DNA of 51,683 bases from Candidatus Woesearchaeota archaeon. GTDB taxonomy: Archaea > Nanobdellota > Nanobdellia > Woesearchaeales > ARS49. The translations under genes and the position numbers were made by a program. The notes beneath the pieces were generated by a model. The model was not told where the DNA came from, did not search any database, and worked only from the letters and a program-made list of their open reading frames with translations. Location: positions 1-51,683 of the forward strand of contig JACPID010000016.1 in NCBI GenBank assembly GCA_016188265.1. The letters are read 5' to 3'. Below, piece by piece: positions 1 through 51,683 of the stretch. How positions within the stretch are numbered: the stretch's first letter is position 1; every line of letters starts with the position of its first letter.

Positions 1-5
1 AAAAA

Positions 6-109
6 CGAGCCCTGGGGGATTTGAACCCCCGGCCATTCGGTTTCTTTTGTTAAGAAAAAACATACTTAATTAAGAGCCGAATGCTCTGACCAGGCTGAGC
101 TAAGGGCCC
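6..109 (-). tRNA. tRNA-Lys(CTT) with ~29-nt intron at 37/38 (approx. 42-70)
   Basis: Reverse complement: GGGCCCT TA GCTC..GAGC A TTCGG CTCTTA[intron]A CCGAA ..GGGGG TTCAAAT CCCCC AGGGCTC G; complete cloverleaf after intron removal. Confidence 0.93.
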
Positions 110-195
110 ATTTAATGTTAGAAAATAAAATTCTCTTTAAAAACTTTGCAGTGTTTACTCGAAAAGAATATAAATCACTGATAAATTATTGCATT

Positions 196-279
196 ATGAA
201 TTTAGAAAACTTAACTGAACAACTAAGAAAAGCATTACCTTTGATAGAACGATTTTGTAATAAATATGGTGTTAGGTAG
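196..279 (+). CDS. possible 27-aa small ORF (MNLENLTEQLRKALPLIERFCNKYGVR)
   Basis: ATG..TAG in the gap between the tRNA and the kinase gene; no other support. Confidence 0.2.
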   Translation: MNLENLTEQLRKALPLIERFCNKYGVR

Positions 280-308
280 AAAATAAAAATTGATAGCTTT
301 TTCATAAT

Positions 309-1448
309 ATGATTGATTTGCCTGTAAGAAAAAGAATTATAACAATTTCTGGAACACCTTGTTCTGGAAAATCAACAGTTAATAAAATATTAACTAACGA
401 ACTGAATTATGCTCCTTATTCTGTAGGATCAAAAGTTAAGCAATTAGCTTTAGAACAATGCATTGAGCCTGAAACATTTTACAGAGATAATGTAATTAAT
501 ATTAATGGAAAAAGAGAATCTTTAGATGAGTATTTGGATCATTACCAAAAAAAGTTAGGTGAAACAAAAGATAGGTTTATTTTAGATTCACGTCTGGGAT
601 TTTATTTTATTCCGCAATCTTTCAGAGTATTTCTTACATGTGATTTAGAAGAAACTGCAAGAAGAGCTTATTATGCAAAAAAGAATAATCCTGCATATGC
701 AACAAAAGAATACCAAAGTATAGCAAAATCAAAACAAACATTAATTGAACGAATGGAATTTGAAAAAGAGAATTATTTTAAAAAGTATGGTATTCCTGAT
801 TTTCATCAATCATTTTATTTTGATTTATTTATTGATACAACTATTAGAAATCAAAAATCTGTTGCTGAAGAAATTCTTGAAAAATATTCTATTTATGAAC
901 AAAGAACCAGAGAAATTGAAATCTTCATAAAAGGCTTTCAAACAATGATTACAGGTGAGGTTGTTTATTGCAGCTGTCCTTTGACAGGCGGAGAAAAACT
1001 TTATGAAGTGATGGAGAAATATGGTGTTAAAGATCGTAAAGAACTTTCTACAGAAGTGTTTGAAAAAGAAGTAATGGAGTGGAATGCTGAACAAGGAAGA
1101 ATTTTCGGAGATAAAATTCAGCGAAGAACAAAATCAACAATAATTCTGCCTGTTAAAATAGGAATTTCAGGCTGGTCACAAAAAGATTACATGGATGCAT
1201 GGAAGGAAATTATTAGAACAAAAACAAAAATTACTGCCTTTGAAAAAGGATGGGAATACTCAAATGGCTCAGTAGAAGAATATTTATTATCATTAATATG
1301 GGGAAAACTTGTATATGATCATAACTACCACAAGCTAAAAAAAGAAAAAGCTTTAGAAATTGTTTCAAATGCAGTTGAAAAGATACACAATAAAGGATTT
1401 AAATGCCTTGAATTAAAATTTTTTCTTGAACAATTAAAAAGGCAATAA
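309..1448 (+). CDS. cytidylate/adenylate kinase-like N-terminal domain (GTPCSGKST P-loop) fused to a second domain resembling DUF4406/nucleoside 2-deoxyribosyltransferase-like proteins
   Basis: Walker A motif; 379 aa, about twice the size of a kinase; C-terminal VVYCSCPLTGGEKLYE...W..I. Confidence 0.6.
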   Translation: MIDLPVRKRIITISGTPCSGKSTVNKILTNELNYAPYSVGSKVKQLALEQCIEPETFYRDNVININGKRESLDEYLDHYQKKLGETKDRFILDSRLGFYFIPQSFRVFLTCDLEETARRAYYAKKNNPAYATKEYQSIAKSKQTLIERMEFEKENYFKKYGIPDFHQSFYFDLFIDTTIRNQKSVAEEILEKYSIYEQRTREIEIFIKGFQTMITGEVVYCSCPLTGGEKLYEVMEKYGVKDRKELSTEVFEKEVMEWNAEQGRIFGDKIQRRTKSTIILPVKIGISGWSQKDYMDAWKEIIRTKTKITAFEKGWEYSNGSVEEYLLSLIWGKLVYDHNYHKLKKEKALEIVSNAVEKIHNKGFKCLELKFFLEQLKRQ

Positions 1449-1506
1449 GCAGGGAAAACTATATAAATAGAATAAGCCTAAACATGTTAGAAAGAGGTGA
1501 TATTAG

Positions 1507-1665
1507 ATGGCAAAGAGAAGAGCTAAAAGAGCGCCAGCAGCTAAATCCCGTGGATTAAATAGTGGACTTTGGAAGTCATTAAATGGAAATGAAGTATTGC
1601 TAGTAGGTCTTGCAGCAGTGCTTGCTGTTTTAGGAATAGTAATGATGGTTTTAAAAGCATTATAA
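1507..1665 (+). CDS. small single-TM protein, 52 aa (MAKRRAKRAPAAKSRGLNSGLWKSLNGNEVLLVGLAAVLAVLGIVMMVLKAL)
   Basis: Preceded by TATA-like tatataaat and SD-like gaggtgat; basic N-terminus plus one TM; below ORF-track size cutoff. Confidence 0.75.
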   Translation: MAKRRAKRAPAAKSRGLNSGLWKSLNGNEVLLVGLAAVLAVLGIVMMVLKAL

Positions 1666-1727
1666 GTTATTAAAGCATACAACCCCTTAATTTTTATAAA
1701 TACAAGCCTATTATTTTTTTATTTAAT

Positions 1728-2486
1728 ATGAAAGATATAATTCAGTTAATACTAAAAAGGCCTATGCTTTTTTTTTCAATAATTTTTATTGATATTGTTT
1801 TTATATTTTTGTATGGGGGCATTGTTGCATATTTTCAAGATAAAATAGCAGATCAATTTGCCTTAATGAGTCCTTCTTTAATTTCTCTTACAAAACAAGA
1901 TATTTTCTGGAATGCGCCATTTTTATTATTCACGCAACAAAATGTATGGCAGTACACAAAACAAATAATTATTCAATCAGTGCTACTTTATACTTGTATG
2001 TTGCTGTTAATAGTATTGTTTCAAGGAATGACGTGGTGGTTAAGCAATAATTTTTTTAAAAAAATTAATTTTGTCAAATTTATCAAAAAGTTTACAATCT
2101 TAAGTCTTATTTTATTTACACTTTACTCGATTTTAACAGTTGTGGATTTTTTTCTTGCTGTAAGAGAAAGGGTTGCAGAAAGATTATCAATGCCAATATC
2201 AGAACTATCGCAAACAGTTATTACAATAATTATTTTTACATTAATAATTTACAGTTTGTTTTGCTTTTCAGCTCAACGATTTGTTTTTAAAAAAGCTCCT
2301 TGGAAAAATTTATTTTTATTAGCAGGGCTTATTGCGTTTGTGTTTTTAGTATTACAAGCATTTTTATCAGTGCTAAACAATATTTCACCAGCAATATCAG
2401 TAAGTGCAGGATTTGTTTTATTATTTCCATTAATAGCTTGGGCTCGTATAAACTTGATAGAGGTTTTTTATGGTATGGACTCATAA
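1728..2486 (+). CDS. polytopic membrane protein of unknown function
   Basis: Multiple hydrophobic segments; overlaps lgt start by 17 bp. Confidence 0.75.
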   Translation: MKDIIQLILKRPMLFFSIIFIDIVFIFLYGGIVAYFQDKIADQFALMSPSLISLTKQDIFWNAPFLLFTQQNVWQYTKQIIIQSVLLYTCMLLLIVLFQGMTWWLSNNFFKKINFVKFIKKFTILSLILFTLYSILTVVDFFLAVRERVAERLSMPISELSQTVITIIIFTLIIYSLFCFSAQRFVFKKAPWKNLFLLAGLIAFVFLVLQAFLSVLNNISPAISVSAGFVLLFPLIAWARINLIEVFYGMDS

Positions 2487-3231
2487 TTTAGATCAGGCAA
2501 TTTTTAGAATAGGATCACTTGAGATAAGATGGTATGGTTTAATGTATGCTTTGTCATTCTTACTTGTGTACTGGTATGTTAAAAAAAGAATTATTGAAGG
2601 TAAAACTAATTTAAAAGAAGAACATCTTGATTGGATGCTAACTTGGGGAGCAATTAGCTTAATTATTGGCGCTAGATTATTTCAAGTAGTATTTTATGAT
2701 CCTTTTTACTATTTTACACATCCTTTGGATATACTTGCTGTTTGGAAGGGCGGATTAAGTTTTTTTGGAGGGCTTACTGGATTTATTATTGCAGGTATTA
2801 TTTGTATTAAAAAGTTCAAGCTTTCTTTTCAAGATATTTCAGATCAATTCACAGTGCCTTTGGCATTAGGGCAAGGACTTGGACGACTAGGAAATTTTAT
2901 CAATGGAGAACTATACGGCATACCAACAAATCTGCCTTGGGGTATTATTTTTCCAGGAACAAATCAACCAAGGCATCCCAATCAATTATATGAATTATTT
3001 TATAATTTAATAATTTTTGGAGTTTTATGGAGTTTAAAAAATAAACCAAAATATCAAGGTAGATTGTTGGGAATTTTTTTCATATTATACTCGTTTTTCA
3101 GGTTTGTAACTGAGTTTTTAAGAGCAGATAAAGAAACAGTTATAGGATTATTATCATTAAGCCAATGGTTATGTATTCCTGTGCTGATAATTGGTGTATG
3201 GTTATTTATGCGCCAGCATAGAAGTCTTTAA
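2470..3231 (+). CDS. lgt: prolipoprotein diacylglyceryl transferase
   Basis: IRWYGLMYALSF, GLSFFGGL, GQGLGRLGNFINGELYG, HPNQLYEL: Lgt signature. Confidence 0.93.
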   Translation: MVWTHNLDQAIFRIGSLEIRWYGLMYALSFLLVYWYVKKRIIEGKTNLKEEHLDWMLTWGAISLIIGARLFQVVFYDPFYYFTHPLDILAVWKGGLSFFGGLTGFIIAGIICIKKFKLSFQDISDQFTVPLALGQGLGRLGNFINGELYGIPTNLPWGIIFPGTNQPRHPNQLYELFYNLIIFGVLWSLKNKPKYQGRLLGIFFILYSFFRFVTEFLRADKETVIGLLSLSQWLCIPVLIIGVWLFMRQHRSL

Positions 3232-3240
3232 ATATAATTA

Positions 3241-4287
3241 ATGTTAATAAACAATAAAATGGGGTTGAGAAAAAGTTTTTTATTAATACTTTTATTAGTT
3301 TTATTTTTATTAATTTCATGTTCTAAAGAAACAAAAAAAGTTGATATTCCTAAAACCCCTAGTTTTGGTTTAACACAAAAACAAGGAAATATTTATGTTG
3401 TTTTTGATTTATCAGAAAACCTGCCAGAAGCAATTTCAAAAGTTGTGCTTGAACTAAATGATATTAAAGTATGGAAAGGCTCTGAAGAGTATTCTATTTC
3501 AGATAAAAAAAGCAGTATAAAAGAAAAAACACTTCTAGGATACAAATTAGTAAGCCAACAAAATTATGATGCAGTTAGTTTTCAAATCAAAGAAGTTCTT
3601 GTAACAATTGATGGTAAAGATCAGAAAGTTATTGTGCCTGTTCAAGCTATTAAAATACCTGTTTTATTTGAAGTAAAAGACAACCTGCAAACAATAATAG
3701 TGGCTAAACTTCTTTCTGAAAACTCATTTAATCGCGTTGGATCTTCAGAGCTTGCATTCTTGCCTGTTTTTGAAGTACAAGTTAGTAATGCGCAAGAGGT
3801 TGTTGTAAAAAGTGATACAACATTTGAAACAGTAGAAAAAATTCTAATTTCTAATGAAGTAGTAAGCGTTAACTTAAAAGGAGCAATAATAAGTGGAAAA
3901 GTAACACAACCTTTACTTATAGTTAAAGATGGAAGAGTTGTTGAAACAGAACTTGTTCAAGATTTACCAAACATGCCTCAATTGCTTGTTGAGAAACCTG
4001 AAAAATCAACAACAGTTGTAATGTCAGAAGATGAATTTAAAACAAGCTTATATAACGGAATGTTAAGCCCTTCACAAATAGTTCTTCCACAAGAAAATGT
4101 TCATTTAAGAGTAAAAAGCAGAGATGATGAGTATAAATTAGAAATAACTGATTTAACAGCGCCATTTATTATTCCTGCAAATGGCGACTATATTCTTAAA
4201 CTTCAGTTAAAAGAAAAAAAAGCGTATCCTGTAAAATGCCACTCGCCATGCAAAGGAAAAATACTAGGATATGTAATTGTCAAATAA
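3241..4287 (+). CDS. predicted lipoprotein, 348 aa
   Basis: N-terminal LLILLLVLFLLISC lipobox; directly downstream of lgt. Confidence 0.7.
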   Translation: MLINNKMGLRKSFLLILLLVLFLLISCSKETKKVDIPKTPSFGLTQKQGNIYVVFDLSENLPEAISKVVLELNDIKVWKGSEEYSISDKKSSIKEKTLLGYKLVSQQNYDAVSFQIKEVLVTIDGKDQKVIVPVQAIKIPVLFEVKDNLQTIIVAKLLSENSFNRVGSSELAFLPVFEVQVSNAQEVVVKSDTTFETVEKILISNEVVSVNLKGAIISGKVTQPLLIVKDGRVVETELVQDLPNMPQLLVEKPEKSTTVVMSEDEFKTSLYNGMLSPSQIVLPQENVHLRVKSRDDEYKLEITDLTAPFIIPANGDYILKLQLKEKKAYPVKCHSPCKGKILGYVIVK

Positions 4288-4300
4288 CATTGAGCGATTT

Positions 4301-5143
4301 TTACCAAGCAGATCTTTTAATATACTCTTGCAATATATCTTTAACTGTAATTATTCCAATTGGTTCTTGATTTTCACAAAGAACAACGCTTGTAACATTA
4401 TTATCAACCATTTTTTTAATTACTTCAGATATTTTTAAAGAACTAGCGCAAGTTACACAAGTTGGAAGCCTAGTCATTATATTGCTTAAAGGCTGTTTAT
4501 TCAGATCTTGTTTTTCACCAATGCCATAACCGCTTTTTTTTCCTTTTTGATGTGAAGCAGCTTTTGAGATGTGTACTCCTTGACATCTGGGCCATACATG
4601 AAAATGCGAATATAAATCAACATAACTAACTATTCCTGATAATTTATTATTTGTTCCAATTACAGGCGCACGATCAACATTTTTTTCCTTCATAACATTA
4701 ACTGCATATCCTATAGGAGTATTTTCTGAAAGAACCAGCAATCCTTTTTTTGTAGCTGCTTCAGCAATACTAATACCTTTAAAAAAAGAAGTTAAAGAAG
4801 GAAGAATATCAATAGCATGAACAACTCCATTGACTTTGTCTTTATCAAAAACAGGCAAAACTCTGACATCTGCAGTAACAAATAATTTTGCCATTTTTGA
4901 TTCATCATCAGAAAGCTGCAATTTAGGAACATGTTTTAAAACATGTTTTAAAGTCATTTTATCAGGGTCTAATCGTGAACGTATTAAATATTTTTTATCA
5001 GCATATCCTGCATATTTTTTTCCAGAAAATAACAAAGCATACTGCTGATTTTTTTTAAGTATAACACCCATGAATTTTGAAACTGTATCTTTTATATCAA
5101 GTGAAATAAAGCTTGTTTTCATAATATCTTTTGCTTGAGTCAT
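4301..5143 (-). CDS. multi-CBS-domain protein
   Basis: Repeated CBS motifs (VLPVFDKDKVNGVVHAIDIL, APVIGTNNKLSGIVSYVDLY, SVVLCENQEPIGIITVKDIL). Confidence 0.85.
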   Translation of the reverse strand: MTQAKDIMKTSFISLDIKDTVSKFMGVILKKNQQYALLFSGKKYAGYADKKYLIRSRLDPDKMTLKHVLKHVPKLQLSDDESKMAKLFVTADVRVLPVFDKDKVNGVVHAIDILPSLTSFFKGISIAEAATKKGLLVLSENTPIGYAVNVMKEKNVDRAPVIGTNNKLSGIVSYVDLYSHFHVWPRCQGVHISKAASHQKGKKSGYGIGEKQDLNKQPLSNIMTRLPTCVTCASSLKISEVIKKMVDNNVTSVVLCENQEPIGIITVKDILQEYIKRSAW

Positions 5144-5278
5144 TCATATCACTTTTTTTTATATAGACCTTTCTGCAAAATTAATTTATAAACTTTGTGT
5201 TTTACAATGAAAGCTTATGCTTGTAAAGCAAAAAGTTTAAATATTCGGATAAGTAATTGTTTTAAGAGGGATAAGTAA

Positions 5279-5689
5279 ATGAGAGAATTTTTATCTAAAC
5301 TTAAAAAAAAATTAACAAGTCCTAGTTACGAAGATCTAGAACAAGAAGAAGGATATGTTGAAATTGATACTGATGTAAGTGAACTTAAAGCAAAAGCTGT
5401 TGTAAGGCCATTTCAAGTTGAAGAATTTGAAGATCTTAAACCAATTTTAGACTCGCTCAGGGAAGGAAAAACAATTGCCATTATTAATATAAAACCAATA
5501 AAAGATAAAGACATTGTTGAACTTAAAAGAGCAGTAAATAAACTAAAGAAAACAGCAGATGCAATTGGCGGTGAAATAGCAGGCTTTGGAGAAGATTACC
5601 TCATTGTAACTCCAGGATTTGCAAAAATTTATCGTTCTAAACAAACAAAAACAGTCGCTTCATCAGAAAATACTAATTCTCAAGAATAA
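5279..5689 (+). CDS. sepF: SepF-like cell division protein
   Basis: 136 aa; VVRPFQVEEFEDLKPILDSLREGKTIAIINIKP...FGEDYLIVTPGFAKIY. Confidence 0.85.
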   Translation: MREFLSKLKKKLTSPSYEDLEQEEGYVEIDTDVSELKAKAVVRPFQVEEFEDLKPILDSLREGKTIAIINIKPIKDKDIVELKRAVNKLKKTADAIGGEIAGFGEDYLIVTPGFAKIYRSKQTKTVASSENTNSQE

Positions 5690-5702
5690 AAAAACATAAT
5701 AT

Positions 5703-5722
5703 GTCAAAAACTACCTACTAGT
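5703..5722 (-). repeat. remnant of the structured intergenic element (terminal arm)
   Basis: TGTCAAAAACTACCTACTAG matches the end of copy B. Confidence 0.6.
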
Positions 5723-5751
5723 GAAATCTTAGTGTTTTAGTTTTTTTTACT

Positions 5752-5839
5752 GGGGTGGTAGTCTAGCTTGGTTTAGGATACCGGTCTCGGGTAATTTCGA
5801 GAACACCGGTGATCGCAGGTTCAAATCCTGCCCATCCCA
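5752..5839 (+). tRNA. tRNA-Pro(CGG) with 12-nt intron TAATTTCGAGAA at 37/38
   Basis: GGGGTGG..CCATCCC A acceptor; anticodon loop CTCGGG|intron|C; BHB with CTCG/CGAG helix and bulges GG|T and AA|C. Confidence 0.9.
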
Positions 5840-5949
5840 TTTTTCGCTCTTTGAACCGTAAAGATTCTTTTCTTTGTTTTTACCTATGATAAACAGCTAA
5901 ATAAACTGTGAATTTTTTGAGGCAAATAGGAAGTTTTAAATATATTTAG

Positions 5950-5965
5950 GTATACTTTAGTATAC
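5950..5965. promoter_or_regulatory. palindromic operator candidate GTATAC-TTTA-GTATAC upstream of toxin-antitoxin pair
   Basis: Two GTATAC copies immediately before the start codon. Confidence 0.5.
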
Positions 5966-5966
5966 G

Positions 5967-6215
5967 GTGATAATGATGGAATCTACAACTATGAAAGTAT
6001 ATGGAAATACAAAACACCAATTAGACAAGTTTAGAGAGTATAAGAATGAAAGTTATGATGAGGTAATTAAAAAATTGATTTACATAGCTAAAAATGCAAG
6101 AAAACAACCAGAACTAAGTAGAGATGCAGTTGAGTCAATTGAAAAAGCAAGAAAAAGAATAAAATCCGGCAAATTTGTAACTGAAGAAGAAGCTGAAAAG
6201 AGGCTTGGCTTTTAA
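5967..6215 (+). CDS. antitoxin, short RelB/VapB-like DNA-binding protein
   Basis: 82 aa; start and stop overlap downstream RelE-like gene. Confidence 0.75.
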   Translation: MIMMESTTMKVYGNTKHQLDKFREYKNESYDEVIKKLIYIAKNARKQPELSRDAVESIEKARKRIKSGKFVTEEEAEKRLGF

Positions 6216-6472
6216 TGTATAAAGTAATATTCGATTCTGAAGCGATTAATTTCTTAGAAAAAGCAGAGAAGGATATATCTAAAAGAATTTGGAGTAAAAT
6301 AATGACAACGAAAGAAAAACCGCATCGATCATTTGAGAGATTATCTGGAAGAAAAGATTACAAGTTAAGAATTGGAGATTACAGAGCAATCGCAGATATA
6401 GATGATAAAAATCAAAGAATAGAAATAACATTAATAGATCACAGAAGTAGAGTTTACAAGAGATTAAAATAA
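6215..6472 (+). CDS. RelE/ParE-family toxin
   Basis: MYKVIFDSEAINFLEKAEKDISKRIWSKI...LRIGDYRAIADID...HRSRVYKRL. Confidence 0.88.
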   Translation: MYKVIFDSEAINFLEKAEKDISKRIWSKIMTTKEKPHRSFERLSGRKDYKLRIGDYRAIADIDDKNQRIEITLIDHRSRVYKRLK

Positions 6473-6678
6473 AATTTAATGAGAAGTAAAATTTTGAAAA
6501 CAAAGATTTCAACAATGCATGATTTTATTAATATTATTATATATCTTCTTTGTTATTTTAGAACTTTCAATAAGAGGAATCATTCCAGCACAAACAACAC
6601 AATTATACTAACAAACTAAAACTACAATCAGCAGATAATACAAAACAGAATTCTACAGAACAATATTGAGTTTCCCAT

Positions 6679-7275
6679 TTATTTGCTTTTGTTTCTTCCT
6701 CTTAGCTCTACTTTTTCTAATCTCTTCAAAACAATATCTGCTTTATCAAAGTGTTTTGCATATGATTTGATAATTGCGTTCCAGCAATCTTTGTAAACTA
6801 AAGAGTGTCTTGCATTAAGAGTGTTTTTCAAAAGGTGCAGATCAACTGCTTTGTCTTCTTCTTTTAATGAAAAAAAACTAAGACCGAAATCAATTAAAAA
6901 AAGATTTTTTTTATTTACAATCATGTTTGCAGTTGTTAAATCATCATGAATAATATTTTTTGAATGCAAAATTCCAACAAGTTTTCCTATATGTTCACCC
7001 CATAAAACAGGATTGTTATCAAGTTGAGATCTTAACAGTTTTCCAGGGATGAATTCCATTTCAATTTTCATTGATTTATCACACATAGAATATAATTTTG
7101 GGCTTGGAAAGTTTAAAATTGATAATTTTTCTAGAATTTTTGCTTCGCGTCTAGTCCTAAATGAGCGTAATTGGTTGTCAAGTCCAGATAATCTATATTT
7201 TTTAGAAATGCGTTCTTTTATTATTTTATTTCCTTCTTTTTTAAGAATAGCTTCAGCACCTTGAGCTATTATCAT
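6679..7275 (-). CDS. bud32: Bud32 (KEOPS) Kae1-associated kinase
   Basis: QGAEAIL; IIHDDLTTANMIV; LIDFGLSFFS..EDKAVDLHLL..L. Confidence 0.92.
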   Translation of the reverse strand: MIIAQGAEAILKKEGNKIIKERISKKYRLSGLDNQLRSFRTRREAKILEKLSILNFPSPKLYSMCDKSMKIEMEFIPGKLLRSQLDNNPVLWGEHIGKLVGILHSKNIIHDDLTTANMIVNKKNLFLIDFGLSFFSLKEEDKAVDLHLLKNTLNARHSLVYKDCWNAIIKSYAKHFDKADIVLKRLEKVELRGRNKSK

Positions 7276-7895
7276 GTTTCTGCTGCTTTTGCCTGTTCTG
7301 TAACAAGAGTTTTTAGTTGCTCGCTTTGAACTGATTTTTTACTTATGAGAACTTGGCGAAATTCTGAAGTTGAGAGTGGATAAGTTTTTTTGAGGTGTTG
7401 GGATAGTGATTTTTGCATATTTTTTTGAATAATTGTTTCAAAAAAATTATTTGCAGTTAGTTTTTTTGCTTCTTCTTGAACAAATGCTTGTGCTTTTTTA
7501 TTAAGTTGTGCTAGAACAATGCTTGTTGTTGGATTTTTAGTTATCAATAATAATTTTGTTCTTAAAACAACATTATCTTTTGTACAAACTAAAAATGAAA
7601 TATCAATTCTTTTTTTTCCTTTTCTTATTAATCTTTTAATTGTAGAAGGAAGAATTGTATAACTTTTGAGTTCGCAAACAACTCCATCATCAACAATTTT
7701 TTCTGCATGAAATTTTAGTTCAACACCTTGTCTTTGAGGGTCTCCTGTTAATGTAGTTAAACTTACTTTAGCTGAACGCCCCAATATTTGAGATGGATCT
7801 TCAACAAAAGTTTCTCCAATAACAGAGTTGCCCATCCATTCAGGACTAAAAAGATGTATCCATTTTTTTTTCTTCACAATTTTTGCTCTTGCCAT
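7272..7895 (-). CDS. rps3ae: 30S ribosomal protein eS1 (Rps3ae); start placed at MARAKIVKKKKW
   Basis: KKKKWIHLFSPEWMGNSVIGET...GRSAKVSLTTLTGDPQRQ. Confidence 0.93.
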   Translation of the reverse strand: MARAKIVKKKKWIHLFSPEWMGNSVIGETFVEDPSQILGRSAKVSLTTLTGDPQRQGVELKFHAEKIVDDGVVCELKSYTILPSTIKRLIRKGKKRIDISFLVCTKDNVVLRTKLLLITKNPTTSIVLAQLNKKAQAFVQEEAKKLTANNFFETIIQKNMQKSLSQHLKKTYPLSTSEFRQVLISKKSVQSEQLKTLVTEQAKAAET

Positions 7896-7985
7896 TGTAA
7901 AACTAAGTAGCAAGGAATGATTTAAAAAGGTTGCGCTTCTTATCGATATCATTATATAATCATTGCAGTTCAATGCAGTTGGAAA

Positions 7986-10334
7986 ATGGGGCGTTTTGAT
8001 ACATCTTTAGACATAGGGGAAGACTTATCAAAAAAGAAAGTTGAACAATCTGCAAATAATGTTAAACCTGACATATACTTAGCTGATTTAGAAAAAAAAC
8101 TTTCAAGCGCAAAAATAAAAAAACAAGCATTTTCTTACAAGCCAATTATTGCAGGAGTATTATGTTTTGTTCTTGCTGTTTTTCTTTTAACTCAGACATA
8201 CCAGCCAAAGATTTTTTCGCAGTTTGCAAAAGATGAAGTAGCTAAGAATTTTGGTTTGAATTATTATATTCAAGTAAGCAGAGAAAATCCAGAATGGAGT
8301 GTGGAACAAAAAAAAGTTGAAAGTGATTTGCTCGTTGAAAAATTTTTGAAAAGTTCTGAAGGAAAAAAACAACTTGAAAATAAAAGAAAGGAATTATTAT
8401 CTTATTTTCAAGACAATAAAGATCAAACATATATTTACAATGCTGATTCTTATTATTTTTTAAGGCTTACACAAAACTTAATTAAAAATGGCCATTTAGG
8501 GGTTGGAAAAGATGATGTGTCAGATAATTTGCGTTCAGCAGGGTATCATTCGTTCGGAGTAACATTTACTCTTTTTCCTTATTTTATAAAATGGTGGCAT
8601 GATATTACAAGCAAGATGTTTTTTTTATATGATGCAGCATTTTCTTTTCCTGTTTTATTAGGAATTTTATCAGGAGCTTTGATAGGGATTATACTTTATT
8701 CTATTAAGAAAAATATATGGCTGGCTTTGTTAGGTGTTTTTTTCATGATTATACAGCCTGTATTTGTTCAAGTTTTTTCTGGAGGCAATCTTGATACTCA
8801 AACAATTTCTTTGTTTTTCACTTTAATAGTATTAACTTGTGTTGCATTTTTTTCAATTGGGTCAAAAGCAACAAAAATCTTAAGTTTATTTGGATTAATA
8901 ATAAGTTTAATATTATACAGGTATACTTGGAGTGGCTGGTTTTATATTCTTGTTGTATTATTTTTTTCTGGAATTTTATGGAGTGCTTTTCAGATTTTAA
9001 ATGGAAAGAAAACAGTTGCAATAAGTATTATTGCAGCATCATTAATTTTATCACTGATTTTTTTACAGACTTTTAAACAGTTTTTCACAACTGTTTTAGA
9101 TAGATTTATAGGATTAGATATTGGAAGAATAAGTTTTTCTAGTTTTATTACTGAATTGCAACCATTAGACTGGGAGTTATTTTATGAAGCAGTTGGAGGA
9201 AGTTTTGGAGTTATTTTTTTTACAATTGCTATTTTAGGAATGTTTTTCTTGTTATTAAAAAATAAAAAACAGCCTTGTTTTTTTGAGCTCACTATCATTC
9301 TACTCTTTCTTACAACTTTTGCTGCGAGTTTTTTTGCAGGAAGATTTATTCCTTATATTCTTCCAGCGTATGTGATTATGTTTACTATAACTGTTTCAAG
9401 TATTTGGAATTGGAGAAAACTGTTCCTGCTGTTATTTTTTATTGGGTCTGTGCTTATTTTATCAGCAACTTACGCAACAACATCAGAGTTATATCCATTT
9501 ATGCATGATGGAATTGTTGAAACAGGAGATTTTCTTAAAACAACAAGCAATAATTCTTTTGTTGCAACATGGTGGGATAGGGGGTATTTATGGCAGTATG
9601 CTGGAGAACGTGCAACATTTTTTGATGGCGCGACATTTGACACAAATGCCTTTCTTTTTTCATACATTTTTACACAAACAGATATTGATTTTGCAAGAAA
9701 TTTATTATGGGGCGCTGGTTGTAATTTAGGACAGTGGGTGAGGAGCATAGATAAAGAATATCTTGATGAATTTATTTCTAAAAAAAACTTAACTAAATGC
9801 AATCCTGAAATGTATTTAGTAGTTGACCAAAATTCTTTTTCTTTTATTAATCTAATGTATATTTATTCAAAGCAAAAAATTACTTCAGTAAACTCAATGA
9901 GGTTATTAGCTGAAAAAATTACAGATAAAAAAGATTATGCGGTAAAAGTTGAGTCTATTTCAGATATAGGAATACCTACGTTAACTACTCCTGAAAAATG
10001 CGAGCAAATAGGAGAATCAAAATATTTTTGTTTAAATTATATTGTTGATTTAGCTGACATTGAATTAAGCGGGCAAAACAGCAGGCCGTACTCTCTTGTT
10101 TTAGTGCAAAATGGCATAAGAAAAATTAAAAAATATGACGATGCTAAAAAACCAGAAGCATTAGTAGTTTTTGAACAAGAAAAAGATTATTATGCATTTT
10201 TTGCAGATTATCATATTTCAGATTCTCTTCTTTTAAGATTATTCACTGGTGAAAGTATTTCTGGATTTAAACGTGTTTATTCAGTTTACGAGCCTGAGCG
10301 CATATTGACTTTTAAAGTAGATTGGACTGCATGA
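7986..10334 (+). CDS. aglB: oligosaccharyltransferase STT3/AglB
   Basis: 782 aa multi-TM; SDN-containing luminal loop near GVGKDDVSDNLRSAGYHS; WWDRGYLWQYAGERATFFDG (WWDYG variant). Confidence 0.87.
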   Translation: MGRFDTSLDIGEDLSKKKVEQSANNVKPDIYLADLEKKLSSAKIKKQAFSYKPIIAGVLCFVLAVFLLTQTYQPKIFSQFAKDEVAKNFGLNYYIQVSRENPEWSVEQKKVESDLLVEKFLKSSEGKKQLENKRKELLSYFQDNKDQTYIYNADSYYFLRLTQNLIKNGHLGVGKDDVSDNLRSAGYHSFGVTFTLFPYFIKWWHDITSKMFFLYDAAFSFPVLLGILSGALIGIILYSIKKNIWLALLGVFFMIIQPVFVQVFSGGNLDTQTISLFFTLIVLTCVAFFSIGSKATKILSLFGLIISLILYRYTWSGWFYILVVLFFSGILWSAFQILNGKKTVAISIIAASLILSLIFLQTFKQFFTTVLDRFIGLDIGRISFSSFITELQPLDWELFYEAVGGSFGVIFFTIAILGMFFLLLKNKKQPCFFELTIILLFLTTFAASFFAGRFIPYILPAYVIMFTITVSSIWNWRKLFLLLFFIGSVLILSATYATTSELYPFMHDGIVETGDFLKTTSNNSFVATWWDRGYLWQYAGERATFFDGATFDTNAFLFSYIFTQTDIDFARNLLWGAGCNLGQWVRSIDKEYLDEFISKKNLTKCNPEMYLVVDQNSFSFINLMYIYSKQKITSVNSMRLLAEKITDKKDYAVKVESISDIGIPTLTTPEKCEQIGESKYFCLNYIVDLADIELSGQNSRPYSLVLVQNGIRKIKKYDDAKKPEALVVFEQEKDYYAFFADYHISDSLLLRLFTGESISGFKRVYSVYEPERILTFKVDWTA

Positions 10335-10338
10335 TTTA

Positions 10339-11331
10339 TTATACTGTTTTTTTTAAAAGATCTTCTTTAACTTTCAATGAATACTCGTATAATTTTTGGT
10401 CTGCATTCTTTGAAGATGATACTATTTTTCCTATGTCTTTTGATTCTTTAATTTTTTGAAATTCCAGTTCTAATTTTTGCAGATGTGGGAAGCTTTCTTT
10501 GAAATGCAGATCAAGGGCATTGCTTACTTTTTCTAGTTCTTTTTTTAATTCAAAATATTCTGCAAATTCAAATAAGTTTCCGGCAAGTCTATACTCATCA
10601 AGCCTTGTTTTCAGATATGTTGTTAATTGTTCAAGCACTATTGAGTGTTGATGTAATAAATTGTAATATATTTTTGATTTAGCATAACAAATATGCATAA
10701 ATGTAAATGCGCGATAGGAACTTACAGATTTAATTGCACAGGTATTGCGTTCTTTTTCAACAATACGCAGTGAACGATCAAGATCTATAATTTCTTTTCT
10801 CAAATTTCTTGCTTTTTCAACTTGTTTTTTAGAAAGTGCCAGCTCTAAGGTTTGCTTCTTTTTTTCAAGCTCATTTGTGCCTTTTTCAATAGTTTGAGTG
10901 AATTGTTCTGAAAAATCAGACCATTCAAGCGTATTAATGCGGCAGTCAGTTACTTGCTGCAAGTGTTCATCATAAACTCTTTCAGCCATAGTGAGCTTAT
11001 CTTTTGTTTCTTGACATTTATCACTTAATTCATTCATGCGTTCATTCACAGCTTTCAACATATGCTTATTTTCAAGAATTTTCTTTTGTTTTTTTGATAA
11101 TTTTTCACTAAGAAAATTTATTGCAGTTAGATAATATTGTTCAAGAATTGGTAGAGAAATCTTTTTTTTATCAGGATTAATAAAATTAACAAATTCTTCA
11201 TGCTCGCGCGTTGCTAACTCTTCTAGATTTTGTACAATATCAGTATTTTCTGAAGTGTTTAATTTTGTTTTTTGTGTGTATGTTTTCATTATTTTTTGTA
11301 AAGTATTTTGAAAGCTCATAGTGTCCTCCAT
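10339..11331 (-). CDS. coiled-coil protein of unknown function
   Basis: 330 aa, heptad-rich E/K/L/Q composition. Confidence 0.65.
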   Translation of the reverse strand: MEDTMSFQNTLQKIMKTYTQKTKLNTSENTDIVQNLEELATREHEEFVNFINPDKKKISLPILEQYYLTAINFLSEKLSKKQKKILENKHMLKAVNERMNELSDKCQETKDKLTMAERVYDEHLQQVTDCRINTLEWSDFSEQFTQTIEKGTNELEKKKQTLELALSKKQVEKARNLRKEIIDLDRSLRIVEKERNTCAIKSVSSYRAFTFMHICYAKSKIYYNLLHQHSIVLEQLTTYLKTRLDEYRLAGNLFEFAEYFELKKELEKVSNALDLHFKESFPHLQKLELEFQKIKESKDIGKIVSSSKNADQKLYEYSLKVKEDLLKKTV

Positions 11332-11590
11332 TCTGAAGTGTGCTTCACTAGTGGAATTTATAGTGTTTAAAATGTGTTTTCATCAAATAATCAGAAAAAA
11401 CAAGCTAATTTATGAAAAAAAAACTATTTTATTGAAAGATTTTCAGAAATACAATTTGATTTGAAAAAATTGCGAATTATTCAAAATTTTTCAGCGATAT
11501 TTTTTTATTAGCCAACAGCTAATAATCATCAAGTCTATACGTAATATTTTTATACACCTAAAATACTTTCAAGATAAATGAGGTGATATA

Positions 11591-12847
11591 TTGTCTAAGA
11601 TAATTAAGTTAAGAGCTAGGCAAATTTTAGATTCAAGAGGAAATCCTACAGTAGAAGCTGAATTAATCAGTGAAAAAGCCTGCATTACTGCTTCAGTTCC
11701 AAGTGGAGAAAGCACTGGAAAACATGAAGCATTTGAATTAAGAGATAATGAAAAAGCATATTATGGAAAAGGAGTGCTTAAAGCTGTAAAAAATGTAAAT
11801 ACAGTTATTGCAAAAAATTGTAAAGGAATGCTGGTTGAAGAACAAGCAAAACTTGACACTAAACTAACTTCACTTGATGGCACTAGAAATAAGAGAAGAT
11901 TAGGTGCAAACGCTATTCTTTCAGTAAGCATGGCTTCATGCAGAGCAGCTGCGCAAGAAACACATACATTATTAGCAGAATATGTAAAAGAGCTATATCA
12001 AGCAAAGAAGCTTACCCTGCCTTGCCCAATATTTAATTTAATTGAAGGTGGAAAACATGCAGGAAATAAATTAAGCATGCAAGAATACTGGTTAATGCCT
12101 ACTGGAGCAAAAAATTTTTCTGAAGCATTAAGAATTGGCAGTGAAGTATATCATGAGTTAGGAAGTATTTTAGAAAAAAGATTTGGAAAAAATGCATTAA
12201 ATGTTGGACTTGAAGGAGGATACGCTCCTCAATACCAATGCGCAGAAGAACCAATGGACGCTATTTTGGAAGCAGTGCAGAATCTCGGTTATTGGAAAAA
12301 AATAAAATTAGGACTGGATAGTGCAGCAACAAGTTTTTGGAATGGAAAATCATATTTATTTGAAGAAAAAGAAATTACATCAGAGCAATTAAAGCAGAGA
12401 TATATTGACATTGCTAAATCTTATCCTTTGCTTGCAATAGAAGATGCGTTTCATGAAGAAGATTTTTTAGGTTTTTCTTTACTGCAAAAAAAACTAAAAA
12501 AACTTATGATAATTGGTGATGATTTAACTGTAACAAATGTAGACAGGATTAAAAAAGCGCTAGAATACAAATCCTGTAACAGTCTTCTTGTTAAAATAAA
12601 TCAAGTTGGAACAATCACTGAAACATTGAAAGCTTGCAAACTTGCCAGAAATAATAAATGGAAGCTAATAGTAAGCCACAGAAGCGGTGAAACAAGTGAT
12701 GATTTTATTGCTGATCTTGCAGTTGGAATAAGTGCGGGTTTTATTAAAGCAGGAGCACCATGCCGTGGAGAAAGGCTTGCAAAATATAATAGGTTGCTAA
12801 GATTAGAAGAATGGCTTGGAAAAAAGGCGAGGTATGTTAAAATATGA
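11591..12847 (+). CDS. eno: enolase (TTG start)
   Basis: ARQILDSRGNPTVEAE; SGESTGKHEA; GDDLTVTN; SHRSGETSDDFIADLAVG. Confidence 0.96.
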   Translation: MSKIIKLRARQILDSRGNPTVEAELISEKACITASVPSGESTGKHEAFELRDNEKAYYGKGVLKAVKNVNTVIAKNCKGMLVEEQAKLDTKLTSLDGTRNKRRLGANAILSVSMASCRAAAQETHTLLAEYVKELYQAKKLTLPCPIFNLIEGGKHAGNKLSMQEYWLMPTGAKNFSEALRIGSEVYHELGSILEKRFGKNALNVGLEGGYAPQYQCAEEPMDAILEAVQNLGYWKKIKLGLDSAATSFWNGKSYLFEEKEITSEQLKQRYIDIAKSYPLLAIEDAFHEEDFLGFSLLQKKLKKLMIIGDDLTVTNVDRIKKALEYKSCNSLLVKINQVGTITETLKACKLARNNKWKLIVSHRSGETSDDFIADLAVGISAGFIKAGAPCRGERLAKYNRLLRLEEWLGKKARYVKI

Positions 12848-13716
12848 AAAAACTTATTGTTGGCTGTTCTAATTCAAAAGAGCTTGCTAAAAGCATTGCT
12901 CGGCATATCAAAAAAGATTATACAAAACTGCTTGCTCGTGATTTTCCCGATGGAGAGTTATACTTGAAGTATCAAAGTAATATTGCTAAAAAAGAAATTA
13001 TTCTTGTACAATCTATGCATCCTCAACCTAATAAAGCTATGATGGAAGCAATATTTGCTGTAAAAACAGCAAAAGAATTAGGTGCGGTTAAAGTAACTTT
13101 AGTTGCGCCATATCTTGCTTATATGAGACAAGATAAAAGATTTCATCGAGGAGAGTGTAAATCAAATTCAATAATGGCTGAACTATTAAGTTGTGCTGAC
13201 CAGTTAATAACCATTGATCCACATTTACATCGAGTCCACAAATTATCAGAGATATTTAAAATTCCTGCAAAGACTCTTACTGCAAATCATATTCTTGCAC
13301 AATTCATAGGTAAGAAATACAAAAATGTACTTGTAATAGGTCCAGATGAAGAAAGCTATCAATGGGCTGCAGGCATTGCTAAAGAAGCTTGTGCTGAAGT
13401 TCTAGTTTTGCATAAAAAAAGGTATAGCTCAAGAAAGGTAAAGGTTTTTTTACGTGAACCTGAAAAAGTGAAAGGAAAAAATGTTGTGCTTATTGATGAC
13501 ATCATTAGTTCAGGACATACTATGATTGAAGCAGTTAAAGAATGTAAAAAAGCCAAAGCTTCATCAATTCACTGTATTTGTGTTCATGGCATTTATTCAG
13601 AAAATGCATTGCCTAAAATCCTCAAAGCAGGAGCAAAGGAAGTTATTTCAACTAATACTATACAAAATAAGGCTAGTAAAATAGATGTAAGCAAATTAAT
13701 TGCTGATAATTTTTAA
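12844..13716 (+). CDS. prs: ribose-phosphate pyrophosphokinase
   Basis: DFPDGELYLKY; VAPYLAYMRQDKRFHRGE; VVLIDDIISSGHTM. Confidence 0.95.
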   Translation: MKKLIVGCSNSKELAKSIARHIKKDYTKLLARDFPDGELYLKYQSNIAKKEIILVQSMHPQPNKAMMEAIFAVKTAKELGAVKVTLVAPYLAYMRQDKRFHRGECKSNSIMAELLSCADQLITIDPHLHRVHKLSEIFKIPAKTLTANHILAQFIGKKYKNVLVIGPDEESYQWAAGIAKEACAEVLVLHKKRYSSRKVKVFLREPEKVKGKNVVLIDDIISSGHTMIEAVKECKKAKASSIHCICVHGIYSENALPKILKAGAKEVISTNTIQNKASKIDVSKLIADNF

Positions 13717-13729
13717 TCAAACATAAAAA

Positions 13730-15253
13730 GTGAAAATGATAAAAAATAAAGCAGCACTAATAGTGCTTGATGGCTGGGGAATAAGCGCACATAAAAAAGG
13801 CAATGCAATTTTATTAGCAAAAACTCCTACAATGAATTTCTTAAAAAAAAATTATTCATATCTAGAGCTTAATGCTTCTGGAAAATATGTTGGATTACAA
13901 GCAGGAGATATAGGCAATAGCGAAGTTGGGCATTTACATCTTGGAGCTGGAAGGCTGGTAAAACAAGACAGTACAAGAATATCTGAGTCAATAAAAAATA
14001 AATCAATTTTTAAAAATCCAGTACTGGTTAAAGCAATGCAAAAAGCAAAAAAAAACACTCTGCACTTGCTAGGACTAGTGAGTGATGGCGGAGTTCATTC
14101 TCATATCAGTCACTTATTTGCACTTTTAGAAATGGCTAAACAATTCAAAATAAAAAGATTATACATTCATGCAATCACAGACGGAAGAGATGTTCAGCCT
14201 AAAAGTGCATTGAATTATTTGAAACAAGTTGAAAAACATCTGCAAAAAAATTGGAAAATAGCAACAGTGATTGGAAGATTTTATGCAATGGACCGTGATA
14301 ATCGTTGGAATAGAGAGCACAAAGCATACAATGCAATGGCAAATGGCAAAGGGCACAATCACAAAAATGCAAAAGAAGCAATTATTGAAGCATATAAAAA
14401 AAGAGAAAGCGATGAATTTGTTTTTCCAACAATCATTGAAAAAAAAGGAATTGTAAAAAACAATGATGTCATAATATTTTTTAATTTCAGATCAGATCGC
14501 GCCAGAGAATTAACGCGAGCTTTTGTTCAGGGAAGATTTAACAAATTTAAACGCAAGAAAATACTAAACTTGCACTTTGTCTGCTTGACTCAATATGATC
14601 CTTCAATTAAAACTCCTGTTGCTTTTCCTCCTGAAAAAATTAAAAACACACTCGGAGAAGTGCTTGCTGAACAAAAATACAAACAATTCAGGCTTGCAGA
14701 AACAGAAAAATGGGCTCATGTAACTTACTTCTTTAATGGATTAAGCGGAGTGGTTTGGAAAGGAGAAAAACGACTATTAATACCGAGCCCAAAACAGGTT
14801 AGAACTTATGATAAAATTCCAGAAATGAGTGCATTTAAAATAACAAAAAAAGCAGTCGAGATCTTAGAATCTAATAAGTATAAATTTCTTCTTGTGAATT
14901 ATGCAAATCCAGATATGATAGGGCATACAGGAAACTTAAAAGCAACAATAAAAGCAATTGAAATAATTGATTCTTGCATTAAAAAGATATGTGAAGCAGT
15001 GAAGAAAAATAATTGGGCATTGATAATAACTGCAGATCATGGCAATGCAGAAAAAATGCAGTACCTTGACGGAAGCATGAATACTGCACATACAACAAAC
15101 AAAGTTCCATGCATACTTATTTCAGAAAAGTATAAACTCAAGAAAATAAAAAATCCATCACTATATAATATTGCGCCAACAATAATCAAATTAATGGAAA
15201 TAGCAAAGCCGAAAGAATGGAGTGAAAGTTTAGTAAAAAATCACAACATTTAA
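13730..15253 (+). CDS. gpmI: 2,3-bisphosphoglycerate-independent phosphoglycerate mutase (507-aa GpmI type)
   Basis: LIVLDGWGIS; GNSEVGHLHLGAGR; HAITDGRDVQPKSA; TADHGNAEKM. Confidence 0.95.
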   Translation: MKMIKNKAALIVLDGWGISAHKKGNAILLAKTPTMNFLKKNYSYLELNASGKYVGLQAGDIGNSEVGHLHLGAGRLVKQDSTRISESIKNKSIFKNPVLVKAMQKAKKNTLHLLGLVSDGGVHSHISHLFALLEMAKQFKIKRLYIHAITDGRDVQPKSALNYLKQVEKHLQKNWKIATVIGRFYAMDRDNRWNREHKAYNAMANGKGHNHKNAKEAIIEAYKKRESDEFVFPTIIEKKGIVKNNDVIIFFNFRSDRARELTRAFVQGRFNKFKRKKILNLHFVCLTQYDPSIKTPVAFPPEKIKNTLGEVLAEQKYKQFRLAETEKWAHVTYFFNGLSGVVWKGEKRLLIPSPKQVRTYDKIPEMSAFKITKKAVEILESNKYKFLLVNYANPDMIGHTGNLKATIKAIEIIDSCIKKICEAVKKNNWALIITADHGNAEKMQYLDGSMNTAHTTNKVPCILISEKYKLKKIKNPSLYNIAPTIIKLMEIAKPKEWSESLVKNHNI

Positions 15254-15281
15254 ATTCTGCACAAAAATAAAAACAAGCAAT

Positions 15282-15821
15282 ATGCAAACTGGAATTAAAG
15301 TTTTAGAGGCAATGACAGAAAGGCCGATAATTGTAACACCAGATACAAATCTAGTAGAATGTGCAGAAATTATGAAAAGAAATCATGTGGGATCCTTGCT
15401 GGTTAAAGAGGACCACAAACTAAGAGGAATTTTAACAGAACAAGACATAGTGCGGAAAGCAGTTGTAAAAGACAAAAAACCATCTAAAATAACTGCTTCA
15501 GACATAATGGAAATAACCCTGAGAACTATAGCTCCTGAAAATGATATTTTTGATGCACTGCAAATGATGCGAGACTATAACATAAGACATATACCAGTCA
15601 CTGAAAATGAAAAACTCATAGGATTAGTCACACTAAAAGATATTCTTAAAATACAACCAGATTTATTTGAAATATTAGTTGAAAAATTTGAATTAAAAGA
15701 AGAACAACGCAAACCAGTATTTGCAGCCAAAGAAGAAGGACTATGTGAATCATGCGGTGAGTACAGTCCTGAATTAAAAAGAAAAGACGGTGTAATGATT
15801 TGCTCTGATTGTAGAGAGTAA
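15282..15821 (+). CDS. CBS-pair protein with C-terminal zinc ribbon
   Basis: Two CBS motifs followed by LCESCGEYSPELKRKDGVMICSDC. Confidence 0.85.
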   Translation: MQTGIKVLEAMTERPIIVTPDTNLVECAEIMKRNHVGSLLVKEDHKLRGILTEQDIVRKAVVKDKKPSKITASDIMEITLRTIAPENDIFDALQMMRDYNIRHIPVTENEKLIGLVTLKDILKIQPDLFEILVEKFELKEEQRKPVFAAKEEGLCESCGEYSPELKRKDGVMICSDCRE

Positions 15822-15950
15822 AACTGAAGTATAATTCAATTAATTTATCTAATACTGTTTGCTCGTATAATTCCTCTACAATTTTTGCTTCCGTAGTTAC
15901 ATTTCATAAATTCATCAATGTTCATTGTTTCTGAATATGAACTTTTTTAA

Positions 15951-16036
15951 TGCAGGGGAAGGGATTTGAACCCTCGGATCCACTAAGGAACAGGATCTTA
16001 AGTCCTGCGCGTTTGACCAGACTTCGCTACCCCTGC
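15951..16036 (-). tRNA. tRNA-Leu(TAA), no intron
   Basis: GCAGGGG..CCCCTGC A; CAGGA CTTAAGA TCCTG; long variable arm TTCCTTAGTGGATC. Confidence 0.94.
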
Positions 16037-16093
16037 GCACTCTGCTCCAACAAGAAATAAATATACTGTTTAAAAGGTTTTGTGTCTAAACAG

Positions 16094-16146
16094 AATCTCC
16101 GAGCGTCCTCGCTTCGCTGCGGTCGCTCAGGAGATTTTGAACTAAC
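16094..16146. repeat. GC-rich imperfect inverted repeat / hairpin
   Basis: AATCTCCGAGCG ... CGCTC(a)GGAGATT. Confidence 0.75.
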
Positions 16147-16160
16147 CAAAAAGTATAAAT

Positions 16161-16193
16161 ATAGGTAATACATTTTATTACCATAGGTAATAC
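16161..16193. promoter_or_regulatory. candidate vapBC operator (ATAGGTAATAC repeats and GGTAAT/ATTACC dyad)
   Basis: ATAGGTAATACATTTTATTACCATAGGTAATAC directly before the start. Confidence 0.45.
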
Positions 16194-16194
16194 T

Positions 16195-16494
16195 ATGGTT
16201 ATAGTTTCAACAAAAATGGGTCCGAAGGGACAGATTTTGATTCCAAAAATTTTCAGGGAAGAATATGGATTTATTCCTGGCGAAGAACTTCAATTAATTG
16301 ACACTTCTGAAGGATTATTTGTTAAAAAAGAAACTTATGATATTATTGCTTCTATGAAAGAGATTGCTAAAAAGGCAAAAGCAAAAAAAGTAAATGTTGA
16401 TAAAATTGATCTTCATAAAATTTACGAATCTGAATTGGAGGAAAGATTTAATGACGTACTTGGACACAAACATATTCATAAGAGCGTTTCTTGA
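16195..16494 (+). CDS. AbrB/SpoVT-type antitoxin (VapB-like)
   Basis: STKMGPKGQILIPKIFREEYGFIPGEELQLI. Confidence 0.88.
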   Translation: MVIVSTKMGPKGQILIPKIFREEYGFIPGEELQLIDTSEGLFVKKETYDIIASMKEIAKKAKAKKVNVDKIDLHKIYESELEERFNDVLGHKHIHKSVS

Positions 16495-16861
16495 CCTAAC
16501 AGAAAAAGGAGATAAAGCAAGAGATCTGATTAGTTCTATTTTAAACAATAAGAGGTTCAGCACTAGTGTTTTAACTTATGACGAACTAGTTTGGGTTATT
16601 AGAAAATCTGTCGGAGTCCGAGAATCTATTCAGGCAGGAAAGAATTTATTGGCAATTACAAATTTTCGTTTTATTTCAATAGATAAGCTTGTTTTAAGTA
16701 AAACTCAGCAATTAATAGAAAGCACTTCATTAAAGCCAAGAGATGCAGTTCATGCAGCGGCTGCATTATTAAATGGCGAAATTGAAATTATTTCTGATGA
16801 TGCTGATTTTGATAAAATAAAAGAATTAAAAAGAATCTCTCTAGAAAAATTCAAGATTTAA
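16451..16861 (+). CDS. PIN-domain toxin (VapC-like)
   Basis: MTYLDTNIFIRAFL...DELVWV...LKPRDAVHAAAAL...ISDDADFD; overlaps the antitoxin end. Confidence 0.9.
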   Translation: MTYLDTNIFIRAFLDLTEKGDKARDLISSILNNKRFSTSVLTYDELVWVIRKSVGVRESIQAGKNLLAITNFRFISIDKLVLSKTQQLIESTSLKPRDAVHAAAALLNGEIEIISDDADFDKIKELKRISLEKFKI

Positions 16862-17638
16862 TCAAAACAATCTATCAACTAACTTAAATCCTCTTTTTTC
16901 AAGATCTTGAATTATTTTTTTAATGTAACTTTTATATTCTTCCTCATTTCTTTTCTCTGATTCTTTTATTTTTTTTTTATAATCATTTTTAATTAAGTAA
17001 GATGGAAATACTTCTTTGAATAAATCATGTTTATTTATTTCATTTATTTTTGGTTTTTCACTAAATTTTTCAGGTAGAGAATTTCGTAAATATTTTTTCT
17101 TATTTTCACTTAAAGAAAAATGACCATAATCTTCTACAAACAATCCTGTAAAAATATCTAGTTCAGAATAATCATATTTTAATAAATCTTCTTGATCACC
17201 ATAAACTGCTTTAATTGTTGCTTCTTTTATTTTTTGAGATTTAGAAATAACATCTTCAACTATTTGATGAATTCCTTCAAATACTATTTTAGAACAAGAA
17301 TGTAGTTTTAACAAGGTGTAAATTTGTTCAAGTCTTCCATCATAAGCATTACCCATTCCTTCTGCAAAACAAGTATTGCCTAAAAAAGATTCACTATAAT
17401 AAGGAAATCTTATTTTACCATAATTAAGCCAGTAAAAAGGCCTTCCGAGTTCATCAAAATCAATATCATCACTGTTAGAGTATTGATACACTGTTTTTTT
17501 ACTAACAAAAGTTTTTGTATTAGGAACAACTTTTGCTGATAATGTAATTAAATAATCATATTCTTTACGTATAATATAACTCTTCTTGCCTTTTTTCTCC
17601 ATTAATTCATTCCAAACAATCTTTTCAATTGACATCAA
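16862..17638 (-). CDS. hypothetical protein, 258 aa
   Basis: Long ORF; no recognised motif. Confidence 0.6.
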   Translation of the reverse strand: MMSIEKIVWNELMEKKGKKSYIIRKEYDYLITLSAKVVPNTKTFVSKKTVYQYSNSDDIDFDELGRPFYWLNYGKIRFPYYSESFLGNTCFAEGMGNAYDGRLEQIYTLLKLHSCSKIVFEGIHQIVEDVISKSQKIKEATIKAVYGDQEDLLKYDYSELDIFTGLFVEDYGHFSLSENKKKYLRNSLPEKFSEKPKINEINKHDLFKEVFPSYLIKNDYKKKIKESEKRNEEEYKSYIKKIIQDLEKRGFKLVDRLF

Positions 17639-17729
17639 AAAATATTTAATAAAAAAGAGTATAAATAGATTCTTGAAAGAAATATTCTTATGAGAATATT
17701 TATAAAATAGATTGTAAATCTTTTTTAAT

Positions 17730-18476
17730 ATGTCTCGCTATAGAAAAAGAACAATCTATCAAATTATTGTTGAAGCTGGATTAGTTAAATCAAAAAAGCA
17801 AGCGCTTGATCTTGTAAGAAATGAAAAAGTGGCAGTAAATGGACTGCCAATAACTTCATTGCATTATCAAGTAAATCCTAGAAAAAGCAAAATATTTGTT
17901 AATAATAAAGAGATAAAGCTCGAGGATAAAAGAAGATATTTTATTTTCAACAAGCCTAAAGGATTAATTACAACAAAAGAAAACATTCTGAAGTTCTTAA
18001 AAAATCATGTAAAGAGCGAAGAATTATTAGCATATTATCCTGTTGGAAGATTAGATAAAGATACAACTGGCTTATTAATAATAACAAATGATGGACGGTT
18101 AGGAAATAAAATTCTAAATCCTAAACAAAAGATCACTAAAACCTATGAAGTAATTGTTTTAGGAAAAGTGAATGATGCTGATCTTGATAGATTAAGAACT
18201 GGTGTTGAAATTGAGTTAGAAGAAAATAGTAAGATTACAAAGTATAAGACGCAGTCTGCAAAAATCAATATTATTGGCTTTGGAGAGAACACTGCTAAAA
18301 TTGAAGTATGTATAAGTGAAGGAAAGAAAAGACAAGTACGAAGAATGTTTGAAGCTCTTAATTTTAAAATTCTTGACTTGAAAAGAACAAAGATCGGAGA
18401 ATTAGAACTCGGGGATTTGAATGTTGGTGAAATAAAGGAGATGCCAATGCAAGAATTGTTCAAAGCTGTTTTTTAG
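17730..18476 (+). CDS. RsuA/RluB-family pseudouridine synthase with S4 domain
   Basis: N-terminal S4; FNKPKGLIT; YPVGRLDKDTTGLLIITNDG; EGKKRQVRRMFEALN. Confidence 0.93.
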   Translation: MSRYRKRTIYQIIVEAGLVKSKKQALDLVRNEKVAVNGLPITSLHYQVNPRKSKIFVNNKEIKLEDKRRYFIFNKPKGLITTKENILKFLKNHVKSEELLAYYPVGRLDKDTTGLLIITNDGRLGNKILNPKQKITKTYEVIVLGKVNDADLDRLRTGVEIELEENSKITKYKTQSAKINIIGFGENTAKIEVCISEGKKRQVRRMFEALNFKILDLKRTKIGELELGDLNVGEIKEMPMQELFKAVF

Positions 18477-18535
18477 ACTTAAACAGAAACTAATATAAAT
18501 AAAACCTTTTAATTGAAGATAAGGAGGATGATAGT

Positions 18536-18922
18536 ATGATGAATGAGCTTTTGGAAAAATCAGAAGAATACTTGTATTTTGTTTTTAGGGTTTTTGTCGG
18601 GCTTTTATTTGCCCAGCACGGAGCTCAAAAATTATTAGGATGGTTTGGAGGAAAGGCAATGCCTCTAATAAGTATGATGGGTGTTGCAGGAATAATAGAA
18701 TTAGTTGGCGGTTTACTTTTAACTTTAGGATTGCTAACTAGATTTACTGCGTTGGTTACTGCTGTAGAAATGCTAGCAGCATATTTTATGGCTCACGCGC
18801 CTAATGGATTAGCGCCAATAATGAACAAAGGAGAGCTTGCACTGTTATATTTTGCAAGTTTTTTAGTGCTGTCAGCGCATGGCGCTAAAAAGTGGGGTCT
18901 TGACAATCTTTGGAAAAAATAA
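18536..18922 (+). CDS. DoxX family membrane protein
   Basis: RVFVGLLFAQHGAQKLLGWFGG; SD aaggagg upstream. Confidence 0.9.
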   Translation: MMNELLEKSEEYLYFVFRVFVGLLFAQHGAQKLLGWFGGKAMPLISMMGVAGIIELVGGLLLTLGLLTRFTALVTAVEMLAAYFMAHAPNGLAPIMNKGELALLYFASFLVLSAHGAKKWGLDNLWKK

Positions 18923-18948
18923 TTTTTTTTATAAAATCGTAGGCAGAA

Positions 18949-18985
18949 TACCCACGAATTTATTTGTGGGATGAAGCCCGTCGTC
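18949..18985 (+). repeat. hairpin resembling the terminal hairpin of IS200/IS605-IS1341 (tnpB) elements
   Basis: ATACCCACGAATTTATTTGTGGGATGAAGCCCGTCG; 8-bp stem; no tnpB nearby. Confidence 0.4.
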
Positions 18986-19037
18986 TCTTTCTAGTATTTG
19001 TACAAGAGTATATCTTCACTGGTTTGTATTGGTTAGT

Positions 19038-19470
19038 TTAATCATCCAATGGACTTTTAATGTTACGAATGCTCTTGTTTGAAACTTTTGTATAAATCAG
19101 TGTTGTGCTAATATCTGAATGCCCTAATAAATCCCTAATGTACCTTATGTCAGTTCCATTTTCCAAGAGATGAGTTGCAAAAGAATGTCTTAAGGTGTGG
19201 GGAGTAATGCTTTTTCTTATGCCTGCCTTAATAGCTGCATTTTCTATGATTTTCTGTATTGTTCTTTGTGTATATTTACCTTCCCTGTTTGTTAAGAAGA
19301 CATATCCTTCTTTGTTAGGAGTCAGATTCATTAAATTTTCTTTAACTTTCAAAGAGAGCATGACAATCCTGTCTTTTTTACCTTTAGCTCGTTTCAGATG
19401 AATGAGATTTCTGTCAAAATCAATATCCTGCCATTTAAGGTTTATTATCTCGCTGATTCGTATAAAACAT
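19038..19470 (-). pseudogene. tyrosine recombinase (XerC/D/A-like), C-terminal part only
   Basis: In-frame RISEIINLKWQDIDF...TPHTLRHSFATHLLENGTDIRYIRDLLGHSDISTTLIYTKV; 5' half missing. Confidence 0.85.
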
Positions 19471-19609
19471 TTTTCCCTAATTGATATTCATCACCCAACC
19501 TACAACAAAATCCCATACTATTGATTAATCCCCATTATATTAAAAACTTTGCCCTTTATTCTTTTTTTAGATAGAACTTCGTTCCTGATTGACGGCCGAC
19601 TCAAAAACT

Positions 19610-19650
19610 CTAAAATTTTGCCTTCGGCATCGTTGCACTAAATTTTAGGT
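19610..19650. repeat. inverted repeat CTAAAATTT...AAATTTTAG within IS remnant
   Basis: ctaaaattttgccttcggcatcgttgcactaaattttag. Confidence 0.55.
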
Positions 19651-19695
19651 CTTCCCAGTGGTCAGACGAAACTAACAGGGGAAGCCGTCCCACAA

Positions 19696-19930
19696 TTACA
19701 TTCCAAGAGCGAAGAAATTTTTGAGAAACGTAAAATTATAAGAACTTTCCCCACCAATCACCTTATTTTCTCTCATCATTCGATGAATTTTTTCTAAATT
19801 GTGTGCAATGCTGATCAAATTCATCTCAATTTTTGTTTTTTCCAGACCACGAAGAAGAAATTCTCTGAATCCTAAGTTCTGTTTCATGTGTCCGTACACT
19901 GGTTCAACAGTAATTTTTCTTAGCGAATAA
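19696..19930 (-). pseudogene. transposase C-terminal remnant (IS1182/DDE_Tnp_1-like)
   Basis: LRKITVEPVYGHMKQNLGFREFLLRGLEKTKIEMNLISIAHNLEKI; N-terminal part absent. Confidence 0.7.
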
Positions 19931-19949
19931 ATCTTTAAATTAAATAAAT

Positions 19950-20273
19950 ATGGGGTGTATTAAAATGAGAAAATTAAAACAATATGATAGGGAATTTAAA
20001 CTTTCAGTTCTTCAAGAACTTGAAACAAACTCTTTAACTGAAGTTTGTAGAAACCATAATATTTCTCCGTCCACTGTTGCGGGTTGGAAAAAAGTATACA
20101 AGAACAATCCTAAGGAAGCATTTAAGGGTAATGGTAAAAGCTACAAGGAAGAAGTAAAGATTGCTGAGTATGAACGTGTAATTGGAAGATTATACGCTCA
20201 AAATGATCTTCTTAAAAGAGCATATGAAGCAATGAAGGAACAAGTGGCTGATGAGTTAAAAAAAAAAGATTGA
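19950..20273 (+). CDS. IS3-family OrfA-like transposase (HTH)
   Basis: YDREFKLSVLQELETNSLTEVCRNHNISPSTVAGWKKVY...ERVIGRLYAQNDLLKRA; ends at an A10 run. Confidence 0.85.
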   Translation: MGCIKMRKLKQYDREFKLSVLQELETNSLTEVCRNHNISPSTVAGWKKVYKNNPKEAFKGNGKSYKEEVKIAEYERVIGRLYAQNDLLKRAYEAMKEQVADELKKKD

Positions 20274-20280
20274 GCTTAAA

Positions 20281-20490
20281 ATGATAACTGAATCTAAACT
20301 TCCTATTTCAATTGCTTGCAAGACCTTTGGAATTGATAGAAACTGTTATTACAGGAATAATGGAGAATCCAAAATGATTAATCAAGAAAATGATCTTAAA
20401 ATAAAGAAATTTATCGAAAAAGTGATTCTAAAATTCCCGGTTTGGCTTCTATCATTGCCGAAATGGAGGAGCATAAATTTATTGCTATGA
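20281..20490 (+). pseudogene. IS3-family OrfB N-terminal fragment
   Basis: ITESKLPISIACKTFGIDRNCYYRN; truncated. Confidence 0.65.
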
Positions 20491-20561
20491 TGATTCCTGT
20501 TGGTACTCTTAAAAATAGATAGGATGTTGAAAGAGAAGAAGATACAGCTATCGATAGATTT

Positions 20562-20774
20562 GTGTGTTATCTCATTCCCGAGAATTTACCACCTCGCCGA
20601 TATACGGAATGGCACGACAGTCCTCATGAAAGATTAGGATGGATAAATTACTATGCCCACAAGCGCTATCCTATGGAACGAGTAATTGCACAAGATACAC
20701 AAAAAATTAGAGAAAATTATCGAAGAAAATTCAAAGAAATGCTTGAAACATTGAAACGGAAAAATAATCCATAA
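20562..20774 (+). pseudogene. C-terminal remnant of an unidentified ORF
   Basis: PRRYTEWHDSPHERLGWINYYAHKRYPMERVIAQDTQK, preceded in frame by a stop. Confidence 0.35.
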
Positions 20775-20824
20775 CTGGCAACAACCCTACTGACAGCATC
20801 CCGGTGGTCTTACTCAGCAAGATT

Positions 20825-20867
20825 TATTGTCCACAAATAAAATAACAATTAATAATAAGTGGACAAC
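20825..20867. promoter_or_regulatory. second TTGTCCAC...GTGGACAA inverted repeat at the fic 3' end
   Basis: TATTGTCCACA (20825-20835) and GTGGACAA (20859-20866) flanking the fic stop. Confidence 0.65.
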
Positions 20868-20868
20868 A

Positions 20869-21777
20869 TTACAGCTTAAACTGCTCAACCACCACTTCAA
20901 ACATTTTCTCACAATATCTTTTAATATCTTTTTGATTATGTAAATCTATTGCCTCGTAGTACTTTTGCCTTAATTTTACTGGCACAAATACTTTTGGATA
21001 TCCTGCTTGCATTAAAATCCAGTTCATTAACGTCCTTCCTGTTCTCCCATTGCCATCCTCAAACGGATGTATTTCTACAAACTGTGCATGAATCAAGCAA
21101 GCCAATACAAATGGATGAATTTTACGCTTATGTTCATAATAAAATTGAATCATTTTTCTCAATAGTGGGCGCACTTCCTCTGGCTCGGGAGGAACATGAT
21201 CTGCCCCTTCAATTTTAACAGGGAAAAAGCGTACTCTTCCAGGATATACCACTCCCGTGTTTTGTGTTAATATCTCATTTACTTTTTCCAGAAACTCGAT
21301 AGTTAACTTTTCTTTGTATTTTTTGATAAACTCAAATGCGTCTCTTCCATTGATCGCCTCGTTATAATCTTTTGGAGGAGCACCCGATGGAATCTGCTTT
21401 TCTTTGATAATCAAATACGTATCTCGTAATGTTAATCTGTTACCCTCGATTGCATTTGAGTTATAAGTAAATCTTATTAAAAAATCTGCTTCCTCCTTCT
21501 CAGCAATAGTTTTTGGTATGGTTTTACGATGGTGATTGAAAATCTCTTTGAAATCATCAATTATTTCTAGTTTATTGGCATCGAGGTAATCCTTGTTGTA
21601 AACATTATATTCCTCAAGCTTAAGCTCTTTGAGTTTCTGTCCAATTTCCTCTTTGGTAGGCTCTTTTTCACCGAGCTTGATTCGTATTTTCTTCCATTCG
21701 TTTTCTCCAATGCGAATAGTCTTTCCGAGATAATAAAACGTCTTTTTTCCCGATTTTATCCTATCAACATAGGCCAT
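20869..21777 (-). CDS. Fic family protein
   Basis: EIHPFEDGNGRTGRTLMNWIL (HPFxDGNGR); NSNAIEGNRLTLRDT. Confidence 0.95.
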   Translation of the reverse strand: MAYVDRIKSGKKTFYYLGKTIRIGENEWKKIRIKLGEKEPTKEEIGQKLKELKLEEYNVYNKDYLDANKLEIIDDFKEIFNHHRKTIPKTIAEKEEADFLIRFTYNSNAIEGNRLTLRDTYLIIKEKQIPSGAPPKDYNEAINGRDAFEFIKKYKEKLTIEFLEKVNEILTQNTGVVYPGRVRFFPVKIEGADHVPPEPEEVRPLLRKMIQFYYEHKRKIHPFVLACLIHAQFVEIHPFEDGNGRTGRTLMNWILMQAGYPKVFVPVKLRQKYYEAIDLHNQKDIKRYCEKMFEVVVEQFKL

Positions 21778-21786
21778 AACATATTA

Positions 21787-21830
21787 TTGTCCACATTATA
21801 TATAAATCTTTCTATTTTGTGGACAATACA
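21787..21830. promoter_or_regulatory. inverted repeat TATTGTCCACA ... TGTGGACAATA enclosing a TATA box upstream of fic
   Basis: Perfect 11-bp arms; tatatataaat between the arms; start codon 10 bp away. Confidence 0.7.
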
Positions 21831-21838
21831 AACTATAG

Positions 21839-22748
21839 CTAGTGACATAAATATTTATACAAATCTAAGTTAAATCTTTTTGTGCGATAATAAGTAATTA
21901 CTGCTTTTTTAAATTCATCAAATGAATTAAAGAATTTTGAGCCTAGAACATCATCTTTACCTTGATTCCAACATTCTTCTATAGGGTTTGCTTCAGGAAA
22001 CCCTGATGGAAACCACATTACTTCAATATGATCCCTGTGCTTTTTTAGAAATCTTTTTACCCTTGCTTCTTTTTTATGCCATGTTGCTTTGTCCATGAAT
22101 AATATCATTTTTTGAAATCTTCTGAGAAGGGCATGTAGATACTTAAGAAATCCATCACTGTTTGCTTCTGGGTAAGTTCTGAAGCATTGTCTTCCGTCTT
22201 CTGAAATAGCTCCGTAGAAAACAATTTTTCTGTGAGAACCTGTAGCAAAAATTTTAGGTTTACTTCCCTTAACCGCCCATACTGAACGTATTTTCACGTC
22301 GTAAATGAAAATACTTTCATCTTCTGCAACAATCACATAATTTAACGGTTGACGTGCCAGAAATTCTTTGTTTTTTTATGAAATCATCACGATCTTCTTG
22401 CTTTGAAAAAGCATAACGAGGGCGTGGCTTTATTTTTCCTAAACCCCAAGATTGTGTTATCCTGATGGCCTGTCGAAAGCTATATTTTACACCTGCTTCT
22501 TCATAGATAAGCTGGCGGATTTGTTTTGTTTGCCAACCTTGTTTAATATTATGTCTTCGTACAACACGGCGTAATTTTTGTTCTACTTTTTGGTTTATTT
22601 TTCTAGGCCTTCCTTGCTGTTTTTTAGTGTTTAAACCACGAACGCCAAGTTGATCATATCTTTTTTTCCAATAATCAACCTTACCATGTGTGCAACCATA
22701 TAAGGCTGCCACTTCACGCAATGGTTTGCGATGCGCATCACGAACCAT
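21839..22748 (-). mobile_element. IS630/Tc1-mariner-like transposase in two frames (22317-22748 HTH; 21839-22336 DDE), out of frame at an A7 run
   Basis: HTH: YGCTHGKVDYWKKRYDQLGVRGL; DDE: EDES, FMDKATWHKK, WFPSGFPEANPIEECWNQGK. Confidence 0.88.
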
Positions 22749-22751
22749 ACA

Positions 22752-22795
22752 TTAAACTTTTAGCGTAGCGACCTCTGCAAGAGGGAAAAGTTTAA
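22752..22795. repeat. inverted repeat TTAAACTTTT...AAAAGTTTAA with inner CCTCT/AGAGG hairpin
   Basis: Perfect 10-bp outer arms next to the IS630 5' end. Confidence 0.75.
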
Positions 22796-22852
22796 GTTAA
22801 ATGGTTTGCGTGAGAAACCCCTAGCTTTAGCTGGATTTATTTTGTGAGTAGG

Positions 22853-23593
22853 TCATTTTTTCTTTTTATTCATTGATTGCAGAAATTCTAGTGGAAGAGG
22901 AATAATAAATTTTTGTGAAGGATCAGAAGCAATATCTGAAATTGTTGCAAGAGTTCTTAGGTGAATGCTTGCTGGCGACTTAGCAAGTGTTTCACCTGCT
23001 TTTCTTAAGTTTTCAGCTGATTTAACTTCTCCTTCAGACTTGATGATTGTTGCACGTTTTTCTCTTTCTGCTTCTGCCTGAGCAGCCATTGCTCTCTTCA
23101 TACTTTCAGGAAGTTCAACTTGTTGAATCTTTACTTCTTGCACATCAACGCCCCATGGGTCTGTTCCTTTATCAAGTATAGATTTGATTTCTCCAGCAAT
23201 TTTTTCACGATTAGAGAGCACAGTGTCAAGAGATTCTTTTCCTATACTATCTCTTAATGCTGCTCTTGCAAAAAGAATAACTGCTTCAGTATAATTTTCT
23301 ATATTAAGCACTGATTTTTCAGGCTCTTTAACATGATAATAAACAACAGCATCAACATGCACAGGAACATTATCTTCAGTCATGCATTCTTGAGGTTGAA
23401 CATCAACAGCAAAAGTACGCAAATCAACTTTTTCAACAGTATCAATAAAAGGAATAATCCATCGCAAACCAGGTTTAATTACATCTTTATATTTTCCTAA
23501 ACGAAAACGAACAAGCCTTTGGTATTCATAAACCAAACGAAAACCTAACAAAACAAGAATAATAAAAATCGCGCCTAAAATAAACCAGACCAT
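22853..23593 (-). CDS. SPFH-domain stomatin/slipin-like membrane protein
   Basis: EYQRLVRFRLGKYKDVIKPGLRWIIPFIDTVEKVDLRT; AMAAQAEAEREKRA. Confidence 0.93.
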   Translation of the reverse strand: MVWFILGAIFIILVLLGFRLVYEYQRLVRFRLGKYKDVIKPGLRWIIPFIDTVEKVDLRTFAVDVQPQECMTEDNVPVHVDAVVYYHVKEPEKSVLNIENYTEAVILFARAALRDSIGKESLDTVLSNREKIAGEIKSILDKGTDPWGVDVQEVKIQQVELPESMKRAMAAQAEAEREKRATIIKSEGEVKSAENLRKAGETLAKSPASIHLRTLATISDIASDPSQKFIIPLPLEFLQSMNKKKK

Positions 23594-23629
23594 GTAAGTA
23601 TTAATAAAAATCAAACTTTATAAAGATTT

Positions 23630-26182
23630 CTATCGCTTAAAAGCTTCGAGTTTTTTCATAATCTCCCTTGCATTAACAGCATACCAATCATCAAATGGAG
23701 GCCCATAAATACAAGCAGTTGTTTCTATATTGCAAGTTTTTATTTGATTGTTCATTACTGAATTATAAGTTGGCCTAATATTAGTTCGGCATTCAACTCC
23801 GCAATCTCCTCCGCAAGTTGGATAATAACCTATTTCTTTTGTTTGTGAAGCTAGATCTCCCCACAATTGTTCTGCGCTTTGCCTGGATGGTGCACAATTT
23901 TTTCCTTCTTCTTGGAATGTTCCTGTTAAGCTTTGTCCTCTACTCATTACACTGGCTATGCTTGATTGAAATAATCCTTGTGGTTCTTTTGTAAGTGTTG
24001 TTGTTGCATAATTCTGTGATTCAATATTATTGTAATACTCATCCTTAAGTTTTGCAAATCCATGGCCAAATTCATGAGTGAGCAGTCTTCCAGGATAATC
24101 TTCTCCTACAATAGAAATAAAACAAGGGCTTCCAAAATAACAAAAAGAACGATATCTGTTAATTGGAGAAATCACAATTATGTAATCTTTTTGAGGACAA
24201 TTATTGCTTAAAGAATAAACATCTTTCAGTGATGGGGTTATTGCTCCTGAAGAATCTTTTTCATAATTAAGTTTAGAATTTAATATCCAAATATTGAATT
24301 TATCTTTGTTTGATTGAAATGGTTCTCTGGAAAATAATCCTTCTTTTTTCGTGCCTTTTTCAACTCCTGAATAATCTATGACATCTAAAACAAATTTTTT
24401 AAACCTGTCTTTTGTTGTAAATCCATCGCCAATAAAAAGAACATCTGCTTTTGTTGATGAATCACCATTATATACTAATTTTTCACACTGTTTTGAAAGC
24501 GTGATATGCAAAGGCGGCGAAGGGTATTCTGTTGCTATGTGAAGATTTGTTAAGTCAACTGTTATTTTTGCTTTTAGCATTCCTTTGAAAAGTGCAGGTA
24601 TTTTACTTGAAATTCCGTTTTTTATTTCATTATAAATAAATCCAGTAAGCTCTTTTTTAACTTCCTCAAGTTCTTCAGAACCAGGACATGTTGTATCAAT
24701 CATCACGCTTCCAAAATTTTTTTCTTCAACGCAAAAAGTTATTGCTTTAACTTGATCTCTTGCATTTCTAACTTTATTTTTTAGAAATTTAGGCATTCCT
24801 TTAATACTAAAATGAATATAGTTGCCTAATTGTTCTGCAACATAAGTTTTTCCTTCTTTTCTTGAAAGTTCCTGGCAATCAACAGGGCTGTTAACCTCAA
24901 GAATGTTTGCTGTTTTACATTTAAGCCCTTTTGCAGGCACTTCTTTATAACACTCGCCAGTATTAGAATTGCATGAATTGCCTTCAGGACAACTGCATTG
25001 ATTGCAATTTTGCATAATTTTTTTATCAGAACTACAATATTCTGGTCTATTGCTTAAACATGAATTTGGCTTTTCACAAATTGTTGCAAGGCAGGCATCA
25101 CAAGAACCACCGCAATCAATACCAGTTTCATCGCCATTTTTTATGCCATCATTGCAAGTCTCTTTGCAAACAGGTATTTTCCAAGACCAGTACACTTCTT
25201 CAACACAAACTCCTCTGCTGCAAGTTATTTGACTGCATGAACACCCCTCATAGTTGACTATTGTTGTATTTGTATTAGGGCATCTGTCTCTACTGTCAGG
25301 AATGCCGTCAAAATCAGAATCTTTATAATTCATATCTGTTGAAGTAAAATAAGTGTAAAAATCAAGAACATTTACATCTTTTAATTCTTTAAATAAAATA
25401 TATGATTTATTTACTTGATTTCCATTAAGTACAAATTTATTAACAATAAAATTGTTAAGTACAAAACTTATTAAATCAGTATTTTTAGATTCTATATTTA
25501 AGGGACCGTATGTGCCTTTTTCAAAAGAACTTAAAAAAGTTTTAGCAGTGCTTAATTTTGAAAAATAAATTTTTCCAGCATCATAACTTTTACCATCAGA
25601 ATAATATACTCTTCCTTGTATTGTTTTATTTGTTAATTCAAAATCAGCAGCATCAATATCTAATTGAGTAGGATCGAAAATAAAATTTCCTTGATATTGA
25701 TTATTATAAAATAAATTTGCAGTTAATACTTCCTCAAGATTACTATCGTCTATTATAAAACTAATAATAATATTGCCCGACGTTGTTTTAAGACTGGGAA
25801 TTTTAATAGTAGTGCTTATTTCGTCTTTTTCTTCAAAAAAATAAGCTTCAGAGAATTCTTGAAAATCCAATTTAAATGAATTAATGATAAGGGTATTATT
25901 TTCTAAATTAACAAGTATTTGCCCTACGGGGGTGTTATTATACTTTATAACTTGTTGCTTAGAATCATTTATTACATTAAATAATTGAAAACGCAACTGT
26001 CCTATAGAATTATTATTTTTTGATAAACTAAAAGTTAATGTATTAGAATAAGTTGGTGTAGATATGCTCTTATTTTCAATATCAATGCTTATTTTTACTT
26101 TTCCAGTTAATTCAAAACCTAGAGCAGAAGGGATATAAAATATAATTAACCCGAAAATTACAAACCACAAACTTAACTTCAT
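23630..26182 (-). CDS. secreted peptidase M64-like protein with Cys-rich/thrombospondin type-3-like segments
   Basis: Signal peptide; DSDFDGIPDSRDRCPN; LLTHEFGHGFAKLKDEY (HExxHxxxxLxDEY). Confidence 0.82.
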   Translation of the reverse strand: MKLSLWFVIFGLIIFYIPSALGFELTGKVKISIDIENKSISTPTYSNTLTFSLSKNNNSIGQLRFQLFNVINDSKQQVIKYNNTPVGQILVNLENNTLIINSFKLDFQEFSEAYFFEEKDEISTTIKIPSLKTTSGNIIISFIIDDSNLEEVLTANLFYNNQYQGNFIFDPTQLDIDAADFELTNKTIQGRVYYSDGKSYDAGKIYFSKLSTAKTFLSSFEKGTYGPLNIESKNTDLISFVLNNFIVNKFVLNGNQVNKSYILFKELKDVNVLDFYTYFTSTDMNYKDSDFDGIPDSRDRCPNTNTTIVNYEGCSCSQITCSRGVCVEEVYWSWKIPVCKETCNDGIKNGDETGIDCGGSCDACLATICEKPNSCLSNRPEYCSSDKKIMQNCNQCSCPEGNSCNSNTGECYKEVPAKGLKCKTANILEVNSPVDCQELSRKEGKTYVAEQLGNYIHFSIKGMPKFLKNKVRNARDQVKAITFCVEEKNFGSVMIDTTCPGSEELEEVKKELTGFIYNEIKNGISSKIPALFKGMLKAKITVDLTNLHIATEYPSPPLHITLSKQCEKLVYNGDSSTKADVLFIGDGFTTKDRFKKFVLDVIDYSGVEKGTKKEGLFSREPFQSNKDKFNIWILNSKLNYEKDSSGAITPSLKDVYSLSNNCPQKDYIIVISPINRYRSFCYFGSPCFISIVGEDYPGRLLTHEFGHGFAKLKDEYYNNIESQNYATTTLTKEPQGLFQSSIASVMSRGQSLTGTFQEEGKNCAPSRQSAEQLWGDLASQTKEIGYYPTCGGDCGVECRTNIRPTYNSVMNNQIKTCNIETTACIYGPPFDDWYAVNAREIMKKLEAFKR

Positions 26183-27066
26183 CCTACACACCATCCGCCA
26201 ATATTTTTGTTTTTAACAGCAAACTGAAAAGCAAAAGGCATTTGTCCTCTTTCCAACGGTTGGGCATCGACAAATCTCATGCCGTATCTTTTCAATAGTT
26301 TATCGCCATAAACATAAATATTTAACAACTTATCTTCTGAAGAATACTTTGCACAATTTGAGCTTACATCATATATTTGCACAGGCAATGCATTTTCAAG
26401 AAGCTGTTTTACTTTATTATAAACTAAGCCAAGTCTTACTGGTATTGTTGTAAATGCTTCTTCAACAAGTATTCTTTGGCCTGAACGTTCAATGAGCAAA
26501 GGATAAATTGCTTTGATAAAGACATCATTGTCTCTAATAATTGCATTAACTGTAACAGGTTTTGAACTGTGGGGTATTAATGCTTTTGAAAAATCAAAGT
26601 TAATTGATTCAAAATCTATATTAGGTTTTTTTACAATAAATCCTTGTTGTTCAAAACGAGTTGTATTCAAACAATTATTTAATTCTGCAACAACATATTT
26701 TGAAATTGTATTTTCAAGTTCTTCCTTAGATCTTAAAATAATATTAGTAGAAGTAAGTACATAAGGAAGCATTCCTGTTTCAATAAACATGTGCGCTTCA
26801 GCAGGGATTCCATCGCCAGGCTCACCGTGTTTGTAACTTCCTAAAGGATTAATGTATCCTCCTCCAGATCCAATTAAATAAATTGCTTGTTCTGCTGTTT
26901 CTTTTAAACAACTTTGAAGATATTCTTGAAGTTCTTGTTTTTTCTCTTCTATTGATTGAGCTCCGCCAATAATAATTGTTTTTGACACAAGCACTATTAA
27001 TAAACTAAGAACTACAAGTATTATAATGCCTAAAATAATAAATATAGTCACCTGCGCTTTTTTCAT
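26179..27066 (-). CDS. membrane-anchored hypothetical protein with N-terminus MKKAQVTIFIILGIIIL
   Basis: Single N-terminal TM resembling class III/pilin-like leaders; coupled to the M64 protein gene. Confidence 0.65.
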   Translation of the reverse strand: MKKAQVTIFIILGIIILVVLSLLIVLVSKTIIIGGAQSIEEKKQELQEYLQSCLKETAEQAIYLIGSGGGYINPLGSYKHGEPGDGIPAEAHMFIETGMLPYVLTSTNIILRSKEELENTISKYVVAELNNCLNTTRFEQQGFIVKKPNIDFESINFDFSKALIPHSSKPVTVNAIIRDNDVFIKAIYPLLIERSGQRILVEEAFTTIPVRLGLVYNKVKQLLENALPVQIYDVSSNCAKYSSEDKLLNIYVYGDKLLKRYGMRFVDAQPLERGQMPFAFQFAVKNKNIGGWCVG

Positions 27067-27140
27067 TTGTTGTGGATACCTGTTGCTTGCAACGGCGGGG
27101 TTAATGCTGTGTATATCCTGTCGAAGGTATTCGCAACATT

Positions 27141-27197
27141 AAAAATCCTAACACTCATTGACTATAATACCCGCCACTTGCGGCGGTTGGGATTTTT
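27141..27197. repeat. nested inverted repeat (AAAAATCCTAAC ... GTTGGGATTTTT with inner CCGC/GCGG hairpin)
   Basis: 12-bp arms with one G-T pair; inner CCGCcacttGCGG. Confidence 0.7.
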
Positions 27198-27244
27198 ATT
27201 TATTATTATAAATCTGATTGTTTTTATATAATTTATGCTGATTA

Positions 27245-28621
27245 TCACTCAACAAACTTTAAATGTTTTAAATTTCCAGATTTTTTTGGAACAAGAACTC
27301 TGAAATTTTTAAGGTTGCAGGGTTCTGTAAATAATGCGCTAATTATGTTTTGTGGAAAAGAATCAAAGGAATAAGAATAAGTAACAAGAACTCCGTTTTC
27401 TTCTGTTGCTTCTTTTGCAACAATCCACCAATCAGGTATGAAGGGTTTTTTTAATGTCTTGAATAAATGATCATCAGGAACAATTATTTGTTTTGGAGAT
27501 AGTTTATTAACGCACTCAAGCATAGGTGTCAAAGAAATAAAATGGGTGCTTGTTTCATTAAAGTTTACAAGTTCAAACATTGTATTGGATCCTCCTGTTG
27601 TGTAAAATGTGTAATAAAAATTAATTGACACATAAGAAATGCTTAAAATAACAAATATTTGAAAAAATATTTTTTTTGAGTAAAAAAAGAAATAGCATAA
27701 AACCAGAGAAGTGAAGGTTAATGGTATTAAGTGATACCTTAAAGCTGCAGTATTAATAAAATAAGTTATTATCAAAAATGATGCTATCATAAGCCAAGTA
27801 AAAGTTTGATGCTTGTTTTTTTTATAATAAAAAAAACTTCCCAGAAAGCTTAAAGAAACAAATGGAACAACAAATAAATTAATTAAGCCCGTTGTTCTTA
27901 AATAAAGAACACTTCCATCAAAATGCTTGAAAAAGCTAATTATTAATTTTGGCAGAATAATTAAATAATCAAAAAAATTCAGGTTATTGGCTGGAAGAGC
28001 TTGTTGAGTATTAACAAAGAAGAAATATAGCATTACTAGGAATACTACAAGTGTGCATAATGAATATTTTTTTTGTTTGAAAAAAACATATAATGCTAAA
28101 GGAATAAGAAAGGCAATAAATATAACATGAGTAAATAAAGCAATTCCACAAATAATCCAGGCAAAAAAATGATATTTCCAAGAATTTTTGCATAATATAA
28201 AATAAAGTATTAACAAAATAAAAAAAGGAAAAACAGTTATTTCCCAAGCAATTCTGCTCCAAATAACATGCCAAGGAATAACAGCGAAAATCCAAGCTGC
28301 ACGCAAACCATACTCTGAGTTAAATAAACTTGAAAAAATAAGATAAGCCAAATAAACTGTTCCTACACCAAATAAAACATTAACAAACCTTACACCAAAA
28401 ATATTAGCGCCAAATAAAAACATAAAAGGAACACGTAAGTATTGAATAGTTGCACCTGTATATTTATTCATGCCATAAAAATAAAATTTTTCACCATTAA
28501 GAATATTATAAGACATTTGGCCCAGGATTGCTTCATCTACATGAAACCCTGGAATTGAAGAAAGAAATACTATTCTTATTAAAAAAGCAAATAATAAACA
28601 AATTAATAGTTTATAATTCAT
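27245..28621 (-). CDS. GT39/ArnT-like (GT-C) membrane glycosyltransferase
   Basis: Multi-TM; PGFHVDEAILGQMSYNIL; RVPFMFLFG; RFVNVLFG. Confidence 0.8.
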   Translation of the reverse strand: MNYKLLICLLFAFLIRIVFLSSIPGFHVDEAILGQMSYNILNGEKFYFYGMNKYTGATIQYLRVPFMFLFGANIFGVRFVNVLFGVGTVYLAYLIFSSLFNSEYGLRAAWIFAVIPWHVIWSRIAWEITVFPFFILLILYFILCKNSWKYHFFAWIICGIALFTHVIFIAFLIPLALYVFFKQKKYSLCTLVVFLVMLYFFFVNTQQALPANNLNFFDYLIILPKLIISFFKHFDGSVLYLRTTGLINLFVVPFVSLSFLGSFFYYKKNKHQTFTWLMIASFLIITYFINTAALRYHLIPLTFTSLVLCYFFFYSKKIFFQIFVILSISYVSINFYYTFYTTGGSNTMFELVNFNETSTHFISLTPMLECVNKLSPKQIIVPDDHLFKTLKKPFIPDWWIVAKEATEENGVLVTYSYSFDSFPQNIISALFTEPCNLKNFRVLVPKKSGNLKHLKFVE

Positions 28622-28645
28622 TATTTTAGGAAAATAAATATCATA

Positions 28646-29353
28646 TTATAAATCTTCTAATTTTGATTGAACAATTGTGTAATTAGGATCTATTTCTAAA
28701 GCTTTTTCGTAATTCTCAATTGCTTTTGCTTTTTCATTTTTTGCAAGATATGCATCGCCTAAATAATGGTAAGATCTTTTATTTTTAGGATCTTTTTCAA
28801 TTGCTTTACTAAACCAAATAATCGCTTCATCATAATTTTTGAGAACATAATATGCATCTCCAAGATAAAGATAAGCGGTTGAGAATTCTGGGTCTTCTTT
28901 TATTGCTTTTTTGTATTCTTCAATTGCTTCATTAAGCTTTTTCTGCGTAAAATACTCCTCTGCTTTTTTTAAGTGCTTCATTGCTTCTTCATTTTTTGAT
29001 ACTGGATTAAGCGAAGCTTGTCCTTCTATAATTTTTTTAAATTCCATAGCATTAGGATTAGTTGGATCAAGCAATAAAACTATATCTAATTCTTTTTTAG
29101 ATTTTTCAGCATCGCCCAAGAATATGTATGATAAACTCAACAAAAAGTGCGCATCAACATTGTTTTGATCAGCTTCTATTACTTTATTAAGTTGAGCAAT
29201 AGCAGGAGAATATTGTCCTTGATCAATTAAATATTTTGCTTCTAATAACAATTTATTTATTTCTTCTACTGATAACTTTTTTTGTTCTTCTTTAGCTTTA
29301 CAAGCAGACAATAATAGCAAAAGAATCAATAAAATAGTAATTATTTTTTTCAT
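28646..29353 (-). CDS. TPR-repeat lipoprotein
   Basis: LLILLLLLSAC lipobox; TPR units (AYLYLGDAYYVLKNYDEAIIWFSKAIEKDPKN). Confidence 0.88.
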   Translation of the reverse strand: MKKIITILLILLLLLSACKAKEEQKKLSVEEINKLLLEAKYLIDQGQYSPAIAQLNKVIEADQNNVDAHFLLSLSYIFLGDAEKSKKELDIVLLLDPTNPNAMEFKKIIEGQASLNPVSKNEEAMKHLKKAEEYFTQKKLNEAIEEYKKAIKEDPEFSTAYLYLGDAYYVLKNYDEAIIWFSKAIEKDPKNKRSYHYLGDAYLAKNEKAKAIENYEKALEIDPNYTIVQSKLEDL

Positions 29354-29439
29354 TATACCTTTTATTAATTGCTGAACTTATAAATCTTTTTAAACCTAGA
29401 CTTTTGCATTTTATAAGTAAATAGACAAAAGTATAGGTT

Positions 29440-29534
29440 CTAAAGTTTTGCCTAGATCAATAAAACACGACAAACTGCAATGCAGTTTGTGTGCGCTGAA
29501 ATTCAAAGAATTTCATGCGAACGCAAAACTTTAG
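29440..29534. repeat. cloverleaf-like inverted-repeat module
   Basis: Outer 12-bp CTAAAGTTTTGC/GCAAAACTTTAG enclosing ACAAACTGCA-a-TGCAGTTTGT and TGAAATTC-aaa-GAATTTCA. Confidence 0.85.
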
Positions 29535-29539
29535 TAAAC

Positions 29540-29646
29540 GTCGAAAACTACTCTTGAATAACTTTGCAGATCTTTAGTTTGTAGATAAATGATGAGTAGT
29601 TTTTGATCGTGATCAAGAACTACACGCTACCTACTTCACTAAGTAG
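29540..29646 (+). repeat. structured intergenic element copy A
   Basis: GTCGAAAACTACTC..CTTTAGTTTGTAGA..GAGTAGTTTTTGATCGTGATCAAGAACTACACGCTACCTACTTCACTAAGTAG. Confidence 0.85.
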
Positions 29647-30349
29647 ATAATAATTCAAGAATGCGTCGACAGGAATTTTGAAAAACACGTGATTTATATA
29701 TTTTTAAAAATGGTGTTTTCAAACAATACTTAACATCCTTATCATGTTTTGCATCTTCTGAGTTTAATGCTGATGTTTCAGGAAGATAATTAATAATGCA
29801 AACATGTGAATATGCATTTTGAACTGGCGCTGGCAAATGTTCTTCAAATAATGATAATTCAAGTGATGTTATTCTTGTTCTTTGATTTTTACAATAACCG
29901 ACTATTTTTTGAAACAATCTTGTGGTGTATTGAGGATGTTGTTTAATTTCTGAGCCGTCTGGAAGCAAATACTTTAATAAAAATTGAAATCCTTCAACAG
30001 ACCATTTCCATTTTAAAAAATTTTCCCTTAATTTTTCAAAATCTTTTTCACTGATTCTTTCATTAGCATTTAAAAAAAGAACCCAGTTTGTTTTAGCTAA
30101 TCGTAAACAATAATTTTTTAATTGTTCATGTTCAGTTAAAGTTGTTTGGTGCACGTTTAGGTTATCATATTGTTTTTCAGCTTGTTTTAACAATTCATAA
30201 GTTCCATCAACAGAACCTGTATCAACAATAACTGCTTTTTTAACAAAAGGAATTGTTTCTTCAATGAATTTTTTTATGCCTCCGGCTGGATTAATTATTT
30301 CATCTCTTACAATTGTACAAAGTGTTGTATCAGGAAGTATTGTAGTCAT
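29639..30349 (-). CDS. GT2-family glycosyltransferase
   Basis: LCTIVRDEIINPAGGIKKFIEETIPFVKKAVIVDTGSVDGT. Confidence 0.85.
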   Translation of the reverse strand: MTTILPDTTLCTIVRDEIINPAGGIKKFIEETIPFVKKAVIVDTGSVDGTYELLKQAEKQYDNLNVHQTTLTEHEQLKNYCLRLAKTNWVLFLNANERISEKDFEKLRENFLKWKWSVEGFQFLLKYLLPDGSEIKQHPQYTTRLFQKIVGYCKNQRTRITSLELSLFEEHLPAPVQNAYSHVCIINYLPETSALNSEDAKHDKDVKYCLKTPFLKIYKSRVFQNSCRRILELLST

Positions 30350-30360
30350 TTTTTTCTTCT

Positions 30361-30472
30361 GTCAAAAACTACCTACTGAAGTAGGTAGCGTGTAGTTTTT
30401 GATCATGATCGAAAATCACTCGTCCTTTCTACAGACTAAATTCAGCAGAGTGTGTCAAGAGTGATTTTCGAC
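30361..30472 (-). repeat. structured intergenic element copy B (inverted relative to A)
   Basis: Reverse complement GTCGAAAATCACTC..TTTAGTCTGTAGAAA..GAGTGATTTTCGATCATGATCAAAAACTACACGCTACCTACTTCAGTAGGTAGTTTTTGAC. Confidence 0.88.
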
Positions 30473-30673
30473 ATTTCAGTACAGTTTAAAGTATAATGTG
30501 TAAATAGTATGAGTAATATATAAATGTTTCGTCATTGTGTAGTAGTTATTACACTATATTTGTTTATTCTATTCTCCTCAAAAAAGTTTAAGAAATTTAG
30601 TGAACAAAAAATACTGGCTTGTCACAGATCAGTATTTTTTTGAGTGAAATGTTCTAAGTAAAAAAAGGAGGGG

Positions 30674-31642
30674 TTATCCAAGAACAGTTGTAGTTGGAAT
30701 AACTCCCTTTAAAGATAATTCTATCATAATAAACAATACATAAAGAGTTATTAGAGCAATTCCGTGAATTGCGCTTAATCTAGTTCCTTGCATGAATGTT
30801 GCAAAGATTAAGCAAATAACTATCATGAAAATAGCACTTGTTAAGAAAAATAAGAAGTTTACGCTTATGGGATAAATTAAGCTTGCAATACCAAGAACTA
30901 ATAAGGAATTAGTTACAACACTACCTATAATATCACCAAAAGCCAGTTCTATATGTTTACTTCTTGCAGCTCTTAATTCAAAAGCCAATTCTGGAAGTGT
31001 TGTTCCCATGCTAATAAAAATTAAACCTATCAAAATGTTTGGAAATCCCATATTTATTGCAAGTTTTGTGCCATACTCAACAACGTAATTGGCACTAAAA
31101 AACAAGCCAATAATTCCAACAATAAAAACTAAAGGAAATACTAGCGTAGAATATTTTTTGAAGTGATTTTGTTCTTTATGCCTAAACTCTTTTTTATGCT
31201 TTAAAACATGCCAGTTAAAAATTACAAAAGAAGTAATAAGAATTACTCCATCTAACCTAGAAAGTTGATTACCAAAACCCATTAATAAAACAGGAAGAAA
31301 AGCAACAAGAATCATAAATAAAGAATCTCTCTTAATAACAATCTTTTTAACACGAATAACACTTTTACTCAACAATATAGATATTCCTGCAATGAAAGTA
31401 AGATCCAAGATATTAGCACCAATAACATTACCAAAAGACAAAGAAGGATTCTTATTCAATGCAGAAGAAATGCCAACAAATAACTCAGGAAGACTAGTAC
31501 TAACAGCCATAATCACAAAAGCCACAACAAACTCACTAAACTGAAGAAAACTAGCAATAAAAATCATTGAACGAACAAGTAAAGAACCAAAAACAACCAA
31601 ACCAATACAAGCAATCAAAAACATCAATAAATCAAAAAACAA
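30674..31642 (-). CDS. Na+/Ca2+ exchanger (CaCA family)
   Basis: Two alpha repeats: STSLPELFVGISSALNKNPSLSFGNVIGANILDL and GTTLPELAFELRAARSKHIELAFGDIIGSVVTNSLLVLG. Confidence 0.93.
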   Translation of the reverse strand: MFFDLLMFLIACIGLVVFGSLLVRSMIFIASFLQFSEFVVAFVIMAVSTSLPELFVGISSALNKNPSLSFGNVIGANILDLTFIAGISILLSKSVIRVKKIVIKRDSLFMILVAFLPVLLMGFGNQLSRLDGVILITSFVIFNWHVLKHKKEFRHKEQNHFKKYSTLVFPLVFIVGIIGLFFSANYVVEYGTKLAINMGFPNILIGLIFISMGTTLPELAFELRAARSKHIELAFGDIIGSVVTNSLLVLGIASLIYPISVNFLFFLTSAIFMIVICLIFATFMQGTRLSAIHGIALITLYVLFIMIELSLKGVIPTTTVLG

Positions 31643-31939
31643 GTATTATCACCTCTACACAACTAAAAGATAGAAGACATAATAAATCTTTCTTTACTTA
31701 TAAATAAAATCCTTGTTGTCTATTATGATTCCGTAGTATGGTTCTTGTTGCAGACTCAGTATAGCTACTTTTTTATTGTAGATGAATATATTTGATTTGA
31801 ATATGTAGTTTGATGGTATAAATTTGAATTCTCGGTATTCTTTGGTTGCTTTTTCTAAGAGTTTCTTGTGTGCTTATTCTTTTTTGCAATGATTTTGATT
31901 GGTATTTTCTTTTCTATTCTTTTTTTGATTAAATAATGA

Positions 31940-32719
31940 TTATTCAAACATTCTTTGGTAGTTTAAGAATACTTGATTAGCTGCTTCTTCAGGATCAATT
32001 TTTTTTAGTAGAGATATTTTGTTAATGCTTTCAACAACAAATGCAGGTTCATTAATTTTTCCAATATAAGGGCTAAGCCATGGCGCGTCTGTTTCTGTTA
32101 ATAATTGTTCTAGAGGAACTTCTTCAATAACCATTTCAAAATGCTTAAGCTTTTTTACAACTGCAGGAATGCTTAAAGAAAATCCTAATTCAGCAGCATG
32201 TTTAACAATTTGTTTTCTGGCGCTGAAACAATGCAGTACAATTTTTTTGGCATTATTTTTTTCAAGCATGTCTAAAACATCAGATTCAGCATTACGACTG
32301 TGAACAATTAACGGTTTATTTATTTTTTTAGAAAGCTCAATAATTTTTTGAAAGACTTGTTTTTGCTCTTCTTTTTTTTCAAAGCCAAATTTATAATCTA
32401 AACCAACTTCCCCAATTGCTATTATTTTATCTTTACTTTTTTTAATAAAACTAATAACTTCATCAGCATTAGTTTTTTCCTCTCTTTTAAGCCCTGCTTC
32501 ATGAGCTAAACCAACAGCATCAAGAGGATACAATCCTAGCGCGGGCTTTAGTAAGGAATGTTTATTTGCTAGTTCAAGCACTTCTTTATTAGTGCTTAAA
32601 TTAACGCCATTTACAATTATTGCTTTAACTCCTGCTTTTTGAGATCTTTCAATTACTTCAGAAATTTTGCCTTTAAATAATTCATGATTAATATGGCAGT
32701 GTACATCAACAAGCTTCAT
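31940..32719 (-). CDS. tatD: TatD-family metal-dependent hydrolase
   Basis: DVHCHINHELF; AIGEVGLDY; PLIVHSRNAESDVL; LTETDAPWLSP. Confidence 0.95.
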   Translation of the reverse strand: MKLVDVHCHINHELFKGKISEVIERSQKAGVKAIIVNGVNLSTNKEVLELANKHSLLKPALGLYPLDAVGLAHEAGLKREEKTNADEVISFIKKSKDKIIAIGEVGLDYKFGFEKKEEQKQVFQKIIELSKKINKPLIVHSRNAESDVLDMLEKNNAKKIVLHCFSARKQIVKHAAELGFSLSIPAVVKKLKHFEMVIEEVPLEQLLTETDAPWLSPYIGKINEPAFVVESINKISLLKKIDPEEAANQVFLNYQRMFE

Positions 32720-32765
32720 AATACATAAGATTTTTAATAAGGTTTATATAAATTTTGAACATTTA

Positions 32766-32799
32766 GTTGAGGACATAAGAGTTGAGGACAGTTGAGGAC
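32766..32799. repeat. three direct copies of GTTGAGGAC
   Basis: GTTGAGGAC at 32766, 32781, 32791; inverted CCTCAAC at 32824. Confidence 0.8.
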
Positions 32800-32836
32800 A
32801 TAAGTAAAGCATATATTATTCAACCTCAACTAAGTT

Positions 32837-32877
32837 GAAAAAGACAAACTATTTTATGTGATATTTTTGTCTTTTTC
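32837..32877. repeat. perfect 12-bp inverted repeat GAAAAAGACAAA/TTTGTCTTTTTC
   Basis: 17-nt spacer; upstream of the 32904 gene. Confidence 0.8.
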
Positions 32878-32903
32878 TAATTTATTATGGCAGAGGCAAT
32901 AAA

Positions 32904-33377
32904 ATGGAAAAACAAGTTGAAATTGAAGAAGCAAATAAACAATTTAAAAAAGTGCTTTTTGCATTAGGAGTGAATGTAGGGTCTTTTGTTCTTGTATTTT
33001 TCGGGCCTAACTACATAAGAGAACATTTTGATGGAAAAATAAATGCAGTAAAACAAAATAATCCTGCAGTAGCGCGAGTGTATGAATTAGAGAAAAAATG
33101 TTACTTAGTTGGAGATAATCAAATTGTTCCAAAAAAAAATCTTGAACGCTTCATAACAGATGCGGATTTTGTTGCAGAACAACGCACATTAGAAAAAGAA
33201 CACCAACAACTAATGACTTATCAAGAGGTTATTGAATCTGTTAAAAATATTAATGCTTATAAACAAAGCGCAGTAAATTATGCTGGAATTGCAATTTTAG
33301 GGGGCATGCTGGGTATGATAGGAAGTTTATTATATACAAATAGATTGAGAAAAGCGCTGCCTAAAGACAAAATATAG
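32904..33377 (+). CDS. small membrane protein with two TM segments, unknown function
   Basis: 157 aa, hydrophobic segments near both ends. Confidence 0.65.
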   Translation: MEKQVEIEEANKQFKKVLFALGVNVGSFVLVFFGPNYIREHFDGKINAVKQNNPAVARVYELEKKCYLVGDNQIVPKKNLERFITDADFVAEQRTLEKEHQQLMTYQEVIESVKNINAYKQSAVNYAGIAILGGMLGMIGSLLYTNRLRKALPKDKI

Positions 33378-33405
33378 GCTGGTTTTATGCTGATCAGTAA
33401 AATAT

Positions 33406-34266
33406 TTGACATTAAGCAGAGGGATAATTATTCCAAAAATCAGAAGAGTTGCTAAAAAATACAACACTTATAGAGATTACTTAAATGATTTGTATGCTGA
33501 TAAAAAATGTAATTCTGAAAATATTTTTGACAGAAAGTTTCAAGAAAAATTAGAAATTGTTGCAATACCAAAACAAATGCATCAAATAGGTAAAACAATG
33601 AGAAGAAATAAACATGGAAAAGGAATTTGTGGTTTAATAGGTCTTGGCCTGTTAGGAGTAATTGGGTTAGTTCATACAACAGGAAGTACTCAATGGTATA
33701 ATCAAGCAGCAGCATTCTTTGATAGTGTTATTGATAAAAAGATGCATGAAAAAAAATTCAAAAATAATTATTATGAAACAGATAAAAATTTTTTACATTA
33801 CAAAGTTGAACTTGTTCTTGAAGAAAACATGCTGACACAAAAGTTTATGAATGCTCTTGAAATGACAAAAGAACGTTTTAAAGAATATGCAGGTATTGAA
33901 ATTGTTATTAGCAATGTTATAGAATTGCCAGACGTACTAGACGATTATATGGTGAAAAGTAAGATTAATTTTGATATTACTACAGCTCTACTTTTAGCAA
34001 CAAACCAAAACATACCTGGATTTAAAGCAAGAGCATATCGAGAAAATAATTCTGCAATTTTTGATAAAATAGATGAAAAAGATGTTTTTTTTAATGCAAA
34101 TCTAATACAGCACGAAATAAGCCATTTATTAGGATTGCCTGACAGAAATATTCAAGATTATACTGGTGATATAATGAACAATCCTCCTTACTGGAGCAGT
34201 GGTTTCAGAGGTGGTTGGACAAGCGAAGATATAGAAATAATGAGGCGAAGCAATTATCTTAAATAA
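33406..34266 (+). CDS. metzincin-type membrane-anchored metalloprotease, paralog 1 (TTG start tentative)
   Basis: TM GLIGLGLLGVIGLVH; LIQHEISHLLGLPD (HExxHxxGxxD); DIMNNPPYW Met-turn candidate. Confidence 0.75.
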   Translation: MTLSRGIIIPKIRRVAKKYNTYRDYLNDLYADKKCNSENIFDRKFQEKLEIVAIPKQMHQIGKTMRRNKHGKGICGLIGLGLLGVIGLVHTTGSTQWYNQAAAFFDSVIDKKMHEKKFKNNYYETDKNFLHYKVELVLEENMLTQKFMNALEMTKERFKEYAGIEIVISNVIELPDVLDDYMVKSKINFDITTALLLATNQNIPGFKARAYRENNSAIFDKIDEKDVFFNANLIQHEISHLLGLPDRNIQDYTGDIMNNPPYWSSGFRGGWTSEDIEIMRRSNYLK

Positions 34267-34267
34267 A

Positions 34268-34969
34268 GTGGTAAATAACATTCCGAGAATAACATATGAA
34301 GAAGCATGTGAAAAATATTTAAGTAATCATAAAAGAAAAAAAATTCAAAATATAAAAATTGCTATTGGCAGTTTTGGAATAATGCTTTCTAGTTTATCAG
34401 GAATTGCTTACTTAACTGGTGATTTACAAAAAATTCCCGATAAAGTAAAAGAATATTTTAAAAAACAGAGGATGTTAGAATATAAAATAGAATTATTGTT
34501 TGATAAAGATTTGGAAGATCGTTCATTATTTTTGCATGCTTTTGAATTAGCTAAATTTAATTTTGAAAAAAAAGCAGGTATAGAACTTATTATTTTAAAG
34601 CAAAAAGATGTTGTTTTTTCTAAAAAAAATATTATAGAAGATATTCCTGAAAGCATGTACGATGCAACTATTGCAGTAACAAATAAATGCTTTGAAGCAT
34701 ACAATGGCAAAGGCGAAAAAATTGATTTTAGTGGAATGGCTTATCCTGAAAAATGTTTTATAATAATTGATCAAATAAATTCTAGAAGTGATGTGAATAA
34801 TTTAATGCTAATTCAGCACGAATTAAGCCATCTTTTAGGTTTAGAACACAGAATAACTTTATATTATACTGGTGATGTAATGAATTATCCTCCTAATTGG
34901 GGAAGCAATTGGTTTGAAAATGATGAAGAAAAAATGAGATCAGTGCTAAAGAATATTAAAAACAGGTGA
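34268..34969 (+). CDS. metzincin-type membrane-anchored metalloprotease, paralog 2
   Basis: LIQHELSHLLGLEH (HExxHxxGxxH); TGDVMNYPPNW; GTG start 1 nt after previous stop. Confidence 0.78.
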   Translation: MVNNIPRITYEEACEKYLSNHKRKKIQNIKIAIGSFGIMLSSLSGIAYLTGDLQKIPDKVKEYFKKQRMLEYKIELLFDKDLEDRSLFLHAFELAKFNFEKKAGIELIILKQKDVVFSKKNIIEDIPESMYDATIAVTNKCFEAYNGKGEKIDFSGMAYPEKCFIIIDQINSRSDVNNLMLIQHELSHLLGLEHRITLYYTGDVMNYPPNWGSNWFENDEEKMRSVLKNIKNR

Positions 34970-35569
34970 ATTGCAATTAAAAAATTATGTGCTGGATTAA
35001 TAAGTTTTGGGCTTTGTTTTTACCAAACAAGCTGCACTACAACTACAAGTACAATTTTTTTAAAAGATTTATTTAGGAAAAATCTAAAACAAAACATTGA
35101 ACTTATTTTTGATAACAACATAGATCATGATGATCGTGCTTCTTTTACACAATCTTTAGATACTGCAAAAAAAGAATTTAAAGAGCAGGCAGGCATAGAA
35201 TTAATAGTTGTAAGTGAAGGTTATGAAAACTTTCCGAACTTAGATATATTAAATTATTACAGTATTCCGTCAAATAGGTTAGAAAATACAATAACAATAT
35301 CAGCAACAAATAAAAATTATAATAGTCCTGAAGGAGATGCGTTCATAGGATTATGCTGGCCTTCAGTTAAGAAAATAATAATTGATACAATAAATAAAAG
35401 ATGTGTGAAAGATAATGCACATTTAATACAGCATGAAATTAGCCATGCATTAGGAGTCCGTGATAGGATTAAATTACAAAAAAATAATGATGTTATGAAT
35501 TACTATCCTTATTTTGGAAATAAATGGGAAAAAGAAGATATTCAAATAATGAGAAGTAATTGTAAATGA
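34970..35569 (+). CDS. metzincin-type metalloprotease, paralog 3; non-standard start (ATT at 34970?), absent from ORF track
   Basis: Open frame (I/M)AIKKLCAGLISFGLCFYQTSCTTTTS...AHLIQHEISHALGVRDRIKLQKNNDVMNYYPYF...RSNCK*. Confidence 0.72.
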   Translation: MAIKKLCAGLISFGLCFYQTSCTTTTSTIFLKDLFRKNLKQNIELIFDNNIDHDDRASFTQSLDTAKKEFKEQAGIELIVVSEGYENFPNLDILNYYSIPSNRLENTITISATNKNYNSPEGDAFIGLCWPSVKKIIIDTINKRCVKDNAHLIQHEISHALGVRDRIKLQKNNDVMNYYPYFGNKWEKEDIQIMRSNCK

Positions 35570-35577
35570 GTTATATT

Positions 35578-35913
35578 TTATTCTCTTAATAATCGGTCTA
35601 TTGGATCTAATTCTTCTTCACACTGTTCAACTAGACTATCTGCAACAACATCTATTAATTCCATATTTTTTGCAATATTTGGCGGAATATTTTCTAATTT
35701 ATTAGGTCTAACAGCTTTTCTATCGTAAGTTCCTTGATAACAATCAATTACTTCCTCTTCTTTTCTTACAACTTTTTCAAAAACACCATCTTTACCCCAG
35801 TAAGTAATCCAGTGTTCTTTTTCATTTTTAAAATAAACAACCTTAAAATTTCCACAAATACATTCATTACCTGAAAATAAATTAATTCTAATGCCAAAAT
35901 CTGCTTTTCTCAT
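35578..35913 (-). CDS. hypothetical protein
   Basis: 111 aa; part of three-gene minus-strand cluster. Confidence 0.55.
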   Translation of the reverse strand: MRKADFGIRINLFSGNECICGNFKVVYFKNEKEHWITYWGKDGVFEKVVRKEEEVIDCYQGTYDRKAVRPNKLENIPPNIAKNMELIDVVADSLVEQCEEELDPIDRLLRE

Positions 35914-35916
35914 CTT

Positions 35917-36243
35917 TTATCTCCACATTATTCTTCTTGTTTCAGGTGCAAAAAATCCTTTTAATTGTTGAGAATCATTAAGTACAAATATATTATCCAA
36001 AGATGCATTTAATTGAGGTGCTTGTTTACTTAATGTTTCCAAAGTTATTTCACGAACTTTAACATTATAAGATGTATGGAATTTATTACGCCAATGTGGT
36101 GCAATAAAATCAATTATTTCCAAATCACTTAATTTGTAAGCTATCAAATCTAAACCAGTAAGTTTAACATCAACTCTATAATATCCAGATTGGCCGTCGG
36201 GTTTATGATAAAAAACTTTAAATCCCATTTTTATAACCTCCAT
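35917..36243 (-). CDS. hypothetical protein
   Basis: 108 aa; overlaps upstream ORF. Confidence 0.55.
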   Translation of the reverse strand: MEVIKMGFKVFYHKPDGQSGYYRVDVKLTGLDLIAYKLSDLEIIDFIAPHWRNKFHTSYNVKVREITLETLSKQAPQLNASLDNIFVLNDSQQLKGFFAPETRRIMWR

Positions 36244-36691
36244 ACTTTTCTACAATCCATTCTATTGTAGCACTTGCGAAAGCAGGCCCTAAACCTGTAC
36301 CATACTCACCAAATGCTCTGAAAAAGTTCATATCTATATAGTGTTTTTCATCTTTTTTGCCTTTAAATACTTGGTGAAAACATAAACAACCTGTAATTCC
36401 ATCTTCTAAAAGAGCATTTTCAGGAACTTTTAATTCTTCTAATAAGCCGTCTAAAAATCTTACAATATAATTAGTGCTAGAAGAAGATATAATTAATTCA
36501 TTAGCATTTTTATAATTTAAATATATTTTATTTCGAGTGAGATTTATATCTGCCACAATATTTCTTGCTTTTTTAAGACTCAACGTGTTAGAATGACTAT
36601 TACTTTTTTGTTTTTCTTTATTACGTTGCAAAACTCTACCATGCAACAAATTAGTAAGTTTTCTTTTTGATTGTGATATTGGTAAATTCAT
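36218..36691 (-). CDS. hypothetical protein
   Basis: 157 aa; no recognised motif. Confidence 0.55.
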   Translation of the reverse strand: MNLPISQSKRKLTNLLHGRVLQRNKEKQKSNSHSNTLSLKKARNIVADINLTRNKIYLNYKNANELIISSSSTNYIVRFLDGLLEELKVPENALLEDGITGCLCFHQVFKGKKDEKHYIDMNFFRAFGEYGTGLGPAFASATIEWIVEKYGGYKNGI

Positions 36692-36864
36692 TTCAACCCC
36701 AAAAAACTATTCTTTTCTAATATAACATAACACTATTACTATTTAAAGCTTTTGTCATTAACTACTTAGTAGTAATCACGTAATTTTAACCAACACATTT
36801 ATAAATCATTTCTGATTTCTGTTGATATCTGCCCGTTATTTACTACCTTGTGTAGGAGGGATTT

Positions 36865-37518
36865 ATGGATAAAAAAGATATTCAGAAAGCATTAGAGGAT
36901 TTAAGGAAGAATTCTGTTAAAAGAAAGTTTTCTCAAAGTGTTGATCTTGTTATTAATCTTAAGGATATTGATGTTAAAAAAACTGATCAGCAAATAGATT
37001 TGTATGCTGTTATGCCTTATGATACTGGTAAAAAAGTTAAGGTTTGCGCATTTGTTGCTGCTGAACTTACTTCTCAAGCAAAAGATGTTTGCGATGTTGT
37101 TGTTACTAATGAAGATTTTGCAAAGTTTACTGATAAAAAGAAGCTCAAAAATTTGGCAAACCAGTGTGATTACTTTATTGCTCAAGCAACTATAATGCCT
37201 GAAGTAGCTAAAAGATTTGGTTCAGTTTTAGGCCCTCGCAAAAAAATGCCAAATCCTAAAGCTGGATGTGTTGTTCCTCCTAATGCTAATCTTAAGCCTT
37301 TAATTGAAAAACTGCAAAAAACAGTTCGTGTTGCTGCAAAAGTTGAGCCAGTAGTTAAAATTCGTGTTGGATCAGAAGCAATGGAAGATGTTAAACTAAC
37401 TGACAATATATTTACAGTTTACAATACAGTACTGCATGCAGTTCCAAATGAGCGGAATAATATTCAAAAAGTTTTAGTAAAATTTACAATGAGTAAACCT
37501 GTTGGTATAAAGATTTAA
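36865..37518 (+). CDS. rpl1: 50S ribosomal protein uL1
   Basis: LGPRKKMPNPKAGCVVPPNANL; SD aggaggg upstream. Confidence 0.95.
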   Translation: MDKKDIQKALEDLRKNSVKRKFSQSVDLVINLKDIDVKKTDQQIDLYAVMPYDTGKKVKVCAFVAAELTSQAKDVCDVVVTNEDFAKFTDKKKLKNLANQCDYFIAQATIMPEVAKRFGSVLGPRKKMPNPKAGCVVPPNANLKPLIEKLQKTVRVAAKVEPVVKIRVGSEAMEDVKLTDNIFTVYNTVLHAVPNERNNIQKVLVKFTMSKPVGIKI

Positions 37519-37519
37519 A

Positions 37520-38389
37520 ATGACTAAAAAACCAAAAGCGCATATTGCTAAGGAAAAAAAAGAAACTTTGACAAGTTTGGTGAAGTATTTTAAAGACTGT
37601 CCTATTGTTGGTATTGCTAATTTTGAATCATTACCAGCTGCACAACTTCAAGTTATGCGTGGAAAATTCCGTGGTAAAGCTGAGTTTTTCATGACAAAAA
37701 AGAGAATTATAAAACTTGCTATTGAAGAAGCAAAAAAATCTAATCCTGATTTAGCAAAAATTAGTGAACATTTAGTTGGAATGCCTGCATTATTATTTAG
37801 TAAAGAAAATCCTTTTTCATTGTACAAGCTTATAAAAAAGAATAAAACCCCTGCGCCAGCAAAACCAGGTCAAAAAGCGCCAAAAGAAATTGTTGTTCGT
37901 GCAGGTCCAACACCTTTTGCACCTGGTCCTGTTATTAGTGAATTAAGCCAGCTCGGTATTAAATCAGGTGTTGAAGAAGGAAAAATTGTAATAAAAGAAG
38001 ACAAAATTGTAGCAAATGAAGGTGATGTTATAAGTTCAAATCTTGCAAGCATGTTATTGCGTTTAGGAATTCAGCCTATGGAAATAGGTATTAATATTGT
38101 TGCAGTCTACGAAAATGGATTGATATATTCTAAAAAAGTATTGGATATTGATGAAAAAGAATTTATGAACAAGATTACCTCTGCAATCAAATCTGCAGAA
38201 GGGCTTGCAGTTGAAGTTTGTTACCCAACTAAGCGCACAATCAAAAGCCTTGTTCAAAAAGCATTTCTTAACAGTAAAGCTATTGCTGTTAGTCAAGGAA
38301 TACTTGCAAAAGGAATTGTTGAAAACGTGCTTGCAAAAGCTCATGCTCAAATGCTATCAGTTAAAACATTAACAGAAGGCGGAGGTTGA
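37520..38389 (+). CDS. rplP0: 50S ribosomal protein uL10 (P0)
   Basis: [53 protein letters not shown]. Confidence 0.95.
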
Positions 38390-38393
38390 AATA

Positions 38394-38708
38394 ATGGAAT
38401 ATGTATATGCTGCAATGTTGCTTCATGAAGCAGGAAAAGAAGTAAAAGAAGAAGGTGTTAAAAAAGTGCTTGAAGCTGCAGGAGTAAAAGTTGATGATGC
38501 ACGCGTAAAAGCGCTTGTTGCAAGCCTTGAAGGTGTTAACATCAAGGAAGCTATTGAAAAAGCATCTGCTGCTCAAGTGGTTGCTGCACCAGTTGCACCA
38601 TCTGCAGGAGCTGAAGCATCTAAAAAGGAAAATAAAAAGAAAATTGAAGAAGAAACTAAAAAATCTGAAGAAGCTGCAGCTGCAGGGCTTGGCGCATTAT
38701 TCGGATAA
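38394..38708 (+). CDS. rpl12: 50S ribosomal protein P1/L12
   Basis: [17 protein letters not shown]...GLGALFG. Confidence 0.95.
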
Positions 38709-38750
38709 TTTTTTTTTTATTTCTTCTTTTTCTTTTTTTTTAAACATAAA

Positions 38751-39623
38751 ATGACAACTAACAATACTGTTAAAAATACAGGTGAACCTAAACAATCTAT
38801 TAGAGAGTTACAATTTTCTTTAAATAAATTAGGAAATCAACGTAATGAATTAGTTAAAAAACTTGATTTCACTTCTAGTTTAATTAAGTCTTTGATTAAA
38901 GAAAATAAAAGTTTGCGCAATGAACGAGATGGTTTGACAAAAAATGTTAAGGAGCTGAAAGAAAAGAGAAAACAAGTACATGATAGCATAAAAGAGGTTC
39001 TTAAAGAAAGTGATAAATTTTCTCATGAAAAAAATCAAATTAAAACAAAATACCAAATTAAAGGGGATCCTTCTAACATCAAAAGCAATATAGATAGTTT
39101 GCAACAAAAATTTGAAACAGAAGTTTTTAGTTTTGAGAAAGAACAAAAATTAATGAAGCAAATACACGATCTTGAAAAACAGTATAAAGAAGCTCAAAAA
39201 ATAAGCAATATTTGGGAGCAATTACATAATGTTAGAATGTCTTTGGATGAATTAAGATATAAAGCAAACAGCGTTCATTCTGAAATTCAAAAAAAAGCAA
39301 AAGAAAGCCAGAAGAGGCATGAATTAATTGTTGAAAATAGTAAAAAAATTGAAGATTTGAAAAAAGATTTTGATTCCTGTATATTAAAATTAGAAGAAAC
39401 AGATATAGAAATTGATGCTGTTAGTAAAAAATTAGAGGGTGTTCTGGAATTATTTGCAGGTGAACAATTTAAGCGCAAAGAAAAACAAGCTAAACATAAT
39501 AATCAGAAAAGAGCGAGAGATGAATATACTCTTAAACAAAAAATTTTTGCTGTTAAAGAGAAAATAAAAAAAAAGGAAAAATTAACCACAGAAGACTTGC
39601 TTATTCTTCAAGCTGAGAATTAG
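38751..39623 (+). CDS. long coiled-coil protein downstream of the ribosomal stalk operon
   Basis: 290 aa heptad-rich. Confidence 0.75.
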   Translation: MTTNNTVKNTGEPKQSIRELQFSLNKLGNQRNELVKKLDFTSSLIKSLIKENKSLRNERDGLTKNVKELKEKRKQVHDSIKEVLKESDKFSHEKNQIKTKYQIKGDPSNIKSNIDSLQQKFETEVFSFEKEQKLMKQIHDLEKQYKEAQKISNIWEQLHNVRMSLDELRYKANSVHSEIQKKAKESQKRHELIVENSKKIEDLKKDFDSCILKLEETDIEIDAVSKKLEGVLELFAGEQFKRKEKQAKHNNQKRARDEYTLKQKIFAVKEKIKKKEKLTTEDLLILQAEN

Positions 39624-39624
39624 T

Positions 39625-42495
39625 TTAGGTTACCACAATTGCAGGTTTTCCTGGATTTGATTGTTTTGCTTTTGGCTCTTTTGATTCTTCGCATAGTTCA
39701 AGAATAACTGAAGTTCTGAATTCAGTTTCAATATCTTTTTTTACTGTTTCAATTGATTGAAGTTCTGTTTTTTGATCCAAGATTATAATTGGTATTTTTG
39801 AAGGATCTTTTAATAATGAAGGAAGCATTTTCATAATTTCATTTCCATATTTCTTTAAGTTAGTGCTCATTATTGATTTAATGATTGATCCTTGATCTCT
39901 GGTTTTTTCTAGAAGTTCTTTAAGCATTGCAAAGAAATGATATTTCCAATCAGCGCTTATGATTATTTTTATTGTTTTAGCATTTGGTATTTTTGCTAAA
40001 TTCATAACTGTTTTTATATCTATTATTAAATCATTGACTAAATTTTCTTGGTATTCTGCAACTGGGTTTATTTTTGAAACATCACTTTCAGGCCATTTTT
40101 CTAATGAAATGAATCCTTTTTTGCCTAATCTCGACCATATTTCTTCTGCATGATGGGGTATTAATGGTGTTAATAATTTCAGCCATTTTTCTAATAAATA
40201 ATTGTTTACTTTTTTTATTTCATTTTCATCAAGCTTCTTGCTTACTTGTTTATACTCTGTAAGCAATTCGTGCAATACAATAGTTGAATAAGTGCGCAAG
40301 TCCATTTGTGAAATTGCTTCTGTTGCTTTTTGTGTTTTTTTTTCAATTTTTGAAACAAATGCTTTTGCTTTTTCACCAACATCTCCTGGACTTTTGTTTT
40401 TGCTTAGGCCAATCAGCATATTATATAATAATTCAACATGTTTTTTCATGTGTTCAATTTCTGCAGTTTTCCAATCAAATGTACTTTCTACACTTGTTGA
40501 ATTGCACATGAAAGCTCTGAAGGAATCTGCTCCGAATTTGTTTTTAATATCAAGCAATGAAACAGTATTTCCTTTTGATTTGCTCATTTTTTCTCCTTCA
40601 CTAATAACCATTCCATGAAAGGTTATTTTTTTAGGCCATTTTTCTTTTGGAAAAATTGCAGCGTGTGCAAAAATCATGAAGCTCAAATGATTTGCTAAGT
40701 GTGCTGTAAATGTATGCCTGTGATCATTAGGATACCAGTAATCAAATTCTTCTCTTAGTTCTTTCAGTTGTTTTTCTGAAATCTTTGTTTTTTTAACTGC
40801 TTCTTTTAAGCCTCCTTCTGATAGGTACACATAATTAAAGAATTCATTGTTTAATTGTTCTTCTTTTAGTTTAAATTTTTTAATTTTATTTGCAATAGCG
40901 TATAATGACATGTAAATAGTGCTGTCTGATAACGATTCAATTACCCAGTTTTTATCAAAAGGTAGTTTAGTTCCCAACCCACGTCTTCTTGCACAAGGTC
41001 TTTTATCTAGCCATGCAAATACATCTTCAAATTGTTTTTTATACTTATTTGGAACAATTTCCATATTTTCTAAACAATTATGGGCTGTTTGTTTCCAATT
41101 TTTAGCATTAAAATCAATAAACCATTGATTATCTAATATTGCAACAATTATTTTTCCACTAGAACGATCTACTGCAGGTCGTGATGTTTCATAGAATATA
41201 TCTGCAATGCCTTTTTTTATTAAGTTTGTTTTAATCTCTTCTTTTGCTTGTTGAACACTCATTCCAGCATACTGTTTGCAATTATCCTGCATAATTCCTG
41301 TATGAAATCCTGCGCAATAGATTTCCTGCGTTGCCTCACTTAACTCTTTTTCTTGTGCAAGAGAACTTATTTTGTTTTTTTCACAAATTTCTTTTGCAGG
41401 ATGATCTCCATAACCTTTTGATTTTATAATTGGAATTAGTTTAATATTTTTAATTTCTCTATAATCTAAATTGTATTTTTTACAAAGAGCAGGACTGCTC
41501 TGCAATTCTTTCAGGCCTATGTAATCAAAAGGAGCATCGCTAGGCACTGATGTTACAAATCCAGTTGCAATATTAGGATTGGCTTTTTTAAATGGAAGGA
41601 TCAGAACTTTTTTTTCTACAACCGGCGCCAAACATTTTTTTCCAATTAAATCCTTGCCTGAAATGGTTTTTAATATTTTTACTTCTTTATCTTGATATTT
41701 TAATTTTTCTGCACATTCTCTGCTTATGATCCATTTTTCTTTGCCAATTTCTGCTTTTACATAATCTGCTTCAGGGTTTGCCCACATGTTTGTTTGGCCA
41801 TACATTGTTTCTGGGCGTAATGTTGCAGCAATAATGAAAGCATCATCAAACTTAAATTTTAATAAAGTAAATTCCTGCTTGTCAACTGGATAAATATCAC
41901 CATCTGCAATATCATCTTCTCCAACAGCATTCTTGTATTCTAATGAATACAGCACAGGATGTTTTCCTTGCACTAAATATCCTTTCTCTTTGTATTTTTT
42001 AAACTGCCATTCAACAAGTTTTTGATGTTCGAAATCTCCTGATGTAAATGATCTTCTCCAATCAACAGCAATGCCTAAACTTGAAAATTCATCTTTCATT
42101 TTAGGAATAAAAAAATCAACAATTTTTCGCGGATCTTCAAATGAAGCAACAATTTTTTCGGCTTTTTTAGAATCAGCAACATAATTTTTAACATAAGCTT
42201 TGTATAATTCTATTTTTTTTGTATCTTTATTTTTTATAGCTGTTGCAATGCCTAATACAGGCATTCCTGAAATATGAAAAGCAATAGGAAATAATACATT
42301 ATAATTATTCATTCTGTAATATCTTGAATAAACATCAGCTTCAGTTACAACACGTGCATGACCTATGTGTAAAGATCCTGAAATATAAGGATATGGAATA
42401 GTTATGAAAAACTTCTTTTTTTTCATGTCAGAATCAACTTCAAAAATCTTAGCTTCTTCACATTTTTTCTGCCATTTAGTTTCTAGAGTGGTCAT
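39625..42495 (-). CDS. leuS: leucyl-tRNA synthetase (archaeal/eukaryotic type)
   Basis: TIPYPYISGSLHIGHARVVTEADVYSRYYRMNNYNVLFP; EGEKMSKSKGN. Confidence 0.96.
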   Translation of the reverse strand: MTTLETKWQKKCEEAKIFEVDSDMKKKKFFITIPYPYISGSLHIGHARVVTEADVYSRYYRMNNYNVLFPIAFHISGMPVLGIATAIKNKDTKKIELYKAYVKNYVADSKKAEKIVASFEDPRKIVDFFIPKMKDEFSSLGIAVDWRRSFTSGDFEHQKLVEWQFKKYKEKGYLVQGKHPVLYSLEYKNAVGEDDIADGDIYPVDKQEFTLLKFKFDDAFIIAATLRPETMYGQTNMWANPEADYVKAEIGKEKWIISRECAEKLKYQDKEVKILKTISGKDLIGKKCLAPVVEKKVLILPFKKANPNIATGFVTSVPSDAPFDYIGLKELQSSPALCKKYNLDYREIKNIKLIPIIKSKGYGDHPAKEICEKNKISSLAQEKELSEATQEIYCAGFHTGIMQDNCKQYAGMSVQQAKEEIKTNLIKKGIADIFYETSRPAVDRSSGKIIVAILDNQWFIDFNAKNWKQTAHNCLENMEIVPNKYKKQFEDVFAWLDKRPCARRRGLGTKLPFDKNWVIESLSDSTIYMSLYAIANKIKKFKLKEEQLNNEFFNYVYLSEGGLKEAVKKTKISEKQLKELREEFDYWYPNDHRHTFTAHLANHLSFMIFAHAAIFPKEKWPKKITFHGMVISEGEKMSKSKGNTVSLLDIKNKFGADSFRAFMCNSTSVESTFDWKTAEIEHMKKHVELLYNMLIGLSKNKSPGDVGEKAKAFVSKIEKKTQKATEAISQMDLRTYSTIVLHELLTEYKQVSKKLDENEIKKVNNYLLEKWLKLLTPLIPHHAEEIWSRLGKKGFISLEKWPESDVSKINPVAEYQENLVNDLIIDIKTVMNLAKIPNAKTIKIIISADWKYHFFAMLKELLEKTRDQGSIIKSIMSTNLKKYGNEIMKMLPSLLKDPSKIPIIILDQKTELQSIETVKKDIETEFRTSVILELCEESKEPKAKQSNPGKPAIVVT

Positions 42496-42672
42496 TAAAG
42501 AATTAAAATATTGTCAGGTTTTTAAACTTAACTTCACTTGCAAAACTCTTCTAAATTCTCTTTTATTTCTTTAGCAAATTGTTTGTACTTTGTGTACATA
42601 CTTAAAAGTCGCCACATTTTTTTAATATAGTTTAAAAACATTTATAAATTGTTTAGAGTTCTTGATTTTTAC

Positions 42673-42811
42673 AGCGGGGTAGGGCAGCTAGGAGTGCCCG
42701 GTGAAACCTTTAATAAAGGTTCTGGATGGCTCATAGGGCCTAACTGTCTAAGACACCCACGTCGGAGCAATCCGAGGGCAAAGGTCGAAGGTTCAAATCC
42801 TTCCCCCGCTA
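42673..42811 (+). tRNA. initiator tRNA-Met(CAT) with three predicted introns (42704-42727, 42736-42754, 42761-42781)
   Basis: Spliced: AGCGGGG TA GGGC AGCTAGGAGT GCCC G GTGGG CTCATAA CCCAC AGGTC GAAGG TTCAAAT CCTTC CCCCGCT A (75 nt). Confidence 0.88.
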
Positions 42812-42904
42812 TTTTTTTTTAATTGTCTTTGTTGTTTTCTTTTATATTCTTAATCACAGTTATCTTTTAATATTATAGTTTTGTTTCTGTTGTCAAGAGG
42901 GTTT

Positions 42905-43537
42905 ATGAATCTTGAATTATTGATTAGTGATTGGAGCGGTGTAATTAGTAGGGATATTGATACTGTTGTTTGGGCTAAGAATGAAGTTAGAAAGCTTTAT
43001 GGCGCTAAACCACTAACAAAAAAAGAGTTTTGTGATGGTTATGCTAATTTTGAAGTGGATTTAGTAGAGGACAAAGAATTACTTTGGAAACAGTATAAAG
43101 AATTTTTCAAAAAAGCTCCTATTCATCCAACAACTATTCCGGGTTCTGTTCAAGCAATTAAAAGCTTTCATGATAAAGGTGTTAAAGTGGTTGTATTTAG
43201 TTCTCATCCTCAAGAGTTTCTTGATCAAGAAGCTAAAGAGTATTGTGTTGATCAATATATTGACTTGTTGCAAGGATCTGTTAATCTTGATAAAAGCAAG
43301 GTTATCGAAGGTTTTGTTGATCAGTTTAAGTTTCCTAAAGAAAATATAATTTATGTTGGTGATACTACTGTTGATATTGAAGCTGCTAAAAAAGCAGGAG
43401 TTACTGCAGTAGCAGTAACTTCGGGCTATCATGGAGAAGAAATATATGGCGGTTATTATAAACTGGAAGAAGCAGTTCCTGATCTTGTTGTTAGTGATAT
43501 GGCAGATGTTTTTATGATTTACCGGTTTATGCTGTGA
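42905..43537 (+). CDS. HAD-family hydrolase
   Basis: LISDWSGVISRD; VVVFSSHPQEFL; IIYVGDTTVDIEAAKKAGVTAVAVTSGY. Confidence 0.88.
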   Translation: MNLELLISDWSGVISRDIDTVVWAKNEVRKLYGAKPLTKKEFCDGYANFEVDLVEDKELLWKQYKEFFKKAPIHPTTIPGSVQAIKSFHDKGVKVVVFSSHPQEFLDQEAKEYCVDQYIDLLQGSVNLDKSKVIEGFVDQFKFPKENIIYVGDTTVDIEAAKKAGVTAVAVTSGYHGEEIYGGYYKLEEAVPDLVVSDMADVFMIYRFML

Positions 43538-43619
43538 CTAAATATTCACAAATGGCTGGTTCTATTTTGACATCTGAAGATTATATTTATCTGCAATAGA
43601 ATTAGATTAATTCTAAAAT

Positions 43620-43973
43620 TCATTCATAACTTTTTTTCCAAGAAGTATTGTTATGTAATGAATGTTCTATTTGTCTTCTTAAATCTTCAAATGATTTATG
43701 CATTGCTCTTGCAAGATCCCAGTCATGTGATTTGCATGACTCAAAGATTTTTGTTGGCGCAATACACCTTACATGTAATGAATATTTTTGTTTTTCACCT
43801 TCTTTCTTGTAATATTTAATGTGAATTACCATAGATGTTAAATTATTAAGCTCTCTTTTTAGCTTATCATAGTGTGCTGTTGCAAGAGAATTTACAAGTA
43901 CTTGTTGCGGAGCAGATAAATCTTTTAATCCTACAAATTGAATTATTTCATTTTCACTAATCTCTTTTGGCAT
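43620..43973 (-). CDS. HPF/RaiA-like ribosome-associated protein (tentative)
   Basis: Start at MPKEISENEI; YSLHVRCIAP...DWDLARAMHKSFEDLRRQIEH resembles HPF C-terminal helix. Confidence 0.5.
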   Translation of the reverse strand: MPKEISENEIIQFVGLKDLSAPQQVLVNSLATAHYDKLKRELNNLTSMVIHIKYYKKEGEKQKYSLHVRCIAPTKIFESCKSHDWDLARAMHKSFEDLRRQIEHSLHNNTSWKKSYE

Positions 43974-43998
43974 GATAAAATTAGATAAATTAGAGTTT

Positions 43999-46635
43999 TT
44001 AAATATTATTGTGCGAGAGTTTAAAAAATATCTTTTTAATAATTTTACTAAGTTCTCCAAAAATAAACACAGTTGATGAGGCAAGTATGCAGTACCCCCA
44101 TTCAAGAAGGCTTAATGATGTTGTTGAAAATATTGTTTGCATAAATGGCAAATGTATTACTGCTATTTGTAGTAAAATAGAGCTTAATATTGCAAGTATA
44201 AGATTAGTATTTGAGAATATTCCTAATTTAAATAATGATTCATGTTCTGATCTTTGATTTAAAACATTCCATAACTGGAATAAAACAAGTGTTGTAAATG
44301 CCATTGTTTGCGCTTTTACATAATTATGTGGTTTATATAAATAAAATATTCCAAGTGTTCCAACCATCATAATTACTCCAATAAGAAACAGCATTAATCC
44401 TCTGTATTTGTTGATAATGTGCTCTCTTAATTTTCTGGGTTTTTTTCGCATAACTCCAGGTTCAGCAGGATCTATGCCTAGTGCTGTTGCTGGAAATAAA
44501 TCTGTTACTAGATTTATCCATAATATGTGTCTTGCAAGCAAAGGATCTTTCCAAGCTAAAAGTGTTGCTCCAAATAATGTGAGAACTTCTCCAATATTGC
44601 TTGATAATAGGTATTGTACAAATTTTTTTATATTGTCATAAATTATTCTTCCTTCTTTTACTGCTGATACAATAGTTGTGAAATTATCATCTGCAAGTAT
44701 CATATCGCTTGCTTCTTTTGCAACATCTGTGCCTGTTAATCCCATTGCAATTCCTATATCTGCTTTTTTCAGTGCAGGCGCATCATTTACACCATCACCA
44801 GTCATGGCAACTATATGTCCTTTTTTCTTCAGCGCTTCAATAATTTTTAATTTGTGTTCTGGATTTACACGAGCATAAACTCCTATGTTCTCAACTTCTT
44901 CTGAAAGATCTTTTATTTTATCAAGCTCTTCTCCAGTTATTGCTTTTCCAGGGATTTCCAGGTTTTGTGCAATTGCTTGAGCTGTATTAAGATGATCTCC
45001 AGTTATCATAACTACTTTTATGCCTGCTGTTTCGCATAATTTAAGGGATTCTTTTGCCTCTTTTCTAGGAGGATCAATCATTGCTTGCAATCCTACAAAA
45101 ATCATATTTTTTTCAACATTTTCTATTCTTTCATGCCTTAATTCATTAAATGCAAAACCTAACACTCTTAATGCGCTTTTTGTGAACAAGTTATTTGTTT
45201 CAAGAACTTTTCTTTTTTCTTGTCTTGTAAATCTTTCAATCTTTCCATTTATTAGAATTCTATCGCATAATTCTATTACAATTTCTGGAGCTCCTTTAGT
45301 ATAAGCAACTAATTTTTTGTTTATTTCATGAATAGTTGTCATTCTTTTTCGTTCGCTTGTAAATTCTATTTCACCAATTCTTGAGCATTTTTGCACTAAC
45401 ATTTCAGTGTCTATGCTTGCTTTTTTTGCAGAAACAATCAGCGCTGCTTCTGTTGGGTCGCCAATAACTTTCCAAACATTATTTTCTTTTGTTAACTTGG
45501 CATTATTATTGAGAACTCCTATTTCCAGCAATTGTTTTAATGAGCCTGTTTTTTTACTTACCATTCCTTCAGGCAAGTACCCTGCTCCTGTAATATCAAT
45601 AATATTTTTATCAACATACACTTTTTTTACAGTCATTTCATTATGTGTTAATGTTCCTGTTTTATCTGTGCATACCACGCTGCACGCACCTAAGGTTTCT
45701 ACACTAGGCAGTCTTCTAACTAATGATTTTTTTTTAGCCATTCTTAAAACACCTAGTGCTAATGCTATTGTTACAACTGCAGGCAGTCCTTCTGGAATTG
45801 CAGCAACAGCTAGTGCAACTGATTTGATAAACGTATTTTGTAATGTTTTTCCAAATAACAAGTCAAGGCCGATCATCACAATGGCTATTCCTAATACAAG
45901 CCAGGTGAGGAATACAGCAAAATATTTAAGATGTTTTTGTAAAGGTGTTAATTGTGTTTCTGTTGTTTTTATTAATTGAGCTATTTTTCCAATTTCTGTT
46001 TTTATCCCTGTTGCTGTTATAATTGCTTGTCCATGCCCTTTTGTCAAAATTGTTCCAGCAAAAAGCATATTTTTCTGGTCTGCTACTGGACAGTCTTCTT
46101 TTTCTACTGTTTCTAGTTTTTCAACAGACACACTTTCTCCTGTTAGTGCTGCTTGCTGTGCTTGTATGTTTATTGATAGTATTATTCTTGCATCTGCTGG
46201 GATTTTATCTCCAACTTCTACATGTATTAAGTCTCCTGGAACTAGTTCTTTTGCATCAATGATTTTTTCTGTTCCATCTCTGATTGCTTTTGTTTTTAGT
46301 GAAATAAATTTTTTTAGTGCTGCTATTGCTTGTTCTGCTTTGTATTCCTGCCAAAATCCAAAAACTGCATTTACAATTATTACTACTGCCATAACTCCAA
46401 AATTAATCCATTCTTTTAAGAAAAAAGTTATTATTGATGCTGCTATCAACACCCATACAACAGGGCTTTTGAATTGTTCAAGAAATATTTTGAAAGCGCT
46501 GATTTTAGTGTCATCTTCTATTATGTTAAATCCATATTTTTGCAATCGTTTTTGCGCTTCTTTTTCAGTTAAACCTTTATCTGAAGCAGATAAGTTTTCT
46601 AATACCTCTTTTACTGAAATGTTATGAAAGTTCAC
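43999..46635 (-). CDS. cation-transporting P-type ATPase (P2-type); GTG start chosen because TATA lies just upstream
   Basis: DKTGTLTHNEMTV; MITGDHLNTAQAIA; TGDGVNDAPALKKADIGIAMG. Confidence 0.94.
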   Translation of the reverse strand: MNFHNISVKEVLENLSASDKGLTEKEAQKRLQKYGFNIIEDDTKISAFKIFLEQFKSPVVWVLIAASIITFFLKEWINFGVMAVVIIVNAVFGFWQEYKAEQAIAALKKFISLKTKAIRDGTEKIIDAKELVPGDLIHVEVGDKIPADARIILSINIQAQQAALTGESVSVEKLETVEKEDCPVADQKNMLFAGTILTKGHGQAIITATGIKTEIGKIAQLIKTTETQLTPLQKHLKYFAVFLTWLVLGIAIVMIGLDLLFGKTLQNTFIKSVALAVAAIPEGLPAVVTIALALGVLRMAKKKSLVRRLPSVETLGACSVVCTDKTGTLTHNEMTVKKVYVDKNIIDITGAGYLPEGMVSKKTGSLKQLLEIGVLNNNAKLTKENNVWKVIGDPTEAALIVSAKKASIDTEMLVQKCSRIGEIEFTSERKRMTTIHEINKKLVAYTKGAPEIVIELCDRILINGKIERFTRQEKRKVLETNNLFTKSALRVLGFAFNELRHERIENVEKNMIFVGLQAMIDPPRKEAKESLKLCETAGIKVVMITGDHLNTAQAIAQNLEIPGKAITGEELDKIKDLSEEVENIGVYARVNPEHKLKIIEALKKKGHIVAMTGDGVNDAPALKKADIGIAMGLTGTDVAKEASDMILADDNFTTIVSAVKEGRIIYDNIKKFVQYLLSSNIGEVLTLFGATLLAWKDPLLARHILWINLVTDLFPATALGIDPAEPGVMRKKPRKLREHIINKYRGLMLFLIGVIMMVGTLGIFYLYKPHNYVKAQTMAFTTLVLFQLWNVLNQRSEHESLFKLGIFSNTNLILAILSSILLQIAVIHLPFMQTIFSTTSLSLLEWGYCILASSTVFIFGELSKIIKKIFFKLSHNNI

Positions 46636-46837
46636 AAATGTTGTAATGTTGAGAATGTATATAAAAGTTATTGCTAGTTCAGGGACTCTTGAAAATCCTT
46701 TTGGTGTTGTTAGAGTTATCGGGTTTTCGATGGGGGGGTTGCTCTTTCTTGTTATCATTGTTGTTTGAAGCTTTTAAGAATCACATTATCATTACAGGGG
46801 TTGAAGCTTTTTACAATGGGGTGAAACAAACACTATG

Positions 46838-47075
46838 ATGAGTGATGATGAAATCCGGAAGGCGGAAAAGAACGTTCTCACATATTTGAGCGAAGGCTTG
46901 TTAGCGAGAGATTCGGGCTATGCACTATACCTCAACAATCGGTTTTGAGCCGCGTGGTTTTCAACCAAACCGTGCGCAATCCTTTGACACAAAAGAAAGC
47001 GCAGGAAAGCCTATCTCGTGCAGATTCTACCGTTTCAAGCACGTAGTCACTGAAGAGTGATGAGCGTACCGAAAC
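46838..47075. ncRNA. candidate structured non-coding RNA, family not identified
   Basis: GC-elevated ORF-poor region; hairpins TGGTT-ttc-AACCA inside CGGTT/AACCG, CTCA/TGAG, CGTGC/GCACG, TCACT-gaag-AGTGA; AGGCTT/AAGCCT long-range pairing. Confidence 0.45.
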
Positions 47076-47130
47076 ATTTATATACTAGTAGTATCTACTA
47101 TGTAGTAGTGTTAAATGGAGGTGTTGTCAA

Positions 47131-47397
47131 ATGGGGAAAACCTATCTTAAAAAAGACATTAATAATGTATTATTGTTTTTAGTTATGTTAACCTGTACAG
47201 CACTTGTAGGGTTAACTGTTGTATTTGCAAATCAATTTGATGGTGTAAATACAGATTATGCTGAAACAAAAGTACAATTAGAAGCAGCAAGCCAAGAACT
47301 TGCTTTTAAATCTGAAAAATTAGGCAATATGGAGCAGGTGCTTCAACAGCATATTGAAAGAGAAAAAGCCCTTGAAGAATTGCTTATTAAGGGATAA
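47131..47397 (+). CDS. small membrane protein with coiled-coil tail
   Basis: One TM followed by helical segment; SD ggaggt. Confidence 0.7.
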   Translation: MGKTYLKKDINNVLLFLVMLTCTALVGLTVVFANQFDGVNTDYAETKVQLEAASQELAFKSEKLGNMEQVLQQHIEREKALEELLIKG

Positions 47398-47431
47398 ATT
47401 TTTATTCTTTTTTCTTTTATTATGTTTATTA

Positions 47432-48085
47432 ATGGCTAAAAACCAGTTTGGATCAATAAAACATTCAAAAGAAGGATTTGACTTGCTTAAACCAGGAGAA
47501 TATTACAAATTTGAAAGATTTGGCGGAAAACATTTATATGGCAAGTTTTCTCATATAAGTGAAGAAGGTTCTTTTCTACATTTTGATGAAGCTATTGATT
47601 TTGAATTTTCAGAAAAAGGGTTTTACCAAGCAATTAAAAAAGGCAATTGTTTTTTTAGAGTAGAAACTATCTCAGGAATTGTTGCTTCATCAAAAAATGA
47701 ATTTAAGCATGCAATTAAAAAAGGATTATTCTTACAAGAATACCTTGGAAAATACATAATTATAGAATATGATGATTCAACAATTTATTATGGCAAATTA
47801 GCTGAACTCAGAAAAACAACATGTCTGCTATGTCCTTTTCTTGATAAAAAAATAAATAATGGATTCTGGGAGCCTTATATTGAAAGAAAAATAACTATAG
47901 AAATTTCTTTTAATGGAGTGCATTTAATACAAAGATTAAGAAGGCAAGAAAAAGGGCTTGAAGATATGCTTGCAGAAGCGTTAAAGGATTTTAAAGAGAA
48001 AAAAAGAAATTTTCTGAGAGAACAAGAACTGTCTATTTCGCGGCAATCAGAAGGTTTAGACATGCAGAGTAATGATCGCTTATAG
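47432..48085 (+). CDS. hypothetical protein
   Basis: Start placed at MAKNQFGSIKHS; no recognised motif. Confidence 0.6.
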   Translation: MAKNQFGSIKHSKEGFDLLKPGEYYKFERFGGKHLYGKFSHISEEGSFLHFDEAIDFEFSEKGFYQAIKKGNCFFRVETISGIVASSKNEFKHAIKKGLFLQEYLGKYIIIEYDDSTIYYGKLAELRKTTCLLCPFLDKKINNGFWEPYIERKITIEISFNGVHLIQRLRRQEKGLEDMLAEALKDFKEKKRNFLREQELSISRQSEGLDMQSNDRL

Positions 48086-48090
48086 TAAAC

Positions 48091-48939
48091 ATGGAAAAAA
48101 CAATTGATTTACACACGCACACTGTTTATTCAGATGGTATTTTCACAACAGAAGAATTAGTAAAAGCAGTTGCAGCAGCAGGAACAAAAATAATGTCAAA
48201 AACAGATCATGATACAACAGAAGGAATTAGTGAAGCAATAGATGAAGGAAAAAAATATGGACTTATTGTTGTTCCAGGTGTAGAATTAACAGTTCAAAAA
48301 TATCATGTATTGGCTTTAGGAATTGACAGAAGCAATAAAGACTTTCAGAATTTACTTGCAGAAAACAGAAATATCAGAGTAGAAAGAAATAAAGAATCTG
48401 TAAGAAAATTAAATGAGCTTGGTTATGAATTAAGTTTAGATAATGTTTTAAAGTATACAAAATGTACTGCTAATAAATTGTCTACAGCACATGCATTAGT
48501 GATGAACACAGCAAACCACAGGTTGCTTAACGAAAAATTTGGAAGAATAAATGAAATTGATATACTTAAGGAATATCTTCGCGAAGGAAAACCAGCGCAT
48601 GTTTCAAGACATTGTTTTCCAGCAATACATCCTCGCAGAGGAATAGAAGCAATTCTTTCAGCAGGAGGATTGCCAATAATAGCACACCCGACAAAAGATA
48701 TAGCTGATGTTGAAGAATTAGAAGTATTGCGTTCTTACGGCTTAAAAGGAGTGGAAGTTCAGCCAAATTTTTTAGATGGTGCAAAATATGAATGGTTTGC
48801 ACGAAAATATAATTTATTAATAACATATGGAAGCGATTTTCATGACCCTAGAAAAAAAAGGCCATTATTAGGTTTAAGAGCTAAAGGAAGTGAAATATTA
48901 ATAGAAGAATTGACGAAAAGAATTAAATATGATAATTAA
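48091..48939 (+). CDS. PHP-domain phosphoesterase
   Basis: DLHTHTVYSDGIFTTEELVKAV; KTDHDTTEGI; AHPTKD; YGSDFHDP. Confidence 0.92.
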   Translation: MEKTIDLHTHTVYSDGIFTTEELVKAVAAAGTKIMSKTDHDTTEGISEAIDEGKKYGLIVVPGVELTVQKYHVLALGIDRSNKDFQNLLAENRNIRVERNKESVRKLNELGYELSLDNVLKYTKCTANKLSTAHALVMNTANHRLLNEKFGRINEIDILKEYLREGKPAHVSRHCFPAIHPRRGIEAILSAGGLPIIAHPTKDIADVEELEVLRSYGLKGVEVQPNFLDGAKYEWFARKYNLLITYGSDFHDPRKKRPLLGLRAKGSEILIEELTKRIKYDN

Positions 48940-49883
48940 TTCTCTAAAACAATGATCTTTCTTGTCAAAGTATGATGAGTATAAACTGAAAACTCTTGTT
49001 TTAGTTTAAGTCCTGATTGTTTTATTATTGTTTTATAATCAATATAGTGTGGAAATATAACAACAGCGCGATGTGAAAGATTTTTTTTTAGATTTTTAAT
49101 AAATGCTGAATAAAGAGTTTTTTTATTTATTTTTTTTGTTCCTCTGCCATAAGGAAGATCTGTTGCTAAGTATTTTATCTTTCTTTGAATTTTAGTGGCA
49201 TCTTTTTTTCTTAGTTTATAATTTTTAATTTTATAATGTTTCAGATTAATGGCTGCTTTTTTAAGCATTTCAGGATCAATGTCATAGCCTAAAACAGAAA
49301 AACCCATTAATCCTGCTTCTACAAGAATACCTCCAACACCGCAAAAAGGATCTACAAAACTGCCTTTTTGAATGCCCGTAAGATTAATTATTGCTCTTGC
49401 AAGTTTAGGGCTCATGCTTGAAGGATGGTGAGCTGGTTTAAGATGTGGTTTTCTGCTTAAAAATGGTTCTGTTATTTTAGAAATAAGTTTACCGCAAACA
49501 ACTAAATCTTCAATAAAGAAAAGTTCAAAGCTTGTTGTTGGATCTTTTAAGTTTACTTTCGGATTTTTAATTGAACTCCAAATGTACTTTGCAAGCTGTT
49601 TTTCAGTAAATTCTTTTGAGTGGTGAAGTCTTAATGCAAAATCTTTTTTATAATATTTCTGCCAGTAAAATGATTGCAATTTAGTTATTAATTGATCTTT
49701 TTTACAAGTTAACAAGTGTAAATAAATAGCTCTTGTATAAGCAAGTTTTTTGTCAAGATTTTTTTTATTTGTAGAAACAAAAAATAATTCGTCGATTAAT
49801 TGTCCTTTTTTATTTGTAAGTGTTTCAATTTCTGCTTGTGCAAGAGAAATATTTTCTTTTGATAAATAAAAAAAAAGGTTCAT
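48936..49883 (-). CDS. THUMP/UPF0020-type tRNA guanine-N2 methyltransferase (TrmG10-like)
   Basis: FVDPFCGVGGILVEAGLMG; YDIDPEMLKKAAINL; ATDLPYGRGT. Confidence 0.88.
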   Translation of the reverse strand: MNLFFYLSKENISLAQAEIETLTNKKGQLIDELFFVSTNKKNLDKKLAYTRAIYLHLLTCKKDQLITKLQSFYWQKYYKKDFALRLHHSKEFTEKQLAKYIWSSIKNPKVNLKDPTTSFELFFIEDLVVCGKLISKITEPFLSRKPHLKPAHHPSSMSPKLARAIINLTGIQKGSFVDPFCGVGGILVEAGLMGFSVLGYDIDPEMLKKAAINLKHYKIKNYKLRKKDATKIQRKIKYLATDLPYGRGTKKINKKTLYSAFIKNLKKNLSHRAVVIFPHYIDYKTIIKQSGLKLKQEFSVYTHHTLTRKIIVLEN

Positions 49884-50395
49884 TTGCCAAATTTTTTGTA
49901 ACTAAACCAAATCAGAAGAGCTAATAACACTCCAAATAAAGCAAATTGAACATATTTTGACAACAAACTCCAAGCTCTAATAACTCCAATTACGAACACT
50001 ACAATTCCGCCGCTCATAATTCCATAAGCAACACTTGGAACTTTAAGAAATACTCCTGAAATAAGAGAAAGTACTCCTATTATTGAAGTAATTATTAAGA
50101 TTATTCTTTGATTTTGTTGGTTGGCTTTTTCAAATAATTTTCTACATGTATAATCTGCATCGCAATATCCTAGAGGAGCATCAATTGGTTTAGGATAATT
50201 AGGGCTCCATGCACCCCCTTTTTGTTCACATTCTTCTTTTGATAAAAATTCTTTGAATGGTTTTTCTTCGCAAAAATCGTGATAATCTGGAGAAGGAACA
50301 AAAACTTCTAGGCCGTACATAACAAATGTTACAAAAACAACAAGTATGCCAACACAAAGAATAATTTGAGCAATTTTACTCTGATTTTTTGCCAT
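49880..50395 (-). CDS. membrane protein of unknown function
   Basis: Several TM segments; Cys-containing extracytoplasmic loop. Confidence 0.65.
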   Translation of the reverse strand: MAKNQSKIAQIILCVGILVVFVTFVMYGLEVFVPSPDYHDFCEEKPFKEFLSKEECEQKGGAWSPNYPKPIDAPLGYCDADYTCRKLFEKANQQNQRIILIITSIIGVLSLISGVFLKVPSVAYGIMSGGIVVFVIGVIRAWSLLSKYVQFALFGVLLALLIWFSYKKFGK

Positions 50396-50448
50396 TTATT
50401 TTCTATATTATGAAAAAATATATAAATATTGTTATTATTAAAACAATA

Positions 50449-50769
50449 ATGGCAAAGCGCGGTAGGCCGGTTCATTCAGATATTAGGCAAAACATAGTAG
50501 AAATACTTGCAGTGTTAGGAAATGCTTATGGTTATCAAATACACAAAATATACAATGAAATATTTGCACCATGCACAAGAGAAAATATATATTACAACCT
50601 TAAAAAAGGCGTTCTTTTAGGAGAAATAGAAGTAGAGAGCGTAAAACAAGAAGAAGGATATTATTCTTGGGGAGCAATAGTGCAAAAAATTTATTATAAG
50701 CCAGGTCCAAAAGCCAAACCAAAAGGACATCCTGCAGTTAAAGATTACTTTAAGAGAAAAAATGATTAA
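50449..50769 (+). CDS. archaeal winged-helix-like regulator
   Basis: MAKRGRPVHSDIRQNIVEILAVLGNAYGYQIHKIYNEIF..TRENIYYNLKKGV. Confidence 0.7.
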   Translation: MAKRGRPVHSDIRQNIVEILAVLGNAYGYQIHKIYNEIFAPCTRENIYYNLKKGVLLGEIEVESVKQEEGYYSWGAIVQKIYYKPGPKAKPKGHPAVKDYFKRKND

Positions 50770-51196
50770 AATTCTTGCTGCTGGAAAATTAAAAGAAAAA
50801 TTTAGTCAAGAATGGGCTAAAGAGTATCTTAAACGATTAAAAAAATATGACCGTGTTGAAATACTTGAATTTAAAGAATCTAATAGTAAAAAGGAAGCTG
50901 AACAATTTCTCAGACTAATCAAAAATAAAGATTGTGTTGTAGCGCTGGAACGTGTTGGAGAATCTATGAAAAGCGAGGATTTCGTACCATTTATTCAACA
51001 AACATTAAGAAATAAAAATTTATGCTTCTTAATAGGTGGTCCAGAAGGGTTAGCACCAGAAATATTAACAAAAGCAGATTTACACTTAAGCCTATCAGCA
51101 ATGACTTTTACACACCAAATGACTAGAGTTATTCTACTGGAACAAATATATAGAGCATTCACAATACTGAATAAAGAACCATATCATAGATATTGA
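50762..51196 (+). CDS. rlmH: RlmH (23S rRNA pseudouridine-1915 N3 methyltransferase, SPOUT)
   Basis: IKILAAGKLKEKF; FLIGGPEGLAPEIL; LSLSAMTFTHQMTRVILLEQIYRAFTILNKEPYHRY. Confidence 0.95.
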   Translation: MIKILAAGKLKEKFSQEWAKEYLKRLKKYDRVEILEFKESNSKKEAEQFLRLIKNKDCVVALERVGESMKSEDFVPFIQQTLRNKNLCFLIGGPEGLAPEILTKADLHLSLSAMTFTHQMTRVILLEQIYRAFTILNKEPYHRY

Positions 51197-51199
51197 AGT

Positions 51200-51364
51200 G
51201 TCGAAAACTGTCATGACGCACACTATTAACTTTAGTCTGTAGAAATGAAGAGCAGTTTTTGATCATGATCAAACACTAGAAAACTTTCAGTTTTCTGTGC
51301 ACAGAAAATGCATTGCATTTTCTTGTGAACTACATGCTACCTACTTTAGTAAGTAGTTTTTGAC
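51200..51364 (+). repeat. structured intergenic element copy C (with extra double-hairpin insert)
   Basis: GTCGAAAACTG..CTTTAGTCTGTAGAAATGA..CAGTTTTTGATCATGATCAA[hairpins]AACTACATGCTACCTACTTTAGTAAGTAGTTTTTGAC. Confidence 0.88.
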
Positions 51365-51416
51365 GAGACACCACAAGCCTTATAAATCCTGAAAAGAAAA
51401 TATCTTAATATACACC

Positions 51417-51683
51417 ATGCTGAAAAAGAGGAAAAAAGTAGTTCGCAATAGTTTTGAACAATTTGGAACTCAGAAATATTTTTTTATTCTGTTACTTTTA
51501 GGTTTTGCTTATCTTAGTTATTTAGTTGTTAAGCCTTTTGTCACTGCTCTTCTTAGCGGTGCACTGTTAGCATTTATTAGTTATCCAATTTATAAGTATA
51601 CAAAGAAATTTATTAAAAATGACGGATTGCGTGCGAGCTTGCTTACTCTTGTTATTTTTTTAGTGCTGACTTTGCCGTTAATT
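51417..51683 (+). CDS. AI-2E family (PerM/UPF0118) transporter, truncated by window end
   Basis: MLKKRKKVVRNSFEQFGTQKYFFILLLLGFAYLSYLVVKPFVTALLSGALLAFISYPIYKY. Confidence 0.75.
   Translation, partial: MLKKRKKVVRNSFEQFGTQKYFFILLLLGFAYLSYLVVKPFVTALLSGALLAFISYPIYKYTKKFIKNDGLRASLLTLVIFLVLTLPLI

What the first reader, a model, noticed from the sequence alone, without database searches (positions are those of the whole stretch)
42673..42811. Initiator tRNA-Met gene with three predicted introns
The 139-nt gene has perfect acceptor (AGCGGGG/CCCCGCT-A), D and T arms but far too much sequence between them. Removing 42704-42727 (24 nt), 42736-42754 (19 nt) and 42761-42781 (21 nt) gives a 75-nt initiator tRNA with anticodon stem GTGGG/CCCAC (diagnostic GGG:CCC) and loop CTCATAA. 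Intron 1 has a textbook bulge-helix-bulge: CCGG-[TG^A]-AACCTTT..AAAGGTT-CTGG-[AT^G]. Intron 3 has inner helix TCGGA-GCAA-TCCGA with cuts AC^G and AA^A. Intron 2 sits at the canonical 37/38 with one mismatch. Introns 1 and 3 are at noncanonical sites (29/30 and 43/44). Multi-intron tRNAs are known mainly from Thermoproteales; three introns in an initiator tRNA of this type of archaeon would be unusual and implies a splicing endonuclease with broad specificity.
Basis: partly seen in the sequence, partly recalled or inferred. Interest (0 to 1): 0.85.

Follow-up and report, generated by a model that had tools for sequence, protein, structure and literature searches.

The report
Initiator tRNA gene with three introns
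In an uncultured Woesearchaeota-type archaeon, the only gene found for the tRNA that starts every protein is interrupted three times; many relatives share the pattern, yet the genome shows only a simple, M. jannaschii-like intron-cutting enzyme to remove them, which current models would not predict.

Summary
Window 42673-42811 (+) is an initiator tRNA-Met gene. Removing 42704-42727, 42736-42754 and 42761-42781 leaves a perfect 75-nt initiator tRNA, 71/75 identical to the intron-free gene of a same-family genome. It is the only initiator gene found in the 923,817-base assembly (98% complete). Introns 1 and 3 form bulge-helix-bulge (BHB) motifs at their cut sites far better than shuffled introns (3 and 5 of 200,000). 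Three introns are not unusual here: among 31 loci chosen for having the 29/30 intron, 18 have three and two have four; 14 (window included) share the set 29/30 + 37/38 + 43/44 or 45/46. At least 49 of 353 genomes of the order carry the 29/30 intron, and its BHB covaries (96% paired, 67% with permuted partners). A broad-specificity enzyme is not shown: one EndA was found, full-length alpha type, closest in fold to the M. jannaschii homotetramer, without the loops credited with broad specificity. Intron 1 is a nearly strict BHB; introns 2 and 3 each have one central mismatch. Best reading: a functional gene whose introns are cut by EndA and ligated by RtcB (both present). Splicing itself is inferred from sequence.

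The parts
42673..42811 (+). initiator tRNA-Met gene (unspliced, 139 nt, no encoded CCA)
42673..42703 (+). exon 1 (positions 1-29)
   Evidence: matches intron-free homologues
42704..42727 (+). intron 1, 24 nt, site 29/30; central helix CCGG/CTGG 4/4, inner helix 7 bp, bulges TG^A and AT^G, outer helix 2 bp
   Evidence: 30 distinct homologous introns with covariation
42728..42735 (+). exon 2 (positions 30-37, GGCTCATA, anticodon CAT at 42732-42734)
42736..42754 (+). intron 2, 19 nt, canonical site 37/38; central helix CTCA/TAAG 3/4, inner helix 3 bp, outer helix is the anticodon stem once intron 1 is gone
   Evidence: 37/38 introns in most intron-bearing homologues
42755..42760 (+). exon 3 (positions 38-43, ACCCAC)
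42761..42781 (+). intron 3, 21 nt, site 43/44; central helix ACCC/GGGC 3/4, inner helix 5 bp, bulges AC^G and AA^A
   Evidence: 43/44 or 45/46 introns in 13 other loci
42782..42811 (+). exon 4 (positions 44-73)
42641..42649 (+). TTTATAAAT, box-A (TATA)-like element about 28 nt upstream of the gene
   Evidence: sequence; no promoter test made
42812..42820 (+). run of nine T directly after the gene, terminator-like
   Evidence: sequence

Best explanation
This is the cell's working initiator tRNA-Met gene, transcribed as one precursor with three BHB introns. EndA (contig C8, 178 aa) cuts both ends of each intron in the 3-nt bulges, and RtcB (contig C21) joins the exons, giving the 75-nt initiator. 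Shown here: exon integrity, single copy in the assembly, BHB geometry and (for the 29/30 intron) its covariation in relatives, presence of both enzyme genes. Inferred: transcription, actual cutting, ligation and order. Likely order: introns 1 and 3 first or independently, intron 2 last, because intron 2 needs the anticodon stem that intron 1 interrupts and whose 3' strand the intron 3 motif borrows. The intron set is shared across much of the order and has been lost, or gained, repeatedly.
For: Spliced product is a consensus initiator and the only one in the assembly. BHB far better than shuffles for introns 1 and 3. A same-family genome has three introns in the same region, two at identical sites and the third at 45/46, with different intron sequences and conserved exons; its congener has none. 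30 distinct 29/30 introns pair at 96% against 67% with permuted partners and 9-44% for slid central helices. EndA single copy, full-length, model TM 0.87/0.91 to M. jannaschii EndA. RtcB E = 4.4e-170. TATA-like box and T run flank the gene. Other tRNAs of the genome carry D-loop and T-loop introns, so noncanonical introns are routine here.
Against: No RNA data. In unconstrained folding the central helices are minor states (about 0.12 for intron 1, 0.18 for intron 3) and the intron 2 BHB is essentially absent, competing with a hairpin between GGGCTC and the intron. Introns 2 and 3 each have a central mismatch. The assembly is 98% complete, so an unseen second initiator cannot be fully excluded.
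Confidence: 0.92

Rival explanations
1. A decaying pseudogene; a second, intact initiator gene in the unassembled 2% of the genome does the work.
For: The assembly is in 25 contigs and about 98% complete. One relative's draft genome (G019) does hold two initiator loci with different intron sets.
Against: All exon pairs are intact, exons are 71/75 identical to a homologue, BHB motifs sit at the exact exon borders, and the gene is flanked by a TATA-like box and a T run. Homologous three-intron genes occur in many genomes.
Confidence: 0.04
2. The gene is real but one predicted intron is cut elsewhere or retained, so the product differs from the predicted 75-mer (intron 2 most doubtful).
For: The intron 2 BHB has 3/4 central and 3 inner pairs, is the least remarkable against shuffles (1,569 of 200,000) and is not populated in predicted folds.
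Against: Only these borders restore the loop CTCATAA, the stem CCCAC and the 5-nt variable loop AGGTC; 37/38 introns sit at the same place in most intron-bearing homologues.
Confidence: 0.03
3. The gene is spliced as described, but by a heteromeric, broad-specificity endonuclease whose second subunit was missed. (This competes with the enzyme part of the best explanation only.)
For: The closest sequence relative of the EndA in the PDB is the catalytic subunit of the heteromeric N. equitans enzyme.
Against: Profile search at full sensitivity over all ORFs of at least 60 aa finds no second EndA-like protein (next E = 0.55), although the N. equitans beta subunit is detectable from this EndA at E = 1.5e-11. 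The protein keeps its N-terminal domain (PF02778), whereas the match to the N. equitans catalytic chain starts only at residue 42.
Confidence: 0.1

Closest known systems
Multi-intron tRNAs of Thermoproteales (PMC4090602, PMC4033280)
   Same: Two or three BHB introns in one tRNA, canonical plus noncanonical sites; 29/30 and 45/46 are on the published list of noncanonical archaeal sites
   Different: Reviews attribute those to (alpha-beta)2 EndA with a specific loop and give three introns as the maximum; this is a Woesearchaeota-type archaeon with a single loopless alpha EndA
Intron-rich tRNAs of Asgard Atabeyarchaeia and Freyarchaeia (PMC11291895)
   Same: Most tRNAs intron-bearing, often multiple and noncanonical
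   Different: Different lineage; the passages read do not discuss initiator tRNA or EndA type
Nanoarchaeum equitans split initiator tRNA (PMC3218864)
   Same: DPANN archaeon; initiator gene disrupted at 37/38
   Different: There two separate half genes joined in trans; here one gene with three introns in cis; N. equitans EndA is heteromeric
Thermofilum pendens permuted initiator tRNA (PMC3218864)
   Same: Disrupted initiator gene with a 37/38 site
   Different: Permuted gene order at 59/60; no permutation here

Membership tests
Archaeal initiator tRNA-Met | A1:U72, anticodon CAU, three G:C pairs GGG:CCC in the anticodon stem | tested here: met
Archaeal BHB tRNA introns | 4-bp central helix between two 3-nt bulges with cuts after the second bulge base (strict form) | tested here: inconclusive
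   Met by intron 1 (4/4); introns 2 and 3 have 3/4, so they fit only the relaxed form; covariation for 29/30 in relatives
Archaeal BHB tRNA introns | Excision by EndA and exon ligation | not testable with these tools
   Genes present; no RNA or enzyme data
EndA, alpha4 type | Single full-length subunit with N-terminal and catalytic domains, catalytic Tyr/His/Lys, no CSL or ASL | tested here: met
   (Y114, H124, K155 invariant in the 16-sequence alignment; assignment as the triad rests on alignment to known EndAs)
EndA, alpha4 type | Homotetramer | not testable with these tools
   Only a monomer was modelled
EndA, (alpha-beta)2 type | Separate beta subunit | tested here: not met
   None found at full HMMER sensitivity in the held assembly
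EndA with CSL or ASL (broad specificity) | 11-18 residue lysine-bearing loop near the active site | tested here: not met
   The insertion of Aeropyrum EndA is absent in all Woesearchaeal EndAs aligned over that stretch; the ARMAN-2 alignment also shows no equivalent loop

The most novel reading that the evidence does not exclude
A lone, loopless alpha-type EndA processes relaxed BHB introns at several noncanonical sites, with up to four introns in one tRNA in relatives (L141, L226), so the CSL/ASL loops or a beta subunit are not needed for broad specificity and the accepted enzyme-intron co-evolution rule fails in a whole order.
Probability: 0.45. Interest if true: 0.65.

Novelty: new member of a known kind. 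Interest (0 to 1): 0.48.

Why it matters
Translation initiation in this organism, as far as its assembly shows, depends on three correct excisions from a single gene, and the arrangement recurs across at least seven families of its order. Reviews hold that only EndAs with a beta subunit or a special loop remove relaxed introns efficiently and that three introns per archaeal tRNA is the maximum. Here the enzyme has neither feature and two relatives have four introns, so the rule becomes directly testable with one recombinant protein and one transcript. It also shows that annotation tools can miss an essential tRNA in such genomes.

Tried and rejected
Second initiator gene in the genome: pattern and pairing scans found none. 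Hidden beta subunit: none. Alternative intron borders: all BHB-like cut pairs in the pre-tRNA were listed; none of the others restores the mature stems (inspection). A family pattern search written with the T stem and acceptor in the wrong register gave only chance hits and was discarded. Unconstrained folding did not recover complete BHBs and is reported as evidence against. Literature searches for tRNA introns in Woesearchaeota or DPANN found no dedicated study in the held library, which is not proof of absence.

Full report
Observation. The stretch 42673-42811 (+) was read directly. Removing 42704-42727, 42736-42754 and 42761-42781 gives a 75-nt initiator tRNA whose minimum-energy fold is a cloverleaf. 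It is 71/75 identical to the intron-free initiator of G003 (same family) and 68/75 to two others. ARAGORN and Rfam at gathering score miss the gene; the Rfam tRNA model gives only a 15-bit T-arm fragment there.

Uniqueness. The 25-contig, 923,817-base genome was taken in stretches and rejoined. GGGCTCATA occurs nowhere, and the 5' and 3' initiator patterns identify only this locus (one further weak 15-base match on C4 is not followed by a tRNA). A scan for T-arm plus paired acceptor with up to about 240 nt of extra sequence finds one initiator. Completeness is 98.24%.

Splice motifs. Intron 1: central helix CCGG/CTGG 4/4, inner helix 7 bp, two 3-nt bulges, outer helix 2 bp. Intron 2: 3/4 and 3 bp, with a 5-bp outer helix after intron 1 is gone. 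Intron 3: ACCC/GGGC 3/4 (A-C mismatch) and 5 bp, no outer helix. Shuffled introns do as well in 3, 1,569 and 5 of 200,000 cases. Free folding populates the inner helices of introns 1 and 3 (0.6-0.99) but their central helices only at 0.12-0.18, and does not populate the intron 2 motif.

Relatives. G019, same family, has introns at 29/30, 37/38 and 45/46 with different intron sequences; its congener G003 has none; G020 has one and its congener G025 none. Across 353 genomes of the order, 49 have a sequence matching an initiator with a 29/30 insert and 138 match the form without introns between positions 26 and 41; a genome can be in both lists (G019, G210), and the rest were not classified by these exact patterns. 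Of 31 parsed loci chosen for a 29/30 intron, 11 have two introns, 18 three and 2 four; 14 have the set 29/30 + 37/38 + 43/44 or 45/46 (seven each for the third site). By matching contig positions to these 14 fall in at least seven families. The sample was selected for the 29/30 intron, so these are not rates for the order. Four-intron cases L141 and L226 splice to clean 75-mers, with an extra D-loop intron at 13/14 and 15/16 respectively. In 30 distinct 29/30 introns the BHB positions pair at 95.6%, against 66.8% on average (maximum 73.3%) with permuted partners; sliding the central helix drops its pairing to 9-44%. The permutation ignores relatedness. Named records in the genome collection that pass the tRNA parser are mainly Candidatus Woesearchaeota, with one Aenigmatarchaeota record (L193) seen by eye; the bacterial hits of that pattern scan were not accepted by the parser.

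Enzymes. One EndA: TIGR00324 over cut-off, PF01974 and PF02778 both present, 178 aa. Full-sensitivity profile search finds no second. Aligned Woesearchaeal EndAs lack the Aeropyrum insertion with K44 and the ARMAN-type loop (loop definitions from PMC12397907, and PMC6379350); G192's chain was truncated and does not cover that stretch. Most multi-intron relatives also have a single EndA; G349 has two, and none was found in the 84% complete G019. The model (best of five, mean pLDDT 85.9; the other four 62-69, from a 16-sequence alignment) is closest to M. jannaschii EndA, TM 0.87/0.91. RtcB is present. Published reviews state that alpha4 and alpha2 enzymes cut canonical BHBs only and that (alpha-beta)2 and epsilon2 enzymes remove relaxed ones (PMC4033280; PMC6379350), but also that an alpha2 enzyme can remove a relaxed 37/38 intron from a full-length pre-tRNA. 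The tension here is therefore real but mild: intron 1 is nearly strict, intron 2 sits at 37/38, and intron 3 has one mismatch at the end of its central helix.

Mechanism. EndA cutting and RtcB ligation follow from established knowledge of the archaeal pathway. The order (introns 1 and 3 before 2) is inferred from shared exon bases. Congeners with and without introns suggest en bloc loss or replacement, or recent gain; direction was not tested on a tree.

Known context. Multi-intron tRNAs are described in Thermoproteales and several other archaea (PMC4033280; PMC4090602) and in Asgard archaea (PMC11291895). Disrupted initiator genes are known as a split gene in N. equitans and a permuted gene in T. 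pendens (PMC3218864). The held library has no dedicated study of tRNA introns in Woesearchaeota.

Verdict. A real, very probably functional three-intron initiator tRNA gene; a new member of a known kind, recurrent in its order, whose most interesting aspect is the plain enzyme that must process it.

Noticed in passing
own genome C22:75290-75500, C15:52327 onward, C16:8588-8645 (-), C24:496-560 (-): tRNA genes read by eye as Asp(GTC), Lys(TTT), Arg(CCT), Ala(GGC) and one unassigned carry T-loop inserts of the 59/60 type; for Lys the BHB is 4/4 central and 6 inner at 59/60; the same simple test did not find a good BHB for the Ala and Asp T-loop inserts.
   Followed up: partly
own genome C1:25527-25622 (-) and C16:4037-4184 (+): D-loop inserts in tRNA-Phe(GAA) (BHB 4/4, 6 bp) and in a Ser-type tRNA that also has an anticodon-loop intron. 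By eye about 21 of about 39 tRNA genes in this genome have introns.
   Followed up: partly
G019 contigs C80 (L254) and C115 (L255): Two initiator loci share 136 nt of 5' flank and exon at 99%: one has three introns, the other only a 26-nt insert at 53/54. Strain variants or a duplication.
   Followed up: partly
L141 (G134) and L226 (G288): Initiator tRNA genes with four introns each, one more than the maximum of three given in a 2014 review.
   Followed up: yes
L046 (G017): Initiator gene with an apparent insert inside the 5' acceptor strand and another in the D-loop.
   Followed up: no
L193 (Aenigmatarchaeota record): Initiator with a 14-nt insert at 29/30 and a T-loop insert, outside Woesearchaeota.
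   Followed up: no
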